A DNA stretch of 64,000 bases. Source: Hyphomicrobiales bacterium (lineage in GTDB: Bacteria > Pseudomonadota > Alphaproteobacteria > Rhizobiales > Rhizobiaceae). Positions 1 to 64,000 of the stretch are shown piece after piece. Numbering within the stretch: position 1 is the stretch's first letter; every line of letters starts with the position of its first letter. Made by a program: the position numbers and the translations under genes. The stretch spans positions 62,001-126,000 of the forward strand of contig UCEU01000014.1 in assembly GCA_900471485.1 (NCBI GenBank). Reading direction: 5' to 3'. The notes beneath the pieces were generated by a model. The model was given only the letters and a program-made list of their open reading frames with translations, did no database searches and was not told where the DNA came from.

Positions 1-446
1 TCGGTGCGATTGCGAAGCACCGGCTCGATCGACAGGGCGACGGCTTCCGATGTCCGATGCCGCCTCTTGGTCGGCTTGAGCTTCTCGCGGACATTCGGCG
101 TGGTGAGGTAAACGAGGCCGGCGTCTGTCTTGCTGCGCAGAGTCAGGTACGACAGGCCCTGTTCGCTTGCGATCAGGGGGCCGTAGCCCGTGTGATGATC
201 GGCGTAGTGGACCGTGACGAGGCGTACTTCATCGCGGCCGATCGTTCCACTTCCTGCGATGAAGACCTGAAACTGGTCGACGATATGGAAATGGGAATCG
301 AGCTTCTGGTGAGCATTGAGGTCGAGGCGGAACGCCTGCGGATCCGGAGCGGCGATGTCCGAGTTTTTCCCGAACATGTTAATTTTCCACGATTGGCCGC
401 GGCGAAAGCGTTCTGGTTCTTTTTCGGTGTAAGATGCTGCTTGCAT
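1..446 (-). CDS. Cupin-like protein, C-terminus cut by window edge
   Basis: The frame opens with ATG at 446-444 behind a strong GAGGAGGA ribosome site and stays open for 148 codons to the window edge, so the stop is not seen. I do not recognise a named family. Residues about 44-110 look like a small beta-barrel of cupin type: HFHIVDQFQVFIAGSG at 52-67 supplies the His-x-His and Gly of a first cupin motif, and HYADHHTGYGP at 80-90 could supply the second. No signal peptide is visible. It lies 33 bp downstream of the reductase gene on the same strand and is probably cotranscribed with it and rubredoxin, so it may serve an oxygenase system whose remaining genes lie outside the window. Confidence 0.7.
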   Translation of the reverse strand, partial: MQAASYTEKEPERFRRGQSWKINMFGKNSDIAAPDPQAFRLDLNAHQKLDSHFHIVDQFQVFIAGSGTIGRDEVRLVTVHYADHHTGYGPLIASEQGLSYLTLRSKTDAGLVYLTTPNVREKLKPTKRRHRTSEAVALSIEPVLRNRT

Positions 447-479
447 CGGTTTTCCTCCTCAGGCCGTGCCGGCGCGGAT

Positions 480-1691
480 TCAATGGTGGTGTGGTGGCGG
501 GAACTCGACATCGAGGGCGGAGGCGATCGCCTCGCGGCTCATGCCGAGCATGTCGTGCAGTTTGCCGAATTGTTGTGGGGCGTTGATCGTCTGAACAGCG
601 ATCAGGTGATCGTTTTTAAACCCGAGCACCGAAAATGCCCCGCTGGCGGGAGCATTCAACACCGCTTCCATGTCCGTGGCGTTGACGTCACCTGACATCT
701 GAATCTGGATCGCAGCCTGGTGAGACCAGTATCTAGGCGGGCGCTTTTGTGGGAGGTCCAAGCCCATGATTGTTGCAGCGACAATCTTCGCCTGGTCTTG
801 GCCGGGATTGACCGCCTCGTTGCGAACGTGACGACCAAGGACCGGATCATACCACGCGGAGCAATCCCCGACCGCGTAGATGCCAGGATCGGAGGAAAGC
901 CCAACCTCGGAAACCGCGATCCCGTTGGTGACCTCCAAGCCCGCCTCGCGCGCAAGCGTTTCATGAGGTGCGGCCCCGATAGCAGCAACGACGATCTCCG
1001 CTCTGATTTCTTCTCCATCGGCAAGGGTTACGACACCCGTCCGGCCATCTTCGGCCTTTTGAATGGATGCCACCGAACTGCCGAAGCGGACCCCGAGTCC
1101 TTTGTTCGAATGTCGATCGAGAACATAATTCGCGATCGCTTTGCTGACGGTTCGTTCCATGATCCTGGAGCCGGCTTCGACAACCGTGACATCGAGTCCT
1201 TGCGCCAATGCCATGGCCGCAATTTCCATCCCGATCAATCCGCCGCCGATGATGACCATCGAGTTCGCGCCGTCGATACGCGATTTCAGAGCGGTCAGAT
1301 CGTCATGGGTACGAAGATAATGGGCAAGGCGATCGGGGTCGATGGAGACCGGGAGCCGACGCGGCTCGGCTCCGCACGCCAAAATGAGTTGGTCGTATGA
1401 ATACGTTGTCCCGTCCTCGGCCGTCGCAGAGCGCTGGACCGTATTCAGCTTGCTCACTTTGACACCTTGGACGAGGTCGATCTGGTTATTGGTATAAAAG
1501 CTCTCGGGACGGAGAAGAGTCGGGGTGTAGTCCTTTTTCGACAGCGCTTCCTTCGAGAGCGGAGGCCGATGGTACGGAAGGACCGTCTCTTCGGTGATAA
1601 GCGTTATTTTCCCGTCGTATTTCGCGGTCCGCAATGCTGCGGCCGTTGCGACGCCGGAGTGAGACGCTCCAATGATCAAGATTCCCGACAT
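480..1691 (-). CDS. FAD-dependent rubredoxin/ferredoxin reductase
   Basis: A 403-residue pyridine-nucleotide-disulfide-type reductase that passes electrons from NAD(P)H through FAD to a small iron-sulfur carrier. An N-terminal FAD dinucleotide fold (IIGASHSGVATAAALR), a second NAD(P) fold in the middle (MVIIGGGLIGMEIAAMA) and the C-terminal FAD motif GIYAVGDCSAW are all present, as in rubredoxin and putidaredoxin reductases; the redox-active Cys pair of disulfide reductases is absent, as expected. I start at ATG 1691 (MSGILIIGAS) because the Rossmann strand begins there; the longer upstream frame overlaps the rubredoxin gene. It lies 20 bp behind that gene, which is its likely partner. The oxygenase they feed is not in view. 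Confidence 0.9.
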   Translation of the reverse strand: MSGILIIGASHSGVATAAALRTAKYDGKITLITEETVLPYHRPPLSKEALSKKDYTPTLLRPESFYTNNQIDLVQGVKVSKLNTVQRSATAEDGTTYSYDQLILACGAEPRRLPVSIDPDRLAHYLRTHDDLTALKSRIDGANSMVIIGGGLIGMEIAAMALAQGLDVTVVEAGSRIMERTVSKAIANYVLDRHSNKGLGVRFGSSVASIQKAEDGRTGVVTLADGEEIRAEIVVAAIGAAPHETLAREAGLEVTNGIAVSEVGLSSDPGIYAVGDCSAWYDPVLGRHVRNEAVNPGQDQAKIVAATIMGLDLPQKRPPRYWSHQAAIQIQMSGDVNATDMEAVLNAPASGAFSVLGFKNDHLIAVQTINAPQQFGKLHDMLGMSREAIASALDVEFPPPHHH

Positions 1692-1711
1692 GGCGGACCT
1701 GTTCACTCCGC

Positions 1712-1915
1712 TTAGCTGACGACAACCATGTCGAACTCGCTCTTGCGAGCACCGCATTCTGGACAGACCCAGTCGTCAGGAACATCTTCCCAGCGTGTTC
1801 CAGGCTCAACGCCACCGTCTGGATCACCCAACGCCTCGTCGTAAACGTATGCGCAGAGGACGCACTGCCATACCTTAAAATCGCCTCTCTCGGCGACCAG
1901 CGCAGACGTTCCCAT
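1712..1915 (-). CDS. Rubredoxin
   Basis: A 67-residue one-iron electron carrier. The two metal-binding knuckles CVLC and CPEC, about 30 residues apart, and the conserved [20 protein letters not shown] segment are diagnostic of rubredoxin. An in-frame ATG at 1930 is possible, but GGGAGGAAATCC stands directly before ATG 1915, so the shorter form is preferred. First gene of an operon with the reductase and the cupin-like gene; rubredoxin plus rubredoxin reductase usually supplies a non-heme iron oxygenase or an oxygen-detoxifying enzyme. The promoter region is shared with the divergent LysR gene. Confidence 0.93.
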
Positions 1916-1974
1916 TGGATTTCCTCCCATAAATGCGAATTTCTTAAGACGCTAACCGATAGGGCTTGGTATCG

Positions 1975-2020
1975 CCAGATGTTCTGTCATACTATCAGCA
2001 ATAACAAATCGGCATATCTC
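1975..2020. promoter_or_regulatory. Putative LysR control element, copy 1
   Basis: CCAGAT, then 30 nt, then GGCATATCTC. The same two blocks with the same 30-nt spacing occur at 12411-12456 in front of the CapA/ABC operon, and the spacer also agrees at 13 of 30 positions, including a TCAG-N-AAT block. The right block ends 11 nt before the GTG start of the LysR gene, a position suited to autoregulation, and the element also lies between this gene and the divergent rubredoxin operon. Binding by the adjacent LysR protein is inferred. Confidence 0.55.
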
Positions 2021-2031
2021 GGGAGGGGCAC

Positions 2032-2946
2032 GTGGACATCCGGCAGCTTGCTTATTTCGTCAGGGTGGCAGAGCTGGGAAGCTTCAGTCGCGCGTCGGCA
2101 TTCCTCCATATCGCTCAGCCGGCACTCAGCAGACAGGTTCGAAATCTTGAGGCGGAGCTGAAGGAGGCGCTCTTGGTTCGAAATGGGCGAGGCGTCGAAC
2201 TGACCGAGGCGGGCGAGCGGCTGCTCGACAACGCGCGCGGCATTTTGCGGCAGATCGAGAGAACCTATGAGGACATCGAAAACTCACGCACCGGAAAGTC
2301 CGGAAAGGTGGGGATTGGGCTGCCGGCGACCATATCGACAGCGATCGCGACCGCTCTTATTCGCCGATTGCGGGAGGAGCTGTCGGATGCGCAGGTCATG
2401 CTCGTCCACGGGCGATCGAACCAACTTCAGGAATGGATAATGTCGGGCCGTCTTGACATGGCGATCATGTACGATGCGCCATCCTCGCCCATGCTGGAGA
2501 TCCACGAGCTGGTCGATGAAAACCTTTATCTGATCGGCCGAGAGGGGGCGTTCAAAGACGACAAGCCCGTCTACCTCGAAGCATTGGCCGAAGTGCCGAT
2601 GGTGATCGCCTGTCGACCTAACAGCACGCGTGTTCTCTTGGATTCGGAGCTTGCGCGATTTGGCCAAAAGCTGAACATCGTATTCGAACTCGATCCCCTC
2701 GATACGATGTTCGACCTCGTTAGGGACGGATATGGTTTCACTGTCGCATCCCTCCGAACGCTCGCTTCGAAAGGACCAGATGCTCGACAGGGGCTGGAAA
2801 TACGGAAAATCATCGGGCCGGAGCTAATCCTCTCCGTTCAGCTCGTCCTTCCCGCTCGAAGACTGCCGAACCGACTTCATGAGGCGGCCTTTCGAATCCT
2901 TCGCGACCTAAGTACCGAGGTTCTGAACCAGCCAGCGAATAGATAG
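2032..2946 (+). CDS. LysR-family transcriptional regulator
   Basis: A 304-residue LysR-type regulator: the N-terminal winged HTH (residues 1-60, MDIRQLAYFVRVAELGSFSR and the recognition helix around AQPALSRQVRNLE) is followed by a periplasmic-binding-like effector domain from about residue 90. It is closest in look to the Nac/CynR-like branch. It starts at GTG 2032 after GGGAGGGG. Divergent from the rubredoxin operon and convergent with the MFS gene (4 bp between stops). The conserved element at 1975-2020 overlaps its own translation start region and recurs upstream of the CapA/ABC operon, so it probably controls both blocks. The inducer is unknown. Confidence 0.9.
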   Translation: MDIRQLAYFVRVAELGSFSRASAFLHIAQPALSRQVRNLEAELKEALLVRNGRGVELTEAGERLLDNARGILRQIERTYEDIENSRTGKSGKVGIGLPATISTAIATALIRRLREELSDAQVMLVHGRSNQLQEWIMSGRLDMAIMYDAPSSPMLEIHELVDENLYLIGREGAFKDDKPVYLEALAEVPMVIACRPNSTRVLLDSELARFGQKLNIVFELDPLDTMFDLVRDGYGFTVASLRTLASKGPDARQGLEIRKIIGPELILSVQLVLPARRLPNRLHEAAFRILRDLSTEVLNQPANR

Positions 2947-2950
2947 ACGT

Positions 2951-4195
2951 TCATACCTCGTCCGGCTTGAAATCCATCCGCGACACGTACGGGAGGAGCG
3001 CGAGTGAAACAACCAGCATGGCCGCAGCGCTGCAAATGACGGGCGTCCGCAGCCCGAAGTGATCCGAGGCGAGGCCTAGCATGAGTGCACCCAGAGATGG
3101 ACTTGCTCGGAAGACTAAGCCGTGAACGCTCAGCGCGCGGCCTCTGAGTGGGGGCGGGGATCCGAGCTGGACATAGGTTTGGGTCGCGATCATGCTGACC
3201 GATGTCAGGTAGCCCATCAGCATGGCGAAGACCGCGAGCATTCCGACAGAGTTCGCCGCGATGAAGCAGGCGGCCGCGCATGCCGACAGCGACCATGCAA
3301 GGGTGATCTGAAACGGAAGCCTTCCCGTCGAAAGATAGGAGTGCATCGTGAGGCCGGCCGTCACCGATCCGAAGGCCATGGACGAGGTCAAAATGGCTAG
3401 ACCGGTCGCCGGCACCTTCGAAAGGTCCGCAGCAAAAGCTGGGAGCATTTCGGCGATTGCACGGATCAGCGCTCCGCCAGAGAAAAGCAGGAGCAGAATC
3501 AGTCGCATTCCGGTGTCGTTGGCCACGTATCTGAATCCTTCCGCGATCTCGACAAGGACGCCACGGCCTGATTGTTGTTTCGGTTCGACTCCTTCCGGAG
3601 TGATGCGCTGAAGAACGATCACGAATGCCAGAGTAACAACGGCGTTGAAAAGGAACACCAGCGCGACATCGGCCATCACGATCATCAGACCGGCAAGCGC
3701 CGGCCCGACCAGCCTGGCCAAATTGACGTTCATGGAATTGATCGCGACCGCCATCGGGACGTCGTCTCGTCCGACGAGTTCCTGCACTATTGTCATTCTT
3801 GCCGATTGCCCCAAGGCGATCACGCAACCTTGTATTGCCACGATCGTGATGAGGAGCCCGAGACTTATCGACTCCAAGTAGACCAAAGCGGTCAACAGGC
3901 CCGCGATCAGGGCCAGGATGAACTGACAAAGTCTGTTGAGCTTCAGTGCATCCCACCGGTCGGCGGCCGCGCCGCCCAGCGGCCCGACAATCACTGTGGG
4001 CAGAAGATCGGCCGCTGCCAGAACCCCAAGCCAGAAGGGTGACTGCGTCATATCCCAGACGACAAGGCTGCAAGCAATTCGCTGCATCCAAGTCCCCAAG
4101 AGGGAAAAGCAGTTCCCCGCCGTGTAGGCCGCGAAGTGGCCTCCTGCCAACAGCTTCACCAATCGCGACTGCATGAGTCCTTTGAAAGGTAGCAC
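2951..4195 (-). CDS. MFS transporter, MFS_3/EntS-type exporter
   Basis: A 414-residue major facilitator with about 12 hydrophobic segments. The N-terminal WMQRIACSLVVWDMTQSPFW region and the GPLGGAAADRWDALK loop after TM2 are typical of the MFS_3 group that includes the enterobactin exporter EntS. It begins at GTG 4195, which overlaps the stop context of the upstream dehydrogenase gene and suggests translational coupling; ATG 4174 is an alternative. Last gene of the seven-gene minus-strand run, so it most likely exports a product or an excess intermediate of the compound imported by the operon's ABC system. Substrate not predictable from sequence. Confidence 0.85.
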   Translation of the reverse strand: MLPFKGLMQSRLVKLLAGGHFAAYTAGNCFSLLGTWMQRIACSLVVWDMTQSPFWLGVLAAADLLPTVIVGPLGGAAADRWDALKLNRLCQFILALIAGLLTALVYLESISLGLLITIVAIQGCVIALGQSARMTIVQELVGRDDVPMAVAINSMNVNLARLVGPALAGLMIVMADVALVFLFNAVVTLAFVIVLQRITPEGVEPKQQSGRGVLVEIAEGFRYVANDTGMRLILLLLFSGGALIRAIAEMLPAFAADLSKVPATGLAILTSSMAFGSVTAGLTMHSYLSTGRLPFQITLAWSLSACAAACFIAANSVGMLAVFAMLMGYLTSVSMIATQTYVQLGSPPPLRGRALSVHGLVFRASPSLGALMLGLASDHFGLRTPVICSAAAMLVVSLALLPYVSRMDFKPDEV

Positions 4196-4196
4196 G

Positions 4197-5180
4197 TCAG
4201 GATCCGACGGCCAGGCTCATGTTGACGACGCGATCAGGGCGCCCGTCGAGAAAGGCCTCGATGAGCTGGACCGCGTCGCCGTAGTACGTCCCCAGCATTT
4301 CTCGTGTGAAATAGCCGATGTGCGGAGTGATGACGACATTGGAAAGGCTTCGGTAAGGGTGATCCGAAGGGAGGGGTTCGTGCTCGTAAACGTCGATACC
4401 GGCTCCTGCGATCGAGCCCGCTTTGAGGGTTTCGATCAGTGCATGCTCGTCAACGATCGCTCCACGGGCCGTATTGATGAAATAGGCGCTCTTCTTCATC
4501 AAACCCAATTCTTTCGCGCCCACTATCCCGCGAGTTCGCTCGCTCAGGGCCAGATGCACGGTGACGATGTCACTCGTGGCGAAGAGCTCCTCTTTGGGAA
4601 CAAAGCGGGCGCCAGCGATTTGGGCCTGTTCGTGGGTCATGTTCTGGCTCCACGCCTGAACTTTCATTCCGAAGACATGTCCAATCTCGGCAACACGCCG
4701 GCCGAGGCCACCCAGACCAAGGACGCCAAGCGTTTTCCCACCGACAGTCGTGCCAGCCCTTGTTTGCCAGCCCCCATTGCGCATCACCTGATCTTCTGAG
4801 GCGATGTTTCGCGTCGCTGCAAGGATGAGGCCCCACACGAGCTCAGCGACCCCTCCAGCTCCTCGGCCATTCACCGGTGTATTGGAAACCAGGACGCCGT
4901 GACTGGCGGCGGTAACGATATCGACCGTATCGTACCGCTTGCCGGTGACCACAATGTATTTCAGCCGGGGCAGGCGAGAGATCAGCTCCGACGGGATCGG
5001 CATTCTCTCGCGAAGAGTGCAGATAATGTCGAAGTCGGCCAGCTCTCGCGCCGCATCGTCCGGTAATGCGAGTGGCCTCTTGAAGACCACCACGTTTGCG
5101 CGGGACTTGATCTTGTCCCAATTGGCGACCTCCTGAGAGATACCCAGGTAGTCATCCAGAATGGCAACGTTCATTTTCAT
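4197..5180 (-). CDS. D-2-hydroxyacid dehydrogenase (NAD-dependent)
   Basis: A 327-residue member of the D-isomer-specific 2-hydroxyacid dehydrogenase family, which interconverts 2-keto acids and D-2-hydroxyacids with NAD(H). The NAD-binding motif GLGGLG is at 155-160, and the catalytic Arg239 (NTARG), Glu268 (EHEPL) and His287 (TPHIGY) are all present, so it should be active. The substrate-binding half is split between residues 1-100 and 295-327, as usual. It follows the oligopeptide binding-protein gene by 51 bp and abuts the MFS gene. In this context it may reduce or oxidise a keto acid released from the imported compound; that role is inference. Confidence 0.9.
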   Translation of the reverse strand: MKMNVAILDDYLGISQEVANWDKIKSRANVVVFKRPLALPDDAARELADFDIICTLRERMPIPSELISRLPRLKYIVVTGKRYDTVDIVTAASHGVLVSNTPVNGRGAGGVAELVWGLILAATRNIASEDQVMRNGGWQTRAGTTVGGKTLGVLGLGGLGRRVAEIGHVFGMKVQAWSQNMTHEQAQIAGARFVPKEELFATSDIVTVHLALSERTRGIVGAKELGLMKKSAYFINTARGAIVDEHALIETLKAGSIAGAGIDVYEHEPLPSDHPYRSLSNVVITPHIGYFTREMLGTYYGDAVQLIEAFLDGRPDRVVNMSLAVGS

Positions 5181-5231
5181 GCTTCTTCCCGCGCAAACAA
5201 TTTCAGAGTGACTTCATTCCAGGCGAGCGAC

Positions 5232-6920
5232 CTACTTGCGCGCCCATTCCTCGGACCAGATCTGCAAGGGGTCCAACGTGCCTTGGCGGAAGTTCGTGAG
5301 ATCGGGCACGGTGACGTAGGCGCGCGGGTAGAAGTAGAGCGGCAGCATAGGAAGATCTTCTGCGAAGATGTTCTGAACCTCGGCCCATTTTTCCTTGGCG
5401 GTTGCCGGGTCAAGTGCCGCTTCGAGACCTGTTATGGCCTTGTCCATTTCAGGGTTCGCGTAAGCGGAGAAGTTGTTGCCGACGCCGTTGTTCTTCGGGC
5501 TTGGAATGGCATCGGAACCCAGCGCAATCCGCGGAGATACCGACGGAGAGAAGTCGATGGACGACATCATGAGCGCCTTGAACTTACGCTTGCGCGCCAT
5601 CTCGCCATTGAATTCCTGCAGCGGGACGAAGTTGTTCGTAATCTCGATGCACACGTCCTTCAACTGGCTCTGGATGACCTGGGCGATCTGCTCGCGTGTC
5701 TGGTTGCCGGCGGTGGAGACAAGCTCGAGCGACAACCGATCACCCTTGTCGTTGACGCAGATGCCATCGCTGCCTGGCTTCCACCCAGCACTGGTGAGCA
5801 GGTCCTTCGCCTTCGTGGCGTCGTACGAGTACAGCTTCATGTCCTTGTTGTAGTAAGCGTTCTCATTGCTGAGGATGCCGTTGGCGACAGGCTGCAGCCC
5901 TCCAAACAGTTCGTCGCTGATCGCCTGGCGATCGATGCCGTAGAGGATCGCTTGGCGGACCGCTTTTTCCTTCAGGATGGGATTGTCGAAGTTGACGGCA
6001 ATCCGTTCGACGTTCGTGCCGTATGCAAGGTGATAGGTGAACTTGTCGGGTTGCTGGCTCTTGAGGTCGAGCATTTGCGAGAAGCTTATGCCGCCTGGGC
6101 TGACGGGGACAGCCTCGACGGAGCCGGCCAGCAAGTTCTGGAGCAGCGAGGACGAGTTGTCGCGATAGCTGAGGATGATCCTTTGCAGATGAGGCTTGTC
6201 GCCGGGCCAGTGCGGGTTCGGCGTAAAGACGATGCGCGTACCGATCTGGTAGTCGCTCAGCAGATAGGAGCCGTTCCACAGGCCGGGGTTCGTCGGCTGG
6301 GTGTTGTAGAGCGACTGCTTTACGTAGGTGTCGAGCGTAGGGTTTGCTGCATAGACCGGACCCTCAAGGTGCTCTGGAATGACCTGGTCCCAGGAATTGT
6401 AGCTGGAAATGACCTGAGGCAGCGTCAGCTCGACGGTTCGGTCGTCGGTAACCTTCAGCTCGGACGCACGGGACCATGGATTGTAGTTCGAGAATCCGAT
6501 CTTGGGATCTCGCGACATCTTCCAGGTGAATTCGATATCCTTTGCGGTCACCGGCACGCCGTCTCCCCATGCAAGACCGTCGCGCAGCTTCAGGGTAACT
6601 TTCATCCCCTTCTTCCCGTCTGGAAGATCAATGATCTTGGCAAGACCATTTTCGATAGTCGGCAGCGTTTCGCAAAGGACACAATGATTGACGACGTTCT
6701 CATCGAAGGCTGTCATTGGACGAAGCGAGTAGTTGATCACCAGTCGCTTCGTATTGTTGACCTGAACGAGCGGGTGAAAGTTCGTCAGGAACTGCAGTTG
6801 ACCGACGACAAGCTGATCCTTCGACTGGGCCAAGGCGACCCCTACTGTTACCGAGGCCAGCGCGACGGTGGCGAGCGCCACCGTCGCGAATGATCTAAGT
6901 CTCTTACCCACAGTCGTCAT
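5232..6920 (-). CDS. Dipeptide/oligopeptide-type ABC substrate-binding protein
   Basis: A 562-residue SBP_bac_5 (DppA/OppA cluster C) protein that captures ligand in the periplasm. It starts at ATG 6920 after GGAGGATAAA; a signal peptide with a long Ala/Val core ends around GVALAQS. The body has family features such as GLAWGDGVPVTAKDIEFTW and VRQAILYGIDRQAI. It lies 36 bp behind the second permease gene and closes the transporter part of the operon. Dipeptide-type binding proteins also carry opines, glutathione, nickel chelates and oligosaccharides, so the ligand stays open; the CapA-like and D-hydroxyacid dehydrogenase neighbours are the only hints. Unlike the other binding-protein genes here, it is not followed by an obvious hairpin. 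Confidence 0.9.
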   Translation of the reverse strand: MTTVGKRLRSFATVALATVALASVTVGVALAQSKDQLVVGQLQFLTNFHPLVQVNNTKRLVINYSLRPMTAFDENVVNHCVLCETLPTIENGLAKIIDLPDGKKGMKVTLKLRDGLAWGDGVPVTAKDIEFTWKMSRDPKIGFSNYNPWSRASELKVTDDRTVELTLPQVISSYNSWDQVIPEHLEGPVYAANPTLDTYVKQSLYNTQPTNPGLWNGSYLLSDYQIGTRIVFTPNPHWPGDKPHLQRIILSYRDNSSSLLQNLLAGSVEAVPVSPGGISFSQMLDLKSQQPDKFTYHLAYGTNVERIAVNFDNPILKEKAVRQAILYGIDRQAISDELFGGLQPVANGILSNENAYYNKDMKLYSYDATKAKDLLTSAGWKPGSDGICVNDKGDRLSLELVSTAGNQTREQIAQVIQSQLKDVCIEITNNFVPLQEFNGEMARKRKFKALMMSSIDFSPSVSPRIALGSDAIPSPKNNGVGNNFSAYANPEMDKAITGLEAALDPATAKEKWAEVQNIFAEDLPMLPLYFYPRAYVTVPDLTNFRQGTLDPLQIWSEEWARK

Positions 6921-6956
6921 TTTATCCTCCATCAGACTTCTGTTTTTCTTGGTATT

Positions 6957-7907
6957 TCAGTGCGATCCGGAACGCGTCTCCGACCTCGGGTCGAAAGCGG
7001 ACCGGACGCCGTCGCCGACGAAGTTCACGGCCATCACGGTCGTGAAAATCAACAGGCCTGGATAGACGGCAAGCATTGGTGCGGAGATGATAAGCTGCTG
7101 CGCGTTGGTCAGCATGTTGCCCCAGGTCGGCGTCGGCGGAATGATGCCGAAGCCAAGGAAGCTGAGGGTCGATTCGAACAGGATGATGCGACCGACCGAC
7201 AATGTCATGGCAACGATGAGCGGCGTCGCGATATTTGGCAGGACGTGAACGAACACGTTGTACCTGCCGCTTGCACCGCTGACTTTGGCCGCACGGACAT
7301 AGTCGACTTCACGCAGGCTGATCGTGCCGGCTCGCGCAATTCTGGCGATCGTCGTCCAGTCGACGAGCGCGATGATGATCACGATGCGCAGGAACACCGC
7401 CAGCGGAGACGTCGCCGCCGCCTGGCTGAGGCCGAGCTTCGTCAGGTCGACGGCGCCGAGCACGATCAGGACCGGGATCAACGGCAGGGCTATGATACAG
7501 TCCGTCATGCGCATGAGGACGTTGTCGAATTTTCCGCCGATATAGCCGGCGGTTACGCCCACTGCGATACCGATCACCGCCGTGATGAAAGTCGCGAGCA
7601 GACCGACGGCGATTGAGACCTGACCTCCGTAGAGAAGTCGAAGCATCACGTCCCGTCCGAGATCGTCCGTACCAAGCCAGTGCTGTGCGGTCGGTGGCTT
7701 GAAGCGTCGCAGGAGATTTGTCGCATTCGGGTCGATCCCGCTCACATGAGCTATCGGTCCCGCCATTGCGCAGGCGACTGTCAGTATGATCAGGAAGGCG
7801 AGCGAGATCATCGCAAGCTTGTTGTGCCTGAAGCGCTCCCAGCGCTTGCTCCAGACGGAATTCTTGTTCGCACGCACAGGCGCGGTATCGGCGATGATGG
7901 TGCTCAT
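6957..7907 (-). CDS. ABC permease, DppC type
   Basis: A 316-residue inner-membrane permease of the DppC/OppC family: a cytoplasmic N-tail of about 35 residues, the family signature HWLGTDDLGRDVMLRLLYGG, several transmembrane helices and the EAA-type loop REVDYVRAAKVSGASGRYN that docks onto the ATPase. Its start overlaps the end of the DppB-type gene by 4 bp (ATGA), which indicates translational coupling. It should pair with the DppB-type protein as a heterodimer. Confidence 0.92.
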   Translation of the reverse strand: MSTIIADTAPVRANKNSVWSKRWERFRHNKLAMISLAFLIILTVACAMAGPIAHVSGIDPNATNLLRRFKPPTAQHWLGTDDLGRDVMLRLLYGGQVSIAVGLLATFITAVIGIAVGVTAGYIGGKFDNVLMRMTDCIIALPLIPVLIVLGAVDLTKLGLSQAAATSPLAVFLRIVIIIALVDWTTIARIARAGTISLREVDYVRAAKVSGASGRYNVFVHVLPNIATPLIVAMTLSVGRIILFESTLSFLGFGIIPPTPTWGNMLTNAQQLIISAPMLAVYPGLLIFTTVMAVNFVGDGVRSAFDPRSETRSGSH

Positions 7908-8854
7908 TTCAGTGTGATCCTCGGGTCAAGCCATGCATAGGCTAGGTCGGCGAGAAGGCTCGAAAACAGTGTGACGATGGTCGCTAGAAGCAGGCCGACC
8001 AGTGCCAGGTTGAAGTCGATGTTGCTGATGGCGTCATAGATGACCTTGCCCATGCCCAGCATGCCGAAGATCGTCTCCACGACCAGCGCGCCGGAGAACA
8101 GCGAGCCGAAGCCAAGCGCAAGCACAGTCACCATCGGGATCAATGCGTTACGCAACGCATGCCGCGTGATCACAGTCGTCTCCGAAAGCCCCTTCGCCCG
8201 AGCCGTCCGCACGAAGTCGGAATTCAGCGTCTCTATCATCGACGCCCGCACGTATCGCACCAGCGGACCGACGTGGAAGAATGTCAGGACCACGACCGGA
8301 AGGATCAGATGCACCAGCTGCTCTCCAATCGATGCGTCGGCCAAAAGCGGTGTGCCGCTTGCAGGCAGCCAGCCCAGCTTCACCGAGAACACGATGATCA
8401 GGATGAGCGAGGTCCAGAAGCCGGGCAGCGAGATGCTGGCGAAGGCCAGGAGGCTGATGAGGCTGTCGGTCCATCCGCCAGGCTTGCGCGCCGCCAGCGC
8501 ACCGAGCAGCATCGCGAGCGGAATGCTGATGATCTCGGTTGCCACCAGCAGCTTCGCGGTTTGAATGACGGCTGGGCCGAGAACGACCAGAACTGGCTTG
8601 AAGTAAACGCTTGAATAGCCCAGGTCGCCATGCAGCGCGGAATAGAGCCAGTGGCCATAGCGCGTGAAAAGCGATTGATCCATACCGTAGAGCGAGCGCA
8701 TCTGCGCGATCGTGTCCGGGGTCAACGCCGGATTGCCTTCCAGCATGTTCTCGACGGGGTCGCCGGGCATGAGCCCGATAAGCATGAAAAGCAGAAGCGA
8801 CATCACCAAGGTGACGAGAACTGCCTGCAGAAGACGTGAAATGGTGTATCTCAT
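7904..8854 (-). CDS. ABC permease, DppB type
   Basis: A 316-residue permease of the DppB/OppB family. An N-terminal helix (LLQAVLVTLVMSLLLFMLIG), the conserved MPGDPVENMLEGNP segment, a periplasmic linker and the C-terminal membrane domain with EAA loop (NSDFVRTARAKGLSETTVI) are present in order. It sits 4 bp from the end of the upstream ATPase gene and overlaps the DppC-type gene by 4 bp, so the five transporter genes form one transcription unit. Confidence 0.92.
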   Translation of the reverse strand: MRYTISRLLQAVLVTLVMSLLLFMLIGLMPGDPVENMLEGNPALTPDTIAQMRSLYGMDQSLFTRYGHWLYSALHGDLGYSSVYFKPVLVVLGPAVIQTAKLLVATEIISIPLAMLLGALAARKPGGWTDSLISLLAFASISLPGFWTSLILIIVFSVKLGWLPASGTPLLADASIGEQLVHLILPVVVLTFFHVGPLVRYVRASMIETLNSDFVRTARAKGLSETTVITRHALRNALIPMVTVLALGFGSLFSGALVVETIFGMLGMGKVIYDAISNIDFNLALVGLLLATIVTLFSSLLADLAYAWLDPRITLK

Positions 8855-8858
8855 CGGC

Positions 8859-9803
8859 TCAATCCTTGAAGTGGCAGGCGGACAATTGCGTCGGCCGGCC
8901 TGGAGCCGGCAGGAGCGCGGGTCGCTCGACCCTGCAAATATCCTGTGCCCTGGGACAACGCGTATTGAAGACGCAGCCGGACGGGGGCGCCAACGGAGAG
9001 GGGATCTCGCCCCGCAGGATCTGTTCCTTCTTGCGGCGACCCCGGCCGATCCGAGGTACGGCGTTTAGCAGCGCCTGAGTGTAGGGATGGCTCGGGCTCC
9101 GGAAGAGATCCTCGGAGGCGGCCACCTCCATGAGACGGCCGAGGTAGAGGACGGCAACTCTGTCTGCCAGATGCCGAACGACGCCCAGGTCATGGCTGAT
9201 GAACAGATAGCTGATACCATGCTGCTTCTTGATGTCATCGAGGAGGTTGAGCACCTGGCTCTGGATGGACACGTCGAGTGCCGAGAGCGGTTCGTCGGCG
9301 ACGATCATCTCTGGCTCGGCGATCAGGGCGCGCGCGATTGCGATGCGCTGGCGCTGGCCTCCCGAGAACTGATGCGGATAGCGACGGGCGGCCTCGGGCG
9401 GTAGTCCGACTTGTCCCAGGACCTCGACGGCTCGGGCCTGTCTTGCTTCGGCGGGAACGCCCTTCAGCCGCAAAGGCTCGGCGACGATATCACCAACGAC
9501 CATGCGCGGGTCAAGGGCGGAGAATGGATCCTGAAAGATGACCTGAACCGGCGTATGGCCCTCGCCATGCGGCCGGGCGCTTCTAAACGTCACCGTTCCG
9601 GCGGTTTGCTTACGCAGACCGGCGACGACGTAACCCAGAGTGGACTTGCCGCTGCCGCTCTCGCCAACCAGCGCCAGCGTTTCGCCTTTGGACACTGTCA
9701 GAGTGACATCATTGACGGCCTGCAGCCAGACTGCCGGCTTCATGAAGCCGCCGCCGATCGGAATGTCGACGTTGATGCGATCGAGGGTCAGAAGTTTAGT
9801 CAT
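8859..9803 (-). CDS. ABC transporter ATP-binding protein, DppF type
   Basis: A 314-residue ATPase of the oligopeptide family. Walker A GESGSGKS is at 47-54, followed by FSGGQRQR (signature), Walker B MIVADEP and the switch His in LFISHDLGVV. The C-terminal oligopeptide/dipeptide region holds the Cys-rich stretch GCVFNTRCPRAQDIC, which in DppD/DppF relatives binds a 4Fe-4S cluster. I start at ATG 9803, which makes an ATGA overlap with the DppD-type stop; an upstream in-frame ATG at 9821 would overlap by 22 bp without a better ribosome site. Confidence 0.92.
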   Translation of the reverse strand: MTKLLTLDRINVDIPIGGGFMKPAVWLQAVNDVTLTVSKGETLALVGESGSGKSTLGYVVAGLRKQTAGTVTFRSARPHGEGHTPVQVIFQDPFSALDPRMVVGDIVAEPLRLKGVPAEARQARAVEVLGQVGLPPEAARRYPHQFSGGQRQRIAIARALIAEPEMIVADEPLSALDVSIQSQVLNLLDDIKKQHGISYLFISHDLGVVRHLADRVAVLYLGRLMEVAASEDLFRSPSHPYTQALLNAVPRIGRGRRKKEQILRGEIPSPLAPPSGCVFNTRCPRAQDICRVERPALLPAPGRPTQLSACHFKD

Positions 9804-10813
9804 GGCTTTACCTTGTGGCATGCGACCTGATGGCCCGGCGCAACTTCGAGAAGCGCCGGTTCGATTTGTCGACAGCCTTCATCTGCAAAGGGACAGCGCC
9901 GGGCGAAACGGCAACCAGCCGTGATGTCCGAGGTGACGCGGCCAGGAATCACGTACAGCCGCTCCACGCGCTTGTCGGGATCGGGTAGCGTCTGGATCAG
10001 GCCTTGGGTGTAGGGATGGAGCGGATTGTCGAAGAGTTCGTTGGCTGGGGCGTACTCGACCGCCTTGCCGGCATACATCACCATGATCGAGTGCGCGACT
10101 TCCGAAACGACCGCCAGATTGTGGCTGATGAACTGGATCGACATGTCCGCGTCGTCCTGGAGCGTCAGCATCAGATCGAGAATCTGCGCCTGGATGGTAA
10201 CGTCGAGCGCGGTCGTAGGTTCGTCGGCAATGAGCAGTTTCGGACGACAGGCAAGCGCCATCGCGATCATCGCGCGCTGGCGCATGCCACCCGACAACTG
10301 GTGTGGATAGTCTTCGGCGCGCCGGGCGGGTGAGGGGATGCCAACCTGGGCAAGGAGATCGACCGCTCGTGCCTGCGCTGCGGTCTTCTTGAGTTTTTCA
10401 TGCTTGACCAGAACCTCGGCGATCTGCCGTCCAACGGGCATGACCGGGTTCATGGCAGTCATCGGCTCCTGGAAGATCATCGCGATCTCACGGCCGCGGA
10501 CCTGCTGCCACTGGCGCTGGTTGAACTTCGCAAGATCACGCCCGTCGAAGTCTATTGTGCCGTCTACAGTCCCGCTTGCTGCCACCAGCCCCAGCAAGGC
10601 GAGCGAAGTCATGGTCTTTCCACAACCACTTTCGCCAACAATTCCGAGGGTCTCGCCGCGAGGAATCTTGTAGTTCAGTCCCCGCACGATATGGACCGGC
10701 CCTTGTGGCCCTGGAAACGAGACCTTCAAGTCCTGGACGTCCAGCAGGGGCGCGGAGCTCTTGGCGGTCGACGCGGCTCCGGCACCGACGACGGCGCCGT
10801 TCAGATTTAGCAT
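9800..10813 (-). CDS. ABC transporter ATP-binding protein, DppD type
   Basis: A 337-residue ATPase partner of the DppF-type protein. Walker A is at 60-67 (GESGCGKT), the signature LSGGM at 173-177 and Walker B LLIADE at 193-198. The C-terminal [15 protein letters not shown] stretch matches the cysteine-rich tail of the family. It starts at ATG 10813 behind AAGGGAGGAG. It lies 93 bp downstream of the CapA-like gene; that gap holds no clear promoter or terminator, so I place both in one operon. Confidence 0.92.
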
Positions 10814-10906
10814 TCGTCTCCTCCCTTTCGAATGTCTGGCCCGATAAAGGCACTTATTCTTGCATGCGATGCCTGCCGCGGCAGAGGCGGCGGCAGGCGG
10901 ATCCGA

Positions 10907-12268
10907 CTATAGGTCGATAACACCGACGCCGTTTCTGATCTCGATCCGAGTGCCGAACGGCTCCGAAAGGCGGCGGTAGCGATCGAGGATGCGAACGGCG
11001 TCCTCACCTTTCGCCATCATCGGCCGGCCCTCGGTGTTGTGATGTTCGCCCTTGCCTGTGCGACGCGTCTGCCTGACTTCGGGCGATGTATCCCGACCCA
11101 TTTCGACCGGGTGAAGGAGAACGCGGCGAAGCTTCTCTCCTTCCATTTCCAGCTTGATCACGGCCGAGCTCCACCACGTATCCGTCGGCGTGTCGAGACC
11201 CGGATGAAGCGGGTGGGCTGCAGGCGTCAGCATCGAGAGCCGATCGACGTCGTGTCCCCAGGCGTCATAGCTGTCGAACGGAACACGTTGAATGAACTCG
11301 GACTGTGCGAAGAAGTTGCCGATTCCGTAGAAGATTGGTTTTCCGTTATAGATTTCGACGCCGAGCGTCCGATGCCAGCCGTGGCCGACGTAGATGTCCG
11401 CGCCGCCATCGACCATGGCGTGAGCGAATTCCTTGACGAAGCCCGGGGGGGTGTCGCCGCGCGGTCCGTCGGAAACGCTGAAGTGATGGGCAACGATGAC
11501 GAGGTCAGCCATCGCTCGCGCCTCATGGACCGAGCGAAGGTTGCGATCAAGATCCCGCTTGTGGCAACGGCTGATGATTTCGCACTTGTCGCCGACGAAG
11601 AAGGACTCGGGATCGCCCCACTGCTGGGCGCCGGGAATCTGAACGCCGAACGACCCTTCGCGACCGTGCTTCGGCTTCTTCATGAAGTTGAACTTCTCAC
11701 CGAAGTCCTTGAGGTTCTTCGCGGTCTGCTCGTCGACCATGAATTCGAAGGTGAGGCGTTGCGGGTTGACTCCCGGGCGGCCCTTGAGCGCACCCTTGGG
11801 CATGCCGGCCCACATGAAGTGCTGGTTGCCGGAGCTTGCCGAGACGAGCGCGACGCGGCCGTTCTTTTTGTCGACATAGCCGGGCTCGCCGGCCAGTTCG
11901 AGGTCGGCGCCGGTGCCGGCGGTGACGATACCGGCCGCCTTCATGTGCTTTTTGGTCGCGAATAGGCCTTCTGCGCCGAAGTCGAAACTGTGGTTGTGCG
12001 CGGTAGACATGATGTCGAAGCCGGCCCACTTCAAATCTTTGGCGATCTCGGGATCGGCCATCATAAAGCTGCCGATGCCCTGGCCGCGAGCAGGCCACTT
12101 GAGTTCGTCGTAATCAGCGAAATTCATTTCCAAATGACCGTAAGTGACGTCTGCGTCCTTGAGGACATCCAAAACCTCGGTGAATTCGGGCTCGTCATGC
12201 ATGGCGAATGGACGACACACCATGCATTCGCCCGCCAACGCCACTTTCCAGTTCCGTGTCGACACCAT
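10907..12268 (-). CDS. CapA-family protein (poly-gamma-glutamate-type metallophosphatase fold)
   Basis: A 453-residue cytoplasmic protein of the PGA_cap/CapA superfamily, which has a calcineurin-like phosphoesterase fold. Family landmarks are the early GHLEMNF, the AHNHSFDFG block, the VGHGWHRTLGVEIYNGKPI segment and the closing YGIGNFF. CapA of Bacillus takes part in poly-gamma-glutamate assembly, but many homologues are catabolic or of unknown function. Start ATG 12268 follows AGGAGG; there is no signal peptide or membrane helix, unlike genuine capsule CapA. It is the first gene of the ABC/dehydrogenase/MFS run. A hydrolytic or phosphatase role on the imported compound is more likely here than capsule synthesis, but this is inference. 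Confidence 0.85.
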   Translation of the reverse strand: MVSTRNWKVALAGECMVCRPFAMHDEPEFTEVLDVLKDADVTYGHLEMNFADYDELKWPARGQGIGSFMMADPEIAKDLKWAGFDIMSTAHNHSFDFGAEGLFATKKHMKAAGIVTAGTGADLELAGEPGYVDKKNGRVALVSASSGNQHFMWAGMPKGALKGRPGVNPQRLTFEFMVDEQTAKNLKDFGEKFNFMKKPKHGREGSFGVQIPGAQQWGDPESFFVGDKCEIISRCHKRDLDRNLRSVHEARAMADLVIVAHHFSVSDGPRGDTPPGFVKEFAHAMVDGGADIYVGHGWHRTLGVEIYNGKPIFYGIGNFFAQSEFIQRVPFDSYDAWGHDVDRLSMLTPAAHPLHPGLDTPTDTWWSSAVIKLEMEGEKLRRVLLHPVEMGRDTSPEVRQTRRTGKGEHHNTEGRPMMAKGEDAVRILDRYRRLSEPFGTRIEIRNGVGVIDL

Positions 12269-12791
12269 AAAACCTCCTGAGCCGGCGCGTGGGTGCACTT
12301 GGGCACGAGCTGCGGCCGGACTGCCGTTCTGTCATGTTAGTGAGTGTGTAACTCCCATGCGACTTCTCACTCCCGTCGCATAGCAACCATAACAGTGCGG
12401 CCAGATATCACCAGATTTGTAATTTGCCTTTCAGAAATGCCGTTTTGGCATATCTCATCGGTGGCGACCGACTAAATCAAACGTTTGTCATTGAAGCCGT
12501 GTGTATCGCCGATGTCGGCAGGCTCTTCAGTGCAGCATTCCATGTCGACATGTTATTGATCGAGGTCGCCCATAACAAAACGGCAAGGCTGATATTCCAT
12601 TGAGCCGCCTAGCCACCAGCCCACATTTATCTACTCTGATCTTACGGTCCGGCTGTGGAGGATTTGGCGGGCCGGTGCGATGTTCCATTCAATCCAGTGG
12701 CTTCGATCTCGCGCTGCAAGGCGCGGGCAGCATTCTGTTTTGTCTGGGACTCTCAAGTCGCGGAACACCCAGTTATCGAGCGGAGGATTGC
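12269..12791. promoter_or_regulatory. 523-bp divergent control region of the CapA operon and MRJP gene
   Basis: Non-coding between two divergent genes. From left to right it holds an inverted repeat with arms ATGCGAC (12357-12363) and GTCGCAT (12375-12381); two CCAGAT blocks 10 bp apart (12401, 12411); a T-N11-A palindrome ATGCC-N5-GGCAT (12437-12451) typical of LysR sites; GGCATATCTC at 12447-12456; the perfect 12-bp palindrome CATGTCGACATG at 12541-12552; and arms TGTTAT/ATAACA at 12551-12556 and 12572-12577. I see no convincing gene in it. Confidence 0.6.
12411..12456. promoter_or_regulatory. Putative LysR control element, copy 2
   Basis: CCAGAT (12411-12416), 30 nt, GGCATATCTC (12447-12456): the same layout as at 1975-2020, with 29 of 46 positions identical overall. 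Here the right block also forms half of the LysR-type T-N11-A palindrome at 12437-12451. It lies about 140 bp upstream of the CapA start, and an extra CCAGAT one helical turn further left could extend the site. Confidence 0.55.
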
Positions 12792-13943
12792 ATGAATATC
12801 AGACGTCGTACCTTCATGGCTGCGGTCGGATTGACCGCGGTGTCGGGGCTTGTCTCGACGAAAAGCGTTCTCGCGGGAGCAGAAGAGCTCCCGCACAAGG
12901 TCGCGGCCGAAATCCCGTGGTTTTGTAACCAGATCGCGGTGACAACCAAGGGCGATATGTTCTTTGGCCTCCCGCGCTATCCAGACTACGACCAGACACC
13001 GTCGCTTGCAAAGCGGGGGGCTGATGGAACGCCAGCGCCGTTTCCTGGGAACGCCTGGAACGAATGGAAGCCGGGCGACGATGGCCGCGACAGCTTCGTC
13101 TATGTGAACTCGATCCACGTCTTCAAGGACGATACGGTCTGGGTGGTGGACCAGGGCGCTCTTCGTGCCGACTCCTATCCTCCCGAGCTTTCCGAACCGC
13201 ACCCCGGCGCGCAGAAGCTTGTGCAACTGCACGAGGAAACCGGCGAGGTGCTCAGGGTACTGCGTTTCGACGACACCATTCTGCCGAAGGGCGCGAAGAT
13301 GAATGACCTGCGCGTCTTCGGCGACCACGTATACGTAACGGATTCCGGACTTGGCGCCCTCATCTATCACAACCTTGAGACGGGGCAGACACTTCGGCGG
13401 ATGTCCGGGTCCCCGCAGATGCAGGCAAAGGTCGACCCGAATCTGCAGCAGGGCAATCACCAGACGCCGAAGATCGACATGATCGAAGTCACCGACGATG
13501 GCGAATGGCTGCTTGCCGCCGCGCCAACTGGCCCCTTCATCAAGTTGAAGACCTCCGCCCTGCGCGACAAGGCGATCTCCGACGACGATCTTGCGAAACA
13601 GGTCCAGGAGTACGCTCCAATCGCTCGAAGTGGCGGGTGTGCGCTCGACACGAACGGCAACCTCTATCTGTCGGAACTTGATAACAAGCGGGTCACGATC
13701 CTCGCTCCGGATGGCCGGACTGCCGTACTGGCCTCGGACGACGAATTCATCAGCCCTGACGGGTCGTTCATCGCCGTCGATCGCAAGCTGTACATCCCGG
13801 TCACGCAGTCTCGTCGAACGAGACTCTTCGGAAACAAGCAGGACATGGTGAAGCGACCGTGGAAGATCTACGCGGTCGAGTTGCCTGAGGAGATCGGGGG
13901 GATCAAACTTGGAAATTCCCTGAACGGCATCAGAGCCGGCTAG
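12792..13943 (+). CDS. Tat-exported MRJP/yellow-family beta-propeller protein
   Basis: A 383-residue secreted protein. Start ATG 12792 follows GCGGAGG. The N-terminus (RRRTFMAAVGL, then a hydrophobic core ending about ALAGA) is a twin-arginine signal, so it is exported folded. The body matches the major royal jelly protein/yellow family: FVYVNSIHVFKDDTVWVVDQG, a later MNDLRVFGDHVYVTDSGLGAL and repeated blade-like segments. Bacterial members are related to SMP-30 lactonases and dopachrome-conversion proteins, and the reaction is not known here. It is divergent from the CapA/ABC operon and shares its control region, so it probably processes the same compound in the periplasm. Confidence 0.85.
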   Translation: MNIRRRTFMAAVGLTAVSGLVSTKSVLAGAEELPHKVAAEIPWFCNQIAVTTKGDMFFGLPRYPDYDQTPSLAKRGADGTPAPFPGNAWNEWKPGDDGRDSFVYVNSIHVFKDDTVWVVDQGALRADSYPPELSEPHPGAQKLVQLHEETGEVLRVLRFDDTILPKGAKMNDLRVFGDHVYVTDSGLGALIYHNLETGQTLRRMSGSPQMQAKVDPNLQQGNHQTPKIDMIEVTDDGEWLLAAAPTGPFIKLKTSALRDKAISDDDLAKQVQEYAPIARSGGCALDTNGNLYLSELDNKRVTILAPDGRTAVLASDDEFISPDGSFIAVDRKLYIPVTQSRRTRLFGNKQDMVKRPWKIYAVELPEEIGGIKLGNSLNGIRAG

Positions 13944-14074
13944 GCGTCGACGTCTGTCTGGCTTGTGGGGCTGCTTCCCACGGGTTTTCTCGCGGCGATC
14001 TCCGAAACGCGCCCAGCTCTTTTCTGGCTGACTGGGGACGAGGTGTTTGGTCGGGAAAGTGAAGCGATCCTCGA

Positions 14075-14101
14075 TGGCCCCGCAACCAACACGCGGGGCC
14101 A
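14075..14101 (+). terminator. Rho-independent terminator after the MRJP gene
   Basis: A perfect 9-bp GC stem, TGGCCCCGC and GCGGGGCCA, with a 9-nt loop, followed by ATTGTTTCT. It lies 131 bp past the MRJP stop and 15 bp before the end of the convergent tautomerase gene, where a terminator is expected. The T-run is short, so it may work best for the plus strand. Confidence 0.65.
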
Positions 14102-14115
14102 ATTGTTTCTGATAC

Positions 14116-15180
14116 TCAAAGGCCTGCGTTCGGGAACACTTGTCCATCGAAGAGCTTTCGCGCCGTCCTGATGGTGCCTGCGCCTTTGATCGAACCATTT
14201 TCCGCGATGTCGAGGAAGACCTCCATGTCGCCGGTGGGGTGCTCCACCTTGTATCGCCCGTCATCCGGAGCAGCGACCACCGAGTGTGCCGGCGACCCTT
14301 TCAGGCGCGAGGCGGTTGCGATAGTCACGGCGGCGAGGACGCCAACCGTTGCATGAACCCTATGAGGTATGAAGCAACGGGTATTGATCGCTCCGCCGGC
14401 TTTCGGTGCCGAAACAAGAACCATCTTCGGGACCGAGGCAGCGGCTACATCACCCAGTTTCATCATCGGCCCCGCAATGAGGCGGATTTTTTCGACGCGC
14501 CGTTTCAGCTCTTCGTTCGCCTCCAGTTCCTCGCGCGTCTCGTAACCGGTCACGTCGAGATCGGATGCAAGCATGACGACGCAGGGCATGCCGTTATCGA
14601 TCAGCGTGGCGTTGACGCCGTCGATGGCATCGACCTCCCGGCCAGTCGGCAGGAGTGCTCCGCAAAGCGAGCCTGCGGTGTTCTCGAACAGGAGAGGGAC
14701 TGCCGCGTGGCTGCCCGGGACGCCTGCAATCTCGGTCGTTCCTCTATAGTTCACGTATCCATCGGGAGTCTCGACGCGCGCGGTTGCGATCTCGCCGGAA
14801 TTCAGCATGTGAATCCTTACCGACGTCACGTCGCCGGACACGGGAACAAGGCCACACTCGATGGCAGCCGGTCCCACCGCCGCAAGTATGTTCCCACAAC
14901 CCTGCTTGTCGCTCACCAAGGCCTGATCAACGAAGACCTGCAGAAACAGGTAGTCGAGATCGGCGTCCTCGCGCGTCGTCGGGGACAGGATCGCGACCTT
15001 GGACGTCAGGGGGTCGGCCCCTCCGATCCCATCGATCTGCCGAGGGTCGGGAGAGCCCATTATACTCAGAAGTACGGCATCTCTTTCAGAGGGGGCCGCG
15101 GGGAGATCGCCGGCCAGAAAGTACGCGCCCTTCGACGTGCCTCCGCGCATCCAAAGGCAGGGAATGCCGTCCTCAGACAT
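14116..15180 (-). CDS. galD: 4-oxalomesaconate tautomerase (PrpF family)
   Basis: A 354-residue PrpF-superfamily isomerase (diaminopimelate-epimerase fold). The opening [17 protein letters not shown] and the middle [19 protein letters not shown] are typical of the GalD/LigU branch, which shifts a double bond between keto and enol forms of 4-oxalomesaconate in gallate and protocatechuate 4,5-cleavage. It starts at ATG 15180, overlapping the aldolase stop by 8 bp. The neighbours supply the hydratase and aldolase of the same pathway, which makes GalD more likely than the 2-methylaconitate isomerase PrpF; no prpBCD genes are nearby. Confidence 0.85.
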
Positions 15181-15844
15181 ATTTGAGGCCCTTCTCTTCG
15201 AGCTTGGGGCGCATGTTGTAGATATCGAGTCCGAGCTCGCCGGCGGCCAGCCGAATTCTCTTTGCATCTTCCGCAGCCACACGCTTTTCGGCGGCGTCGG
15301 CAACCTTCTCCGCCTCCGCGCGGCGAACCACGCAGACGCCATCATCATCCGCAACGATGATGTCGCCCGCTTCGATGTACGCGCCGGCGCATACGACCGG
15401 CACGTTCACGGAGCCAAGGGTCTCCTTGACGGTGCCCTGAGCGGAGATAGCCTTGGACCAGACAGGAAAGCGCATTGCCGTCAGGTCGCGAACGTCGCGA
15501 ACGCCAGCGTCGATGATCAGGCCCCTGCAGCCCCTAGCCATCGCGGATGTGGCGAGCAGATCGCCGAAATATCCGTTGTCACATGGCGACGTCGGCGCGA
15601 GGACGAGAATGTCGCCTTCCCTGAGCTGCTCTATCGCAACGTGGATCATCCAGTTGTCGCCGGGAGGCACCGAAATGGTGATCGCAGAGCCCGCGATTTG
15701 CGCACCGCTGTAGATCGGGCGCATATGACTCGCGAGCATACCTCTACGACCTTGGGCCTCGTGGACCGTCGCAACGCCCGCGGCTGCAAGCCGTTCGATG
15801 AGTGATGAGCTTGCGCGTTCGATATTCTGAACAACGACGGTCAT
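15173..15844 (-). CDS. galC: 4-carboxy-4-hydroxy-2-oxoadipate / HMG aldolase (RraA family)
   Basis: A 223-residue class II pyruvate aldolase of the RraA-like fold. It splits 4-carboxy-4-hydroxy-2-oxoadipate into pyruvate and oxaloacetate, the last step of the gallate and protocatechuate 4,5 routes. The family motif runs from Gly94 ([12 protein letters not shown]) to Arg116-Asp117 and Asp120 (RDVRD), the residues that bind the divalent metal and pyruvate enolate. Length fits LigK/GalC rather than the shorter RraA. Its ATG is separated from the dioxygenase stop by 1 bp, with GGAGATTAGA as ribosome site. Confidence 0.88.
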
Positions 15845-15845
15845 T

Positions 15846-16808
15846 CTAATCTCCTTTGTTTTCTGCGGGTGGGGTGCCGTGGGTATGGAACGTCTCGATG
15901 GTCTTCAGGCCCCAGGCCTGGCCCTTTTTCCGCTCGGTCTCGGTCCACACGACCGGCTCCCAGTCCGGCGCCAAGATCAGGCGAGCGCCAGCATTGGCCA
16001 GTTCGACGCGATTTCCGGCCGGCTCCCAGACGTAGAGAAAGAAGGTGCCCTGGATCGCGTGTTTGTGAGGACCGGTCTCGATATGAATGCCGTTCTCCAG
16101 GAAGATGTCGGCCGCGCGCAAAATGTCTTCTCGGCTGTCTGTTGCATAGGTCACATGATGCAGGCGGCCATCGCCCTTTCCGTGTTCCTCCGTGCAGGCG
16201 AGATCGTAGGTCTTGTTGTTCACTGTGAACCAGCATCCTCCAACGCGACCGTTGTCGAGCTGGATCATCTCCGTAACCCGCGACCCCAGGCAGGTCTCCA
16301 TGAAGCGTCGGAACTCGCTGACATCGCTGGCCAGAAGGTTGAGGTGGTCAAGCCGGCGAGGGTGGCAACCGCGTCCATGGTATCTTTGCGCCAGGTTCTT
16401 GAGCTTAGGCTTTTCGGCTTCGGGCGGCTGATAGCGCACCGTGTCGTAGTAGATCTCGAAAAGATGCCCGAAAGGGTCGCGAAACTGGAAAGCACGTCCA
16501 TGGCCCATATCGCCATCGGACCATCCCAGCACGTCGTACCCACTCTCTTCAATCACCTTCACGCGTCGGGCGAGAGCTTCCGGCGAGGCGCAACGGTAGG
16601 CCACGTGGCCGACACCAGTCGTATGGTGTCGGGTGAGCTTCAGGCTGTGGAACTCGTAGTCATCCCAAGCACGTAGGTAGACGGAATTCTCATCCCGCCC
16701 TGACTCGGTAAGGCCATACACGTTCACAAAGAAGTCGAGTGTCTCGTCAAATTTGTTCGAGTACATCTCGACATGCGCAAGATGCGCGACGTCGAAGCAC
16801 GGCTCCAT
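15846..16808 (-). CDS. VOC-fold extradiol ring-cleavage dioxygenase
   Basis: A 320-residue type I extradiol dioxygenase made of two VOC modules (about 6-122 and 150-280). The C-terminal module carries the Fe(II) facial triad: His155 (LDHLNLL), His217 or 218 (LHHVTY) and Glu269 (NRVEL), plus the active-site Tyr259 of BphC-type enzymes; [13 protein letters not shown] matches the extradiol signature. It should open a catechol-type ring next to the hydroxyls. It lies 21 bp behind the GalB homologue and 1 bp before the aldolase. Known gallate dioxygenases (GalA, DesB) have the unrelated LigB fold, so this enzyme either replaces GalA or acts on a related substituted catechol. It starts at ATG 16808 after GGGAGGAAAA. 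Confidence 0.87.
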
Positions 16809-16829
16809 GATTTTTCCTCCCTCAGGCTA

Positions 16830-17564
16830 TTAGAGTTCGTCGACCGTTCGTGGAAAGACCGACTGAAAGCCTTCTGCGTATTGCGCGGCGCGTCCGCCCG
16901 ATTGGCCGCCGGAATTGCGTTGAAAGTGGTTTGCACGATTCTGTGCCACACGCGTGTAGAATTCCCAGAGGTGCTCCTGACCTTCCATGCATTCGATGGC
17001 CGCACGCTTCTTGTCCCACACAGACGTGATGTCCAGAAAGACGTCGGGCTTCCAGCCCATTTGCTCGGTCTGGTGCGGCTCGAAAAGATAGAGCTGCGGA
17101 GCCCCCAGCACCTTTTCGCCGGGGTTGTGCCCCCAGGCCTGCGCAATCATTCTCGTCTCAAGCGCGACCTGAGTGGCGTACATATGGTCGGTGTTATAGG
17201 GATCGTACTGTGAGTGGCTGAGCATGAATGCCGGCTGCACTTTTCGGATGACGTCGACGAGGCGATACTTATCGTCGTCCGTCAATCTGAGGGGGTAGTC
17301 GCCGAGATCGAAGCTGATGATGTCATGGACGCCCAGCGCCTTGGCTGCCTTTTCCGCCTCCGACCGACGTGCTGACTTCACGCGTTCGAGCGTCATCCCC
17401 GGTTCCTTCCAGAGTTTTGCCGACTCCCCGCGTTCGCCAAAAGAAAGGCATACGACCGTAACGTCGTAGCCCTTGGCCGCATGAAGCGCGATCGCACCCC
17501 CGCACCGCCAGACGAAGTCGGCTGCATGGGCGCTGATTACAAGGGCGGTTTTCTTCTGAGACAT
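16830..17564 (-). CDS. galB: 4-oxalomesaconate hydratase, GalB type (PIG-L fold)
   Basis: A 244-residue zinc-dependent PIG-L superfamily protein. In place of the deacetylase motif HPDD it has SAHAADFVWRCGGA (His13, Asp16), as in the hydratase GalB of Pseudomonas putida; a third metal ligand is probably His127 in YNTDHMYA. GalB hydrates enol-4-oxalomesaconate to 4-carboxy-4-hydroxy-2-oxoadipate. The start is ATG 17564 behind GAGGAGAGAG; longer frames to 17690 run into the control region. First gene of the minus-strand catabolic operon. The aldolase and tautomerase beside it make a plain deacetylase role unlikely. Confidence 0.85.
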   Translation of the reverse strand: MSQKKTALVISAHAADFVWRCGGAIALHAAKGYDVTVVCLSFGERGESAKLWKEPGMTLERVKSARRSEAEKAAKALGVHDIISFDLGDYPLRLTDDDKYRLVDVIRKVQPAFMLSHSQYDPYNTDHMYATQVALETRMIAQAWGHNPGEKVLGAPQLYLFEPHQTEQMGWKPDVFLDITSVWDKKRAAIECMEGQEHLWEFYTRVAQNRANHFQRNSGGQSGGRAAQYAEGFQSVFPRTVDEL

Positions 17565-17831
17565 TGCTCTCTCCTCGGGAATGGTCTCTTGGGTATCAGA
17601 CTCCCACGTCTCATTTGCCAATTTGAAATCCGTCGCCATCGATAAGATTTGGCTATAGTCGGGCAGCGATGCGATTGGTCTATTCGTCAATAGCTATAGC
17701 TAAAACTTATTCGAATATCCGCGCTTCGAATTGGGAATTCCTCCTTTTGATGTTCATCCTGTGCCCGTCGCTGAATGCCTACAGGCGTGGGCGTCGCGAA
17801 AATGCCCAGGGGCGTCCGCTCGGGAGGAGAA
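17565..17831. promoter_or_regulatory. Divergent control region, catabolic operon versus transporter operon
   Basis: Contains a large imperfect inverted repeat: GATAAGATTTGGCTATAG at 17641-17658 and CTATAGCTAAAACTTATT at 17694-17711 pair at 15 of 18 positions, with centres 53 bp apart (about five helical turns). The right arm overlaps a perfect 12-bp palindrome TAGCTATAGCTA (17691-17702). Such a layout suits a LysR tetramer controlling both directions; the double-HTH LysR at 23343 is the obvious candidate. Assignment is inferred. Confidence 0.5.
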
Positions 17832-18686
17832 ATGCTGACACTTTTATTCGATGGCTTGGCCTACGGCATGCTGTTGTTCGTTCTGTCGTGTGGTCTGGCG
17901 GTGACGTTGGGGCTCATGAACTTCATCAATCTGGCGCATGGCGCGTTCGCGATGGCCGGCGGCTACGTCACCGTGATCATGACCAATCGCCTGGGCGTGC
18001 CGTTCCTGTTGTCGTTACCCGTTGCCTTCCTCGCGACGGCGGTGGCCGGAGCCGTTCTGGAGAAGGCGCTCTATGCGCCGCTGTATGAGAAGACGCATCT
18101 CGATCAGGTACTGTTCTCGATCGGTCTCGTCTTCATATCGGTCGCAGGTGTCGACTACCTCATGGGGTCCCAGCAGCAGATACTGGAACTACCCGATTTT
18201 CTTCGCGGACGCATCGATGTCTTCGGAATCGGGGTAGGGGTCTACAGAGCCTTTCTAATCATCGTTTGCGGCGCCCTCGCTGCTGTCCTCCAGGTGATCC
18301 TGACGCAAACACGGTTCGGCAGCAGGCTGCGCGCCGCTGTTGACAATCGTCGCGTCGCCAGAGGTGTCGGCATTCGCGTCAACACCATTTTCGCGATCAC
18401 CTTCGCGGTGGGTTCCGGTCTCGCGGGACTGGGTGGTGCTCTTGGGGCAGAGATACTTGGTCTCGATCCGAACTTCCCGCTCAAGTTCATGGTGTACTTC
18501 CTCATCGTTGTCTCCGTTGGCGGGACTACGAGCATGATTGGGCCATTGGTGGCCTCCATTCTGCTTGGGGTCGCAGATGTTCTGGGCAAGTATTTCGTCC
18601 CGTCGCTAGGCGGCTTCGTCATCTACATCGTACTTGTCGCCGTGCTGGTTCTTCGCCCGCAGGGTCTGTTTTCGAGGGCTGGCTGA
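17832..18686 (+). CDS. Branched-chain/aromatic-type ABC permease (LivH family)
   Basis: A 284-residue polytopic permease of the LivH family in the hydrophobic amino acid transporter group, which also imports aromatic acids. Characteristic features are LTLGLMNFINLAHGAFAMAGGYV near the N-terminus, the TRFGSRLRAAVDNRRVARGVGI loop that contacts the ATPase and the C-terminal LRPQGLF. The start is ATG 17832 after GGGAGGAG; its stop overlaps the next start (TGATG). First gene of a six-gene plus-strand run ending at the regulator. Confidence 0.93.
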   Translation: MLTLLFDGLAYGMLLFVLSCGLAVTLGLMNFINLAHGAFAMAGGYVTVIMTNRLGVPFLLSLPVAFLATAVAGAVLEKALYAPLYEKTHLDQVLFSIGLVFISVAGVDYLMGSQQQILELPDFLRGRIDVFGIGVGVYRAFLIIVCGALAAVLQVILTQTRFGSRLRAAVDNRRVARGVGIRVNTIFAITFAVGSGLAGLGGALGAEILGLDPNFPLKFMVYFLIVVSVGGTTSMIGPLVASILLGVADVLGKYFVPSLGGFVIYIVLVAVLVLRPQGLFSRAG

Positions 18687-19723
18687 TGGCTCACATCGCG
18701 CTCAATTCCATCTCATCCTCGGCAGATGTGCGCGCTTGCCTTCGGCGACACAGCCGCTGGCGGATACTCGAGGTTCTCTTCTGGGCTGCGGCGTTGGGTG
18801 CCTACTTCTTGCTGCCGAACCAGCATCTTATCCTAACCGAGATCGTCATATTCGCTTTGCTCGCTTTGTCGATCGACTTGGTCCTCGGCTATGCCGGCAT
18901 CGTCACGCTGGGCCAGTCGGCCATGTACGGTGTCGGGGCCTACGCCAGCGGCCTGTTTTCGATCTGGGTGACGGGCGAGCCGATCAGCGGCCTCCTTATC
19001 GGGGCTCTGGCTGGAGCGCTGATCGCATTTCCGACCAGCTTTCTCCTTCTGAGGGGCGCCGACCTGACACGTTTGATGGTAACGTTAGGCGTTGCGGCTG
19101 TCCTTCTCGAGGTCGCCAATCAGGCGGGATGGCTGACGGGTGGTGCGGACGGCCTGCAGGGGATTTCGATCGAACCGCTGTTCGGCAAATTCGAGTTCGA
19201 TCTATATGGACACACCGGCTATGCGTACAGTCTCGCAGTGTTGTTCTGTCTGTTCCTGCTCGCCAGGCTCATCGTTTCGTCGCCGTTCGGTTATTCGCTG
19301 AAGGCAATCAGAGATAATCCGCTACGCGCCTCGGCGATCGGCATTCCGGTCAGGGCTCGGCTCGTCGCGATCTACACGTTGTCCGGTGCATACGCCGGGA
19401 TCGCCGGCGCTTTGTTCACTCAGACCCAACAGTTCATCTCGCTCGATGTTCTCTCCTTTCAGAAATCCGCCGATGGTCTGATGGTTCTGGTCATAGGCGG
19501 GACGGGTTACCTGTACGGGGGAATGGTCGGTGCGCTCGTCTACAAGCTTATCCAGGACTTGCTGTCGTCCGTGACGCCTCAGTACTGGCAGTTCTGGTTG
19601 GGTGTGCTTTTGGTCGCGTTCGTGTTGATCGGTCGAGATCGCCCGCACCGTGTCATTCAGGCAGCAAGCCGCTGGATGGCGCGCGGCGAGACTGGCACAA
19701 ACTCGAAAGGAGGCGCGTCGTGA
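18686..19723 (+). CDS. Branched-chain/aromatic-type ABC permease (LivM family)
   Basis: A 345-residue LivM-type permease, the partner of the preceding LivH protein. It shows the family core LVLGYAGIVTLGQSAMYGVGAYASG and the coupling loop FGYSLKAIRDNPLRASAIGI, with about nine to ten hydrophobic segments. Start overlaps the LivH stop by 1 bp; its own stop overlaps the GTG start of the ATPase gene. Confidence 0.93.
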   Translation: MAHIALNSISSSADVRACLRRHSRWRILEVLFWAAALGAYFLLPNQHLILTEIVIFALLALSIDLVLGYAGIVTLGQSAMYGVGAYASGLFSIWVTGEPISGLLIGALAGALIAFPTSFLLLRGADLTRLMVTLGVAAVLLEVANQAGWLTGGADGLQGISIEPLFGKFEFDLYGHTGYAYSLAVLFCLFLLARLIVSSPFGYSLKAIRDNPLRASAIGIPVRARLVAIYTLSGAYAGIAGALFTQTQQFISLDVLSFQKSADGLMVLVIGGTGYLYGGMVGALVYKLIQDLLSSVTPQYWQFWLGVLLVAFVLIGRDRPHRVIQAASRWMARGETGTNSKGGAS

Positions 19724-20475
19724 CCGCAGCTGCTCTTGAAACACGTAACCTGAACAAGTTCTTTGGAGCGCTTCAGGCGACAACGGACGTCAGCTTCCGG
19801 CTCGAAAGAGGAGCGAGGCACGCGCTCATCGGGCCGAACGGCGCCGGCAAGACGACCTTCATCAATCTGCTGACGGGGGTTCTCTCGCCCTCGAGCGGTG
19901 ACATCCTGCTTGAGGGCAACAGCGTTGCCGATCTGAACAGGGAGAGCCGGGTCAGGCGGGGTGTCGTGCGGACGTTTCAGATCAACCAACTCTTTGGTGC
20001 CCTGACGGTAGCGGAAAGCCTGGCGCTGGTTCTGACCGAAAGGGATCGGCGCGGATGGACGTGGTACAGGCCCACTTCGGCCATAGCCGATATCGACAAC
20101 GAGGTGTCCTCGCTCCTCGGCGACTTCGGCCTCGACACCGTCTGCGACGAGCTTTGCGCGTCACTTCCGTATGGAAAGCAGCGACTATTGGAAATCGCAT
20201 TGGCCGTGGCCTGCAAACCAAAGGTCCTCCTTCTTGACGAACCTGCGGCCGGTGTTCCGGAAAGTGACAGGAAGGAAGTGATGGCGAGGATCGCCGCGCT
20301 GCCCGCCGACGTGTCGATTCTTCTTATCGAACACGACATGGACCTGGTCTTCGCTTTTGCCAAACGAATTTCCGTCCTCGTCAACGGAGCTCTGTTCGCC
20401 GAAGGAACCGTCGACGAGATCGCCAATGACCAGCGCGTCAAGGAAGTCTACCTGGGAGGTGCCGGTCATGCGTAA
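19720..20475 (+). CDS. ABC transporter ATPase, LivG type
   Basis: A 251-residue ATPase. Walker A GPNGAGKT at 38-45, an LPYGKQRLLEIALAV signature as in the LivG branch, Walker B VLLLDEP and the AAGV D-loop region, then LIEHDMDLVF with the switch His. It begins at GTG 19720 after AAAGGAGG and overlaps both neighbours, so the subunits are translationally coupled. Confidence 0.93.
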   Translation: MTAAALETRNLNKFFGALQATTDVSFRLERGARHALIGPNGAGKTTFINLLTGVLSPSSGDILLEGNSVADLNRESRVRRGVVRTFQINQLFGALTVAESLALVLTERDRRGWTWYRPTSAIADIDNEVSSLLGDFGLDTVCDELCASLPYGKQRLLEIALAVACKPKVLLLDEPAAGVPESDRKEVMARIAALPADVSILLIEHDMDLVFAFAKRISVLVNGALFAEGTVDEIANDQRVKEVYLGGAGHA

Positions 20476-21202
20476 TCTGCTCGAGATTTCAGCGCTCTGC
20501 AGCGGTTACGGGAAGGCGCAGGTGCTGCGTGACGTCGATCTCTCCATAGAGCCTGGTCAGGCCCTGGCACTGCTGGGCCGAAACGGTGTCGGTAAGACGA
20601 CCCTGCTAAATACGATCGTGGGCCTCACCCGCTTCCATTCGGGATCGGTCAGCCTTGAAGGGGTGGAGCTGACGCGCCTGTCGCCGGAGCGCCGGGTCGA
20701 AGCTGGCATCGGCTGGGTTCCGCAGGAACGCGGTATCTTCCGGTCGCTCACGGTCGAGGAGAATATTACCGCGGTCGCCCGACCCGGAAAGTGGGATCTC
20801 CTCGGCGTATATCGGCTGTTTCCCCGTCTGCAGGAGCGACGTCTAAACCTTGGCAACCAGCTCTCCGGTGGAGAGCAGCAGATGCTGGCGATCGCGCGCG
20901 CCCTGGTGCTCAATCCTCGTATTCTCCTGCTTGATGAACCAACGGAAGGTCTGGCACCCATCATCGTCGAGGAGCTTCTCGCGGCGATCCGGAGGATCAT
21001 CCGTGACGAGGGAATGGCGGCTATCATCGTTGAACAACACGCACAGCAAATCCTGGCGATCACTGATGTGGCCACGATCCTGGATCGCGGCGCGGTCGCC
21101 TATACCGGGCGAAGCGCCGATCTGATGGGCGATACCGCGACGCTCGGAACATACCTGGGCGTTGGAGCCGGCGCAGGCGAGACCGTTCAACCAGTCCATT
21201 GA
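20468..21202 (+). CDS. ABC transporter ATPase, LivF type
   Basis: A 244-residue ATPase. Walker A is GRNGVGKT at 37-44, followed by the LSGGEQQMLAIARAL signature, Walker B ILLLDEPTEGLAP and IIVEQHAQQ. The start is ATG 20468, which overlaps the LivG stop by 8 bp and has GGAGG about nine bases upstream. It forms the ATPase heterodimer with the LivG-type protein. Confidence 0.93.
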   Translation: MRNLLEISALCSGYGKAQVLRDVDLSIEPGQALALLGRNGVGKTTLLNTIVGLTRFHSGSVSLEGVELTRLSPERRVEAGIGWVPQERGIFRSLTVEENITAVARPGKWDLLGVYRLFPRLQERRLNLGNQLSGGEQQMLAIARALVLNPRILLLDEPTEGLAPIIVEELLAAIRRIIRDEGMAAIIVEQHAQQILAITDVATILDRGAVAYTGRSADLMGDTATLGTYLGVGAGAGETVQPVH

Positions 21203-21238
21203 CCATGAAATCATCTGAATATTCAGGAGGAGGAGAAG

Positions 21239-22399
21239 ATGAGATACAAGCATATCGTTGCAGCCGCGATTGCGGCGCTTTCCGTGAGCGCACTTGCGGC
21301 TAGGGCGGAAGATACCGTCAAGGTGGGCGTGGTCATTCCGCTCACCGGAGGCTTCCAGTCCAACGGCCGACAGATCGACGCAGCGTTGAAAACCTATGTG
21401 GCCACGCACGGCGAGACTGCCGGTGGCAAGAAGGTCGAGTTCGTCGTGAAGGACGATGCCAGCGTCCCCGACAACGCCCTGCGCATTTCGCAGGAACTGG
21501 TGACCAACGAGAAGGTCTCGATCCTGACCGGTTTCGGCAACACTCCGACGGCGCTCTCCGTTGCGCAACTCTCCAAGCGAGCAAAGGTGCCCCAGGTCAT
21601 CATGGTCGCAGCGACGTCGTCGATTATGAAGGCCAGCCCATACATGCTGCGCACATCTTGGACCATCCCGCAGATGGCAAGCGTCATCGGGGAATGGGCT
21701 CCGAAGAACGGCGCCAAGAAATTCGTGAGCATCGTCTCGGACTATGGACCCGGAAAGGATGCCGAAGAGTGGTTCGCAAAAACCATCGAGGCAAACGGTG
21801 GGTCTGTCGTCGAAAAGTTGAAGGTTCCGCTCGCAAACCCGGACTTCGCTCCGTTCCTTCAGCGCGCCGCTGACCAGAAGCCCGAAGCGCTCTTCATATT
21901 CGTTCCGACGGGTGCGGGAGCGGCCTTCATGAAGCAGTTCGTCGAACGCGGCCTCGACAAGTCCGGTATCAAGGTCATCGCGATGGCTGACGTCACGGAC
22001 GACGACGTCCTGAACAACATGGGTGATCCGGCGATCGGCGTGGTTACCGGCGGACCCTACTCTGCCAGCCACGACTCCGCCGAAAACAAGGCGTTCGTCG
22101 ACGCATTCAAGAAGGCCAACAACGGAATGCGCCCCAACATGGTCGCGGTAGCGGCCTATGACGCGCTGGATCTCATCTACAAGACGCTCGACAAGACGAA
22201 GGGTGACGCCAGCGGCGATACCTTCGTCGAGGCGGCGAAGGGTATGGAAATCTCCAGTCCGCGCGGACCGATCTCGATCGATCCCGAGACACGCGACATT
22301 GTCCAGGACATCTACATGCGTAAGGTCGAGAAGGTCGGTGGAGAACTTTATAACACCGAGTTCCAGACCTTCGAAAAGGTCAAGGATCCGGCACGCTGA
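21239..22399 (+). CDS. Periplasmic binding protein of the aromatic/branched-chain ABC system
   Basis: A 386-residue Peripla_BP_6 (type I fold) protein with a clear signal peptide (cleavage about ALAARAED) and the motif VKVGVVIPLTGGFQSNGRQ. It captures the ligand for LivH/M/G/F-type subunits. Start ATG 21239 after AGGAGGAGGAG, an unusually strong ribosome site for a high-output gene. Because the transporter is divergent from GalB/C/D-type enzymes, an aromatic carboxylate such as gallate or a methoxylated benzoate is a better guess than an amino acid. A hairpin follows at 22409-22435. Confidence 0.9.
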   Translation: MRYKHIVAAAIAALSVSALAARAEDTVKVGVVIPLTGGFQSNGRQIDAALKTYVATHGETAGGKKVEFVVKDDASVPDNALRISQELVTNEKVSILTGFGNTPTALSVAQLSKRAKVPQVIMVAATSSIMKASPYMLRTSWTIPQMASVIGEWAPKNGAKKFVSIVSDYGPGKDAEEWFAKTIEANGGSVVEKLKVPLANPDFAPFLQRAADQKPEALFIFVPTGAGAAFMKQFVERGLDKSGIKVIAMADVTDDDVLNNMGDPAIGVVTGGPYSASHDSAENKAFVDAFKKANNGMRPNMVAVAAYDALDLIYKTLDKTKGDASGDTFVEAAKGMEISSPRGPISIDPETRDIVQDIYMRKVEKVGGELYNTEFQTFEKVKDPAR

Positions 22400-22408
22400 G
22401 AACGAACA

Positions 22409-22435
22409 GAGGAGGCGCGCCGTCCGTGCCTCCTC
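22409..22435 (+). other. Intercistronic hairpin after the binding-protein gene
   Basis: A perfect 8-bp stem, GAGGAGGC (22409-22416) and GCCTCCTC (22428-22435), with an 11-nt loop. It is 9 bp past the binding-protein stop and lacks a real T-run. It is probably a 3' stabiliser or partial attenuator that keeps binding-protein mRNA above that of the downstream dehydrogenase. Confidence 0.55.
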
Positions 22436-22461
22436 CCTTTACCACAGAAGGGTTTGCAGCA

Positions 22462-23346
22462 ATGACGACCATAGCAACGATTGGATTTGGCGAGGCGGCG
22501 CAGGCATTCTTCGCGGGATGGCAATCCGAGACTGACGTAAGCCGGATCGAACGGTTTTCCACCTTCGATATCAAGATCGAGGATCCGGCGCTGCGGGCAT
22601 CAATTGTCGGCGCTGCGGAGCGGCTGTCCGTGCGCCCTTGTGAGCAGGCTCGACAAGCGGTTGATGGCGCCGACGCCGTGTTCAGCCTTGTTACGGCCGA
22701 CCGTGCCCTGGAGGCGGCGCAGGCCGCGTCCCAATTTCTCGCAGCCGACACATTCTACTTCGACTGCAATTCCTGCTCGCCCGCAACCAAGCAAAAGTCG
22801 GCTGCGATTGTGGAGAAAGCCGGCGCGCGCTACGTCGATGTCGCCGTCATGGCGCCGGTCTACCCCGCTCGTCACAGAACGCCACTCCTTGTCTCCGGAC
22901 CAAAAGTGGAGGGGGGAGTGCTCTTCCTTACGCGATTGGGCATGAAGGCGCGCGGTGCCGGCACGGATGTCGGTCGGGCGTCATCGATCAAGATGCTTCG
23001 GTCGGTGATGGTCAAGGGCATAGAAGCTCTGACCGCCGAGTGCTTTCTGGCAGCGCGGCGAGCAGGCGTCGAGGCCGATGTGATCGTATCTCTCCAGGCG
23101 TCGGATCCAAATGTCGACTGGACGAGCAGAGGCGCATATAACCTCGAACGAATGATGGTTCACGGAAAGCGTCGGGCGGCCGAGATGCGAGAGGTCGCCC
23201 TGACGCTGAAGGAGTTCGGATTGCCGTTCCGGATGGCGTCAGCAACTGTCGACTGGCAGGACGAGATCGGGTCGCTCGGGCTTAGGGCCGATGCGGACGC
23301 CCTCGTCGATCGAGCGGACCTGATATTGGAGCATTACACCGATTGA
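22462..23346 (+). CDS. 6PGDH-like NAD(P)-dependent oxidoreductase
   Basis: A 294-residue protein with an N-terminal NAD(P) fold (ATIGFGEAAQAFF) and a helical C-terminal domain like that of the 6-phosphogluconate/3-hydroxyisobutyrate dehydrogenase family (SSIKMLRSVMVKGIEALTAECFLAARRAG, including the conserved Lys). The C-terminus resembles the DUF1932/PF09130 type. The reaction is not predictable; its place between the transporter and the regulator suggests it oxidises or reduces an intermediate of the aromatic pathway. It starts at ATG 22462, with a weak GAAGGG site about 10 bases upstream. Its stop overlaps the TTG start of the next gene. Confidence 0.82.
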   Translation: MTTIATIGFGEAAQAFFAGWQSETDVSRIERFSTFDIKIEDPALRASIVGAAERLSVRPCEQARQAVDGADAVFSLVTADRALEAAQAASQFLAADTFYFDCNSCSPATKQKSAAIVEKAGARYVDVAVMAPVYPARHRTPLLVSGPKVEGGVLFLTRLGMKARGAGTDVGRASSIKMLRSVMVKGIEALTAECFLAARRAGVEADVIVSLQASDPNVDWTSRGAYNLERMMVHGKRRAAEMREVALTLKEFGLPFRMASATVDWQDEIGSLGLRADADALVDRADLILEHYTD

Positions 23347-24581
23347 GCAGAAACACGTCCACAGCGCTCGAAGGCCGGCACAATCTACGGCATCTGCGGG
23401 CTTTTCTTGCCGTAGCCGATACTCATTCGGCGTCTCGAGCGGGAGAAATCTGTAACGTGTCACAGCCCGCGGTTACCCAGGCTATCGCAAAGACGGAGCG
23501 CAGCTTCGGCTGCTCTCTGTTTACTCGGACACCTCAAGGGCTGTTTGCTACCCAGCAAGGAAATATTCTTGCACATCGATTGCGACGGGCATTCGCATTC
23601 CTCGACCCGGCGCTGACGGACTTGAGCCCACGGTTGCGGATGGTCGCCACTTCGTCCCAGTTGGAAGCGCTCATCGCGGTTCGGGAGGCCGAAAATTTCA
23701 GTTTGGCTGCGCGACGACTGGGCCTTGCGCAGCCGACGGTTCATCGGGCGATAACACAGCTGGAGGAAGAGGCCGCTCGACCGCTGTTCGAGCGAACCTC
23801 CTATGGGATCGTCGCAACCAGGGCGGCAAACCAACTTGCTCAGGCTGCCCGGCTCGCTTTTGCCGAGCTGGCTCAAGCCGAAACGGATATTGCAGAAACG
23901 CGTGCGGAGGAGTCGGGGAGGATCGTAATCGGAGCCATGCCGCTTTCCCGGTCATTCGTTCTTCCGAAGGCCATCGCCGAATTCAGAAAAATGCGGACGA
24001 AGATGGCTCTCCAAGTGGTGGAAGGTCCATATGCCGAATTGCTGAGCGGATTGCGAAGAGGCGAGATTGATTTTCTCATCGGCGCTTTGCGTGATCCGGC
24101 GCCAATCGGCGACATCGTACAACGGCCACTATTCTCCGACACTTTGGTGATCGTGTGCGGAAGGGACCATCCGCTTGCTTCGAACAAGAAGATTACATTG
24201 GGGCAACTGGCTTCCTATCCATGGATCGTCAGTCCAAAGGATACACCTCTTCGTCGCCACTTTGACGCCTTGTTTTCCGAGGCGGGGCTTTCGCCGTTGA
24301 GTATCGTGGAGTCAAGTTCGCTCATACTGATGCGCGAGGTGCTGGATACGACCGATCACCTCGGGTGCATCTCAGCCCTGCAGGCGCAGGCGGAACTCTC
24401 AAGAGGTCTCATTGTGGCTCTTCCCGTCGATCTCGATCATACGGCGAGACCCATCGGTTTGACGCTGCGGAAGGACTGGATTCCAACCGTCGCTCAGGCC
24501 AAGTTCCTGGAACTCCTGGAGTTGCTGCAGGATCTGCCCGAGGGTGCCGCTGTCTCCGAAAGGAGAGTTGATAGTCGCTGA
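23343..24581 (+). CDS. LysR-type regulator with two tandem HTH domains
   Basis: A 412-residue regulator. Instead of one winged HTH it has two in a row: residues 14-73 (HLRAFLAVADTHSASRAGEI, QPAVTQAIAKTE, TPQGLFATQQG) and 103-162 (QLEALIAVREAENFSLAARR, QPTVHRAITQLEEE, TSYGIVATRA), followed by a normal LysR effector domain (about 192-395, starting GRIVIGAMPLSRS). It starts at TTG 23343, overlapping the dehydrogenase stop (TTGA), so its level is tied to the transporter operon. It probably recognises the long inverted repeat at 17641-17711. Confidence 0.85.
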   Translation: MSRNTSTALEGRHNLRHLRAFLAVADTHSASRAGEICNVSQPAVTQAIAKTERSFGCSLFTRTPQGLFATQQGNILAHRLRRAFAFLDPALTDLSPRLRMVATSSQLEALIAVREAENFSLAARRLGLAQPTVHRAITQLEEEAARPLFERTSYGIVATRAANQLAQAARLAFAELAQAETDIAETRAEESGRIVIGAMPLSRSFVLPKAIAEFRKMRTKMALQVVEGPYAELLSGLRRGEIDFLIGALRDPAPIGDIVQRPLFSDTLVIVCGRDHPLASNKKITLGQLASYPWIVSPKDTPLRRHFDALFSEAGLSPLSIVESSSLILMREVLDTTDHLGCISALQAQAELSRGLIVALPVDLDHTARPIGLTLRKDWIPTVAQAKFLELLELLQDLPEGAAVSERRVDSR

Positions 24582-24727
24582 TCAAGCGTCCTTGAAGAAG
24601 GCGTTCCAGCAGTATCAGCGGCAGGGGAAATCCGGGGCCTAACGACGTCGACGCTGCGCCTGTGCATAGGCTCACGAGTGCATGGCCCAGCAACCTTTCC
24701 AATTGACAGCAAGGAACGTTGACGTTA

Positions 24728-24747
24728 TTGGGTAAACGATAACCCAA
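24728..24747. promoter_or_regulatory. LacI-family operator
   Basis: A near-perfect 20-bp palindrome centred on CG: arms TTGGGTAAAC and GATAACCCAA, 16 of 20 symmetric positions. It ends 13 bp before the TTG start of the LacI-type gene and touches its ribosome site, so repression would shut the whole sugar operon including the repressor. I found no second copy in the window. Confidence 0.75.
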
Positions 24748-24760
24748 AGGAGGAACGGGA

Positions 24761-25759
24761 TTGGCGGTGTCGCTGTCGGATATTGCGGAGAGGGCGGGCG
24801 TGTCAGTCAAAACCGTCTCCAATGCGCTGCATGGCGGCTCCGCGCGTATGTCCGACGATACTCGTGCCCGAATCAAGGGGATTGCCGAAGACCTTGGGTA
24901 CGTCACGAACCTGGCCGCGCGTGGAGTTCGCCAGGGTTGGCTGCCGTTGATTGGTGTTATCGCCGACGAACTCATCACCTCGCCATTCGCTACCGAAATT
25001 ATTCGCGGCCTCGATGGCGCGGCGAGGAGCGCGGAAATGGCGGTCTTTGCGATGAACCTCAGCGGGACCCGCAACGTCGGCTCGGTTCTCGAGGAGGTTC
25101 GGCGCTTTCGGCCCCGCGCCATCGCTTTCGCTGCCATGTACCACAAGACAGTCGAATTACCCGCCGAACTTGCAAAGAGCGTCGGGGTGATGATCAATTG
25201 CAGAGAGGTTGCCGGACGCGTCGCATCGCTTGTCCCCGACGAAGAGGGAGCGGCACACGAGGTCACCCGGCATCTTCTTGCTGCAGGTCGGCGTCGGATC
25301 GCCTTCGTCAATCTTCCCGGTCTTCTCGCGGGCGAACTGCGCGAAAAAGGGTTCCGCAATGCGCTTGCTGATGCCGGACATGCGCCTGTTGCGATTCTGC
25401 CCGCAGTCCGGCGCGCAATCTACAGCGACCGCGCTCCTAGTCTCGTCATCGATCATGTCGCCGCCTTAATGAGGCGGGGCGACCGCCCGGATGCAATCCT
25501 CTGCGGCAACGATCGTGTTGCTATGGAAGTTTACACCGCGCTTCGCAGGGCGGGCGTTTCTATCCCCGGCGATGTTGCGGTGGCGAGTTTCGACAATCAG
25601 GTAGAGATCGCTTCTCGCCTGGATCCGCCGCTGACGACGATGGCCCTGCCACATCGCGCCATGGGTCGCCTCGCAGCGGAAATGCTGCTGTCGGGGGCTT
25701 GCAGTTCCCCTGAGCTTAGAATGCTGCCGTTCCAACTCGTGGAGCGGTCCTCGATTTAA
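24761..25759 (+). CDS. LacI-family transcriptional repressor
   Basis: A 332-residue LacI/GalR regulator. The N-terminal HTH with hinge (SLSDIAERAGVSVKTVSNAL) occupies residues 4-60 and a type I periplasmic-binding-like sugar domain follows, with DAILCGNDRVAMEVYTALRRAG and GDVAVASFDNQVEIASRLDPPLTT as family landmarks. It starts at TTG 24761 behind AAAGGAGG. It heads the run of sugar-transporter and GH32 genes, and the palindrome at 24728 lies in its leader. The inducer is likely a fructose-containing saccharide, inferred from the GH32 gene. Confidence 0.92.
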   Translation: MAVSLSDIAERAGVSVKTVSNALHGGSARMSDDTRARIKGIAEDLGYVTNLAARGVRQGWLPLIGVIADELITSPFATEIIRGLDGAARSAEMAVFAMNLSGTRNVGSVLEEVRRFRPRAIAFAAMYHKTVELPAELAKSVGVMINCREVAGRVASLVPDEEGAAHEVTRHLLAAGRRRIAFVNLPGLLAGELREKGFRNALADAGHAPVAILPAVRRAIYSDRAPSLVIDHVAALMRRGDRPDAILCGNDRVAMEVYTALRRAGVSIPGDVAVASFDNQVEIASRLDPPLTTMALPHRAMGRLAAEMLLSGACSSPELRMLPFQLVERSSI

Positions 25760-25803
25760 TGCTTGAAGTTTGAAGATGCATGCCAATCAAGGAGGAGAAT
25801 GAA

Positions 25804-27099
25804 ATGGGTAATCGATTACTTTCGGCTTTTCTGGTCTCGTCGGCGGCGCTCGTAGCGACCGCGGGCTGGGCTGACGCAAAGACTGTCATCCATATGATGC
25901 ACCAAGGCGATCCCGGCTGGGTGAAGGCCTACGCAGACGTCGCCAAGCGCTTTGAGGAGGCAAATCCCGACGTCGATGTCGAATTCATTTACGCGCCGCA
26001 TGACGCCTATAATGAGAAGTTCAGCGCGGCGGTCATGTCCAACCAACTGCCGGATATCATGGAAATCGATGCGCCATTCCTGGCGAACTACGTCTGGTCC
26101 GGCTATCTGCAGCAGGTCAAGCCGCTCGTGGATAAGGACATCATTGACGACATGACCGCGTCGAACGTTTCACAGGGAACGTATCCAATCGACAAGGAGC
26201 TCTACGCGATCGGCCTGACTGACTCTTCGGTTGTTCTCTACGGCAACAAGAAATACCTGGAGGCTATCGGAGCGCGCATTCCGAAGTCCGTCGATGACGC
26301 CTGGACCCGCGAAGAATTCGAAGGCTATCTGGAAAAGCTCTCGAAGGTCGAAGGCGTCAAATGGCCCATCGACACGTTCCGCGGCTACGGCATCAAGACC
26401 GAATGGATCACGTATGCCTACGGTCCGTTGCTCGAGAGCGCGGGGTGCGATCTCATCGACCGCAAGACGTGGAAGGCGTCCGGCACTCTGGACAGCGACG
26501 CCTGTGTCGGCGCGTTGACGATGATGCAAGGGTGGGTGAAGAACGGCTGGGTTGTTCCGGGCTCCTCGGGTACCAATCAATTCTACGCTGAAGGTCATCC
26601 GGCCGCCCTCGCGCTCGGGGGACACTGGTTCTACGCGGAGGCGGCGGCGGCCATGAAGGACGATATCGTCGTCCTTCCCCTTCCGAAACTCGGCGACAAA
26701 GGCGTCAGCCCGAACGGAACCTGGATCTGGGGCATCACCAAGACGTCCGAGCATCCCGATGTCGCCGGAAAGTTCTTGAGTTTCATGTTGAAGGACAAGG
26801 AGTATCGCGAGTACGCAAAGGGCGAATCCGCGTTCCCGGGCCTGAAGAGCTTTGCTGCGGACTCGCCGCTCTATGCACCGGGAGGAGCCTTGGCCGTCGC
26901 GTTCGAACAGGCGTCCAAGACCGCTGTCGCCCGCCCACCGCATCCGGCTTACCCGGCCATAACGTCGGCTTTCATGCAGGCCGTCGACAAGGTCTTCAAT
27001 GGCGGTGACGCCAAGGCAGCGCTCTCCGAGGCGGCTGAGAAGATCGACGAGGATATCCAGGATAATGACGGCTACCCGCCGTTCGACGCCCAGAAGTGA
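25804..27099 (+). CDS. CUT1 sugar ABC binding protein
   Basis: A 431-residue SBP_bac_1 protein of the malto-oligosaccharide/sucrose type. A signal peptide ending near GWADAKT precedes VIHMMHQGDPGWVKAYADVAKRF and the later family pattern PDIMEIDAPFLANYVWSGYL. The start is ATG 25804 after AAGGAGGAG; an in-frame ATG at 25780 lies before the ribosome site and is rejected. With two permeases, an ATPase and a cytoplasmic fructosidase in the same operon it should bind sucrose, a fructo-oligosaccharide or a related beta-fructoside. Confidence 0.9.
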   Translation: MGNRLLSAFLVSSAALVATAGWADAKTVIHMMHQGDPGWVKAYADVAKRFEEANPDVDVEFIYAPHDAYNEKFSAAVMSNQLPDIMEIDAPFLANYVWSGYLQQVKPLVDKDIIDDMTASNVSQGTYPIDKELYAIGLTDSSVVLYGNKKYLEAIGARIPKSVDDAWTREEFEGYLEKLSKVEGVKWPIDTFRGYGIKTEWITYAYGPLLESAGCDLIDRKTWKASGTLDSDACVGALTMMQGWVKNGWVVPGSSGTNQFYAEGHPAALALGGHWFYAEAAAAMKDDIVVLPLPKLGDKGVSPNGTWIWGITKTSEHPDVAGKFLSFMLKDKEYREYAKGESAFPGLKSFAADSPLYAPGGALAVAFEQASKTAVARPPHPAYPAITSAFMQAVDKVFNGGDAKAALSEAAEKIDEDIQDNDGYPPFDAQK

Positions 27100-27105
27100 T
27101 GCACG

Positions 27106-27146
27106 GGAAGCTGTGGGATCGGTCGGTCACCGATCCCACAGCTTCC
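27106..27146 (+). other. Perfect 18-bp intercistronic hairpin after the sugar binding-protein gene
   Basis: Arms at 27106-27123 and 27129-27146 are exact reverse complements (18 bp, beginning GGAAGCTGTG) with a 5-nt loop CGGTC. It starts 6 bp after the binding-protein stop and is followed by GAAAAGG, not a T-run, so it is unlikely to be a full terminator. Like REP structures in the E. coli malE-malF gap, it should block 3' exonucleases and raise binding-protein over permease output. Confidence 0.75.
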
Positions 27147-27172
27147 GAAAAGGACGTTGTGAGGAGGAGAGG

Positions 27173-28105
27173 ATGACATTGCAAAATTCGACAGCCATCG
27201 CCCGAACGCGCGTCGGTCGGCGACGTGATGCAGGCCGGCTTACGCAGGAATTGTTGATGATAGCGCCAGCGGTGGCGTTGCTTGCCGCCTTCCCTATCGC
27301 GCCGTTCCTGTTGTCCTTCTGGACCTCGATGACGAACCAGCCGCTCGTTCCGCGACCCACCCCGGTCCGGTTCATCGGCCTTCAAAACTTCATTCGGATA
27401 TTCAACGATCCGTTGTTCTGGACATCGCTGTGGAATGTCACCCGCTTCACAGTCTGGGTTCTTCCAGTTCAATGTGGATTGGCCTTCGCGACAGCCTTGC
27501 TGCTGCACCAGAAGCTACCATGCCGCAACTTGCTGCGCGGCATGTTCTTCCTGCCTGCGATTACCTCGATGGTCGTCGTATGCGTCATCTGGGGGACACT
27601 GTTCCAATATCCCAGCGGCCCACTGAACCAGATCGTCGGGTTCCTCTCGGGAGGCTATATCCAGCCGATCGACTGGTTGGGGGATCCAAAATGGGCGATG
27701 TTCTCGATCGTTCTGTTGTCCGCCTGGCAGGCCTATGGTTTCCAGATGATCGTCTACCTGGCCGGTCTTCAGGGCATACCGGACGAACTTTACGATGCGG
27801 CTAAAATCGACGGTGCGAATGCGCTTCGCCGCTTCTGGCACGTGACGATGCCGGGCCTGCGTCCTACTCACGTCTTCGTGTTGGTCATAACGACAATTCA
27901 GGCGTTCAAGCTTTACACCCAGGTCGCGATCCTGACGCAGGGCGGCCCAAGCGGAAGCACCGAGACCGTCGTTCACTACATGGTGAGAACCGGATTTGAG
28001 CAGCAGAAGCTCGGTTATGCATCCGCCGTCTCCGTGATCCTGTTCGTGATCGTTCTCGTGATCGCTTTGCTTCAACGCCAACTGCTGAGGCGCTTCGATG
28101 TCTGA
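27173..28105 (+). CDS. CUT1 sugar ABC permease, MalF type
   Basis: A 310-residue permease with about six transmembrane helices. A charged N-tail (ARTRVGRRRDAG) leads into the first helix near residue 24; the EAA coupling loop is ELYDAAKIDGANALRRFWHVTMPGLRP. The start is ATG 27173 after GAGGAGGAGAGG. It overlaps the second permease by 8 bp. Confidence 0.92.
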   Translation: MTLQNSTAIARTRVGRRRDAGRLTQELLMIAPAVALLAAFPIAPFLLSFWTSMTNQPLVPRPTPVRFIGLQNFIRIFNDPLFWTSLWNVTRFTVWVLPVQCGLAFATALLLHQKLPCRNLLRGMFFLPAITSMVVVCVIWGTLFQYPSGPLNQIVGFLSGGYIQPIDWLGDPKWAMFSIVLLSAWQAYGFQMIVYLAGLQGIPDELYDAAKIDGANALRRFWHVTMPGLRPTHVFVLVITTIQAFKLYTQVAILTQGGPSGSTETVVHYMVRTGFEQQKLGYASAVSVILFVIVLVIALLQRQLLRRFDV

Positions 28106-28982
28106 TATCGCTCTCCCCCAAATCAATGTTGCCGAACGCAGCGGCAAGATGCCTTTACGCATCGTGCAAACCGTCTGCATCTTCATTGTGGCTCTGGTGA
28201 TGATCTCGCCGCTGTTCATGCTCCTGATCGCCAGCTTGAAGGACGACCGGTTTCAGATCCTCGCCGATATGGGTAGCTTCCGTGCGTTCTGGGTTTCAAC
28301 ACCTACTCTCTCAAACTTCAGGGAGATCGCCCACTTCTCCGGCGAATTGGCCTACGGCCGCTATCTCTTCAATTCGCTGGTGATCCTTGCCGTCACCGTC
28401 GCTTCGGGACTTGTCATCAATTCGATGGCGGGCTTCGTGCTCGCGTGGGGCTCGCTTCCCGGCAAGGCGATACTGCTATCGCTCGTCGTCGCGCTCTACG
28501 TGATCCCGCAAGAAAGCATCATCATGCCATTGGTGGTGATGATGTCACGGGCCGGGATGACGGACACGTTCGCGGTCCAGATCCTGCCGTGGGTCGCAAG
28601 CCCGCTCTACATCTTCCTGTTTTATCAGTTCTTCGCCCAGCTTCCGAAGGAGCTTTACGAGGCCGCCGAGATCGATGGCGCGTCCATCTTCCGTATTTAT
28701 CGATCGATCTATCTGCCCCTCAGCCTTCCCGCTCTCGCGACCGTGTCGATCCTCATGGGGATAGAAAGCTGGAACCAGTACCTCTGGCCGACCCTGGTGA
28801 CGCAGACCGACTACGCCCGCCCGATCTCGGTCGCGATCGCCACATTCTTCGGTCAGGACAGCATTTACTGGGACCGGGCAATGGCCGCATCCGTGCTGAT
28901 GATGATTCCGATTCTCGGCCTTTATCTCGCGTTCCAGCGCTGGTTCGTGAGCTCTTTCGTCGGCTCCGCAGTGAAAGGTTGA
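28098..28982 (+). CDS. CUT1 sugar ABC permease, MalG type
   Basis: A 294-residue permease, the partner of the MalF-type protein. Its EAA loop is ELYEAAEIDGASIFRIYRSIYLPLSLP, followed by the usual WNQYLWP motif in the last periplasmic segment. It begins 8 bp inside the upstream gene and ends 3 bp before the GH32 start, so translation is coupled. Confidence 0.92.
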   Translation: MSDIALPQINVAERSGKMPLRIVQTVCIFIVALVMISPLFMLLIASLKDDRFQILADMGSFRAFWVSTPTLSNFREIAHFSGELAYGRYLFNSLVILAVTVASGLVINSMAGFVLAWGSLPGKAILLSLVVALYVIPQESIIMPLVVMMSRAGMTDTFAVQILPWVASPLYIFLFYQFFAQLPKELYEAAEIDGASIFRIYRSIYLPLSLPALATVSILMGIESWNQYLWPTLVTQTDYARPISVAIATFFGQDSIYWDRAMAASVLMMIPILGLYLAFQRWFVSSFVGSAVKG

Positions 28983-28985
28983 TCG

Positions 28986-30701
28986 ATGACTTACCAGACG
29001 ATGTCCGCTCCATCCGCCATCGAAACCGTACGATCCGATATAGAGGCGGGGGCGGTGGTGCACCTATGGTTGAAATCTCGCGCTCCAAATGAGCGCGCAC
29101 AGGTGAGCGTGACGATAGACGGTTCCGACCTCACCGAGGTGACGACGGTGCAGACGGAGGAATTCGCATTTCGCGAGATTCAAATCCCTCGTGCCGGCCT
29201 GATGGAGCTTAGGGGGCACTCCCCTAATACCTCCATTTCCGTCGCCTATGCGTTCAATCCGGGTAGAGTGTGGGACGAAGGCATCCGTGTTCTCCATCAT
29301 AGTGTCGGGAATGCTCCACCCGACATTTCCTATGGCTATCACTTCCGGCCGCCGTTCGGCTGGATGAATGATCCGAACGGCTTTGGCCGTTTCGCGGGAC
29401 GTGTGCATCTCTTCTACCAGCACTACCCACACAGTCTTCGATGGAACAATATGCATTGGGGGCACGCTGTCTCGGAGGACTACGTCAACTGGCGCCATCT
29501 TCCCGTGTTCCTTTTCCCATCCAACGAACTTTCGCAACGCGATGACGGAAGGGGCGGGGCCTTTTCCGGTAGCGCCATTCCTACGGGGAACGATGAGAAC
29601 GGAGACTTCCGCATCTTCTTCACGGAGCAGGTGCGCGACCGCAAGCCTGAGGAACAGATCCAGCTTACGGCGACAGGCGGCGATGGACTTCGAGCGAATG
29701 CGTCGTCGGTCGTGCTCCCCGCGCGCCCGGATGGATTAGGGCTCACCCTCGACTTCCGAGACCCATACGTATTCCTCGGCCCCGACGGCCGGTGGAAGAT
29801 GCTTCTCGGAAGCCGCGACAAGGCGGGGGGCGTCATCCTTCTATATGACACCGACGACCGACATGCAGCGGGCGATTGGACGTTCGTCGGTATCCTTCAT
29901 CGCGAGAACAGGTTTGGGATGACGGCAGCCGAATGCCCGTGCATCGTGCCACTCGGCGATATTCAGGATACCGAAACGCGTTGGGCCTTGATATTCGGGC
30001 TTCTCACAAGCCGGGATCCATCGACCGGCCGTCGCAACATGACGAATGTGACGGTCGGCCGCTTCGATGGCCAGAACTTCCACGCGGAGGCCGAGCAGGA
30101 ATTGGATTTCGGGTCCGATGCCTACGCGTTCCAGGCATTTGTCGATCATGCCGGACCTGTCGGAATTGCGTGGCTCGCCAACTGGACGGACGTTTCCAAG
30201 AAGGAGGACTTTCCAACCGCCATGACGCTGCCGCGTAAGGTAGTGTGGGATGGTAGCGCGGTTCTGACGCCTCCCGTCGATGCGGTGTCGGGGCTTCGTC
30301 GAGCCCGGCTCGACAGCCAACGGCTCCTTGCTCGGGGCGAAAGACTCGCCCTGGAAAATGGTGCCGTCGAGATTGAGCTGGATCTTGCAAGGCCAGGTGC
30401 CCGCTTCGAACTGCTTTTCGAACATCCGCATATGGATGTTGGGGTTCGCCTGAATGAAGAGGGACTCGAAATCCTGTTCAGCGATCGTGGTGGAAAATTG
30501 TCGCCGCGCTTCATCGCGGCCTCGGCCAGGCCATCGACTGTGCGCATCTTTGTCGACGCGGGCTCGATCGAGGTGTTCGCGGACAATGGTCGATGGACAG
30601 GCACAAAGCGCCTGCCGAGCGTCGCAGCCGTGCGCTCTGTGCAACTCCTGGCCGAGGAAGGCGCTATCGCCGATGCTCGCGTCTGGCAACTAAAGCTCTA
30701 G
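28986..30701 (+). CDS. Glycoside hydrolase family 32 (intracellular beta-fructosidase type)
   Basis: A 571-residue GH32 enzyme that should release fructose from sucrose or fructo-oligosaccharides with retention. The three signature blocks are intact: WMNDPNG at 126-132 (nucleophile Asp129), RDP at 258-260 and EC at 316-317 (acid/base Glu316); a C-terminal beta-sandwich module follows (about 440-571). No signal peptide, so it acts on imported substrate. Unusual is a leading module of about 110 residues before the five-blade propeller, predicted beta-rich, which classical invertases lack. Embedded in the sugar ABC operon, 3 bp behind the MalG-type gene. Confidence 0.92.
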
Positions 30702-30720
30702 AAAGCGGGAGGTTCGATCA

Positions 30721-31773
30721 ATGGCATCAGTGGCAATCAATCAGGTGCGGAAGCAGTATGGTTCAGCGGCGGTCATTCACGGCGTGTCAGTCGACATCAA
30801 AGATGGTGAGTTCGTCACCCTTGTCGGCCCCTCAGGCTGCGGCAAGTCCACACTGTTGCGCATGCTTGCCGGGCTCGAGGAGATCAGCGGTGGGGAAATT
30901 GCAATAGGCGGGCGGGTCGTAAACGAGGTTCCGCCCAAGGAGCGAGACATCGCCATGGTATTCCAGAGCTATGCGCTCTATCCCCATATGACCGTCGAAG
31001 AAAACATGGGCTTCGCGTTGAAGCTCCAAGGTCAGGACAAGGCCACGATCGCCAAACGAGTTCGCGAGGCGGCAAGCATCCTTGCGCTTGAACCGCTCCT
31101 CGAAAGATTGCCGAAGCAGCTCAGCGGTGGTCAGCGGCAGCGCGTCGCGATGGGACGAGCCATCGTTCGTCACCCGAAGGTCTTCCTGTTCGATGAACCC
31201 CTCTCTAATCTTGATGCGAAACTCCGTGTCACGATGCGGGCTGAAATCAAGGAGTTGCACCAGCGTCTAAAGACGACGACGGTCTACGTCACGCACGACC
31301 AGATCGAAGCCATGACAATGGCCGACAAGATCGTCGTCATGCGCGGTGGACATATCGAACAGGTCGGAAAGCCGCTCGAACTCTACGATCGTCCGGCAAA
31401 CACGTTTGTCGCGACGTTCATAGGCTCACCGGCGATGAACCTGTTCGAGGGACGATGCGAAGGCGGCGCATTTGTTCTATCCGACGGAACGGCACTGCCC
31501 CTCGCCGTTCCGGTGCCGGGCGTTCGTCATTACGGCATCCGGCCTGAACATCTGTCGTTGGCAGACGAAGGCAACGGTGTCGCAGCACAGGTCGCGCTGG
31601 TCGAGCCAACAGGCCCCGAGACTATGCTTGTCGTGAAAATTGGACTCCATACCGCAACCGTCATGCTGCGTGACCGCACGGAAGTTGTCCCGCAACAGAC
31701 GGTGTGGCTGGCGATCGATACTGCGAAGGTTCATCTGTTTGATGAGCACAGCGTTCGCTTGAAGGGGCTTTAA
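30721..31773 (+). CDS. Sugar ABC transporter ATPase (UgpC/MalK/MsmK type)
   Basis: A 350-residue ATPase. Walker A GPSGCGKS at 36-43, signature [15 protein letters not shown], Walker [17 protein letters not shown] and switch [12 protein letters not shown] are all present, followed by a TOBE/OB regulatory domain from about residue 240 ([12 protein letters not shown]). It energises the two preceding permeases. Last gene of the LacI operon, 19 bp behind GH32, and convergent with the old yellow enzyme gene with 3 bp between stops. Confidence 0.94.
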
Positions 31774-31776
31774 GTC

Positions 31777-32892
31777 CTACTGCGCCGCGCCCTCGCCGGC
31801 GCCACGATAACGCGACAGCCAGTGTGCGTAAGGGGCAGGCAGCGTCCAGGCTGGCTGCTCCTGGCCGAGAGCTTTTGCCAGTTGGTAGGCATAATGCGGA
31901 TCCGCGAGCATGGCACGACCAATCATCACAATGTCCATCTGGTTGCCTGCCACGGCCTTTTCGACATCGGCGGGCGCGTCAATGCACCAGGCGGAGGCAA
32001 CCGGAATACCCGTCTCCTCGCGCACGCGCCGAACGATCGGGACGAGGAAGGACGGCCCCCAGGGAACCCTCGCCTCCATGGTGGAGAAGCCCATGCTGAC
32101 GTTCATCAGGTCTAGGCCGCCGTCATGCAGCGTCCTGGTGAGTGCTATGGCTTCCCCGAGTGTTTCTTCGTCCCGGCCGTCGTACTCGATCACGCCGAGA
32201 CGTGCCGTCAGCGGCAGATTTTCAGGCCAGACCTGGCGGACAGCATCGAAGGTTTCTATGAGGAAGCGGTTGCGGCCTGCGGCATCGCCGCCATAGGCAT
32301 CGAAGCGCTTGTTGGCATGGACCGAGAAGAAGCTCTGGGCAAGATAGCCGTGGGCGAAGTGCAATTCGAGCCATTCGAATCCTGCCTCAAGCGCACGCTT
32401 GGCGGTTGCGACAAAATCGGCCTTGACGCGCTTAATGTCTGCAAGCGTCATTTCGCGGGGCATCCTGGACAGCCCACCGCCAAAGACAATTGCCGATGGT
32501 GAAATGGTCTCCCAGCCACGCGGGTCGCCGTCGGAGATGTGGTCGTCTCCTTCCCAGGGCAGGTTGGCGCTGGCCTTGCGACCGGCATGGCCGATCTGGA
32601 TGCCGGGAACGGAGCCGGCGGCCTTGATGGAGGCGGCAATACGCGCCATGCCCTCTATCTGCTCATCCTGCCAAAGGCCGGCGCAACCGGGCGTGATGCG
32701 GCCATCGGGCGAGACGCCGGTGGCTTCGACGACAACGAGGCCCGCACCACCACGGGCGAGTCCGGCATAGTGGGCCCAGTGCCATTCATTGGTGAAACCG
32801 TCCTTGGCGCTGTATTGGCACATTGGCGGCACGGCGATCCGATTGCGGAGGGTTACGTCCTTGAGCTTGAAGGGCTGAAAAGCTGCAGACAT
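31777..32892 (-). CDS. Old yellow enzyme, YqjM/NamA-type NADH:flavin oxidoreductase
   Basis: A 371-residue FMN TIM-barrel ene-reductase that reduces activated C=C bonds with NAD(P)H. The thermophilic-like class is indicated by Cys25 in VPPMCQYSA and the GIQIGHAGRKAS block; the His pair region ELHFAHGYLAQSFFS is intact. Third gene of a minus-strand set with an MDR reductase and a VOC protein, divergent from a LysR gene, which suggests a response to reactive electrophiles or quinones. The start is ATG 32892 after CCAAGGAAA. Confidence 0.93.
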   Translation of the reverse strand: MSAAFQPFKLKDVTLRNRIAVPPMCQYSAKDGFTNEWHWAHYAGLARGGAGLVVVEATGVSPDGRITPGCAGLWQDEQIEGMARIAASIKAAGSVPGIQIGHAGRKASANLPWEGDDHISDGDPRGWETISPSAIVFGGGLSRMPREMTLADIKRVKADFVATAKRALEAGFEWLELHFAHGYLAQSFFSVHANKRFDAYGGDAAGRNRFLIETFDAVRQVWPENLPLTARLGVIEYDGRDEETLGEAIALTRTLHDGGLDLMNVSMGFSTMEARVPWGPSFLVPIVRRVREETGIPVASAWCIDAPADVEKAVAGNQMDIVMIGRAMLADPHYAYQLAKALGQEQPAWTLPAPYAHWLSRYRGAGEGAAQ

Positions 32893-32915
32893 TCTGGTTT
32901 CCTTGGTTCTTGTCG

Positions 32916-33941
32916 TTAGTTGACCTTGATCAACGGCTTGCCGCTGAAGGTACGTTGCCTGAGGTCGTCCAGAAGGTTTGGAAGGGACGAGAAGTCGCGG
33001 ATCACAACCGGTTCGGGTTGGAGTTCATGGTCATGGATGTGCTTCATGATGGTCTCGCCAGCATGAACAAGTCGTGCCCAGGACTCTTTGGACCCAAATA
33101 GATGCAAGGCGCCAAGTGCCACTTCGTGGACCGACAGGCAGCGGCCGAACGGATCGCCGGGCCAGCTGGTCAGGCGATCCTGGACGCAGACCAGATGGCC
33201 ATTGGCTTCCAGCAACGGAGTAAGAAGCGCCGCGTGGCTGTCGCTCACCATATCGATCACCGCAAAGCTGCGCCCGAGCAGTTCCGACGCCAGTTCGTTT
33301 CCTGACGTGAGCGGACCCGCGATGAAATCACGCACGCCCAGGGCGCGCAGGCGGTCCCAATGCCGCTCGTTGCACATGGCAGTCACGGCATAGCCGCGCT
33401 GCAGGCCCAACTGGACGATATAGTTGCCGACGCCTCCGCCGGCGCCGCTGACCAGCAACTGCGCATCTGAACGCAAAGGAAGCTTATCCAAGGCGAGCCA
33501 TGCTGTGAGAGCCGGGCAGGGAATGCTGGCGGCAAGTGTCATGGACAGACCATCTGGCACCTGCATCAGCGTGCGAGCGGCTACCGGCGTGTATTCTGCA
33601 TAGCTTCCCTGCTTGTGTAGGCTCTGATGATAGGCGACTCGCCGTCCGAGCCAAGGCATAAGGCTTTCGTCGCCGACCGCCACCACGATGCCGGCGCCAT
33701 CGACGCCCGTAACATGGCCATCGTTCCAGGACGGCAGGCCACGCAACACTTTCCAGTCCACCGGATTGAGGCCGATGATCTGGTTGCGCACCAGGATTTC
33801 CCCGGCAGCGAGCTTTGGAACGGCGATCTCCGAAAGCCTTAGTGCGTTCGGCGACGCCTGGCCGTGCCACGTCCAGGCGCGCTGCGTGTGCGATATGGTC
33901 TTCTGGTCGATTGTCATCCTGTCCAACTCAGCGGGCGTCAT
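32916..33941 (-). CDS. Zinc-independent MDR / quinone-oxidoreductase-like protein
   Basis: A 341-residue medium-chain reductase with a GroES-like N-terminal half (GEILVRNQIIGLNPVDWKVLRG) and a Rossmann half (LLVSGAGGGVGNYIVQLG). The zinc-binding Cys and His of alcohol dehydrogenases are absent, which fits NADPH:quinone oxidoreductase or enone-reductase types. ATG 33941 has only a weak ribosome site, and in-frame ATG 33917 is an alternative. It lies between the VOC and OYE genes in one operon. Confidence 0.87.
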   Translation of the reverse strand: MTPAELDRMTIDQKTISHTQRAWTWHGQASPNALRLSEIAVPKLAAGEILVRNQIIGLNPVDWKVLRGLPSWNDGHVTGVDGAGIVVAVGDESLMPWLGRRVAYHQSLHKQGSYAEYTPVAARTLMQVPDGLSMTLAASIPCPALTAWLALDKLPLRSDAQLLVSGAGGGVGNYIVQLGLQRGYAVTAMCNERHWDRLRALGVRDFIAGPLTSGNELASELLGRSFAVIDMVSDSHAALLTPLLEANGHLVCVQDRLTSWPGDPFGRCLSVHEVALGALHLFGSKESWARLVHAGETIMKHIHDHELQPEPVVIRDFSSLPNLLDDLRQRTFSGKPLIKVN

Positions 33942-33953
33942 GAAGACTGAAGG

Positions 33954-34454
33954 TCAGTTATAGGCACCGGCCGAATAGGTGAGTTCATAGGAGTGCGAAT
34001 AGAGTTCGAAGACGATGCCGAAGGGGTCTTCGACATAGACCATGCGGTAGGGCTTTTCTCCGGGGAAGTATTCGCGAACCGGCATGCGCTGCTTGCCGCC
34101 CGCCGCGACGATCCTGGCTAGCAGGCCTTCGACGTCCGGATCCTGGATCGCGAAGTGGAACATGCCTGTCTGGCGAAACGGAAGATTGTTTTCCGGTGTG
34201 TGGTTGTCGGCAAATTCGAACAGTTCGAAGCCTATGCGGTCTGCCGTGGCCAAGTGTGCGATGCGGAACTTGCCCCAGCCCGGTCCGAACACATCGTTGC
34301 ACATGACGCCGATATCGGTCTCATCCTGCTCGATCAAGGTCGGCGGCATGATGACATAGAACCCCAGGACATCCCGGTAGAACTCGACCGCGTTGTCCAG
34401 GTCCGGTACCGAAAGGCCGATATGCGAGAAGGTTCGAGGCGTAGTCTGGCTCAT
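33954..34454 (-). CDS. VOC-family (glyoxalase/dioxygenase-like) protein
   Basis: A 166-residue single VOC domain. SHIGLSVPDLDNAVEFYRDVLGF opens the first beta-alpha module and VEDPFGIVFELYSHSYE closes the second, with a likely metal ligand at each (His11 and the Glu of FELY). It could be a lyase, isomerase or resistance-type binding protein; the sequence does not decide. First gene of the VOC-MDR-OYE operon. Confidence 0.88.
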   Translation of the reverse strand: MSQTTPRTFSHIGLSVPDLDNAVEFYRDVLGFYVIMPPTLIEQDETDIGVMCNDVFGPGWGKFRIAHLATADRIGFELFEFADNHTPENNLPFRQTGMFHFAIQDPDVEGLLARIVAAGGKQRMPVREYFPGEKPYRMVYVEDPFGIVFELYSHSYELTYSAGAYN

Positions 34455-34553
34455 GGAAATCTCCGGCTATTGTCGCGGCCCTCTGTAACGATCGTGCTGA
34501 ACCATGTAAAATTATGATATGAACGGAAAACGATCACGAAATGGAATGATGAT

Positions 34554-35450
34554 ATGCTGAACGCCCAGTGGCTCGAGACCTTCGTGGTGCTCTGCGAAGA
34601 GGGTCACTTCACCAAGGCGGCCGCGCGGATGAACATGACCCAGCCGGGTGTTTCGCAGCACCTGAGAAAACTGGAACACCAGGTCGGACAGGCGCTGATT
34701 ACGCGGGAAGGCAAGGGCTTCACCTTGACCCCATCCGGCGAGGCCGTGCGGGATTTCGGTGCGCGTCGGCGCAGCGAGGAGCGTCATCTGCTTGAGTTGC
34801 TCGACAGAGACGATGCCGGCCAGGGACACGTCGCACTTGCCTGCTCGGGTAGCCTCGCCATGCTGATCTATCCTCGCGCGATCGCCGTCATGCAGCAATC
34901 GCCGGGCTTGGCCGTGCGGCTTGAGGCTGCCCCTCAGGCCCGCGTGCTGGAAGGGGTCCTGTCGGGGCTATATGATATCGGCATCGCCGATCATCGGCCG
35001 ACCAATCCGCGTCTTGATGGTGATCTGATCGGATCCGACGATCTTTGCCTCGTCACGCCGGTCGGGGAACCGGAAGAACCGAGCTATGCTGATCTCGAGC
35101 GTCTGGGATTCATCGCTCACCCGGACGGGCTGGCCTATGCCGACGAACTTCTGTCGGCCAATTTTCCGAATGACTACCAGGGTGTCGACCGGCTGCGCAT
35201 TCGCAGCTTCATCAATCAGATCGGGCAGATTCCGGAGCCGGTGGCTCGCGGTGTCGGCTATACGATTCTGCCGCGTAGCGGCGTGGACGCATATCCGCAG
35301 AGCGAGGCGCTGACCTGCGTGAAACTCGCCAAACCCGTCCGTCATGAGCTCTGGATCGTCCGCCGGCGCGGCAAGGTTTTTGCCGCGCGCACTAAGCGGA
35401 TTGTGTCAGAAATCATCGACACGGTGAAGGAATTGACACACTACCCGTGA
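34554..35450 (+). CDS. LysR-family regulator
   Basis: A 298-residue LysR protein: HTH at residues 4-62 (LETFVVLCEEGHFTKAAARM, QPGVSQHLRKLEHQ) and an effector domain from about 90. It is divergent from the VOC-MDR-OYE operon with a 99-bp A/T-rich gap that contains two similar blocks AACGATCGTG (34486-34495) and AACGATCACG (34530-34539), possible binding sites. Probably activates that operon. The start is ATG 34554 with a poor ribosome site. Confidence 0.9.
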   Translation: MLNAQWLETFVVLCEEGHFTKAAARMNMTQPGVSQHLRKLEHQVGQALITREGKGFTLTPSGEAVRDFGARRRSEERHLLELLDRDDAGQGHVALACSGSLAMLIYPRAIAVMQQSPGLAVRLEAAPQARVLEGVLSGLYDIGIADHRPTNPRLDGDLIGSDDLCLVTPVGEPEEPSYADLERLGFIAHPDGLAYADELLSANFPNDYQGVDRLRIRSFINQIGQIPEPVARGVGYTILPRSGVDAYPQSEALTCVKLAKPVRHELWIVRRRGKVFAARTKRIVSEIIDTVKELTHYP

Positions 35451-35593
35451 ACGGATCAAGCGTTGCGGCCTACGGTTGCGAGGCTATCCAGCCGGTCCTG
35501 ATGAGAGTTCATCGTCGTATCGGCTTTGCCTTCGCAGCTCAGTCTTGATAGCACGTGACGCGCTCCGATCCTGGTGGCGGCGTCCACCGATCG

Positions 35594-36211
35594 TCAGTCA
35601 TCGGGCTGCAGGCGCAGCCCGTCCATGATCAGACGAACGATCCTGTGTGCGCGCTCCCGCCAGTCGGATGTGTCGGGGATCGAGTAGATACCAAACAGCG
35701 TGTAGAGCACATCGCTTGTCTCGATGTCGCCTTTAACCGATCCAGCCTCTATCGCTGCCCGCAGAAGCTTGTCGAAGGTGGTGTTCAGCAGCGTCGAGCC
35801 ATCCTTGAAAAGGGCGGAGTTTGAGGTCAACAGCAGCTTCAAACTACTGGCCATGCCACGTTTCGCCGCCATGTAGCTGACGAACCGGTGCATCCATTCT
35901 TCAAGCGCAATATCGGCCGCCTTTTCGGCCATGAGCTCTCTGGCTGCCGTCGCCAGCAACTCCAACTCCCGCCGGTAGACCACCTCGACGAGATGCTCGC
36001 GCGTGGGAAAGTGCCGATAAAGCGTGCCGATGCCGACGCCCGCCTGCCGGGCGATCTGTTCAAGCGAAGCATCCGCGCCATGTTCGGCAAACGCTTCCGC
36101 GGCGACCTCCACCAGTTTGAGACGATTGCGTTGAGCGTCGGCGCGTAACCTCGGCGGTTCCTGCGGTCGGGACGCGCGCTCCTTCGCTGCCAAGGTTCCA
36201 CCCCACGCCAA
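35594..36211 (-). CDS. TetR-family repressor
   Basis: A 205-residue TetR-type regulator. The HTH lies at about residues 30-75 (LVEVAAEAFAEHGADASLEQ, GVGIGTLYRHFPTREHLVEVVY), followed by an all-helical ligand domain. The start is uncertain: TTG 36211 gives the longest frame and no ATG precedes the HTH; TTG 36193 is an alternative. Divergent from the aldehyde-oxidoreductase operon, which it likely represses; an inverted repeat lies between them at 36276-36307. Confidence 0.88.
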   Translation of the reverse strand: MAWGGTLAAKERASRPQEPPRLRADAQRNRLKLVEVAAEAFAEHGADASLEQIARQAGVGIGTLYRHFPTREHLVEVVYRRELELLATAARELMAEKAADIALEEWMHRFVSYMAAKRGMASSLKLLLTSNSALFKDGSTLLNTTFDKLLRAAIEAGSVKGDIETSDVLYTLFGIYSIPDTSDWRERAHRIVRLIMDGLRLQPDD

Positions 36212-36525
36212 GGCTTGACGAAAGCTCGCCAGCCACTACCTTCAAACGGAGGCCCCTCCGCTTCTATGAAGGAGCCATCCAACTTCTACTTGGGAAAGGG
36301 TTGGATGTCATGTCCGAACCGATGGCGACGCCTGAAAAGCCGGGTTCCAAGCATGTTACCTGCGCCGCCGAACTCGCTGTAGGGTAGCGGCGCGGCTCGC
36401 ACGCTGGGTCGATGTCGGAGCAGAAAGAATAAATCGCTCTGCGTCGGGATCATGTCACCCCTGAAACTCGTTCTGGTCCTGCGGCTCATCATCGCCAATG
36501 CGTTCTATCCAAAGGAGATGTCCTG
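36212..36525. promoter_or_regulatory. 314-bp control region between TetR gene and paoABC
   Basis: Holds a small hairpin CGGAG-N4-CTCCG (36247-36260), an inverted repeat with exact 8-bp arms CATCCAAC (36276-36283) and GTTGGATG (36300-36307) that may be a TetR-family operator, and a 24-codon frame at 36452-36526 that ends in TGATG on the start of the iron-sulfur subunit. No other gene is evident. Confidence 0.45.
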
Positions 36526-36526
36526 A
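36452..36526 (+). CDS. Possible 24-residue leader peptide before paoA
   Basis: ATG 36452 opens a 24-codon frame whose product is hydrophobic (LKLVLVLRLIIANAF) and whose TGA overlaps the ATG of the iron-sulfur subunit by 1 bp. The ribosome site of paoA (AAAGGAG) lies inside this frame. It could be a leader peptide that couples translation, or a chance frame; no homology is recognised and the upstream ribosome site (CGGGATC) is weak. Confidence 0.25.
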   Translation: MSPLKLVLVLRLIIANAFYPKEMS

Positions 36527-37059
36527 TGCATTTTATCATCAACGGAGAAGCAATCGAGGTCGAGGCGGACATCCGCACGTCAGTGCTCGATCTCATGCGC
36601 AATTATCTGGGATTTACTGGAACCAAGAAGGGGTGCGACCAGGGAGCATGTGGCGCCTGCACCGTGCTGGTGGATGGCGAACGCATCAACTCTTGTCTGG
36701 CGCTGGCGGTGCAATATCAGGGACGCTCCATCACTACGGTCGAGGGTCTTGCGGTAAATGGCAATCTTCATACGTTGCAGCAGGCCTTTATCGAACATGA
36801 CGGCTTCCAGTGTGGTTACTGCACTCCGGGACAACTCTGTTCCGCCATCGGGATGGCCGGCGAGATCGAGCGCAACATCCCGAGCGTGGTTACTGGCGAT
36901 CTCGCCGCTACCGATATCCCGATCGACGAACGCGAAATCCGCGAACGCATGAGCGGCAATCTTTGTCGGTGTGGAGCCTATAACGGCATCGTCGAGGCAA
37001 TTTCCGAAACGCTGGCAAACCAGACGACGGCTCCCATCAAGGAGAGGGCACGGGCATGA
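36526..37059 (+). CDS. paoA: Aldehyde oxidoreductase, 2Fe-2S subunit (PaoA/YagT type)
   Basis: A 177-residue small subunit of the xanthine-oxidase family. The first 2Fe-2S cluster uses Cys37, 42, 45 and 57 (GCDQGACGACTVLVDG); the second uses Cys96, 99, 147 and 149 (CGYCTPGQ, CRCG). Electrons move from the molybdenum site through these clusters to FAD. No Tat leader is visible, unlike periplasmic E. coli PaoA, so the enzyme is probably cytoplasmic. Overlaps paoB by 4 bp (ATGA). Confidence 0.93.
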   Translation: MHFIINGEAIEVEADIRTSVLDLMRNYLGFTGTKKGCDQGACGACTVLVDGERINSCLALAVQYQGRSITTVEGLAVNGNLHTLQQAFIEHDGFQCGYCTPGQLCSAIGMAGEIERNIPSVVTGDLAATDIPIDEREIRERMSGNLCRCGAYNGIVEAISETLANQTTAPIKERARA

Positions 37060-38045
37060 ACATCTTTTCCTATCACCAGGCGTCGGACGCCGCTTCAGCA
37101 ATCGCCTTCAAGAAGACCGGTCCCGCCGCCAAGTATCTCGGCGGTGGTACCAATCTCGTCGATCTCATGCGCGAAACCGTCGAACAGCCGGAAACGCTTG
37201 TTGATGTCTCGCATCTCGCCGGCGATATCGAACGGCGCTCCGATGGCAGCCTGCTGATCGGCGCGGCCGCCAAGAATACGGCGCTTGCCGCGCATCCGGC
37301 GGTGCGAGCTGACTATCCGTTGCTGTCGCGTTCCATTCTAGCTGGCGCGAGCGCGCAGATCCGCAACGTCGCGACGGTCGGCGGCAATATCCTGCAACGC
37401 ACCCGCTGTCGGTACTTCTACGACAACGCGGCCCGCTGCAACAAACGCCAGCCGCAGGCCGGCTGCGACGCGTTGGAAGGTTTCAATCGTTACCACGCAA
37501 TCCTGGGTGCCTCCGACGCCTGTGTGGCCACCCATCCCTCCGACATGTGCGTGGCTCTCGTTGCGCTCGATGCGGTCGTTCATCTCCAGGGTACGGTCGG
37601 CACCCGAAGCATGCCGCTGCGGGATCTGCACCGCCTGCCCGCCGATCGTCCCGAGCTCGAGACCGAACTGCAGCCGGACGAACTGATCACGGCCATCGAA
37701 ATTCCGGCGCTGCCGTTTGCCCGCCGTTCGACCTATCGCAAGGTTCGCGATCGCGCCAGCTACGCCTTTGCACTCATCTCCGTTGCCGCGGCACTCGACC
37801 TTGATCAGACGGGCAAGGTGCGGGACGTTCGGCTGGCGCTCGGTGGCGTTGCCCAGAAACCGTGGCGGGCATTGAAGGCGGAAGCTGCCCTGAAAGGCCA
37901 GGACGCCGGCACGGATGCCTTCCGGGCCGCGGCCGAAGCCGAGCTCGCAGATGCCGTCGGCCTTCGCGACAATGCATTCAAGATCGAACTGGCGAAGCGC
38001 ACGATCGTTGCCGTTCTCGACGAATTGAAGGGAGAAAACGCATGA
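37056..38045 (+). CDS. paoB: Aldehyde oxidoreductase, FAD subunit (PaoB/YagS type)
   Basis: A 329-residue FAD-binding subunit of the CO-dehydrogenase/xanthine-oxidase medium-subunit family. The FAD loops are GGGTN at 30-34 and NVATVGGN at 104-111. Between them and the core lies an insertion with Cys118, Cys128, Cys137 and Cys156 (RTRCRYFYD, ARCNKRQPQAGCDA) that matches the extra 4Fe-4S site of PaoB and separates this enzyme from ordinary xanthine dehydrogenases. Overlaps both neighbours by ATGA. Confidence 0.93.
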   Translation: MNIFSYHQASDAASAIAFKKTGPAAKYLGGGTNLVDLMRETVEQPETLVDVSHLAGDIERRSDGSLLIGAAAKNTALAAHPAVRADYPLLSRSILAGASAQIRNVATVGGNILQRTRCRYFYDNAARCNKRQPQAGCDALEGFNRYHAILGASDACVATHPSDMCVALVALDAVVHLQGTVGTRSMPLRDLHRLPADRPELETELQPDELITAIEIPALPFARRSTYRKVRDRASYAFALISVAAALDLDQTGKVRDVRLALGGVAQKPWRALKAEAALKGQDAGTDAFRAAAEAELADAVGLRDNAFKIELAKRTIVAVLDELKGENA

Positions 38046-40348
38046 GCGCCCAACCCCACACCGAGGCCAATACCTCTGGACGCTGGCAGCCGGCGGTCAC
38101 CACCGATCCGATACTGAAAAAGCATGGTGCCCTTGGCCACCCTGTCTCGCGTATCGACGGGCCATTGAAGGTTCAGGGCAAGGCGCGTTTCGCCGCCGAG
38201 TTTCCCTATGAAGATATCAGCTATGCCGCGCTTGCCTACAGCAGCATCGCGCGGGGTCGCATTACCTCGCTTGATGTGGCGGCAGCCGAAAAGGCGCCCG
38301 GCGTCATCCTCGTGATGACCTATCACAACGCTCTGCGGATGAAGGCGCCGTCGCTTATGATGTCCTCGCTGACGGCTGCCGGCGCCAGCGATCTGCCGGT
38401 GATGCAAAACGACGAGATTCACTGGAACGGCCAGCCGATCGCGTTGGTTCTGGCCGAAACCCAGGAACAGGCGGACTATGCCGCCTCGCTCGTCAAGGCG
38501 ACCTTTGCCAGCCTGCCGGCTGTTCTCTCTTTCGAAGAGGCAAAGAAAACGCCGCGGCAGTTGGAGACATTGTTGGGCCAGCCCCCGGTGCTCGAGATCG
38601 GCGATGCCGAGACCGCTCTTGCGAACGCCGAGGTTAAGGTGGATGTGATCTACCGCACACCGCGCCACAACCACAACGCCATCGAACTGCACGCGGCGAC
38701 GGTCGCCTGGAACGGTGAAGAACTGCATCTGCACGACGCGAGCCAGTTGCTCGATCTGACGGCAGGCCAGCTCGGCGATATTTTTGGTCTGGAACCGGAC
38801 AAGGTAAGGGTTACCTCGCCGTATGTCGGCGGCGGTTTCGGCGGAAAATGCCTCTGGGACCACCAGATTCTCGCCATTGCCGCATCGAAGATGGCCGGCC
38901 GGCCCGTGCGCATCATGCTGTCGCGTGAAGGCGTGTTTCGTATCGTCGGCGGCCGCACGGTAACTGAGCAACGGGTGGCGCTCGGCGCCCGTGCTGATGG
39001 TACGCTTGATGCGCTGATCCATACGGGTACCGCGGCGATGACGCTTCATAATTCCTGCCCCGAGCAGTTCACGTTCCCGGCCCGTCACCTTTACGCGTCG
39101 AAGACTTTCAAACTGGCACAGGACGTCGCCGACATGGACATGTTGGCCAACACGTTCATGCGGGCACCAGGCGAATCCGTTGGTACATTCGCTCTCGAAT
39201 GCGCCTTGGACGAGCTCGCAGAGAAGCTGAATCTCGACCCGATCGAGCTGCGCCGTCGCATCGAGCCGCAAAAGGACCCAACCACCGGCAAGCCGTTTTC
39301 ATCGCGTTATCTGATCGAGGCTTATGAAAAAGGCGCGAAACGCTTTGGCTGGGAGAATCGCAGCCGCGCGCCGCGCCAGAAGCGGGAAGGCGAATGGCTG
39401 ATCGGCATGGGCTGCGCCACGGCGACCTATCCCTACCACCGGTTCCCCGGTGGTGCCGCACGGATCAGGCTGACGGCGGAAGGTCATGTTACCGTGTCGA
39501 CGGCAGTACACGACATGGGCATGGGAACGGCAACCGCTCAAGCCCAGCATATCTCCGCCCGGCTCGGCGTTCCGCTCGAACATGTCACCTTCGAATATGG
39601 CGACAGCACGCTGCCGCGCGGGGTGATCGCCGGTGGATCGACGCAGACGGCGTCGATTGGAGGTGCCGTGATTGCCGCGACGGAAGTGTTCGTCGAAGAA
39701 CTGATCAAGTTGGCCGGCAACGACTCGCCGCTGGCCGGTCTGTCGCTTGCAGATGTCGAACCGAGAGATGGCGGCCTTGGCCATCGCACCGATCCTGATC
39801 GTTTCGAAAGCTACCGGTCCATCCTGTCTCGGGCTGGGCGTGATGAACTGGTTTGTCAGGCAGAAGCGCCTGCACCCGCGGAGATGGAAGCCTTCTCCAT
39901 GCATTCCTACGGTGCGCAGTTTTGCGAGGTGCGGGTCAGTGCGCTCACCGGCGAAATCCGTGTGTCGCGTTTCCTCGGCTCGTTCGACGCAGGACAAATC
40001 CTCAATGCCAAGACGGCGACCAGCCAGTTCAAGGGCGGTATCGTCATGGGCATAGGGTTAGCGTTGACCGAGGAAACCAATTTCGACGAGCGAACCGGCC
40101 GGGTCGTCAATGCCTCGCTTGCCGAGTATCACGTACCGGTGCAGATGGATGTCCCCAATATCGACATCCTCTACACCAACAAGCCCGATCCTCAGGCACC
40201 CATGGGAGCGCGTGGAATTGGCGAGATCGGTATTACCGGCGTTGGGGCGGCCGTTGCCAACGCTGTTTACAATGCCACCGGCGTTCGGGTTCGCGATCTG
40301 CCGATAACCTTGGAGAAGGTGTTCCAGCAAATGCCCGCCAGTGCTTAG
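38042..40348 (+). CDS. paoC: Aldehyde oxidoreductase, molybdenum-binding subunit (PaoC/YagR type)
   Basis: A 768-residue large subunit that binds molybdenum-cytosine-dinucleotide cofactor and oxidises aldehydes (probably aromatic) to acids. The GGGFGGK loop, the AHD-like HDMGMGTATAQAQHI block and the C-terminal GARGIGEIG with catalytic Glu are present. The start is ATG 38042, overlapping paoB by 4 bp; longer upstream frames lie within paoB. The XdhC-like insertion chaperone PaoD is not in this window, so maturation must be supplied elsewhere. Confidence 0.93.
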   Translation: MSAQPHTEANTSGRWQPAVTTDPILKKHGALGHPVSRIDGPLKVQGKARFAAEFPYEDISYAALAYSSIARGRITSLDVAAAEKAPGVILVMTYHNALRMKAPSLMMSSLTAAGASDLPVMQNDEIHWNGQPIALVLAETQEQADYAASLVKATFASLPAVLSFEEAKKTPRQLETLLGQPPVLEIGDAETALANAEVKVDVIYRTPRHNHNAIELHAATVAWNGEELHLHDASQLLDLTAGQLGDIFGLEPDKVRVTSPYVGGGFGGKCLWDHQILAIAASKMAGRPVRIMLSREGVFRIVGGRTVTEQRVALGARADGTLDALIHTGTAAMTLHNSCPEQFTFPARHLYASKTFKLAQDVADMDMLANTFMRAPGESVGTFALECALDELAEKLNLDPIELRRRIEPQKDPTTGKPFSSRYLIEAYEKGAKRFGWENRSRAPRQKREGEWLIGMGCATATYPYHRFPGGAARIRLTAEGHVTVSTAVHDMGMGTATAQAQHISARLGVPLEHVTFEYGDSTLPRGVIAGGSTQTASIGGAVIAATEVFVEELIKLAGNDSPLAGLSLADVEPRDGGLGHRTDPDRFESYRSILSRAGRDELVCQAEAPAPAEMEAFSMHSYGAQFCEVRVSALTGEIRVSRFLGSFDAGQILNAKTATSQFKGGIVMGIGLALTEETNFDERTGRVVNASLAEYHVPVQMDVPNIDILYTNKPDPQAPMGARGIGEIGITGVGAAVANAVYNATGVRVRDLPITLEKVFQQMPASA

Positions 40349-40386
40349 CAGGCGGCCCCACCTGGCGCTGCGGGCGACAACACCAA

Positions 40387-40411
40387 TCCGGCCGTCCTGG
40401 CTGCGGCCGGA
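40387..40411. terminator. Hairpin between convergent paoC and siderophore ATPase genes
   Basis: Exact 8-bp arms TCCGGCCG (40387-40394) and CGGCCGGA (40404-40411) with a 9-nt loop, located between two facing stop codons. No T-run on either side, so termination efficiency is uncertain; position and symmetry suggest a bidirectional terminator or stabiliser. Confidence 0.45.
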
Positions 40412-40445
40412 AATGCCACCGACATCTTTGCAACCTTGGCGGTCG

Positions 40446-41201
40446 CTAATAGAAGCTCGCGATGAGCTTGCCCTTGACCTCGTGGATATGAAACTCGGTC
40501 TGGTAGATTTCTGTGAGCACATCCTCTCGGATGATCGTCGCCGGCGTGCCCTGCGCGTGTAGTTTTCCGTCTCGCATCACGACGATATGGTCGGAGTAGC
40601 TCGAGGCGAAATTGATGTCGTGCAACACGACCACGACCGTCTTGGCAAAGTCGCGAGCGGAACTCCTCAGTAGCTTCATCATGGATACGGAATGACTTAT
40701 ATCCAGATTGTTCAGCGGTTCATCGAACAGCATGTAGTCTGTGTCTTGGCAAAGCACCATCGCGATGAACGCGCGTTGGCGTTGGCCACCGGATAGCTCG
40801 TCCAGAAAACGATCCCTCAGCTCCTGCAGCCCAAGATAGCCCACCGCCTTTTCGATATGGGCGCGATCGTCGGGTGTAAGGCGGCCTTTGCTGTATGGAT
40901 ACCGGCCAAAGGAAACGAGGTCGAAAACGGTCAGGCGCGGGGTGAGATGATTGTCCTGCCTGAGGATGGCAATCCGCTGCGCGAGCTTGTCGCTTGATGT
41001 CCGCGAAACATCGAGCCCATCGACCGTCGCCAGCCCCTTATCCATCGGCATCAGTCGCGCAATCATCGACAGCAACGTCGATTTGCCGGCGCCGTTGGGA
41101 CCGATGATCGATGTCAGGCCGCTTTTCGGCAGAGTGAGGGTGACGCCATCGACGACCACCGAGTTGCCGAAGCTTTTCGTTACGCCACTAAGCTCGATCA
41201 T
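40446..41201 (-). CDS. Ferric-siderophore ABC transporter ATPase
   Basis: A 251-residue ATPase of the FecE/FepC/YclP family. Walker A GPNGAGKS at 34-41, signature [15 protein letters not shown], Walker B YMLFDEPLNNLDI and the VVVLHDINFASSY switch. The start is ATG 41201, overlapping the permease stop by 4 bp; a frame extending to 41570 lies inside the permease gene and is not used. Its relatives (YclP, FatE, VctC) energise catecholate-siderophore uptake. Confidence 0.92.
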   Translation of the reverse strand: MIELSGVTKSFGNSVVVDGVTLTLPKSGLTSIIGPNGAGKSTLLSMIARLMPMDKGLATVDGLDVSRTSSDKLAQRIAILRQDNHLTPRLTVFDLVSFGRYPYSKGRLTPDDRAHIEKAVGYLGLQELRDRFLDELSGGQRQRAFIAMVLCQDTDYMLFDEPLNNLDISHSVSMMKLLRSSARDFAKTVVVVLHDINFASSYSDHIVVMRDGKLHAQGTPATIIREDVLTEIYQTEFHIHEVKGKLIASFY

Positions 41202-42166
41202 CGGCCGCGACCTCTCAAGAGAAACAGGATGAAGAAGAGCCCACCGGCAAACTCGACAATGATGGAAAGAGCGGTGTCGAACTTGAAAACGCGCTCGAGG
41301 ATCGTTTGTCCGCCCACCAATGCGATGATGGCGATCGACGTGGCGGCAGGAAGAATGAAGCGGTGCTTCTCGCTCGGTGTGAGCTGGTAGGCAAGATTTG
41401 CCACCAGCAAGCCGAAAAACGTCACCGGGCCAACCAGGGCGGTGGACACGGAGATAAGCACGGCCACCAATGCCAGGACCTGCATCGACGTCCTGGTATA
41501 GTCGACGCCAAGAGAGGTCGATATGTCGCGGCCCAGCGCCATCACATCCAGCTTCGCGTTCATGCGCCACGCTACCGCGGCGGCGGCCGTTGTTATGACG
41601 GCGCAGAGCCCAACCAGAGTCGTGTCCGTGATGTTGAAACTGGCGAAAATCCGGTCCTGCAGCACGACGAAGTCGTCTGGATTGATAATCCGCTGCATGA
41701 AGCCCGACAGGCTTCTGAACAAAATCCCTATGACGATGCCTACCAGAACCAGCATATGGATATCTCGAGCGACCTTGCCGAACAGCAGCCGGTAGAGCGC
41801 GAGGGAGAAGCCGAGCATCGCGGTCAATTCGATCAGGAACATCGCGCGCTGGTCCAGGGAGGAAACCGCCGAGGCGCCGAAGAGGAAAACGAGCACTGTC
41901 TGAAGCAATACATAGAGCGCATCGAACCCCATGATCGCCGGAGTGAGGATGCGATTGTTGGTGATGGTCTGGAAAAGCACGGTCGAGACTGCGATCGCAC
42001 AGGCGACGATCAGAATGGCCGCGAGCCTCGTGCCGCGAAATGCGAGGATAAAGGACCAGCTGCCGCGCGCTCCCAGCGTCAGGAAGCCGATGACGGCGAG
42101 GAGCGCCAGGGCGGCGAGCAAAAGGTTTCGGGTGACGCTCGCGCGCAGGATCATTTCAGGCGACAT
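41198..42166 (-). CDS. Iron-siderophore ABC permease (FatC/VctG type)
   Basis: A 322-residue FecCD-family permease with about nine to ten transmembrane helices. ILIVACAIAVSTVLFQTITNNRILTP and the later SLGVDYTRTSMQ and ALVGPVTFFGLLVANLA are conserved landmarks of the YclO/FatC branch. Overlaps both neighbours (11 bp and 4 bp). Confidence 0.92.
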   Translation of the reverse strand: MSPEMILRASVTRNLLLAALALLAVIGFLTLGARGSWSFILAFRGTRLAAILIVACAIAVSTVLFQTITNNRILTPAIMGFDALYVLLQTVLVFLFGASAVSSLDQRAMFLIELTAMLGFSLALYRLLFGKVARDIHMLVLVGIVIGILFRSLSGFMQRIINPDDFVVLQDRIFASFNITDTTLVGLCAVITTAAAAVAWRMNAKLDVMALGRDISTSLGVDYTRTSMQVLALVAVLISVSTALVGPVTFFGLLVANLAYQLTPSEKHRFILPAATSIAIIALVGGQTILERVFKFDTALSIIVEFAGGLFFILFLLRGRGR

Positions 42167-43118
42167 GTCGGCGCCTTCCGAGAAGCATATAAAGGAAGAA
42201 CACGCTTCCGATCACGCCCAGCACGGCGCCGACGGGTATCTCGAACGGCGCATTGATCGTGCGTCCGACAATGTCGCAGACCAGCACGAGAGCCGCTCCG
42301 CTCACGCCGATCCATGGCAAGCTCCGGCGCATGTTGTCTCCCATGATGCTGCTGACGACGTTGGGAACCATGAGCCCAAGAAATGGCACGACCCCAACCG
42401 TCACGACAACGCAGGCGGTGACCATCGAGACGATGACGAGCCCGATCGTCATCACCCGCCGATAGTTGAGGCCAAGGCTCGTCGCGTAATCGGCGCCCAT
42501 GCCTGCGACGGTGAAGCGGTCGGCTGCTATGAACGCGGCGACCGTCAGCAGTAGCGATATCCAGAGCAGTTCATAGCGTCCACGCAATACGATCGAAAAA
42601 TCGCCGTTCGCCCAAGCGCCCATGGATTGAAGCAAGTCGTAGCGATAGGCGAAAAAGGTGGCGACCGCGCTAATAATGCCGCCAAGCGTTATGCCGACGA
42701 TGGGAACCATCACCGCTGATCGAAGCGGTATCGCTTTCAGGACACCAAGAAAGAGCGAGGTCCCCGCCAGCGCGAATGCAGCTGCGACAAGCATTTTTCC
42801 CGCAACAGGCATATCCGGCGCGATCAGGAGCACCGTCAGCATCCCCAGTCCGGCGGATTCAACCGTTCCCGCGGTAGACGGCTCGACGAACTGGTTTCGG
42901 GCCAGCATCTGCATGATCTTGCCCGCTATCGCCATCGCCGACCCAGCAAGAAGCAGGGCAAGCGTTCTTGGAACGCGGCTGGCAAGGAGGATCAACAAAT
43001 CGTGCGGGTCCGCGTCGCCTGTTAAAAGCGACCAGGGCGAGACATCGCGAACCCCCACGAAGAGGCTGACCACTGCGACAAGCGCCGTGACGATGATGGC
43101 GGCTACAAGGGCTTTCAA
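42156..43118 (-). CDS. Iron-siderophore ABC permease (FatD/VctD type)
   Basis: A 320-residue FecCD-family permease pairing with the FatC-type protein. SRVPRTLALLLAGSAMAIAGKIMQ and QFVEPSTAGTVESAGLG match the YclN/FatD branch; SLGLNYRR and GVVPFLGLMVPNVV mark the cytoplasmic coupling region. It begins with TTG 43118 without a strong ribosome site. The hairpin at 43138-43164 lies just upstream. Confidence 0.92.
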   Translation of the reverse strand: MKALVAAIIVTALVAVVSLFVGVRDVSPWSLLTGDADPHDLLILLASRVPRTLALLLAGSAMAIAGKIMQMLARNQFVEPSTAGTVESAGLGMLTVLLIAPDMPVAGKMLVAAAFALAGTSLFLGVLKAIPLRSAVMVPIVGITLGGIISAVATFFAYRYDLLQSMGAWANGDFSIVLRGRYELLWISLLLTVAAFIAADRFTVAGMGADYATSLGLNYRRVMTIGLVIVSMVTACVVVTVGVVPFLGLMVPNVVSSIMGDNMRRSLPWIGVSGAALVLVCDIVGRTINAPFEIPVGAVLGVIGSVFFLYMLLGRRRHVA

Positions 43119-43137
43119 AGATATCGCTCTAAATAGA

Positions 43138-43189
43138 CTCTGGCCACGCAGGGCGCGGCCAGAGCAGACAGATCAGGACTGTCTGATCA
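43138..43189 (-). other. Intercistronic hairpins after the siderophore binding-protein gene
   Basis: Two structures lie between the binding-protein stop and the first permease: exact arms CTCTGGCC (43138-43145) and GGCCAGAG (43157-43164) with 11-nt loop, and a smaller GATCAG-N6-CTGATC (43171-43188) that overlaps the stop codon. Neither has a T-run in the direction of transcription. Likely mRNA stabilisers giving excess binding protein. Confidence 0.55.
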
Positions 43190-44098
43190 GATGGTGCCGA
43201 CGGACTGCAGCAATTGGTCGACCGTCGCCTGCATTGCGGTGATCCCGCCGCCGATCAGGTACCAAGAGACCGAATTCAGATAGACGACGTGGCCGTCCTT
43301 CGCTGCCTTGGTCTGATTGACCAGTTCGTTGTCGAGCATCTTCTTGGCAGCGCCTTCGCGGCCGATCGCGGCATCGCGGTCGATGATAAAGAGCCACTCG
43401 GGGTTGGTCTCGGAAATGTATTCAAATGAGGCAGGCCGCCCATGAGTCCCCTTCGTCCCCTCGGCTTCGGCGGCCGTGAAGCCGTAGTCGGAGAAGAGCA
43501 TTCCGAAGCGCGAGCCGGGGCCAAAACTGCTCATCTTGCCGCCGGTGGTCAGCACGAGGAGCGCCTTGCCCTTGTCACCGGCGCGAGCCTTGAGGTCGGA
43601 CGTCGAAGCGGCGAGCTTCGAGAGCAAGGCGTCGGCTTCCGTTTGTTTCCCAAAAATCTTCCCGAGGGTACGGACGTTGTTCTGCGCGTCCGCGAGGAAG
43701 TTGTCGGCGCGGGTCGTCAGATCGATCGTCGGCGCGATTTTCTGAAGATCGGCGAACTTCGCGCTGGACCGCCCGGCAACGATGATCAGATCGGGCTTGA
43801 GTTCGGCGACCGCCTCATAGTCGGGCTCGAAGAGAGAGCCGACTTTGGCAACGTCCGCGCTTTCGTACTTCGAGAGATAGTCGGGTTTGTTGCCAGCCGG
43901 AACGCCGGCTACGTCCACACCCAATGCAGACAGCGTGTCCAGCGATGCGAGGTCGAACGCCACGATGCGGGAGGGGGTCTTCTCAAGCGATACCTCGCCC
44001 TTGGTGTGCTGAACCTTGATCTCGTCGGCATGCGCCGCGAAGGCGGTGCTCACGGCAAGAAGTAGCGTTGCGGGGAGGAGCTTCAGGCGGAAAGGCAT
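43187..44098 (-). CDS. Ferric-siderophore periplasmic binding protein (FatB/YclQ type)
   Basis: A 303-residue type III binding protein with signal peptide (cleavage near AAHADEI). KTPSRIVAFDLASLDTLSALG and LKPDLIIVAGRSSAKFADL are typical of the FatB/YclQ/CeuE group, which binds catecholate or mixed-type ferric siderophores; it lacks a lipoprotein Cys. First gene of the four-gene uptake operon. The leader contains several palindromes shared with the divergent fusion-regulator gene. Confidence 0.92.
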   Translation of the reverse strand: MPFRLKLLPATLLLAVSTAFAAHADEIKVQHTKGEVSLEKTPSRIVAFDLASLDTLSALGVDVAGVPAGNKPDYLSKYESADVAKVGSLFEPDYEAVAELKPDLIIVAGRSSAKFADLQKIAPTIDLTTRADNFLADAQNNVRTLGKIFGKQTEADALLSKLAASTSDLKARAGDKGKALLVLTTGGKMSSFGPGSRFGMLFSDYGFTAAEAEGTKGTHGRPASFEYISETNPEWLFIIDRDAAIGREGAAKKMLDNELVNQTKAAKDGHVVYLNSVSWYLIGGGITAMQATVDQLLQSVGTI

Positions 44099-44266
44099 TG
44101 TGCACGTCCTATCTCGTCGATGCAGATCACTGCTGCGTTATCTCGGGAAACTTAAGTTGAGTATTTGGGTGGACTTAAGTAGATGCTGAAACCCAATCAA
44201 CGGAAATAAATTAGAAGAGATCTAATTTGCCGACGAAGCAAATTGCTTCGCCGTAATGGGGTAGTG
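44099..44266. promoter_or_regulatory. Palindrome-rich divergent promoter of the siderophore operon and fusion-regulator gene
   Basis: Contains a perfect 10-bp palindrome AACTTAAGTT (44149-44158) and an 8-bp copy ACTTAAGT (44173-44180) 23 bp apart; an inverted repeat AAATTAGA-N5-TCTAATTT (44208-44228) whose core matches 11 of 14 positions of the Irr ICE consensus TTTAGAA-N3-TTCTAAA; and CGAAGCAA-A-TTGCTTCG (44234-44250). Iron-responsive control is inferred from gene context and the ICE-like match. Confidence 0.55.
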
Positions 44267-45727
44267 ATGACAGATGGCGTGCGGGGCAGAGATGTTCGGG
44301 GCAGTGGTGGAAATCTTCATCGGATGAAGCTGATGGTCGCGCTGGATGCCTTGCTCAGAGAGGGCTCGGTAAGCGGGGCGGCGGCCAGTCTGAACATGCA
44401 GGTCTCCGCCGTCAGCCGCCTGCTGGCGGAGCTTCGAGACCTTTACGGTGATCCGATCCTGGTGCGGACCGGGAACGGTATGCGTCCGACGCCTTTCGCC
44501 GAATCACTTCGTCTCCGGCTGAGGCGATTGGCCAATGAAGCCGAGTTGCTGGCTTCTGCCGGTGCTCCGATGCAGGCATCAGCACCAGAGGCTGCGCAGG
44601 TGGGGAGTGAATGGGCGGTCGCGGGTGCGGCCAGCGTTGTACCCCTTGCGGTCACATCCGACGATCAACTGATCGCGTCGCCGACACCGGTGGGTATCGC
44701 GAACAGGATCGCGGAGATCGGCGACAACGCCGATCCCCATCTGCGGCTCGCCCGATATATTGCAACGACCGGGCCGGGAGCGGGCCAGAGCCGCCCGCTG
44801 ACCTTTGACGAAGCGCGGGACGCCATGTCGATCATCCTGGATGGTCATGCCGACCCAGTTCAGATCGGAGGGTTGCTTATTCCTATCCAATATCGCGGAC
44901 CGGCCGCCACCGAGCTTGCCGGCTTTGCGACCGCGGTTCGTGACTCTTTGACCGGGGTTCCCCGAAACATGGCTGTGCCTGATCTCGATTGGCCCGCTTA
45001 CGTCTCTCCCCGTATCCGCTCCGCTCCGTGGTTCATTCATGCCGCGAAGCTCATTGCGGCAAACGGTTACTCGGTTCTTCTGCACGGACATTATGGGCGT
45101 GGTCCGGAAAGCGGGAAACTGGAGGCTGCTGCTGCTGATGCAGACATCCCGGTGTGTGCCACGGTCGCCGAGGTGGATGCCGCGCTAAGGGGCAGACGCA
45201 TTGCATATGCTCCCATCGCGGCTCTTCTTCCGCAGGTTGGCAGCATTCTCGGTCTTCATTCTCTTTTCGGAATGCGCAATCCTCTGAATGCGGCAGTCAA
45301 CATGGTCAATCCGCTTGGGGCTGACGCAACCATCGTTGGCGCCTCGCAAACGTCTCGACGCGACCTTTATCGCGAGGTCGCCAAAGTGATGAACCTCGCC
45401 AATATCGCCGTGGTTGGATCGGTACGCGACATAGCGGAAATGCCTGCGGGCAAGGCAACGAAGATCTACACTCTATTGGCGGGAGTGGAGAGGGACATCA
45501 TGGTTGGCGCTCGCAAGAGCGTCAAAACCGGCGTCAGCGGACTGATGACGCAGCGCGAATATTGGAAGGCCGTCTGGACGGGAGCTGCGAGGGATGACGG
45601 GGCGGAGGCCACAATCGTTCTAACTGCGGCGGTCGCGCTTCTGGCACTCGCCAAGCGCTCCGAGGCAAGCTTCGAGGAATGCTTGGCTGCGGCGCAGGAT
45701 ATGTGGTCGGCAAGAAGCCGCCGTTGA
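44267..45727 (+). CDS. LysR-type HTH fused to TrpD2/YbiB-like phosphoribosyltransferase fold
   Basis: A 486-residue chimera. Residues 20-80 are a LysR winged HTH (LMVALDALLREGSVSGAAASL, VSAVSRLLAELRD, GNGMRPTPFAE). The LysR effector domain is missing; residues about 155-480 instead resemble anthranilate phosphoribosyltransferase, closest to YbiB/TrpD2 (GHADPVQIGGLLIPIQYRG, HGHYGRGPESGKLEA, LFGMRNPLNAAVNMVNPLG). The TrpD GTGGD motif and the exact KHGNR motif are absent, so tryptophan synthesis is unlikely; E. coli YbiB is a nucleic-acid-binding non-enzyme. Divergent from the siderophore operon and 125 bp before the TonB receptor. Start ATG 44267 is preferred; ATG 44324 would still keep the HTH. 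Confidence 0.82.
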   Translation: MTDGVRGRDVRGSGGNLHRMKLMVALDALLREGSVSGAAASLNMQVSAVSRLLAELRDLYGDPILVRTGNGMRPTPFAESLRLRLRRLANEAELLASAGAPMQASAPEAAQVGSEWAVAGAASVVPLAVTSDDQLIASPTPVGIANRIAEIGDNADPHLRLARYIATTGPGAGQSRPLTFDEARDAMSIILDGHADPVQIGGLLIPIQYRGPAATELAGFATAVRDSLTGVPRNMAVPDLDWPAYVSPRIRSAPWFIHAAKLIAANGYSVLLHGHYGRGPESGKLEAAAADADIPVCATVAEVDAALRGRRIAYAPIAALLPQVGSILGLHSLFGMRNPLNAAVNMVNPLGADATIVGASQTSRRDLYREVAKVMNLANIAVVGSVRDIAEMPAGKATKIYTLLAGVERDIMVGARKSVKTGVSGLMTQREYWKAVWTGAARDDGAEATIVLTAAVALLALAKRSEASFEECLAAAQDMWSARSRR

Positions 45728-45852
45728 GAGCGGCCGCCGAGCTCCGCGTTTTGCGTTTTTGCGAATTTGGAACCGTTCAAAAACAGCGGCGTTGCCGCCC
45801 TCGGATGCATTAAATAAGTGGAGCCCTGTTATCAAGTTAAAAGGGGTGACTT

Positions 45853-47994
45853 ATGAGCGTGTCGGTGGGGCTGACAATTTCCAATTCGCGATATCCTTTC
45901 AATAGCGTTCCTCGCAGGCCGCATCCCCGTGCAGCTGGAAAATTTTTCAAGGCGTGCCTGATGGGCACGGCACTGACGGCTCCTATGGATGCTTTCGCCG
46001 AAGACAAGGACGAAACCACGGAACTGCAACAGATCGTCATTACGGCCGCGGGCTTCGAGCAGAACGTCAAGGATGCGCCTGCGAGCATTACGGTCGTTAC
46101 GCGCGAAGAACTGGAGAAAGGCTCGTTCCGGGATCTGACCGATGCCCTCCGTGAAGTCCAGGGCGTCTCCGTCACAGGTGTGGCGAACGAGAAAGACATC
46201 TATATTCGCGGCCTTCCGGGCGCCTACACGCTGATCCTGGTCGATGGGAAGCGCCAAAGCACCCGCGATGCCCGAACGAACGGCAACTCCGGGTTTGAGC
46301 AGAGTTTCATTCCGCCGATCTCGGCGATCGAACGAATTGAAGTCGTTCGGGGACCGATGTCATCGCTCTATGGTTCGGATGCGATGGGCGGCGTTATCAA
46401 CATTATCACCCGCAAGGTCGGAAATCAGTGGTCCGGTTCGGTCACGACCGACGGCACGCTTCAACAGCACTCGCGCTACGGCAACTCGGGCCAGACCTCA
46501 TGGTATCTCAACGGGCCCGCCGTGAATGACGTCCTCGGACTGCAGCTTTGGGGCAAGGGCCTGACGCGCAGCGAAGATGACCTGCTCAGCGGTGTCACAA
46601 GCTCGAGGGAATTCGACCTCACGGGCAGATTGACGTTCACGCCGAACGAAGATCACGACTTCTACCTGGAAGGCGGGAAGTCGGGGGTCCGCAGGGAGGC
46701 TTCTGCGGAGCGTACATTAGAGGCCGGCGCAAACGGAACCTACAATTGGAATACGCGCGATCATTGGTCGCTGTCGCATACCGGTCGCTGGGGGCCGACG
46801 ACATCTGAATTCTCGATCTCCCAGGAATGGGCGGAGAGAACCAATTACACCTATACCCCTGCCGTCGATGATTTCGTGGCGAACGTCCGCTCGCCGGAAA
46901 TCCGCAATACGGTCATCGATGGAAAGTTCACCACTCCATTCGACCTGCTTGGGCAGCACACGCTGGTCACCGGCGGCCAATATTTCGAAGCACGCCTGAC
47001 CGATCAGAACCCCGGACGCAGAACGGGGCTCGATGAAACGTTTTCCGCGACCCAATACGCATTCTTCGCTGAGGACGAGTGGCGGATCGTCGACGATTTC
47101 GCGCTGACGACAGGGCTTCGGATGGACCATCACGAGGTGTATGGTTCTCACCTCAGCCCGCGCATTTACGGTGTGTGGAACGCCACGGTTGACCTAACGG
47201 TAAAGGGTGGTGTCTCGACCGGCTTCAGAGCGCCGGATATTCGCACGATTGCCCCGGGTTATGCCTACACGACAGGTGGCGGCGGATGCTCATATGGGCC
47301 GGCGGGAACTTGTGGCGTCATCATCGGCGACCCCGATCTGCAGCCGGAAAAGAGCACAAGCTATGAGATCGGCGCCATCTGGGACAATGGCGACGTGACG
47401 CTTGGCGCGACTTACTTCTACACCGATTTCAAGGACAAGATCGCCAACGCCTTGGTTCTGGACAGCGCCGGGAATCCCGTGCGGTGGAGCGAAGACCCGA
47501 ATTACCGTCTATGGTACAGCTACAATGTCGATGACGCCGTCCTTCAGGGCGTTGAACTGACTGCTTCATGGAAAGCGACCAACAATCTGTCTTTCCGAGG
47601 GAATTATACCTACACCCATTCGGAACAGCAGACCGGAGACTATGCAGGCTTCCCGTTGGCCCGCACGCCTCAGCACTCAGCGAATATCCGCGTAGATTGG
47701 GTTACGCCTGTCGAGGGTCTGGACGCTTGGGCATCAGCCAATTACCACGGCAAGGAAATCGCGTCGGGGGCTCGTATCGGATCCAATGGCCGTGCCGTCA
47801 CGATCAACGGACAGGCGGGACGCGAATATGATGCTTATGCGACTTTAGATCTTGGCGTGAAGTATCTGGTGAACGAGAATGTGAACCTGAGCGCAGCCGT
47901 CTATAACGCATTCGACAAACGCGTCGAGCAAACCGACTACAACACCGTCATGGAAGGGCGGCGCCTTTGGGTCAGCATGACAGCCAGCTTCTAG
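45853..47994 (+). CDS. TonB-dependent outer-membrane siderophore receptor
   Basis: A 713-residue receptor. A signal sequence ending near PMDAFAE is preceded by about 28 extra polar residues; TonB box LQQIVITAAG, then the plug (DAPASITVVTREELEKG, YIRGLPGAYTLILVDGKRQ, VRGPMSSLYGSDAMGGVINI) and a 22-strand barrel ending in the aromatic C-terminus SMTASF. This pattern is that of FepA/CirA/IroN-type catecholate receptors. The start is ATG 45853 after AAAAGGGG. It should pass ferric siderophore to the FatB-type protein encoded 1.8 kb upstream. Confidence 0.93.
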   Translation: MSVSVGLTISNSRYPFNSVPRRPHPRAAGKFFKACLMGTALTAPMDAFAEDKDETTELQQIVITAAGFEQNVKDAPASITVVTREELEKGSFRDLTDALREVQGVSVTGVANEKDIYIRGLPGAYTLILVDGKRQSTRDARTNGNSGFEQSFIPPISAIERIEVVRGPMSSLYGSDAMGGVINIITRKVGNQWSGSVTTDGTLQQHSRYGNSGQTSWYLNGPAVNDVLGLQLWGKGLTRSEDDLLSGVTSSREFDLTGRLTFTPNEDHDFYLEGGKSGVRREASAERTLEAGANGTYNWNTRDHWSLSHTGRWGPTTSEFSISQEWAERTNYTYTPAVDDFVANVRSPEIRNTVIDGKFTTPFDLLGQHTLVTGGQYFEARLTDQNPGRRTGLDETFSATQYAFFAEDEWRIVDDFALTTGLRMDHHEVYGSHLSPRIYGVWNATVDLTVKGGVSTGFRAPDIRTIAPGYAYTTGGGGCSYGPAGTCGVIIGDPDLQPEKSTSYEIGAIWDNGDVTLGATYFYTDFKDKIANALVLDSAGNPVRWSEDPNYRLWYSYNVDDAVLQGVELTASWKATNNLSFRGNYTYTHSEQQTGDYAGFPLARTPQHSANIRVDWVTPVEGLDAWASANYHGKEIASGARIGSNGRAVTINGQAGREYDAYATLDLGVKYLVNENVNLSAAVYNAFDKRVEQTDYNTVMEGRRLWVSMTASF

Positions 47995-48004
47995 ACGTCA
48001 AGGA

Positions 48005-48027
48005 AAGGCCGCTTGTCGGCCCTTCTT
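48005..48027 (+). terminator. Terminator after the TonB receptor gene
   Basis: Stem AAGGCCG / CGGCC(C)TT with one bulged C and a CTTGT loop, 11 bp past the receptor stop and followed by a T-rich stretch (CTTCTTCAATTCT). It separates the receptor from the convergent LysR gene. Confidence 0.6.
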
Positions 48028-48042
48028 CAATTCTGGCTCGCT

Positions 48043-48984
48043 CTAGGCTGGTTGCGGCGTCGACAAACGCCCCCCGTCGCGCCTGGCATCGACGGCTTCG
48101 AATATCTTTGCCGCCCATTCCGTGAATGCCCGCAGCCGCGGGTTTGGGAAGCGATCGGCCGGATAGACAAGGTGCAGCGGATGGTTGTCCGGCTTCCAGT
48201 CGGGCAACAGTTCGACAAGCGCCCCGCTCGCGATGTGAGGTCTTGCGAGAAAGCCGAAGCTCTGACCGACACCCAGCCCGGCGAGTAGCGCGTTCAAATG
48301 CGCTGTGCTTTCGTTGACCGAAATGCCGCTGGAAGTAGGGAGATATTCGGTTCGCTCATCACCGCGCTGAAAACGCAATGGAAATCTCTTTCCCGATGAT
48401 GCCGAGAAATAGCTGACGATCCGATACCTCTCGATATCGTCCGGCTGCTCGGGCAACTCCAGGCCATCCATATAGGCGGGCGATGCGCAAAGCACGTAGT
48501 CCAGTTCGCAGAGCTTGCGCGCCTTCATCGATGAGTCGACAAGGGCTCCGCCGCGGATGACGCAATCGATGCCCTCACTGATGAGGTCGGCGGGGCGATC
48601 ACTGACGCCGAGCATGAGATCGATATCAGGGTACTGGTGCTGAAAGTCTGAGAGCGCGGGGATGAGGATCTTGTTGGCCAAGACCGACCCGATGTCGACG
48701 CGCAGCTTTCCCTTGGGCGCGCTGCGCGAACCCGCAACAGTGCCGTCCATGTCGTCGAGATCGGCCAGAAGCCGAAGCGCGCGTTCGTGATAGGCGACGC
48801 CTTCGGTGGTCATCGTGACCGACCGCGTGGTGCGCTCCACCAGCTTTGTCCCGAGATGCGCCTCAAGATCCTGCACGAGCTTGCTGACGGAGGACCTGGG
48901 CAGGTTCAGCGTGTCAGCAGCCTTGGCGAAGGAGCCGGCTTCGGCGACGCGGACAAAGGTTCGAATGGCGAGTATCTGATCCAC
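48043..48984 (-). CDS. LysR-family regulator
   Basis: A 313-residue LysR protein of the large CrgA/DmlR-like branch: HTH at 1-60 (ILAIRTFVRVAEAGSFAKAA, LPRSSVSKLVQDLEAHLG, RTTRSVTMTTEG) and effector domain from about 88 (GKLRVDIGSVLANKILIPAL). An inverted repeat at 48996-49029 just upstream of its ATG probably mediates autoregulation. The target gene is unclear; the DHFR-like gene lies upstream on the same strand. Confidence 0.9.
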   Translation of the reverse strand: MDQILAIRTFVRVAEAGSFAKAADTLNLPRSSVSKLVQDLEAHLGTKLVERTTRSVTMTTEGVAYHERALRLLADLDDMDGTVAGSRSAPKGKLRVDIGSVLANKILIPALSDFQHQYPDIDLMLGVSDRPADLISEGIDCVIRGGALVDSSMKARKLCELDYVLCASPAYMDGLELPEQPDDIERYRIVSYFSASSGKRFPLRFQRGDERTEYLPTSSGISVNESTAHLNALLAGLGVGQSFGFLARPHIASGALVELLPDWKPDNHPLHLVYPADRFPNPRLRAFTEWAAKIFEAVDARRDGGRLSTPQPA

Positions 48985-48995
48985 GGAAGGCCTGA

Positions 48996-49029
48996 CTGGT
49001 ATAGCTTAGACGACGACCTTCTATACCGG
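48996..49029. promoter_or_regulatory. Inverted repeat upstream of the LysR gene
   Basis: Arms CTGGTATAG (48996-49004) and CTATACCGG (49021-49029) pair at 8 of 9 positions, 16 bp apart, starting 12 bp before the LysR ATG. It is likely the LysR binding site or promoter operator. The rest of the 183-bp gap to the DHFR-like gene shows nothing I can name. Confidence 0.5.
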
Positions 49030-49167
49030 ATCGTTGAGCCCCGTCGGGCAAGTTATTGCTTGATCTGGATGATTTTGCGTTTCTCGACGTGCTTGATCGG
49101 AGTGACCGGGCAATACCGATCTCTTTCTGATTGTCGAGTATCGAGCGCGGTCCTTGCGGCGATGGTT

Positions 49168-49821
49168 TTAGGCTCTCGGCGCCTTTCGCAGCATCACATG
49201 CATCGCCTTCTCGGTTGTAACCGAGCTTTCGACGAAGAAGCCAAGGGAGGCGAGGTCGATGCCTTCGAAAATCGCCTCTCCGCGGCCGAGAATGACCGGG
49301 GAGATAGCAAGATGCATCTCGTCGATGAGGCCGGCGCGCAGATACTGGCGCACTGTGCTGACGCCGCCGCCGATCTTGATGTCGGCGTCGCCGGCAGCTG
49401 CCTTGGCCCGTTCCATCGCCTCCTCGATTCCTCCGGTTACAAAATAAAAGGTTGTTCCGCCCTCCATGATGATTGGATCGCGTGGGTGGTGGGTAAGAAT
49501 AAAGGTCGGTCTGTGATAAGGCGGGTTGTCGCCCCACCAGCCTTTCCACTCCTCGTCAGGCCATTCGCCCCTGACCGGCCCAAACATATTACGGCCGAGG
49601 ATGAAGGCGCCAAAGCCGGTGTTGCCGGCCGAGGCGAAACTTTCGTCAACACCGGTTGAGCCGTCATTCTTGCCGATCATCGTGCGGAAAGTGCGGGTTT
49701 TGAAAAACCACTCGTGCAGCTCGGTACCCCGCTTGCCCAGCGGATTCTCGAGGCTCTGGTCGGGGCCGGCGCCGAAGCCGTCCACCGAGAGAGAAAAGGC
49801 TGCTACCCGTACTCGACCCAT
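49168..49821 (-). CDS. RibD C-terminal / dihydrofolate-reductase-like protein
   Basis: A 217-residue pyridine-nucleotide reductase of the RibD_C family. VRVAAFSLSVDGF opens the fold, and GGGVSTVRQYLRAGLIDEMHLAISPVILGRGE near residue 150 is the family's conserved core. Such stand-alone proteins are common in rhizobia; the substrate is unknown and it is not a real DHFR. The start is ATG 49821 after ATGGAGG. It lies 124 bp downstream of the small secreted-protein gene. Confidence 0.88.
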   Translation of the reverse strand: MGRVRVAAFSLSVDGFGAGPDQSLENPLGKRGTELHEWFFKTRTFRTMIGKNDGSTGVDESFASAGNTGFGAFILGRNMFGPVRGEWPDEEWKGWWGDNPPYHRPTFILTHHPRDPIIMEGGTTFYFVTGGIEEAMERAKAAAGDADIKIGGGVSTVRQYLRAGLIDEMHLAISPVILGRGEAIFEGIDLASLGFFVESSVTTEKAMHVMLRKAPRA

Positions 49822-49945
49822 GCCATCCTCCATATCGCATTCGGCGGCAGCCTAATGCAAAATGCCGGCATAGCCAATTCTCTGGATGAACTGCGCAGGG
49901 TGGCGTGCCGCCGACAATCCGGCTGGTCGCTTGTCGCGCCGCGTC

Positions 49946-50317
49946 TCAGCGAGGCTTGAGGTCGTATGCCTGTCCAGACGCGCGCAGTTCATCGAGGGTT
50001 TTCCCGACGCAGGTACCGCCGCCTTCGCCACCCACCGCCTTCGCGTGCCCGTCCAGCGAGATGGTTCCCGCAATTCTGTCGGACGCGGTATAGGTCGCAA
50101 GACCGTCATCTGTTACGCGCGAGAGATAGAAGGCGTGGGTGGTGTTCTTGTAGTGGCATTGAATGACGACCGGAAGCGCGTCAAGCGGATTGTCGGTTGC
50201 GTGAACGACCGGCATGGAAAATCCCGTCGCCATGGCCGCGAAAAGTGCTGCACCGGCCAGCCCGACGGGCCTGGTCCCGAAGAACGTCACTTGATGTCGC
50301 CGGGTGGCGTGAAGCAT
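49946..50317 (-). CDS. Small secreted protein of unknown function
   Basis: A 123-residue protein with an N-terminal signal (positive charges, then PVGLAGAALFAAMATGF, cleavage near VVHATDN). The mature part of about 80 residues has two Cys (IQCHYKNTTHAF, GGGTCVGKTL), possibly disulfide-bonded, and a predicted beta-rich, lipocalin-like small fold. I do not recognise a family. The start ATG 50317 follows AAAGGTGAG. It is divergent from the 312-residue membrane protein gene. Confidence 0.7.
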   Translation of the reverse strand: MLHATRRHQVTFFGTRPVGLAGAALFAAMATGFSMPVVHATDNPLDALPVVIQCHYKNTTHAFYLSRVTDDGLATYTASDRIAGTISLDGHAKAVGGEGGGTCVGKTLDELRASGQAYDLKPR

Positions 50318-50507
50318 CGATCTCACCTTTCTTTTCGTCGTGTGGCCGGCGCGGGAAGCACCTCGGGAGTCCCGAGAATAGGAAACTCCCGGTATCGCGC
50401 ACATTCGAAGTTCTCCTTACGTAGTGGTACGGAAGCTGTGGCCCCGCGCGCGCGGTATAACGCGAGTGCTCCTGCGAGGACGACCGGTCGCGTGTCGGGA
50501 GGGATCG
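50318..50507. promoter_or_regulatory. Divergent promoter region with possible E-site
   Basis: Between the small secreted-protein gene and the membrane-protein gene. TTCTCCTTAC GTAGTGGTAC (50411-50430) is a weak match to the 10-bp direct-repeat sites at 54.1, 59.9 and 60.0 kb; a GC-rich spacer and TATAAC (50456-50461) follow, but the spacing is 25 nt instead of 23. It also contains CTCGGGAGTCCCGAG, an arm-to-arm palindrome at 50381-50395. Confidence 0.35.
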
Positions 50508-51446
50508 ATGGTATCGAATGACGGCGAGAGCCGCGGTCCCGCGCCGGATCGCGACACTGTCCGCGAACAGCTTGACCGCATTCTTCAGAGCGGGGAATTC
50601 CACGCGCCCGATCGCGGGCGGCAGTTCCTGCGCCATGTCGTGGAAGAGGCGCTGCAGGGGCGCGCCGATGCTCTAACCGCCTATGCCATCGGCCAGGCCG
50701 TCTTCGCACGCGGTGCGACCTTCGATGCGCAGAGCGATCCGGTCGTGCGCATCGAAGCCGGGCGGATACGGCGCGCATTGGAGCGTTACTATCTGGTCAG
50801 CGGCGGCAAGGATCCCGTAATCATCACGATTCCCAAGGGGCGCTATGCGCCGAGCTTCGAGTGGCGCGCGCGGACAGGCGCCACGCCGGGCGAGGTTGCG
50901 ACCGTCGGACGGCAGTTTACCCGCGGCGGCGACCGTCCCCTGCGGTATCGCGATCTGCTCGTGCCGGTGGGGGTGCCCGCTATTTTCGGGGCAATCGCGA
51001 TCCTCGCTCTGATCCGGCCGCTCGAAAATTATTTCGGCACCTCGCTGGTGCCGCCTACGGCTGGCACTCAAAGAGCGGTGGCGAGGATAGTCGTCGAGCC
51101 GCTCGGTATCCTCGGCGCACGACCAGGTGCCACGGAGATGGCCCGGGGGCTGAACGATCAACTGATCTCGCGGCTGGCGAAGCTGGACGGGATCGTTGTG
51201 GTCGCGCCTGTCGCTAACGTCTCGACGACACCAATCGCGGCGGTTTTCAACCTGCAGGGCAATATCGCTTTCGGGGAAGACAGTGTGCATGTCCAGGTCC
51301 GTCTGGTGAAAAGCGCGGACGGAACCGTGGTGTGGGCAAAGCGGTTCGATCAGGACGTAGCCGGCAACAAGATGCTCGATGCGCAGGACAGGCTCTGCAC
51401 GGCGATCAGCCGCGAGATTTCCGAGGCCCTGAAAACGGGTGGCTGA
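50508..51446 (+). CDS. Single-pass membrane protein, short paralogue of the 585-aa TPR protein
   Basis: A 312-residue protein. The N-terminal block (residues about 18-115: FHAPDRGRQFLRHVVEEALQ, AQSDPVVRIEAGRIRRALERYY, VIITIPKGRYAPSFEW) is a conserved domain seen in rhizobial proteins often labelled adenylate cyclase or TolB-like. One membrane helix (about 150-170) is followed by a C-terminal TolB/FlgO-like part (RGLNDQLISRLAKLDGIVVVA). It lacks the TPR tail of the convergent gene at 51466. The start is ATG 50508 after GGGAGGG. Function unknown; a DNA- or signal-binding N-domain is possible. Confidence 0.75.
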   Translation: MVSNDGESRGPAPDRDTVREQLDRILQSGEFHAPDRGRQFLRHVVEEALQGRADALTAYAIGQAVFARGATFDAQSDPVVRIEAGRIRRALERYYLVSGGKDPVIITIPKGRYAPSFEWRARTGATPGEVATVGRQFTRGGDRPLRYRDLLVPVGVPAIFGAIAILALIRPLENYFGTSLVPPTAGTQRAVARIVVEPLGILGARPGATEMARGLNDQLISRLAKLDGIVVVAPVANVSTTPIAAVFNLQGNIAFGEDSVHVQVRLVKSADGTVVWAKRFDQDVAGNKMLDAQDRLCTAISREISEALKTGG

Positions 51447-51465
51447 AGAAGCCCCGAACCCGGAA

Positions 51466-53223
51466 TCAGCCGGCTGGACTTGACGGCTGTCCGGCAGCCA
51501 CGCCGAGCGAGCGCAAGCCGCTCAGAAACTGGTCTTGATCCTGCTTGCGCTGGAGACGAAGGCCGATCTCGCGGGGAATGTCCTTCATCAGCGCCGGGGC
51601 GTTGGCGTTCAGCCAGTCGCGCTGCTGCAGGGCCTCGGCAGTCTTGCCCTCGGCGCCGAGGATCGACATCAGCACGAGACGGTGCATCGGATTGTATTGC
51701 AGGTCGGACATGCGCGACCAGAGCTCGGCGGCCTGGAGATTGCCGCGCATCTGGGCGCAGAGCGCCATTCCGACCTCGTAATATCCCTTGGGGCCGGCGT
51801 TCTTGTTCACCGCCGCCGAGATCAGTTCGCAGCCCGACTGCCAGTTGCCGGACATTGCCAGCCGCAGGCCGTATTCTCCGGCAACCTCGGTGTCATTGGC
51901 GTTCTGCGCATAGGCTGCGGCGCCCGCCTTGAGAGCCGTGTCGAGGTCGTTGGCGAAAAAGCTCACCAGCATCACCGCCTGCAGGGCGCGTATGTTGTTG
52001 GGGTCGATCGCGGTTGCGCGTGAGGCGGCGTCGGCGGCCTGTCGCTGGGCATTGGGGGCCGGAGGGCCGCCGAGCTTGTAATGGAACCGCATCTCGTCGA
52101 GATAGATCAGCGAGAGCAGCGCCCAGGAGGTTGCGCTGCGCGGGAAACGGTCCGTCGCCTGCTGCAGGCAATCGCGCGCAGCATTATGGGTGGCGAGATC
52201 CATCGTCCGCCGGTAACTGTAATAGGCGAGCATACAGTCATAGGCTCCACCCTCCTCCCCGGACGGACGGGCGATCTCGTTGGTGTCGCTGACGAAGATC
52301 GCGCCATAGGGCTGGGCAACAGCGATGGCGATATCCTGGCCGATATCCGCCTGGATCTGCAGGATGCTCTTGGCGGAAAGATTGGCGTCGTAATTGTTCG
52401 CCCATATCACGGTGGCGTCGGAGCGGCGCACGAGCCTGGAGATCGCCCGCAGGCGGTCGCCGTCGCGCTGGACATTGCCTTGCAGCGTATAGCCCGTGGC
52501 GCTTCGATGATTTGCCTTGGAGGCGTCGGCCACCACGATGATGTCTTCGAATTTCGCCAGCTGGCCGATCACCTCGTCGCGCAGGCCTTGCGCGATGTCC
52601 GCTGCGTCATTGTCGGAAGCGTCGAACTGGAAGGCGTCGACGACGACGATCGGGTCCGGCGGCAAGGCGGCGGCCTGATTGCCGGAGCTCGCGAGCCGGC
52701 CGAGCAGGCCGGTTGCGATCGCGAAGGAAAGAGCGGCGGCGATGATCAGGACCGCTGCGCCGGCGATGGCGAGACGCAAGACCGGCAAGGGTCTGGAAAT
52801 GCTAATGTCGGGCGATGTATCCACCGTCACCGAACGCGCGTTGCGTGCCGGTTGCGCCTGCGCATATTCGAAATGCGGAACGTAGCCGCCCTTCGGGATG
52901 GTGATGATGACGGCGTCCGCCTGACCGGCCACGAGGTAATAACGCTCAAGCCCCCTTCGGATGCGGCCCGCCTCGATCCTGACGACGGGATCGTTCTGTG
53001 CGTCGAACGAGGTCTCCCTGCCGAAGATCTCGTTGGCGATCGTGAACGCCTTCAAGAATTGGGAACGACCGCAAAGGGTCTCGGTCACCACGAAGCGGAA
53101 GAACTGTCTTCCGCGTTCAGGCGCGTGAAATTCATCACTGGCGAGTATCTTCTCCATCTGCTGGAGAATGTCCTCGCTTGTCGGTTCCTGCCTGCCCGAC
53201 TGCTCAACCCTTGCGATACTCAT
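51466..53223 (-). CDS. Membrane protein with conserved N-domain, TolB-like region and TPR tail
   Basis: A 585-residue protein built like its convergent neighbour: conserved N-domain (FHAPERGRQFFRFVVTETLC, DAQNDPVVRIEAGRIRRGLERYY, VIITIPKGGYVPHFEY), one transmembrane helix about 135-160, TolB/FlgO-like middle (AQGLRDEVIGQLAKFEDIIVVA) and then about 280 residues of TPR-like helical repeats (AIDPNNIRALQAVMLVSFFA). This architecture is common in rhizobia and sometimes annotated adenylate cyclase, but no cyclase domain is present here. The start is ATG 53223 after GAGGGC. The two genes meet tail to tail with 19 bp between stops, which points to an inverted duplication. Confidence 0.78.
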   Translation of the reverse strand: MSIARVEQSGRQEPTSEDILQQMEKILASDEFHAPERGRQFFRFVVTETLCGRSQFLKAFTIANEIFGRETSFDAQNDPVVRIEAGRIRRGLERYYLVAGQADAVIITIPKGGYVPHFEYAQAQPARNARSVTVDTSPDISISRPLPVLRLAIAGAAVLIIAAALSFAIATGLLGRLASSGNQAAALPPDPIVVVDAFQFDASDNDAADIAQGLRDEVIGQLAKFEDIIVVADASKANHRSATGYTLQGNVQRDGDRLRAISRLVRRSDATVIWANNYDANLSAKSILQIQADIGQDIAIAVAQPYGAIFVSDTNEIARPSGEEGGAYDCMLAYYSYRRTMDLATHNAARDCLQQATDRFPRSATSWALLSLIYLDEMRFHYKLGGPPAPNAQRQAADAASRATAIDPNNIRALQAVMLVSFFANDLDTALKAGAAAYAQNANDTEVAGEYGLRLAMSGNWQSGCELISAAVNKNAGPKGYYEVGMALCAQMRGNLQAAELWSRMSDLQYNPMHRLVLMSILGAEGKTAEALQQRDWLNANAPALMKDIPREIGLRLQRKQDQDQFLSGLRSLGVAAGQPSSPAG

Positions 53224-53319
53224 GACGCCCTCAGCACGATCACGCAATTATCTTTTTAGTCAGTTCTAATGGTTATAAGCACAACGAATGATGGTTTCAA
53301 TGGATTTGTTACGTGCAGC

Positions 53320-53985
53320 TTACGGTAGCCAGGCCCTTGCTGATGCGGCGGCCGAACCGCCGGGCAAGGCGGCGGTCACCGTTCCCGTCGCCATCACCAT
53401 CCGCATCAGTTCCGCGAGGTTTCGGGCCTCCATCTTGGCCATGACGTTGGCGCGGTGAACCTCCACCGTGCGCGCGCTGATGCCTAGGTTGAAGGCGATC
53501 ATCTTGTTCTGCAGACCCTCGAGAACCGCGCTCAGCACCTGATGTTCGCGATGGGTGAGCTGCCGCAGCCGGTTGGTCACTCTTTCGGTGGTCACGGGCG
53601 TCGGCCCGCAGGAGATGATTTCGACGGCGGCGCGGTTTATGGCGGCGATCAGGATCTTGTCGTCGCATGGTCGCTTGATGAAATCCGAGGCACCCGCCTT
53701 CATGGCGCGTACCGCCATCTCCACATCGCCATCGCCGCTTATCAGGATCGCGGGGATGTCGACGTTCAGCGCCCGCAGCTGCTCCAGCAGCTCGATGCCG
53801 TCCATGCGCGACAGTCTCACATCCACGATCAGGCATGCTCTTCCGGACAGCGGCAGCTGGTCGAGAAACGCCGAGACCGTCTTGTGCGCGCGGACCGCGA
53901 AGCCGGCGGATACCAGGAGCAGCGTCAGCGAACGCCTGGGCGTCTCCTCGTCATCGATGATATGAACGGTAAGGTCATTCGTCAT
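53320..53985 (-). CDS. FixJ/NarL-type response regulator
   Basis: A 221-residue two-component regulator. The receiver has acidic residues 11-13, phosphoacceptor Asp55 (CLIVDVRLSRMDG), and Lys104 in the switch loop (DFIKRPCDD). A LuxR-type HTH follows at about 145-205 (LTHREHQVLSAVLEGLQNKMIAFNLGISARTVEVHRANVMAKM). No histidine kinase gene is visible in the window. The start is ATG 53985 after GAAGGAGAG. Its promoter holds site A (54081-54100), the best copy of the repeat motif, which makes it the prime candidate for the regulator of the neighbouring operons. Confidence 0.92.
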   Translation of the reverse strand: MTNDLTVHIIDDEETPRRSLTLLLVSAGFAVRAHKTVSAFLDQLPLSGRACLIVDVRLSRMDGIELLEQLRALNVDIPAILISGDGDVEMAVRAMKAGASDFIKRPCDDKILIAAINRAAVEIISCGPTPVTTERVTNRLRQLTHREHQVLSAVLEGLQNKMIAFNLGISARTVEVHRANVMAKMEARNLAELMRMVMATGTVTAALPGGSAAASARAWLP

Positions 53986-54051
53986 GGCGCACTCTCCTTC
54001 TGGCGGCATGAACAGCAGGGCTGGCTGTCTCGTTCCTCTCGTTGCGGGGCA

Positions 54052-54100
54052 ACGCTAACATGGCTTTTCGCGCGCGGGCTGTAGTATCGTGTAACATCTG
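54052..54100 (-). promoter_or_regulatory. Site A: direct-repeat motif and -10 of the response-regulator gene
   Basis: Read on the minus strand: CAGATGTTAC ACGATACTAC (54100-54081), two 10-bp half-sites one helical turn apart, then exactly 23 nt, then TAGCGT (54057-54052) as -10 candidate. No -35 consensus is present, so an activator bound to the repeats is expected. The half-sites share the pattern NN(G/T)ATGNTAC with sites B, C and D. Confidence 0.6.
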
Positions 54101-54165
54101 TAGGTGCGGTGGCGCGGAAAAATTTTTACCGATCGCGGCGCGGAACAATCCAATGCCTCCGGGAC

Positions 54166-54186
54166 TTCGTATGAGGGTCATACGAA
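54166..54186. promoter_or_regulatory. Perfect 21-bp palindrome upstream of the 81-aa gene
   Basis: Arms TTCGTATGA (54166-54174) and TCATACGAA (54178-54186) are exact reverse complements around GGG. It ends 14 bp before the ATG of the small gene and overlaps its leader, so it could be an operator or an RNA hairpin hiding the ribosome site. Its GTATGA core echoes the half-sites of the nearby repeats. Confidence 0.6.
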
Positions 54187-54200
54187 TGCGGAGAGGAAAG

Positions 54201-54446
54201 ATGATGCGAGAACACGGACGGCGGAGGCTGATGCTCAGACTTCCCGACATCCGGCAGGTTCTGGCCGAGGAGCCTACGGAAGCACTCAATGAAATGTTCG
54301 AATCCTACGCGCTGGCGGCGGATGCGCTGGATCGCTTCAGGCAGCAGATGCCGAAGCCGGAGGCGCTGATCGCGGAGTATTCGCAGCTCTGCCGCGACAT
54401 CGAGCAAGAGGTGATGATCTATTGTTCCGGGCAGGTCGTGCGCTGA
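54201..54446 (+). CDS. Small helical protein, 81 aa, unknown
   Basis: An 81-residue, probably all-helical cytoplasmic protein (LPDIRQVLAEEPTEALNEMF, LAADALDRFRQQMPKPEALI, LCRDIEQEVMIYC). I do not recognise the family. The start ATG 54201 follows GAGAGGAAAG; a longer frame to 54042 runs through the control region and is rejected. It is divergent from the response regulator, convergent with the AI-2E gene, and preceded by the palindrome at 54166. It may be a small adaptor of the same stress system. Confidence 0.65.
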   Translation: MMREHGRRRLMLRLPDIRQVLAEEPTEALNEMFESYALAADALDRFRQQMPKPEALIAEYSQLCRDIEQEVMIYCSGQVVR

Positions 54447-54478
54447 TCCGGCGCGCGCCATGATAACCCTTCGCGTGT

Positions 54479-55588
54479 TCAGGTCGGGGTCTGTGTCGGG
54501 GTCTGCGGTTGCCAGGCCCAGGCGCGCAGCAGCTCGTAGAAGACGCTGAGCACGACCGGTCCGAGGAAGAGGCCGAGCAGACCGTAGGACAGCGTGCCGC
54601 CGATGACGCCGATCAGGATCACGACCATCGGCGTCGACAGGCCCCGTGCCATCAGGATCGGTTTCAGCACATTGTCGACCAGCATCACCGGCACCGCGAC
54701 GATCGTGAAGATCAGCGCGGTGGACGCCGGCCAGGTGAACCAGCCCCAGATGATCGCCGGGACGAGCACGAGGCCGGGGCCGAGCTGTATGACGCAGAGG
54801 ATGAAGACGACGAAGGTCAGCGCGCCGCGCGCCGGAATGTCGAAGAGGGCGAAGCAGAGGCCACAGAGCAGCGTCTGAAGAAACGCGACGCCGATTACGC
54901 CGCGCGAGACGTTGCGCACCGTCATTCCCGCCAGTCTGGCGAAGCCGACACCCTTGTCCCCGGCCACGCGCTTGGCGAGCACCTGGATGGTGGCGGCGAG
55001 CCGTTCGGACATGGTCAGAAAGAAGCCTGACAGGATGACCGAGGCGACGAAGCTCAGGACGCCGCCGCCGATCGAGGCGAGCTTGGCGATGATCACGCCC
55101 GCCACATGCAGGATCGGCTGCTGGAACTTGATGATGGTCGAGGCAAGGTCGCTGGTGACCTGGTTCCAGACGGTGAAGATCTTTTCGCCGACGAAGGGCC
55201 AGTCGCGGACGCTGGGCGGGGCAGGCGGCAGCGTGAAGCTTTCGGACTTCAGCTTGCCGACCAGGATATCCACGGCATCGGCGAAGTTGACCGCGACCAG
55301 TGCCAGCGGCGCGATGATCAGTACCAGGCAGGCGATGACGATGACGGTGGCGGCGATGACCGGCCGGTTGCCGATGAGGCGAGACAGCGCGTCATACATC
55401 GGGAAAAGGGCCACCGCCAGGATGGCCGACCAGGCGACGATCAGCGCGAAGGGGGCGATGAGGAGCAGGGTCCAATAGGTGAAGAGCGCGATGATGCCCA
55501 GCCGGACGAGATCGCTGACGCGCGCCTCGATCGAGATCTGTCCGCTGTCCCTGGGCGCCTGCGCGCTATCGTTCACCTGCTCCATCAC
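54479..55588 (-). CDS. AI-2E family transporter (TqsA/PerM type)
   Basis: A 369-residue inner-membrane protein with about eight hydrophobic segments and the central periplasmic/cytoplasmic loop region around LVGKLKSESFTLPPAPP. The C-terminal LGPVVLSVFYELLRAW and the GGTLSYGLLGLFLGP glycine pattern are typical. The family includes AI-2 exporters and Na+/H+ antiporters, so the substrate is open. Last gene of the minus-strand operon that starts at yiaW. The start is ATG 55588, with in-frame ATG 55585 equally possible. Confidence 0.88.
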   Translation of the reverse strand: MMEQVNDSAQAPRDSGQISIEARVSDLVRLGIIALFTYWTLLLIAPFALIVAWSAILAVALFPMYDALSRLIGNRPVIAATVIVIACLVLIIAPLALVAVNFADAVDILVGKLKSESFTLPPAPPSVRDWPFVGEKIFTVWNQVTSDLASTIIKFQQPILHVAGVIIAKLASIGGGVLSFVASVILSGFFLTMSERLAATIQVLAKRVAGDKGVGFARLAGMTVRNVSRGVIGVAFLQTLLCGLCFALFDIPARGALTFVVFILCVIQLGPGLVLVPAIIWGWFTWPASTALIFTIVAVPVMLVDNVLKPILMARGLSTPMVVILIGVIGGTLSYGLLGLFLGPVVLSVFYELLRAWAWQPQTPTQTPT

Positions 55589-55624
55589 CGCGTCCCCTCG
55601 CGCATGTCGTCGTTCAGCCCGTGC

Positions 55625-56470
55625 TCAGGGTACGGTATCCGGCACCACGTGGCGGAGGCTGCGGTCCTCCATGAAGCCCGACGGCTTCTTCTGGCGCTTG
55701 CCGAGATCGGGCGCGTCGAACTTCACGCGCTCGTAGGGGATGGACTGCAGGATGTGCGAGATGCAGTTGATCCGGGCGCGCTTCTTGTCGTCCGAGGGGA
55801 CGATCCACCAGGGGGCGTGGTTGCTGTCGGTCATCCTGAGCATCTCGTCATAGGCGCGCGTGTAATCCCACCAGCGCTGGTAGGATTCGACGTCCATCGG
55901 GCTCAGCTTCCACTGCCGCACCGGATCGTCGATGCGGCGCCGGAAGCGGCGTTCCTGCTCTTCCTCGCTCACGGTCAGGAAGTATTTGAGCAGCGTCACG
56001 CCGCTCTCGACGATAGCCGCCTCGAAGCGCGGCGCGAGTTCTAGGAAGCGCTGCACCTTCTTTTCGCTGCTGAAGCCCATGACGCGATCGACGCCGGCGC
56101 GGTTGTACCAGCTGCGGTCGAAGATCACGACCTCGCCGGCGGCCGGCAGGTAGTTGATGTAGCGCTGCATGTAGATCTGCGACTTCTCGCGCTCGGTCGG
56201 GGCGGGCAGCGCGATGACGCGGAAGACGCGCGGGCTCACCTTCTCGGTGATGCGCTTGATCATGCCGCCCTTGCCGGCTGCGTCGCGGCCCTCGAAGATG
56301 ATGACGATGCGGGCGCCGGATTTCTTCACCCAGGCCTGGAGATGGGCGAGCTCCACCTGCAGGCGGCCGATCTCCTTCTCATAGTCCCATGACTTCTTTT
56401 TCTTCTTGCCGGCCTTGCCGTTCGCCGATGGCTCCGGGTCGTTGCCCTTGGTTTCCAGTATCTCGTCCAT
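55625..56470 (-). CDS. ppk2: Polyphosphate kinase 2
   Basis: A 281-residue class I PPK2, which phosphorylates NDPs with polyphosphate. Walker A GRDAAGKGG is at 61-69, the Walker B/lid segment FDRSWYNRAGVDRVMGF near 117-133, and the family's C-terminal SDDKKRARINCISHIL is intact. The N-terminus (about 28 residues) is Lys-rich (AGKKKKKSWDY). It lies between sulP and the AI-2E gene, 18 bp behind sulP. PPK2 genes often belong to general stress or phosphate regulons. Confidence 0.94.
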   Translation of the reverse strand: MDEILETKGNDPEPSANGKAGKKKKKSWDYEKEIGRLQVELAHLQAWVKKSGARIVIIFEGRDAAGKGGMIKRITEKVSPRVFRVIALPAPTEREKSQIYMQRYINYLPAAGEVVIFDRSWYNRAGVDRVMGFSSEKKVQRFLELAPRFEAAIVESGVTLLKYFLTVSEEEQERRFRRRIDDPVRQWKLSPMDVESYQRWWDYTRAYDEMLRMTDSNHAPWWIVPSDDKKRARINCISHILQSIPYERVKFDAPDLGKRQKKPSGFMEDRSLRHVVPDTVP

Positions 56471-56488
56471 GGTTCTCCCTCCGTGTTT

Positions 56489-58204
56489 TCAAACGGTACT
56501 GCCTGCCGATGCATTGCCTGTCTGGTCGAAGTTGCCGATCAGCGCGCGCAGGGCTTCCTCCCTGCCGTTGAAGATGTTGTCCGGGCCGATCGCCTTGATG
56601 ACGCCTGCGCGGCCAAGAATGCCGCGGCTCTCCTCGCTGAGGTCGGCGATGGCGAATGTGATGTTGCGCCTGGCAAGGATCTCCGCCACCGTCTCGAGCG
56701 CGGTGGCGCCAGTGCTGTCGATATGGGTGATGGCGCTGGCATCGAGCACCAGACAGCGGGTTTCCGCGGGAAGGCTTTTGGCGACCGAGGTCAGGCGGGT
56801 CCTGATGTAATCGGCGTTGTAGAAGAGGATGCTGCCCTGCACGGCGAAGACGGCGGCGCCATCGACCGGCCGCGCTTCGGGGTGGCGGGCAAGGTCGAAG
56901 AAGCCGTGCCGGCCTTCGATGCGGCCGAGCAGGCCGTCGCGCGGAAACATCGTCTGGCGCAGCAGGTAGACCAGTGTTGCGGCCACCGCGACGATGACGC
57001 CGTTGAGCACGCCGAAGCTGATGGCGCCCCACATGGCGATCAGTGCGAAGATGAACTCCATACGGCTGATGCGCCAGATCTTGCGCAGCTCGTGGACGTC
57101 GATGAGGCTGATCGCCGCCATGGCGAGGATGGCGGCCAGCGCCGGAATGGGAAGGATGCGCAGCGCGCTGTGCAGGAAGACGAGGGCCGCGATCAGCGTT
57201 GCCGCGGAGACGAGGCCGGCCGCCTGCGAGACGCCGCCGGTCGACAGGTTGATCGCCGTGCGGGAATCCGAAACGCTGATCGGAAACGAGCCGAACAGCC
57301 CCGGCGCGATATTGGCGGCGCCTAGGCCGATGAGCTCCTGGTTCGCATCGACCTCTTCGCCGGTGCGCGAGCCGAAGCTGCGGGCCGCGACGATGCCTGC
57401 GCCGAAGCTCACCAGGAAGATCGCGGCCGAGCCGAGTATGATCTTGTCGAGCGGCATCTGGTGAATGGCTGGCAGCGAGAAGCTCGGCAGGCCGCTCGGG
57501 ATATCGCCGACGACGGCGATGCCGCGCCCCTGAAAATCGAAGATGGCCGAGAGCACGACCGAGAGGACGACGACCAGCACCGGACCCGGAACCTTGAGCT
57601 TGAAGGCCCGGACGAGCCACAGCAGCGCGAACATGAAAAGGCCGAGGAGCAGCGAGGGCCAGTGGATCAGGCCGCTCTTGCCGGCGATCTCGACCAGCGG
57701 CGGGACCAATCCGTCGGATTCGATCTTGACGCCGGTGAAGCGGCCGATCTGGCCGACGAGGATCGACAGCGACACGCCGGCGAAGAAGCCGACGAGGATG
57801 GGGCGCGAGAGGAAGCTTGCGAGAACGCCGAGACGCAGCAGCTTGGCGGCGATGCAGCAGATGCCGACGCCGAGAGCCAGTGCTGCGGCGATGGCGACCC
57901 TATCGACCGGCATGCCGGCGGGGTAGGCGGCGACGATCGTTCCCATCGCCGCGGCAAGCACCGTCATGGTGGCCGCATCCGGGCCGACGACCAGGAGGCG
58001 TGAGGGTCCGAAGATCGCGTAGGCGATCGGCGCGACGATGCTGGCGTAGATGCCCGTTTCCGGCGGAAGGCCGGCAATGGCGGGATAGGCGATGGCGCTC
58101 GGCAGACCGACGGCCGCAATCGACAGCCCGGCCGGGATATCGCTCTTCAGCCAATCCCTGCTGAAACCGCTCAGGCCTCGCAACATCGGAAGACTGCCTA
58201 TCAC
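56489..58204 (-). CDS. SulP-family anion transporter with STAS domain
   Basis: A 571-residue transporter: a UraA-like membrane domain of about 12-14 helices (IPAGLSIAAVGLPSAIAYPAIAG, GPDAATMTVLAAAMG, SRTAINLSTGGVSQAAGLVSA) and a C-terminal STAS domain from about residue 455 (AVFAVQGSILFYNADYIRTRL, LVLDASAITHIDSTGATALETV) with the usual DST loop. Relatives carry sulfate, bicarbonate or chloride; the anion cannot be told. It starts at GTG or ATG around 58204 and lies 82 bp behind yiaV. Middle gene of the operon. Confidence 0.92.
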   Translation of the reverse strand: MIGSLPMLRGLSGFSRDWLKSDIPAGLSIAAVGLPSAIAYPAIAGLPPETGIYASIVAPIAYAIFGPSRLLVVGPDAATMTVLAAAMGTIVAAYPAGMPVDRVAIAAALALGVGICCIAAKLLRLGVLASFLSRPILVGFFAGVSLSILVGQIGRFTGVKIESDGLVPPLVEIAGKSGLIHWPSLLLGLFMFALLWLVRAFKLKVPGPVLVVVLSVVLSAIFDFQGRGIAVVGDIPSGLPSFSLPAIHQMPLDKIILGSAAIFLVSFGAGIVAARSFGSRTGEEVDANQELIGLGAANIAPGLFGSFPISVSDSRTAINLSTGGVSQAAGLVSAATLIAALVFLHSALRILPIPALAAILAMAAISLIDVHELRKIWRISRMEFIFALIAMWGAISFGVLNGVIVAVAATLVYLLRQTMFPRDGLLGRIEGRHGFFDLARHPEARPVDGAAVFAVQGSILFYNADYIRTRLTSVAKSLPAETRCLVLDASAITHIDSTGATALETVAEILARRNITFAIADLSEESRGILGRAGVIKAIGPDNIFNGREEALRALIGNFDQTGNASAGSTV

Positions 58205-58286
58205 CGCGGGCTCCTTATCACTTCGTCATCGATATTCCCGAATTGACGCCGGCCCCGCTCGCAAGAACGGGACCGGCCGTCTCCCC

Positions 58287-59444
58287 TCAGTGTTCCAGGA
58301 ACACGTAGTTCATCCAGCTGCTCATTCGCAGCAGCACCTTTCTCAACACCGCGACGTGGTGCCAGTGGTGGGTGTAGACCGCGACCTCGGCGACGACACC
58401 GCCGGGTAGCTGGTAGCCCTCGGTGCTCTCGAGAAGCTCGATGCTGGCGATCGTCTGGCCGGGTGCGGCGCGCTCGGGCGATTGCGGATCGATCAGCGCG
58501 CCCGAGGGCTGCAGCTGGCCTTGCGCCATCACGTCGATGATCCCGTTCACGCGGGCCTTGAAGATCTTGCCGGGGACCGCCTTGAAGGCCACTTCGGCAT
58601 CGTCGCCGACGTTGACGCGCTGCAGCGAGTTCTGGATGAAGGCGGCGCCGAGCATCTGGTCCTGGCTGTCGATGAAGACCATGACCGGCCGCAGCGGAAG
58701 CGGGTTCGCCATCATGCCCGGGCGCAGGAAGACCTGGGTGACGTAGCCGTCGCTGGGAGCGCGGACCGTCGTCTGATCGAGCTCGTATTGCGCATTGGCG
58801 AGCTCGGCCTGCAGGCGGGCGACGGTGGGGTTGGTGCCGTTGATTTCCGATTCATAGGCCAGCTTTGCCTGCGTGGCCTGGGCGCGGGCGGTATCGACCG
58901 CGGCCTCGGCCGTGAGGTAGATGCCCCTGCGGTTTTCGACCTCGAGTTCGGAGTAGACGGCGCCGCGGCCGCTCGACTTCGAGTTTTCGTTGGACGCCTG
59001 GAACTTCTCGAAGGCCTGCAACGAGCGGTCCCTGGAGGCTTCGGCGCCGGTAACGGCCGCGTTGGCGGCGTCGAGCGCGGCTTTCAACTGCAGCACCGTC
59101 TGCTTGGCTTCAGCCAGCGCTGCCGTCTTCTGGTCGACGGTGAACTGATAGGGGCGCGGATCGATGCGGAAGAGAACATCGCCCTTCTTCAGCGGCGCGT
59201 TCGGCGTGACCGGCACCTCGACCACCTGGCCGCCGACCGTCGGGATGACGGGCGCCGAGGTGAAGTAGATGCGGGCGTCGCTGGTGTAGGGATGATTGTA
59301 GCTCATCAGCAGCAACAGCGTCCCGATCAGGAAGATGCCGCCGAGAACCGATGTCGCCAGCGTCCACTGGTTCACCGGGATGCGGAAGATCTTGAAGATC
59401 GCGTAGCAGAGCGCGGCATAGGTGAGGATGAGAAGCAGGTCCAT
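58287..59444 (-). CDS. yiaV: HlyD-family membrane fusion protein (YiaV type)
   Basis: A 385-residue periplasmic adaptor anchored by two N-terminal hydrophobic stretches (LLLILTYAALCYAIF, LATSVLGGIFLIGTLLLLM). A biotinyl-lipoyl half-motif (PVIPTVGGQVVEVPVTPNAPLKKGDVLFRIDP), a long coiled-coil hairpin and the second lipoyl half (RAPSDGYVTQVFLRPGMM) follow. E. coli yiaV and yiaW have the same order and overlap. No inner-membrane pump partner is encoded beside it, so its transport role is unknown. Confidence 0.88.
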   Translation of the reverse strand: MDLLLILTYAALCYAIFKIFRIPVNQWTLATSVLGGIFLIGTLLLLMSYNHPYTSDARIYFTSAPVIPTVGGQVVEVPVTPNAPLKKGDVLFRIDPRPYQFTVDQKTAALAEAKQTVLQLKAALDAANAAVTGAEASRDRSLQAFEKFQASNENSKSSGRGAVYSELEVENRRGIYLTAEAAVDTARAQATQAKLAYESEINGTNPTVARLQAELANAQYELDQTTVRAPSDGYVTQVFLRPGMMANPLPLRPVMVFIDSQDQMLGAAFIQNSLQRVNVGDDAEVAFKAVPGKIFKARVNGIIDVMAQGQLQPSGALIDPQSPERAAPGQTIASIELLESTEGYQLPGGVVAEVAVYTHHWHHVAVLRKVLLRMSSWMNYVFLEH

Positions 59445-59779
59445 CAGGCGTTTTCCTTCTCCGATGCCTCAAGCTCGGCGATGCGCGCATGCAGGCGTGC
59501 GATTTCAGCGTTGGCTTCCTGCGCCGGCGACAGCTTGCCGTCGCTGCGGATGCCCCAGCCGCGATCCTCGCGGTAGATCGTTGCCCAGATGAACAGGAAC
59601 GGCCAGATGGCGTGCAGCGTGAAGAGGCTGACCCAACCGGCGACGTGGATCGCATCCTGATGCGGGTGATTGCGCGCTTTTGCCATCAGGTGCGGGATAT
59701 CGTGTATGGCGATGACGGCGTAGAACAGCGTGATCACCATGAAGAACAGCACGCCCAGTGCAAAATAGTCGAGAAACAC
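59444..59779 (-). CDS. yiaW: DUF3302 small membrane protein (YiaW type)
   Basis: A 111-residue inner-membrane protein with two or three hydrophobic helices (FLDYFALGVLFFMVITLFYAV, VAGWVSLFTLHAIWPFLFIWATIY) and a polar C-terminal coiled stretch (EANAEIARLHARIAELEASE). It starts at GTG 59779 after AAAGGAAGAG; a longer frame to 59893 runs into site B. Its stop overlaps the yiaV start (TGATG). First gene of the five-gene operon. Confidence 0.85.
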   Translation of the reverse strand: MFLDYFALGVLFFMVITLFYAVIAIHDIPHLMAKARNHPHQDAIHVAGWVSLFTLHAIWPFLFIWATIYREDRGWGIRSDGKLSPAQEANAEIARLHARIAELEASEKENA

Positions 59780-59847
59780 GGCTCTTCCTTTCGGCTCGGC
59801 GATATGCGGCCGAACGCGGGAGCGACGGCCGTGACCAGGACGAAAAA

Positions 59848-59896
59848 AGACTAGACCCGCGCGCCGCAGGATGCCCGTAGCATCACGTAACATCTA
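59848..59896 (-). promoter_or_regulatory. Site B: direct-repeat motif and -10 of the yiaW operon
   Basis: On the minus strand TAGATGTTAC GTGATGCTAC (59896-59877), 23 nt (GC-rich), then TAGTCT (59853-59848). Over 24 positions that include the flanks it matches site A at 19. The half-sites agree with each other at 8 of 10 positions when aligned as GATGTTACGT and GATGCTACGG. Start codon is 97 nt from the motif, against 95 nt for site A. Confidence 0.6.
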
Positions 59897-59988
59897 TCGG
59901 ATCATGCGGACCGGCCGGCTTGCGGCGTGCCAACTCCGATGAAAGGACTTCACGATATCGCGAGCGGAATCGCAGCGTCCCCAGGGTC

Positions 59989-60037
59989 TGTAGCTTCCTG
60001 TATCTTACACCGGCGCGGGCGGGCGCTCGGATATAAT
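59989..60037 (+). promoter_or_regulatory. Site C: direct-repeat motif and -10 of the 104-aa gene
   Basis: On the plus strand TGTAGCTTCC TGTATCTTAC (59989-60008), 23 nt of GC-rich spacer, then a consensus TATAAT (60032-60037). The repeats match each other at 8 of 10 positions when read as CTGTAGCTTC and CTGTATCTTA. No -35 box is seen at the usual distance, which supports activator dependence. Confidence 0.6.
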
Positions 60038-60074
60038 GGCTCTCGTATACTTGGCATGAACGGCTGAGGTGACC

Positions 60075-60389
60075 ATGAGCTGGAGAGGAAGCAGTCCGTC
60101 GCAAATGTCCGCCCTGTCGGTGGCGGAGGCGCATTTCCCTGATCAGATCGGCAAGATGCGGCGGCTGTACGACACCAGCGACGCGTTTCGCGGCATGTGC
60201 GATGATCTCGCGGCGGCCGAGCAGACTCTCATCTGTCTCGGCGATCTCCCGGGCCGCGAGCGCGAGCAGCGCCGCAGGGAGTACAGGAGCCTCGTCGAAG
60301 ATCTCGTCATCGAGATCGGCGAGGCCATTGCGCGATCCAATGTCGTGATGCTGCGCCGGTTCGATATCATCAGGCAGAAGGCTCCGTAA
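60075..60389 (+). CDS. Small helical protein, 104 aa, unknown
   Basis: A 104-residue soluble protein, probably a helical hairpin or bundle (AHFPDQIGKMRRLYDTSDAF, CDDLAAAEQTLICLGDLPGR, EYRSLVEDLVIEIGEAIA). No family recognised; it has the general look of the 81-residue protein at 54201 and of short rhizobial stress proteins. Start ATG 60075 follows TGAGGTGACC; an in-frame GTG at 60069 is possible. It is the sole gene behind promoter C and is convergent with the CYTH gene. Confidence 0.75.
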   Translation: MSWRGSSPSQMSALSVAEAHFPDQIGKMRRLYDTSDAFRGMCDDLAAAEQTLICLGDLPGREREQRRREYRSLVEDLVIEIGEAIARSNVVMLRRFDIIRQKAP

Positions 60390-60429
60390 GGTCGCACGCC
60401 GGAAACACGCGGCGAAAATCGGACGGGCT

Positions 60430-60900
60430 TCAGGAAAGCGGCTGCTGGCTCATGGCCATCGCGCGGTTGGAATATCGCTTGTCGCCGGTGATCTCATGGC
60501 CCAGCCAGGCGGGCAGGGCGGGACGGGCATCCTCGCGATCCATCTCGATCTCGGCGACGACCAATCCCCTATAAGCCCCGGCGAACACGTCCACGTCCCA
60601 CTTGTTGCCCTTGTGGCGAACGATGTAGCGGGTCTTTTCGATGACGCGGCTGCCTGCGTGCAGGATCAGTTCCCGGGCTTCGTCGGCCGGGATCGCATAT
60701 TCGTATTCCTGCTTCGCAAGGCCCGCCGTGTGGATCTTGATCGTCAGCAGTCCGGCGCGGCGGTCGATCAGCCGCACCCGGATCGAGGTCTTCTCATCCC
60801 GGGACAGGTAGGCTTGCTGCAGGAAGTGCGAACCGCCTGCGTTGCTGCGCCACCTGTCATCCCTGACCAGGAATTTTCGCTCGATCTCGATCGCTTTCAC
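60430..60900 (-). CDS. CYTH-domain protein (inorganic triphosphatase type)
   Basis: A 156-residue CYTH/triphosphate-tunnel metalloenzyme. The diagnostic EIERKF near the N-terminus is the ExExK motif, and alternating charged strands follow (SIRVRLIDRRAGLLTIKIH, EYEYAIPADEARELI, WDVDVFAGAYRGLVVAEIEMD). Length and motif fit the short bacterial NeuTTM group that hydrolyses inorganic tripolyphosphate, which fits the ppk2 gene 4 kb away. It lies 32 bp behind the 153-residue gene on the same strand and shares its promoter. Confidence 0.92.
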   Translation of the reverse strand: MKAIEIERKFLVRDDRWRSNAGGSHFLQQAYLSRDEKTSIRVRLIDRRAGLLTIKIHTAGLAKQEYEYAIPADEARELILHAGSRVIEKTRYIVRHKGNKWDVDVFAGAYRGLVVAEIEMDREDARPALPAWLGHEITGDKRYSNRAMAMSQQPLS

Positions 60901-60932
60901 ACGGGCATGTCCCTTGTTTCACGCGGCGGGCG

Positions 60933-61394
60933 TCAATCGACCGGCGGTTCCCAGGTCAGGAAGAGGCCGACGTCGCCGGGAATGCCCTCGGGAAAGTTGA
61001 TGATCAGTGCCTTGAGGCCATAGCCCTGCGGCTTTGCCAGCTGCTCGAAGAGGTCGAAGATTTCCTTCGCCTTTCCCTGCAGGGTCTTCTGCCAGCCCGG
61101 CAGGCTGTTGTTGATGGCACGCCCGCCATCCTCGCAGAAGCTCGAGGGGAAGCTGTAGATCATCGCCTCGTACTTGCCATCCGCCGCCGCCTTCATGACG
61201 AGGCGCTTGATCATGGCGCGTTCGTTTTCGCTGATGTGCTCGCGGAAGAAGTCCTCCACGAACTCGGCGTGTTTCTTGGCCTCGCGCGCCTTGACCTTTT
61301 CGTCGCGCTCCATTTCCGCCATCTGGAGCTCAAGGGCTTTCTTGCGCAGGTCCTCGGCGCTGGCCATCGGATTGGGCACGGATGTCGCTGTCAT
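60933..61394 (-). CDS. Conserved hypothetical protein, 153 aa
   Basis: A 153-residue protein: an N-terminal charged helix (LRKKALELQMAEMERDEKVKAR, coiled-coil-like) followed by a compact domain (YEAMIYSFPSSFCEDGGRAI, GWQKTLQGKAKEIFDLFEQL, YGLKALIINFPEGIPGDVGLFLTWEPP). No known family; cytoplasmic. The start is ATG 61394 after CCTGGAGGAA; longer frames lie antisense to the upstream gene. It heads a two-gene unit with the CYTH gene and has site D at its promoter. Confidence 0.75.
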   Translation of the reverse strand: MTATSVPNPMASAEDLRKKALELQMAEMERDEKVKAREAKKHAEFVEDFFREHISENERAMIKRLVMKAAADGKYEAMIYSFPSSFCEDGGRAINNSLPGWQKTLQGKAKEIFDLFEQLAKPQGYGLKALIINFPEGIPGDVGLFLTWEPPVD

Positions 61395-61429
61395 GTCGAA
61401 TTCCTCCAGGCTCCTTGATCGTGGCCGTG

Positions 61430-61498
61430 ATGATAGGGCCTTTGGAAGCGGGAAGGCAGTATCATACCGGGCGCAAGGGGTATGATACGGTATGTTAC
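61430..61498 (-). promoter_or_regulatory. Site D: half-site cluster and -10 of the 153-aa/CYTH unit
   Basis: On the minus strand GGTATGATAC (61468-61459) is followed after exactly 23 nt by TATCAT (61435-61430), the spacing of sites A-C. Upstream, facing the other way, are two tandem half-sites, GGTATGATAC and GGTATGTTAC, on the plus strand (61479-61498). The outer and inner copies form a perfect 10-bp inverted repeat. Thus three half-sites lie in 40 bp. Confidence 0.6.
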
Positions 61499-61531
61499 GC
61501 GTCGGCCCCCGGATGGGCGATCCGCCGGCAT

Positions 61532-64000
61532 TCAGGCACCCGAAGGGAGAGCGGAAAGGCTCGCCAGCGTCTTCGACGTCCACAGCGCCGCTCCCTGGTG
61601 GCGGGCGACTTCGAGCGATTGCAGGAAGGAGGCGCGGGCGCTGAGGCCGGATGGGTCGAGACGGGCGTTGATCTCGCCCTGCAGGCGCAGCAGCTCGGCG
61701 GTGAAGTAGTTCTCGCCGGTATGGGCAACGAGGTCGAGCGCGGCGGAGACGGTCACCGTCGCCTGCACCAGGTCGTCCATGGCGATGTAGGCGCCGGCGA
61801 GCAGCGCGAGGTAGCAGGTCTTGTCGATTTCCTGGTCGCCGAGGTTCTCGCAGGTCTTGCGCATCTTCTCCAGCGCCTCGCGATCCCGCTCCGCCTTCAC
61901 CGTGGTCCAGGCCTGGAAGAAGGAGGCGACGTTGAGCCACATGCGAAAGCCGTTTTCCGCCGCAAGTGCCGAGAGTTCGTCGAGCTTTTCGCGCAGCGGC
62001 CGGTGCTCGTCGCGGATCGCGTGCAGGACGCAGCAATTGCCGAGGCAGGCGGCGAGCCGGTAGACGGAGTGGCGCCGCGCATCCTTCTCGGCGGCGAGGT
62101 AGAGTTCCATGGCGCCGGCCTCGTCGCCCATGATCTGCAGCGCCCAGGACAGATAGAGCATGCTCATGCTGGGGAAGTCGCTGCCGATCTCGTCGGCGCG
62201 ATCGAGATGCTTCAACGCCCGCTCGAGATAGTCCTTCGCCTGGGTGAATTGCCCCTGGCAGAAGAGGCACATGCCCTTGAACTGCATGCCGAGCACCAGC
62301 GCCCTCAGGCTGTTGCGCGCCGTACCGATATCGAGCAACTGGTCGGCGGCCCATTCGGCATCGGCGAAACGGGCGGAATTGAAGGCGATGCCGAAGAGGC
62401 CGTCCAGGGCGCGGATCGGCGCCTCGATATCGCCCAGCGTTTCGCTGAGCCGCATGACATTGCGATAGGCGGCGCTTCCCTCCGCCGTGACGTAGCCGAA
62501 GGTGGCGTAGAGCACGTCGCCGCGCTCCAGTTCCAGCCGCAGCTGCATCAGGTCGCGCTTGTCGGAGACCGGCAATTTCGCCAGGCACTCGAGACCGCTG
62601 GCGAACATGTTGGCGGCTTCGACCTTGGCCCAGGTCTTGGCGGTTGCGAGGCCGGCGGCAAGCCAGCAATCGGCTGCGCGTTCGAAGAGCTCGGCTTCGG
62701 CGAAGTGCTGGGCGAGCACTTCGGGATGCTCGGCGGCCTGCCGGGGATAGAGGCGTTCGATGGCATGGGCGACCTGGGCGTGAAGCTCCCGCGAGCGCTC
62801 GCGCAGCAGCGTTTCGCGCGCTGCGTCCTGTAAAAGCGCATGGGCAAAGGCGTAACGGCGGCCGCCGGTCTCCTGCAGCGGTGCGATCAGTCCGGCTTCG
62901 GTCAGGCGATCGAGGATGGGCACGAGCGCAAGCGGCGTCAGGCCGCAGAGATCGGCCACCAGCAGGAGATCGAACTCGCGGCCGACGACGGCAGCCACCT
63001 GGGCGATGGTCTTGCCCGGGCCGATCTTGTCGAGGCGCGAGAGCAGGGAGGACTGGATGGAACTCGGCAGCCCGATCGCTGGCGACTGTGCATCTCCCGG
63101 CGCGGCGTCGCTGTCGAGGAAGGCGCGCGTGAGCTCCTCGACATAGAGCGGCACGCCCTCGCTCTTTTCGAGCAGTTGCGCCCTTGCCTCGGGAGGAAGG
63201 CTCTGGTCGGCCGCCAGGTTGCGCACCAGTGCCTCGGTTTCGCTTTCGTCGAGGCGCGCAAGGCGGAGCGCATGGAGATCACGATCGTCGCGCGGCATCC
63301 AGGCTTGATGTTCGCGGGTGGTGATCAGGATCAGCATCGGAGAGGCGGGCGCCTCGGCGACGAGTGCCTGCAGCACGTCGCGCGAGGAGGGGTCGATCCA
63401 GTGTTCGTCCTCGACGATCAGAAGCAGCGGAGCCTCGCCAGCGATGTGGCGCAGCCAGTCGATCAGGATGCGCCGCGAAAGATGGCGCTGGCGCGAGGGC
63501 ACGAGGTTCGGCATCGGGTAGCGGGGCTGCTCGATGCCGAGGAGTTCGGCGAAGGTGGGCAGTGAATCGGAGATGGCGATGTCGCTCAGCGAAAGAATGG
63601 CTTCGAGCTTTGCCAGCGCCGTCTCCGGCGGATCGGAGAGGTCGATGCCGGCATGGCGCTTCATCAGCGTCAGGAACGGGAAGAGTGGGCTGTTGGCGTA
63701 GGCGCCCGCGCATTGCAGGGTCATCTGGTTGCATGGGCCAAGGCGGCTTTGCACCTCGTGGATCAGCCTCGACTTGCCGATGCCGGGCTCACCGACGATG
63801 ACGGCCGCCCGACCTCTCGTATCCGTGTTCATCTGCCGCCACAGACCGACGAGCGCGTCGATCTCCTGACGGCGGCCGACGAGTTCGGTCAGCCGCAGCC
63901 GCCGGGAGAAGCGGTTTTCCACCAGCTTCGGCGCGTCCGCCCGCCAGACATGGACATCGGCCGGGAAGCCCTTGGGGCGGCGCATGCCGAAGTCGGTGAA
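61532..64000 (-). CDS. C-terminal part of a cyclase-associated AAA ATPase/TPR protein
   Basis: Open to the right window edge; 822 residues visible. The first residues (RPKGFPADVHVWRAD) look like the end of a class III adenylate/guanylate cyclase domain, where a lysine-glycine turn precedes the linker. Then comes an AAA_16 ATPase (LTELVGRRQEIDALVGLW, Walker A VGEPGIGKS, Walker B LLLIVEDEHWID) and about 400 residues of TPR-like helical repeats (AKTWAKVEAANMFASGLECL, GQFTQAKDYLERALKHLDRA). Such multidomain cyclases are numerous in rhizobia; the ligand is unknown. Whether the cyclase domain is intact lies outside the window. Confidence 0.85.
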   Translation of the reverse strand, partial: FTDFGMRRPKGFPADVHVWRADAPKLVENRFSRRLRLTELVGRRQEIDALVGLWRQMNTDTRGRAAVIVGEPGIGKSRLIHEVQSRLGPCNQMTLQCAGAYANSPLFPFLTLMKRHAGIDLSDPPETALAKLEAILSLSDIAISDSLPTFAELLGIEQPRYPMPNLVPSRQRHLSRRILIDWLRHIAGEAPLLLIVEDEHWIDPSSRDVLQALVAEAPASPMLILITTREHQAWMPRDDRDLHALRLARLDESETEALVRNLAADQSLPPEARAQLLEKSEGVPLYVEELTRAFLDSDAAPGDAQSPAIGLPSSIQSSLLSRLDKIGPGKTIAQVAAVVGREFDLLLVADLCGLTPLALVPILDRLTEAGLIAPLQETGGRRYAFAHALLQDAARETLLRERSRELHAQVAHAIERLYPRQAAEHPEVLAQHFAEAELFERAADCWLAAGLATAKTWAKVEAANMFASGLECLAKLPVSDKRDLMQLRLELERGDVLYATFGYVTAEGSAAYRNVMRLSETLGDIEAPIRALDGLFGIAFNSARFADAEWAADQLLDIGTARNSLRALVLGMQFKGMCLFCQGQFTQAKDYLERALKHLDRADEIGSDFPSMSMLYLSWALQIMGDEAGAMELYLAAEKDARRHSVYRLAACLGNCCVLHAIRDEHRPLREKLDELSALAAENGFRMWLNVASFFQAWTTVKAERDREALEKMRKTCENLGDQEIDKTCYLALLAGAYIAMDDLVQATVTVSAALDLVAHTGENYFTAELLRLQGEINARLDPSGLSARASFLQSLEVARHQGAALWTSKTLASLSALPSGA

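Follow-up and report, generated by a model that had tools for sequence, protein, structure and literature searches.

Four promoters in a 64,000-nt stretch of Rhizobium DNA (the whole stretch that was analysed, hereafter the window) carry half-sites of one pattern, separated by exactly 23 nt from a TANNNT hexamer downstream, and in related genomes this arrangement accompanies a family of predicted membrane-anchored proteins, here called fam 0. We regard the four sites, A to D, as predicted operators of one regulon, read most likely by a fam 0 protein. With a probability of roughly three in four, a CadC/ToxR-like one-component regulator, the protein encoded at 51466–53223 or a close paralogue, activates the four promoters as well as its own operon. 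A FixJ-like response regulator encoded beside it, which an earlier note on this DNA had named as the activator, is probably wrongly assigned to that role. No published description of this regulon or regulator was recognised in the literature searched (titles and abstract openings).

Predicted operators and the units behind them

Operator A (CAGATGTTACACGATACTAC, 54081–54100, minus strand) consists of two half-sites 10 bp apart and precedes the -10-like hexamer TAGCGT (54052–54057, minus strand); operator B (TAGATGTTACGTGATGCTAC, 59877–59896, minus strand), also with two half-sites 10 bp apart, precedes TAGTCT (59848–59853, minus strand). Operator C (TGTAGCTTCCTGTATCTTAC, 59989–60008) and its -10 hexamer TATAAT (60032–60037) lie on the plus strand. 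Operator D, on the minus strand, has a proximal half-site (GGTATGATAC, 61459–61468) ahead of the -10-like TATCAT (61430–61435) and a distal pair, CGTAACATAC-CGTATCATAC, at 61479–61498. Read directly from the letters, the sites lie where the earlier note had placed them, and the gap from operator to hexamer is exactly 23 nt at all four. For the half-site, NNKATNNTAC fits better than the NNKATGNTAC that it proposed; the distal half of C has the form GTANNNTC and departs from the latter. The promoter set itself is real, with a common operator in a class II-like position and one copy ahead of the response-regulator gene.

The transcription units facing the sites are likewise as had been described. 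Operator A faces the response-regulator gene (53320–53985, minus strand). Downstream of promoter B, all on the minus strand, are a yiaW-like gene (DUF3302; 59444–59779, with a probable GTG start at 59779) and genes for a yiaV-like HlyD family protein (58287–59444), a SulP anion transporter with a STAS domain (56489–58204), polyphosphate kinase 2 (PPK2; 55625–56470) and an AI-2E family transporter (54479–55588). Operator C faces a 104-aa gene of family 13 with no assigned function (60075–60389, plus strand). Operator D faces a 153-aa gene (60933–61394, minus strand) with matches in 38 of the 60 genomes of its genus, its own genome included; this gene probably forms one unit with the gene for a CYTH domain protein (60430–60900, minus strand).

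Conservation of the arrangement

The pattern ATGNTACNNKATRNTAC has three matches with zero mismatches in the whole 5.83-Mb genome, all inside the window, namely A, B and D's distal pair, and six with one mismatch allowed, compared with three for the reversed pattern, but it was derived from sites A–D themselves and these counts are not independent. With up to three mismatches, an A/B pattern returned A, B and two matches at three mismatches (reversed control, one), and a C pattern returned C and one match at three mismatches (reversed control, one); we claim no regulon members beyond A–D for the window's genome. Independent support for the operators comes from conservation in relatives.

Twenty loci were fetched by similarity to the response regulator, a selection in which the gap was not used; 14 of them supplied 21 A/B-type sites with an exact core, every one of which keeps the gap at 23 nt. 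Over the pooled loci, 45 of 48 exact-core sites keep it. Site C is conserved with its gap in nine of ten loci, the tenth having TATATA, and site D in 20 of 20, the window's copy being counted in both. Of the 20 D regions, 19 contain three half-sites and five have a distal pair that forms a perfect inverted repeat; D looks palindromic in some relatives, unlike A and B, a point against the reading favoured here. In relatives, the core of C repeats the A/B core in inverted form. Across the order, 397 genomes were scanned; the motif matched in five and the reversed control in none.

A chance alignment of half-sites with TA-rich hexamers would agree with the frequency of the single half-site, which shows no enrichment in the window (168 matches at one mismatch or fewer, against 158 expected), but is hardly credible given the conservation of the fixed spacing in many genomes. 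Nor does it sit with a strict grammar of two KANNNTAC 10 bp apart followed at 23 nt by TANNNT, which A and B alone match within the window and for which 600 Markov-randomised loci, each about 4.7 kb long, gave 0 matches.

Candidate readers of the operators

The response regulator has a receiver and a LuxR-type helix-turn-helix (Pfam Response_reg and GerE), is 49.5% identical to FixJ of S. meliloti 1021 and scores 231.8 bits with the NCBIfam FixJ equivalog, below the cut-off of 255. Because the fam 0 gene starts 97 nt behind its gene, the two probably form one operon. Binding of this protein to all four operators, activating the units behind them with its own gene among these, is unlikely despite several points in its favour. 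Operator A lies ahead of its gene, and in sister genomes, in which it is paired with a FixL-like kinase, a site lies ahead of the kinase-regulator operon. A close orthologue was found in 25 same-genus genomes, all of which carry sites, and in 0 of 17 motif-free genomes tested (23 motif-free in all), an association with a Fisher value of 7e-5 in the first 37 genomes. The FixJ sites GTAMGTAG and TAAGTAATTTCCCTTA (PMC4999443) have GTA/TAC letters in common with the operators, the S. meliloti fixK promoter has GTGATCTAAC after the FixJ site, and a LuxR-type dimer would fit the inverted repeat of D. Nevertheless, of the 37 genomes of the genus that bear the motif, 12 keep A/B-type operators but yielded no close intact orthologue; one of these, G003, is only 82% complete, and in another, G007, the kinase and regulator genes are absent from their usual place. 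The operator grammar also stands behind distant fam 0 paralogues in genomes that showed no close orthologue of the response regulator, which again argues against it as the activator.

In all 12 kinases paired with this response-regulator clade in the loci read, the segments aligned to the N-terminal transmembrane part of FixL and to its haem region, where the haem-ligand histidine lies, are missing; five other kinases read (L052–L056) retain the FixL-aligned segments. The window's genome yielded no orthologue of the paired kinase (best match 31% identity), and no fixK gene lies behind the sites read. A true FixLJ system was discarded on the missing haem-aligned segment and the missing kinase orthologue, and the same two findings weaken the low-oxygen half of the earlier proposal of a stress or low-oxygen response; the stress half still has the stress-like functions of the genes on its side.

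Another DNA-binding protein, such as an FxkR-like regulator (FxkR being of OmpR type) or another FixJ-type paralogue, is a quite improbable reader. The window's genome has many response regulators, with 43 matches to the FixJ-like one and 64 to FxkR9, and the K-box GTTACA-N4-GTTACA resembles GTTAC-N5-CTAC in B and has an equal period. However, the K-box of R. johnstonii fixK9a, counted from the start in PMC7888657, lies at -77 to -62 and not at about -55 to -36, the best FxkR9 match in the window's genome reaches 45%, with which a diverged FxkR would be compatible, and such a reader would leave the linkage between grammar and fam 0 unexplained. FxkR and the K-box, our first idea from the 10-bp period, were dropped on position, sequence and this best match.

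Linkage favours a fam 0 protein as the reader. The protein encoded at 51466–53223 has counterparts of 51% identity or more in all 37 genomes of the genus that bear the motif (one match or more, up to one mismatch allowed) and in 0 of 23 motif-free ones, the lowest positive bit score being 584 and the highest negative 386. The 153-aa gene agrees with the motif almost equally well (36 of 37, and two extra genomes), so the co-occurrence partly reflects one gene island, a confounder; G011 and G063, which have this gene, show no A/B-type site at up to one mismatch, and both carry paralogue operators. Distant fam 0 paralogues, 39–44% identical to the nearest member in the set, were chosen by gene similarity alone, and seven of their 11 loci (L256, L257, L263, L264, L265, L269 and L271, from six genomes) have a tandem operator, a gap of 23 nt and TANNNT. 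These operators have the 10-bp tandem form and follow the fam 0 gene at a distance of about 60 nt or less (at L256 the following gene is beyond the stretch read), and no close response-regulator orthologue was seen in the six genomes. The other four loci (L266, L267, L268 and L270) showed no operator, which counts against a fam 0 reader.

In four of five loci picked for a weak motif match, the motif immediately follows a fam 0 gene, in one case a 188-aa fragment; at L261 the motif is elsewhere in the cluster, ahead of a DUF900 gene. Of the five genomes matched in the order-wide scan, one, G451, is outside the family; its motif is ahead of a PPK2 gene and some 40 bp downstream of a region that matches fam 0 residues 191–583 (43%), the N-terminal domain being beyond the stretch read. 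The strict grammar was found near fam 0 in six of 30 loci with 1.5-kb flanks, outside which the site falls in kinase-bearing operons.

The proposed regulator and known systems

The long fam 0 protein (585 aa, 51466–53223, minus strand, ATG at 53223) comprises, in order, a winged-helix-like N-terminal domain, one transmembrane segment (a single hydropathy peak at 151–169), an alpha/beta part and TPR-like helices. A full-length model has a helix at 156–173, with low confidence there and N-terminally, and was used for the order of elements alone. The short fam 0 protein (312 aa, 50508–51446, plus strand) has a hydrophobic segment at 152–170 and a weaker one near 230, and genomes carry several fam 0 genes. 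For the N-terminal domain, no Pfam or NCBIfam model matches, and an AF2 model (pLDDT 82) gave no significant Foldseek match (best E 0.59). VIA-align, which re-ranks Foldseek's candidates only, filled its top 17 rows with OmpR/PhoB-type DNA-binding domains, with Z of 8.1 for PrrA, 7.3 for PhoB on pho box DNA and 7.0 for CpxR, values near 8 being middling according to its notes. On these predictions, the layout appears to be that of CadC/ToxR.

In the mechanism that we propose, the reader would be the membrane-anchored 51466–53223 protein, or a close paralogue such as 50508–51446, whose cytoplasmic winged-helix-like domain would recognise pairs of the half-site NNKATNNTAC, with a 10-bp period, at about -55 to -36, with start sites, and hence these positions, estimated from the -10 hexamers. 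Once bound, it would help RNA polymerase to start at the TANNNT 23 nt downstream without a -35 box, in class II fashion. The alpha/beta and TPR part, periplasmic in the predicted topology, may receive an envelope signal, for which envelope, acid, osmotic or energy stress are candidates. Operator A would place the operon of response regulator and fam 0 gene under self-control.

On balance we favour a wider reading, in which a so far undescribed branch of regulators, anchored in the membrane, lacking a receiver and bearing a winged-helix domain outside Pfam, runs a stress regulon through a 10-bp-period operator fixed 23 nt from the -10. Its targets would include polyphosphate, anion, mechanosensitive-channel and carbon-reserve genes, together with the response regulator, and it would extend over Rhizobium and at least one other family. 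For PPK2, SulP, YiaV/YiaW, MscS, DUF900 and small-protein genes, we found no described common control. A genus-wide promoter set gains an exactly spaced operator code and a regulator that can be put to the test, and, if the reading is true, a TPR-bearing membrane-anchored branch would be added to the ToxR/CadC kind in Alphaproteobacteria. The case also shows that a neighbouring response regulator can be mistaken for the activator.

Activators of the PhoB/OmpR/CpxR type bind tandem repeats of about 10–11 bp near the -35 region, a layout similar to that of the sites here. Their DNA-binding fold is the one tentatively predicted for fam 0, which, unlike them, has no receiver domain and is predicted to be membrane-anchored. 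FixLJ of Sinorhizobium and Bradyrhizobium is similar in the FixJ-like response regulator of the operon and the FixL-like kinase of sister genomes, but the regulator falls below the equivalog cut-off, and both the N-terminal part and the haem-aligned segment are missing from the paired kinases. The hFixL-FxkR-FixK system of R. etli and R. leguminosarum is alike in its 10-bp period and TAC half-sites and differs in spacer, flanking letters, position relative to the start and targets. FxkR of rhizobia binds GTTACA-N4-GTTACA, with the same period as here (PMC7888657); with starts placed from the -10 hexamers, the sites here do not have this K-box 62 nt before the start. CadC of E. coli prefers AT-rich DNA upstream of cadBA (PMC5430869), whereas the putative fam 0 operator repeats every 10 bp and keeps a constant gap of 23 nt. 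CadC also has an N-terminal beta sheet where the fam 0 model has a helix, and fam 0 differs from CadC/ToxR-like proteins in having no Pfam match to the domain and a TPR-like C-terminal part. CadC/ToxR-like regulators combine an N-terminal winged-helix domain, one transmembrane segment and a C-terminal part, an order that the predictions suggest for fam 0 too, and the gene often adjoins a target operon, in fam 0 a putative one.

Operators in the window and in its relatives

The four operators read in the earlier note (A, 54081-54100; B, 59877-59896; C, 59989-60008; D, 61459-61468) and their hexamers lie where it had placed them, and exactly 23 nt separate the last C of the proximal half-site from the hexamer in all four. 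The half-site alone is not enriched in the window. The tandem pair ATGNTACNNKATRNTAC, a pattern drawn from these sites, occurs without mismatch three times in the 5.83-Mb genome, all within the window. Searching with the strict grammar (pair, 23 nt, TANNNT) picks out only A and B in the window, and 600 randomised loci gave no match.

The real test of the observation is conservation. In 20 loci picked by similarity to the response regulator, 14 carry A/B-type sites with an exact core (21 sites), each with TANNNT at exactly 23 nt. Across all loci scanned by then, the same spacing holds for 45 of 48 distinct exact-core sites, and no other offset between 5 and 49 exceeds four; the count is biased because some loci were fetched via the 23-nt pattern itself. 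Site C is kept before the 104-aa gene in 10/10 loci read, its own included, with the 23-nt gap leading to TANNNT in nine and to TATATA in the tenth. Site D is kept before the 153-aa gene in each of the 20 loci read, its own among them; these cover 20 of the 38 genomes, out of 60, that match this gene. The flanks of the conserved sites have diverged. The exact extended A/B site is found in 66 stretches of named genomes, 51 of them titled Rhizobium, which points to Rhizobium as the genus.

Some further features of the window touch on these sites. A degenerate pair, CTTAC-GTAGTGGTAC, followed by TATAAC at 25 nt (50405-50445, +), stands ahead of the shorter gene (312 aa; 50508-51446, +) of fam 0, a family of probably membrane-anchored proteins, and is possibly a decayed fifth site. 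D lies between the stop of an 817-aa AAA_16/TPR protein gene (61532-63985, -), upstream on the same strand, and the 153-aa gene. On visual inspection the small proteins encoded beside A (54201-54446, +) and C (60075-60389, +) resemble each other, possibly as paralogues; a convincing family match was obtained for neither.

The reader of the operators

The earlier note had made the response regulator (53320-53985, -) the activator of all four promoters. This protein is FixJ-like (49.5% to S. meliloti FixJ) and scores below the FixJ equivalog cut-off. The 12 partner kinases read in sister genomes are FixL homologues that lack both the N-terminal part and a segment aligning to the FixL haem region; five kinases of other loci keep both. 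No orthologue of the partner kinase was found in the window's genome. A close response-regulator orthologue (57% or more) is present in 25 of 37 motif-bearing genomes (an A/B-type match within one mismatch) and in none of the 17 motif-free genomes tested, out of 23. The shared operators at a fixed 23 nt stand. The response regulator is probably not their reader, given that no close orthologue was found in the other 12 of the 37 motif-bearing genomes, among which G003 is 82% complete and G083 holds a fragment.

We favour fam 0 instead, whose 585-aa member (51466-53223, -) is encoded next in the probable operon. At 51% identity or more, fam 0 is found in 37/37 motif-bearing and 0/23 motif-free genomes, the latter having no A/B-type match within one mismatch and several of them carrying more distant fam 0 genes. 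The 153-aa gene tracks the motif nearly as well and, because the genes form one island, co-occurrence alone is no proof of a role for fam 0.

Stronger evidence comes from distant fam 0 paralogues, for which 16 further loci were read, 11 chosen by gene similarity alone and five by a weak motif match. In seven of the 11, a tandem operator (10-bp period, 23-nt gap, TANNNT) closely follows the fam 0 gene; the remaining four have none. These seven loci belong to six genomes (G011 twice, G026, G029, G063, G071 and G077), none of which yielded a close response-regulator orthologue; within the 16 loci, response-regulator matches reach at most 35%. Among the motif-chosen loci, four have the site immediately after a gene or gene fragment of fam 0, and the fifth has it elsewhere in the cluster. 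Where seen, the gene after the operator of a distant paralogue mostly encodes a DUF900 hydrolase or a DUF2092 protein. An order-wide scan found the motif in 5/397 genomes (reversed control, 0), and its sole out-of-family match is preceded, at about 40 bp, by a 43% fam 0 match and followed by a PPK2 gene.

Architecture of fam 0 and a possible mechanism

The N-terminal domain of the 585-aa protein has no Pfam or NCBIfam match. The protein has a single strongly hydrophobic segment, followed in the full-length model by an alpha/beta part and then TPR-like helices. The domain model (pLDDT 82) places helices at 36-50, 59-67 and 79-98 before a short beta pair, with a helix at 16-28 ahead, an order of elements that, as modelled, is that of a winged helix. 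Helix 79-98, invariant at 14 of 20 positions in 20 aligned copies (distant paralogues of the 16 loci left out), would be the recognition helix. Foldseek returned nothing significant with this model; a second-look aligner, which only re-ranks Foldseek candidates, filled its 17 highest rows with OmpR/PhoB-type domains, the best at Z 8.1, "middling" by the aligner's own notes. To go by the title of a study cited in PMC8517210, ToxR reportedly targets a direct repeat. CadC binds DNA through an OmpR-type domain that has an N-terminal sheet, and among DNA-bound structures PhoB is the closest to it (PMC5430869).

With a transcription start assumed about 7 nt downstream of the hexamer, the operator would lie at about -55 to -36, where a -35 box would be, and a pair of domains bound there could activate in class II fashion. 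In D, a third half-site would sit two turns further up. Through operator A, the operon of the fam 0 regulator would be under its own control.

Genes behind the sites

In relatives, the sites stand ahead of the kinase, response-regulator and fam 0 operon; of yiaW-yiaV-SulP-PPK2-AI-2E, or SulP-PPK2-AI-2E without the other genes; of a DUF900 hydrolase with an MscS channel; of a 2-hydroxyacid dehydrogenase with lactate permease or glycogen phosphorylase; and of some unnamed genes. At one locus of G007 (L106, 13202, +), neither the kinase nor the response-regulator gene is at its usual place, and an exact operator core still stands ahead of the fam 0 gene, without TANNNT at 23 nt. Another locus (L269, 2093, -) has a site behind fam 0 and a second tandem operator (23-nt gap, TAGTCT) behind the DUF900 gene. 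The site TACGTGATGTTAC, with a 23-nt gap, precedes a 103-105-aa gene in L089 (10878, -) and L100 (10794, -); in L089 the encoded protein contains several cysteines and matches no Pfam family.

On two annotated sister plasmids the island has further genes. L182 adds the arginine deiminase pathway, decarboxylases for ornithine and lysine, and a calcium/proton exchanger; L181 adds a universal stress protein and chaperones including CbpM-type genes. This content suggests an acid or energy stress island. Because no operator is shown for these genes in either island, we only infer a stress role for the regulon.

In the literature searched we recognised no published description of the regulon or its regulator. 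A membrane-anchored one-component regulator is a known kind; what appears new is the domain branch of fam 0, together with its proposed operator code and regulon.
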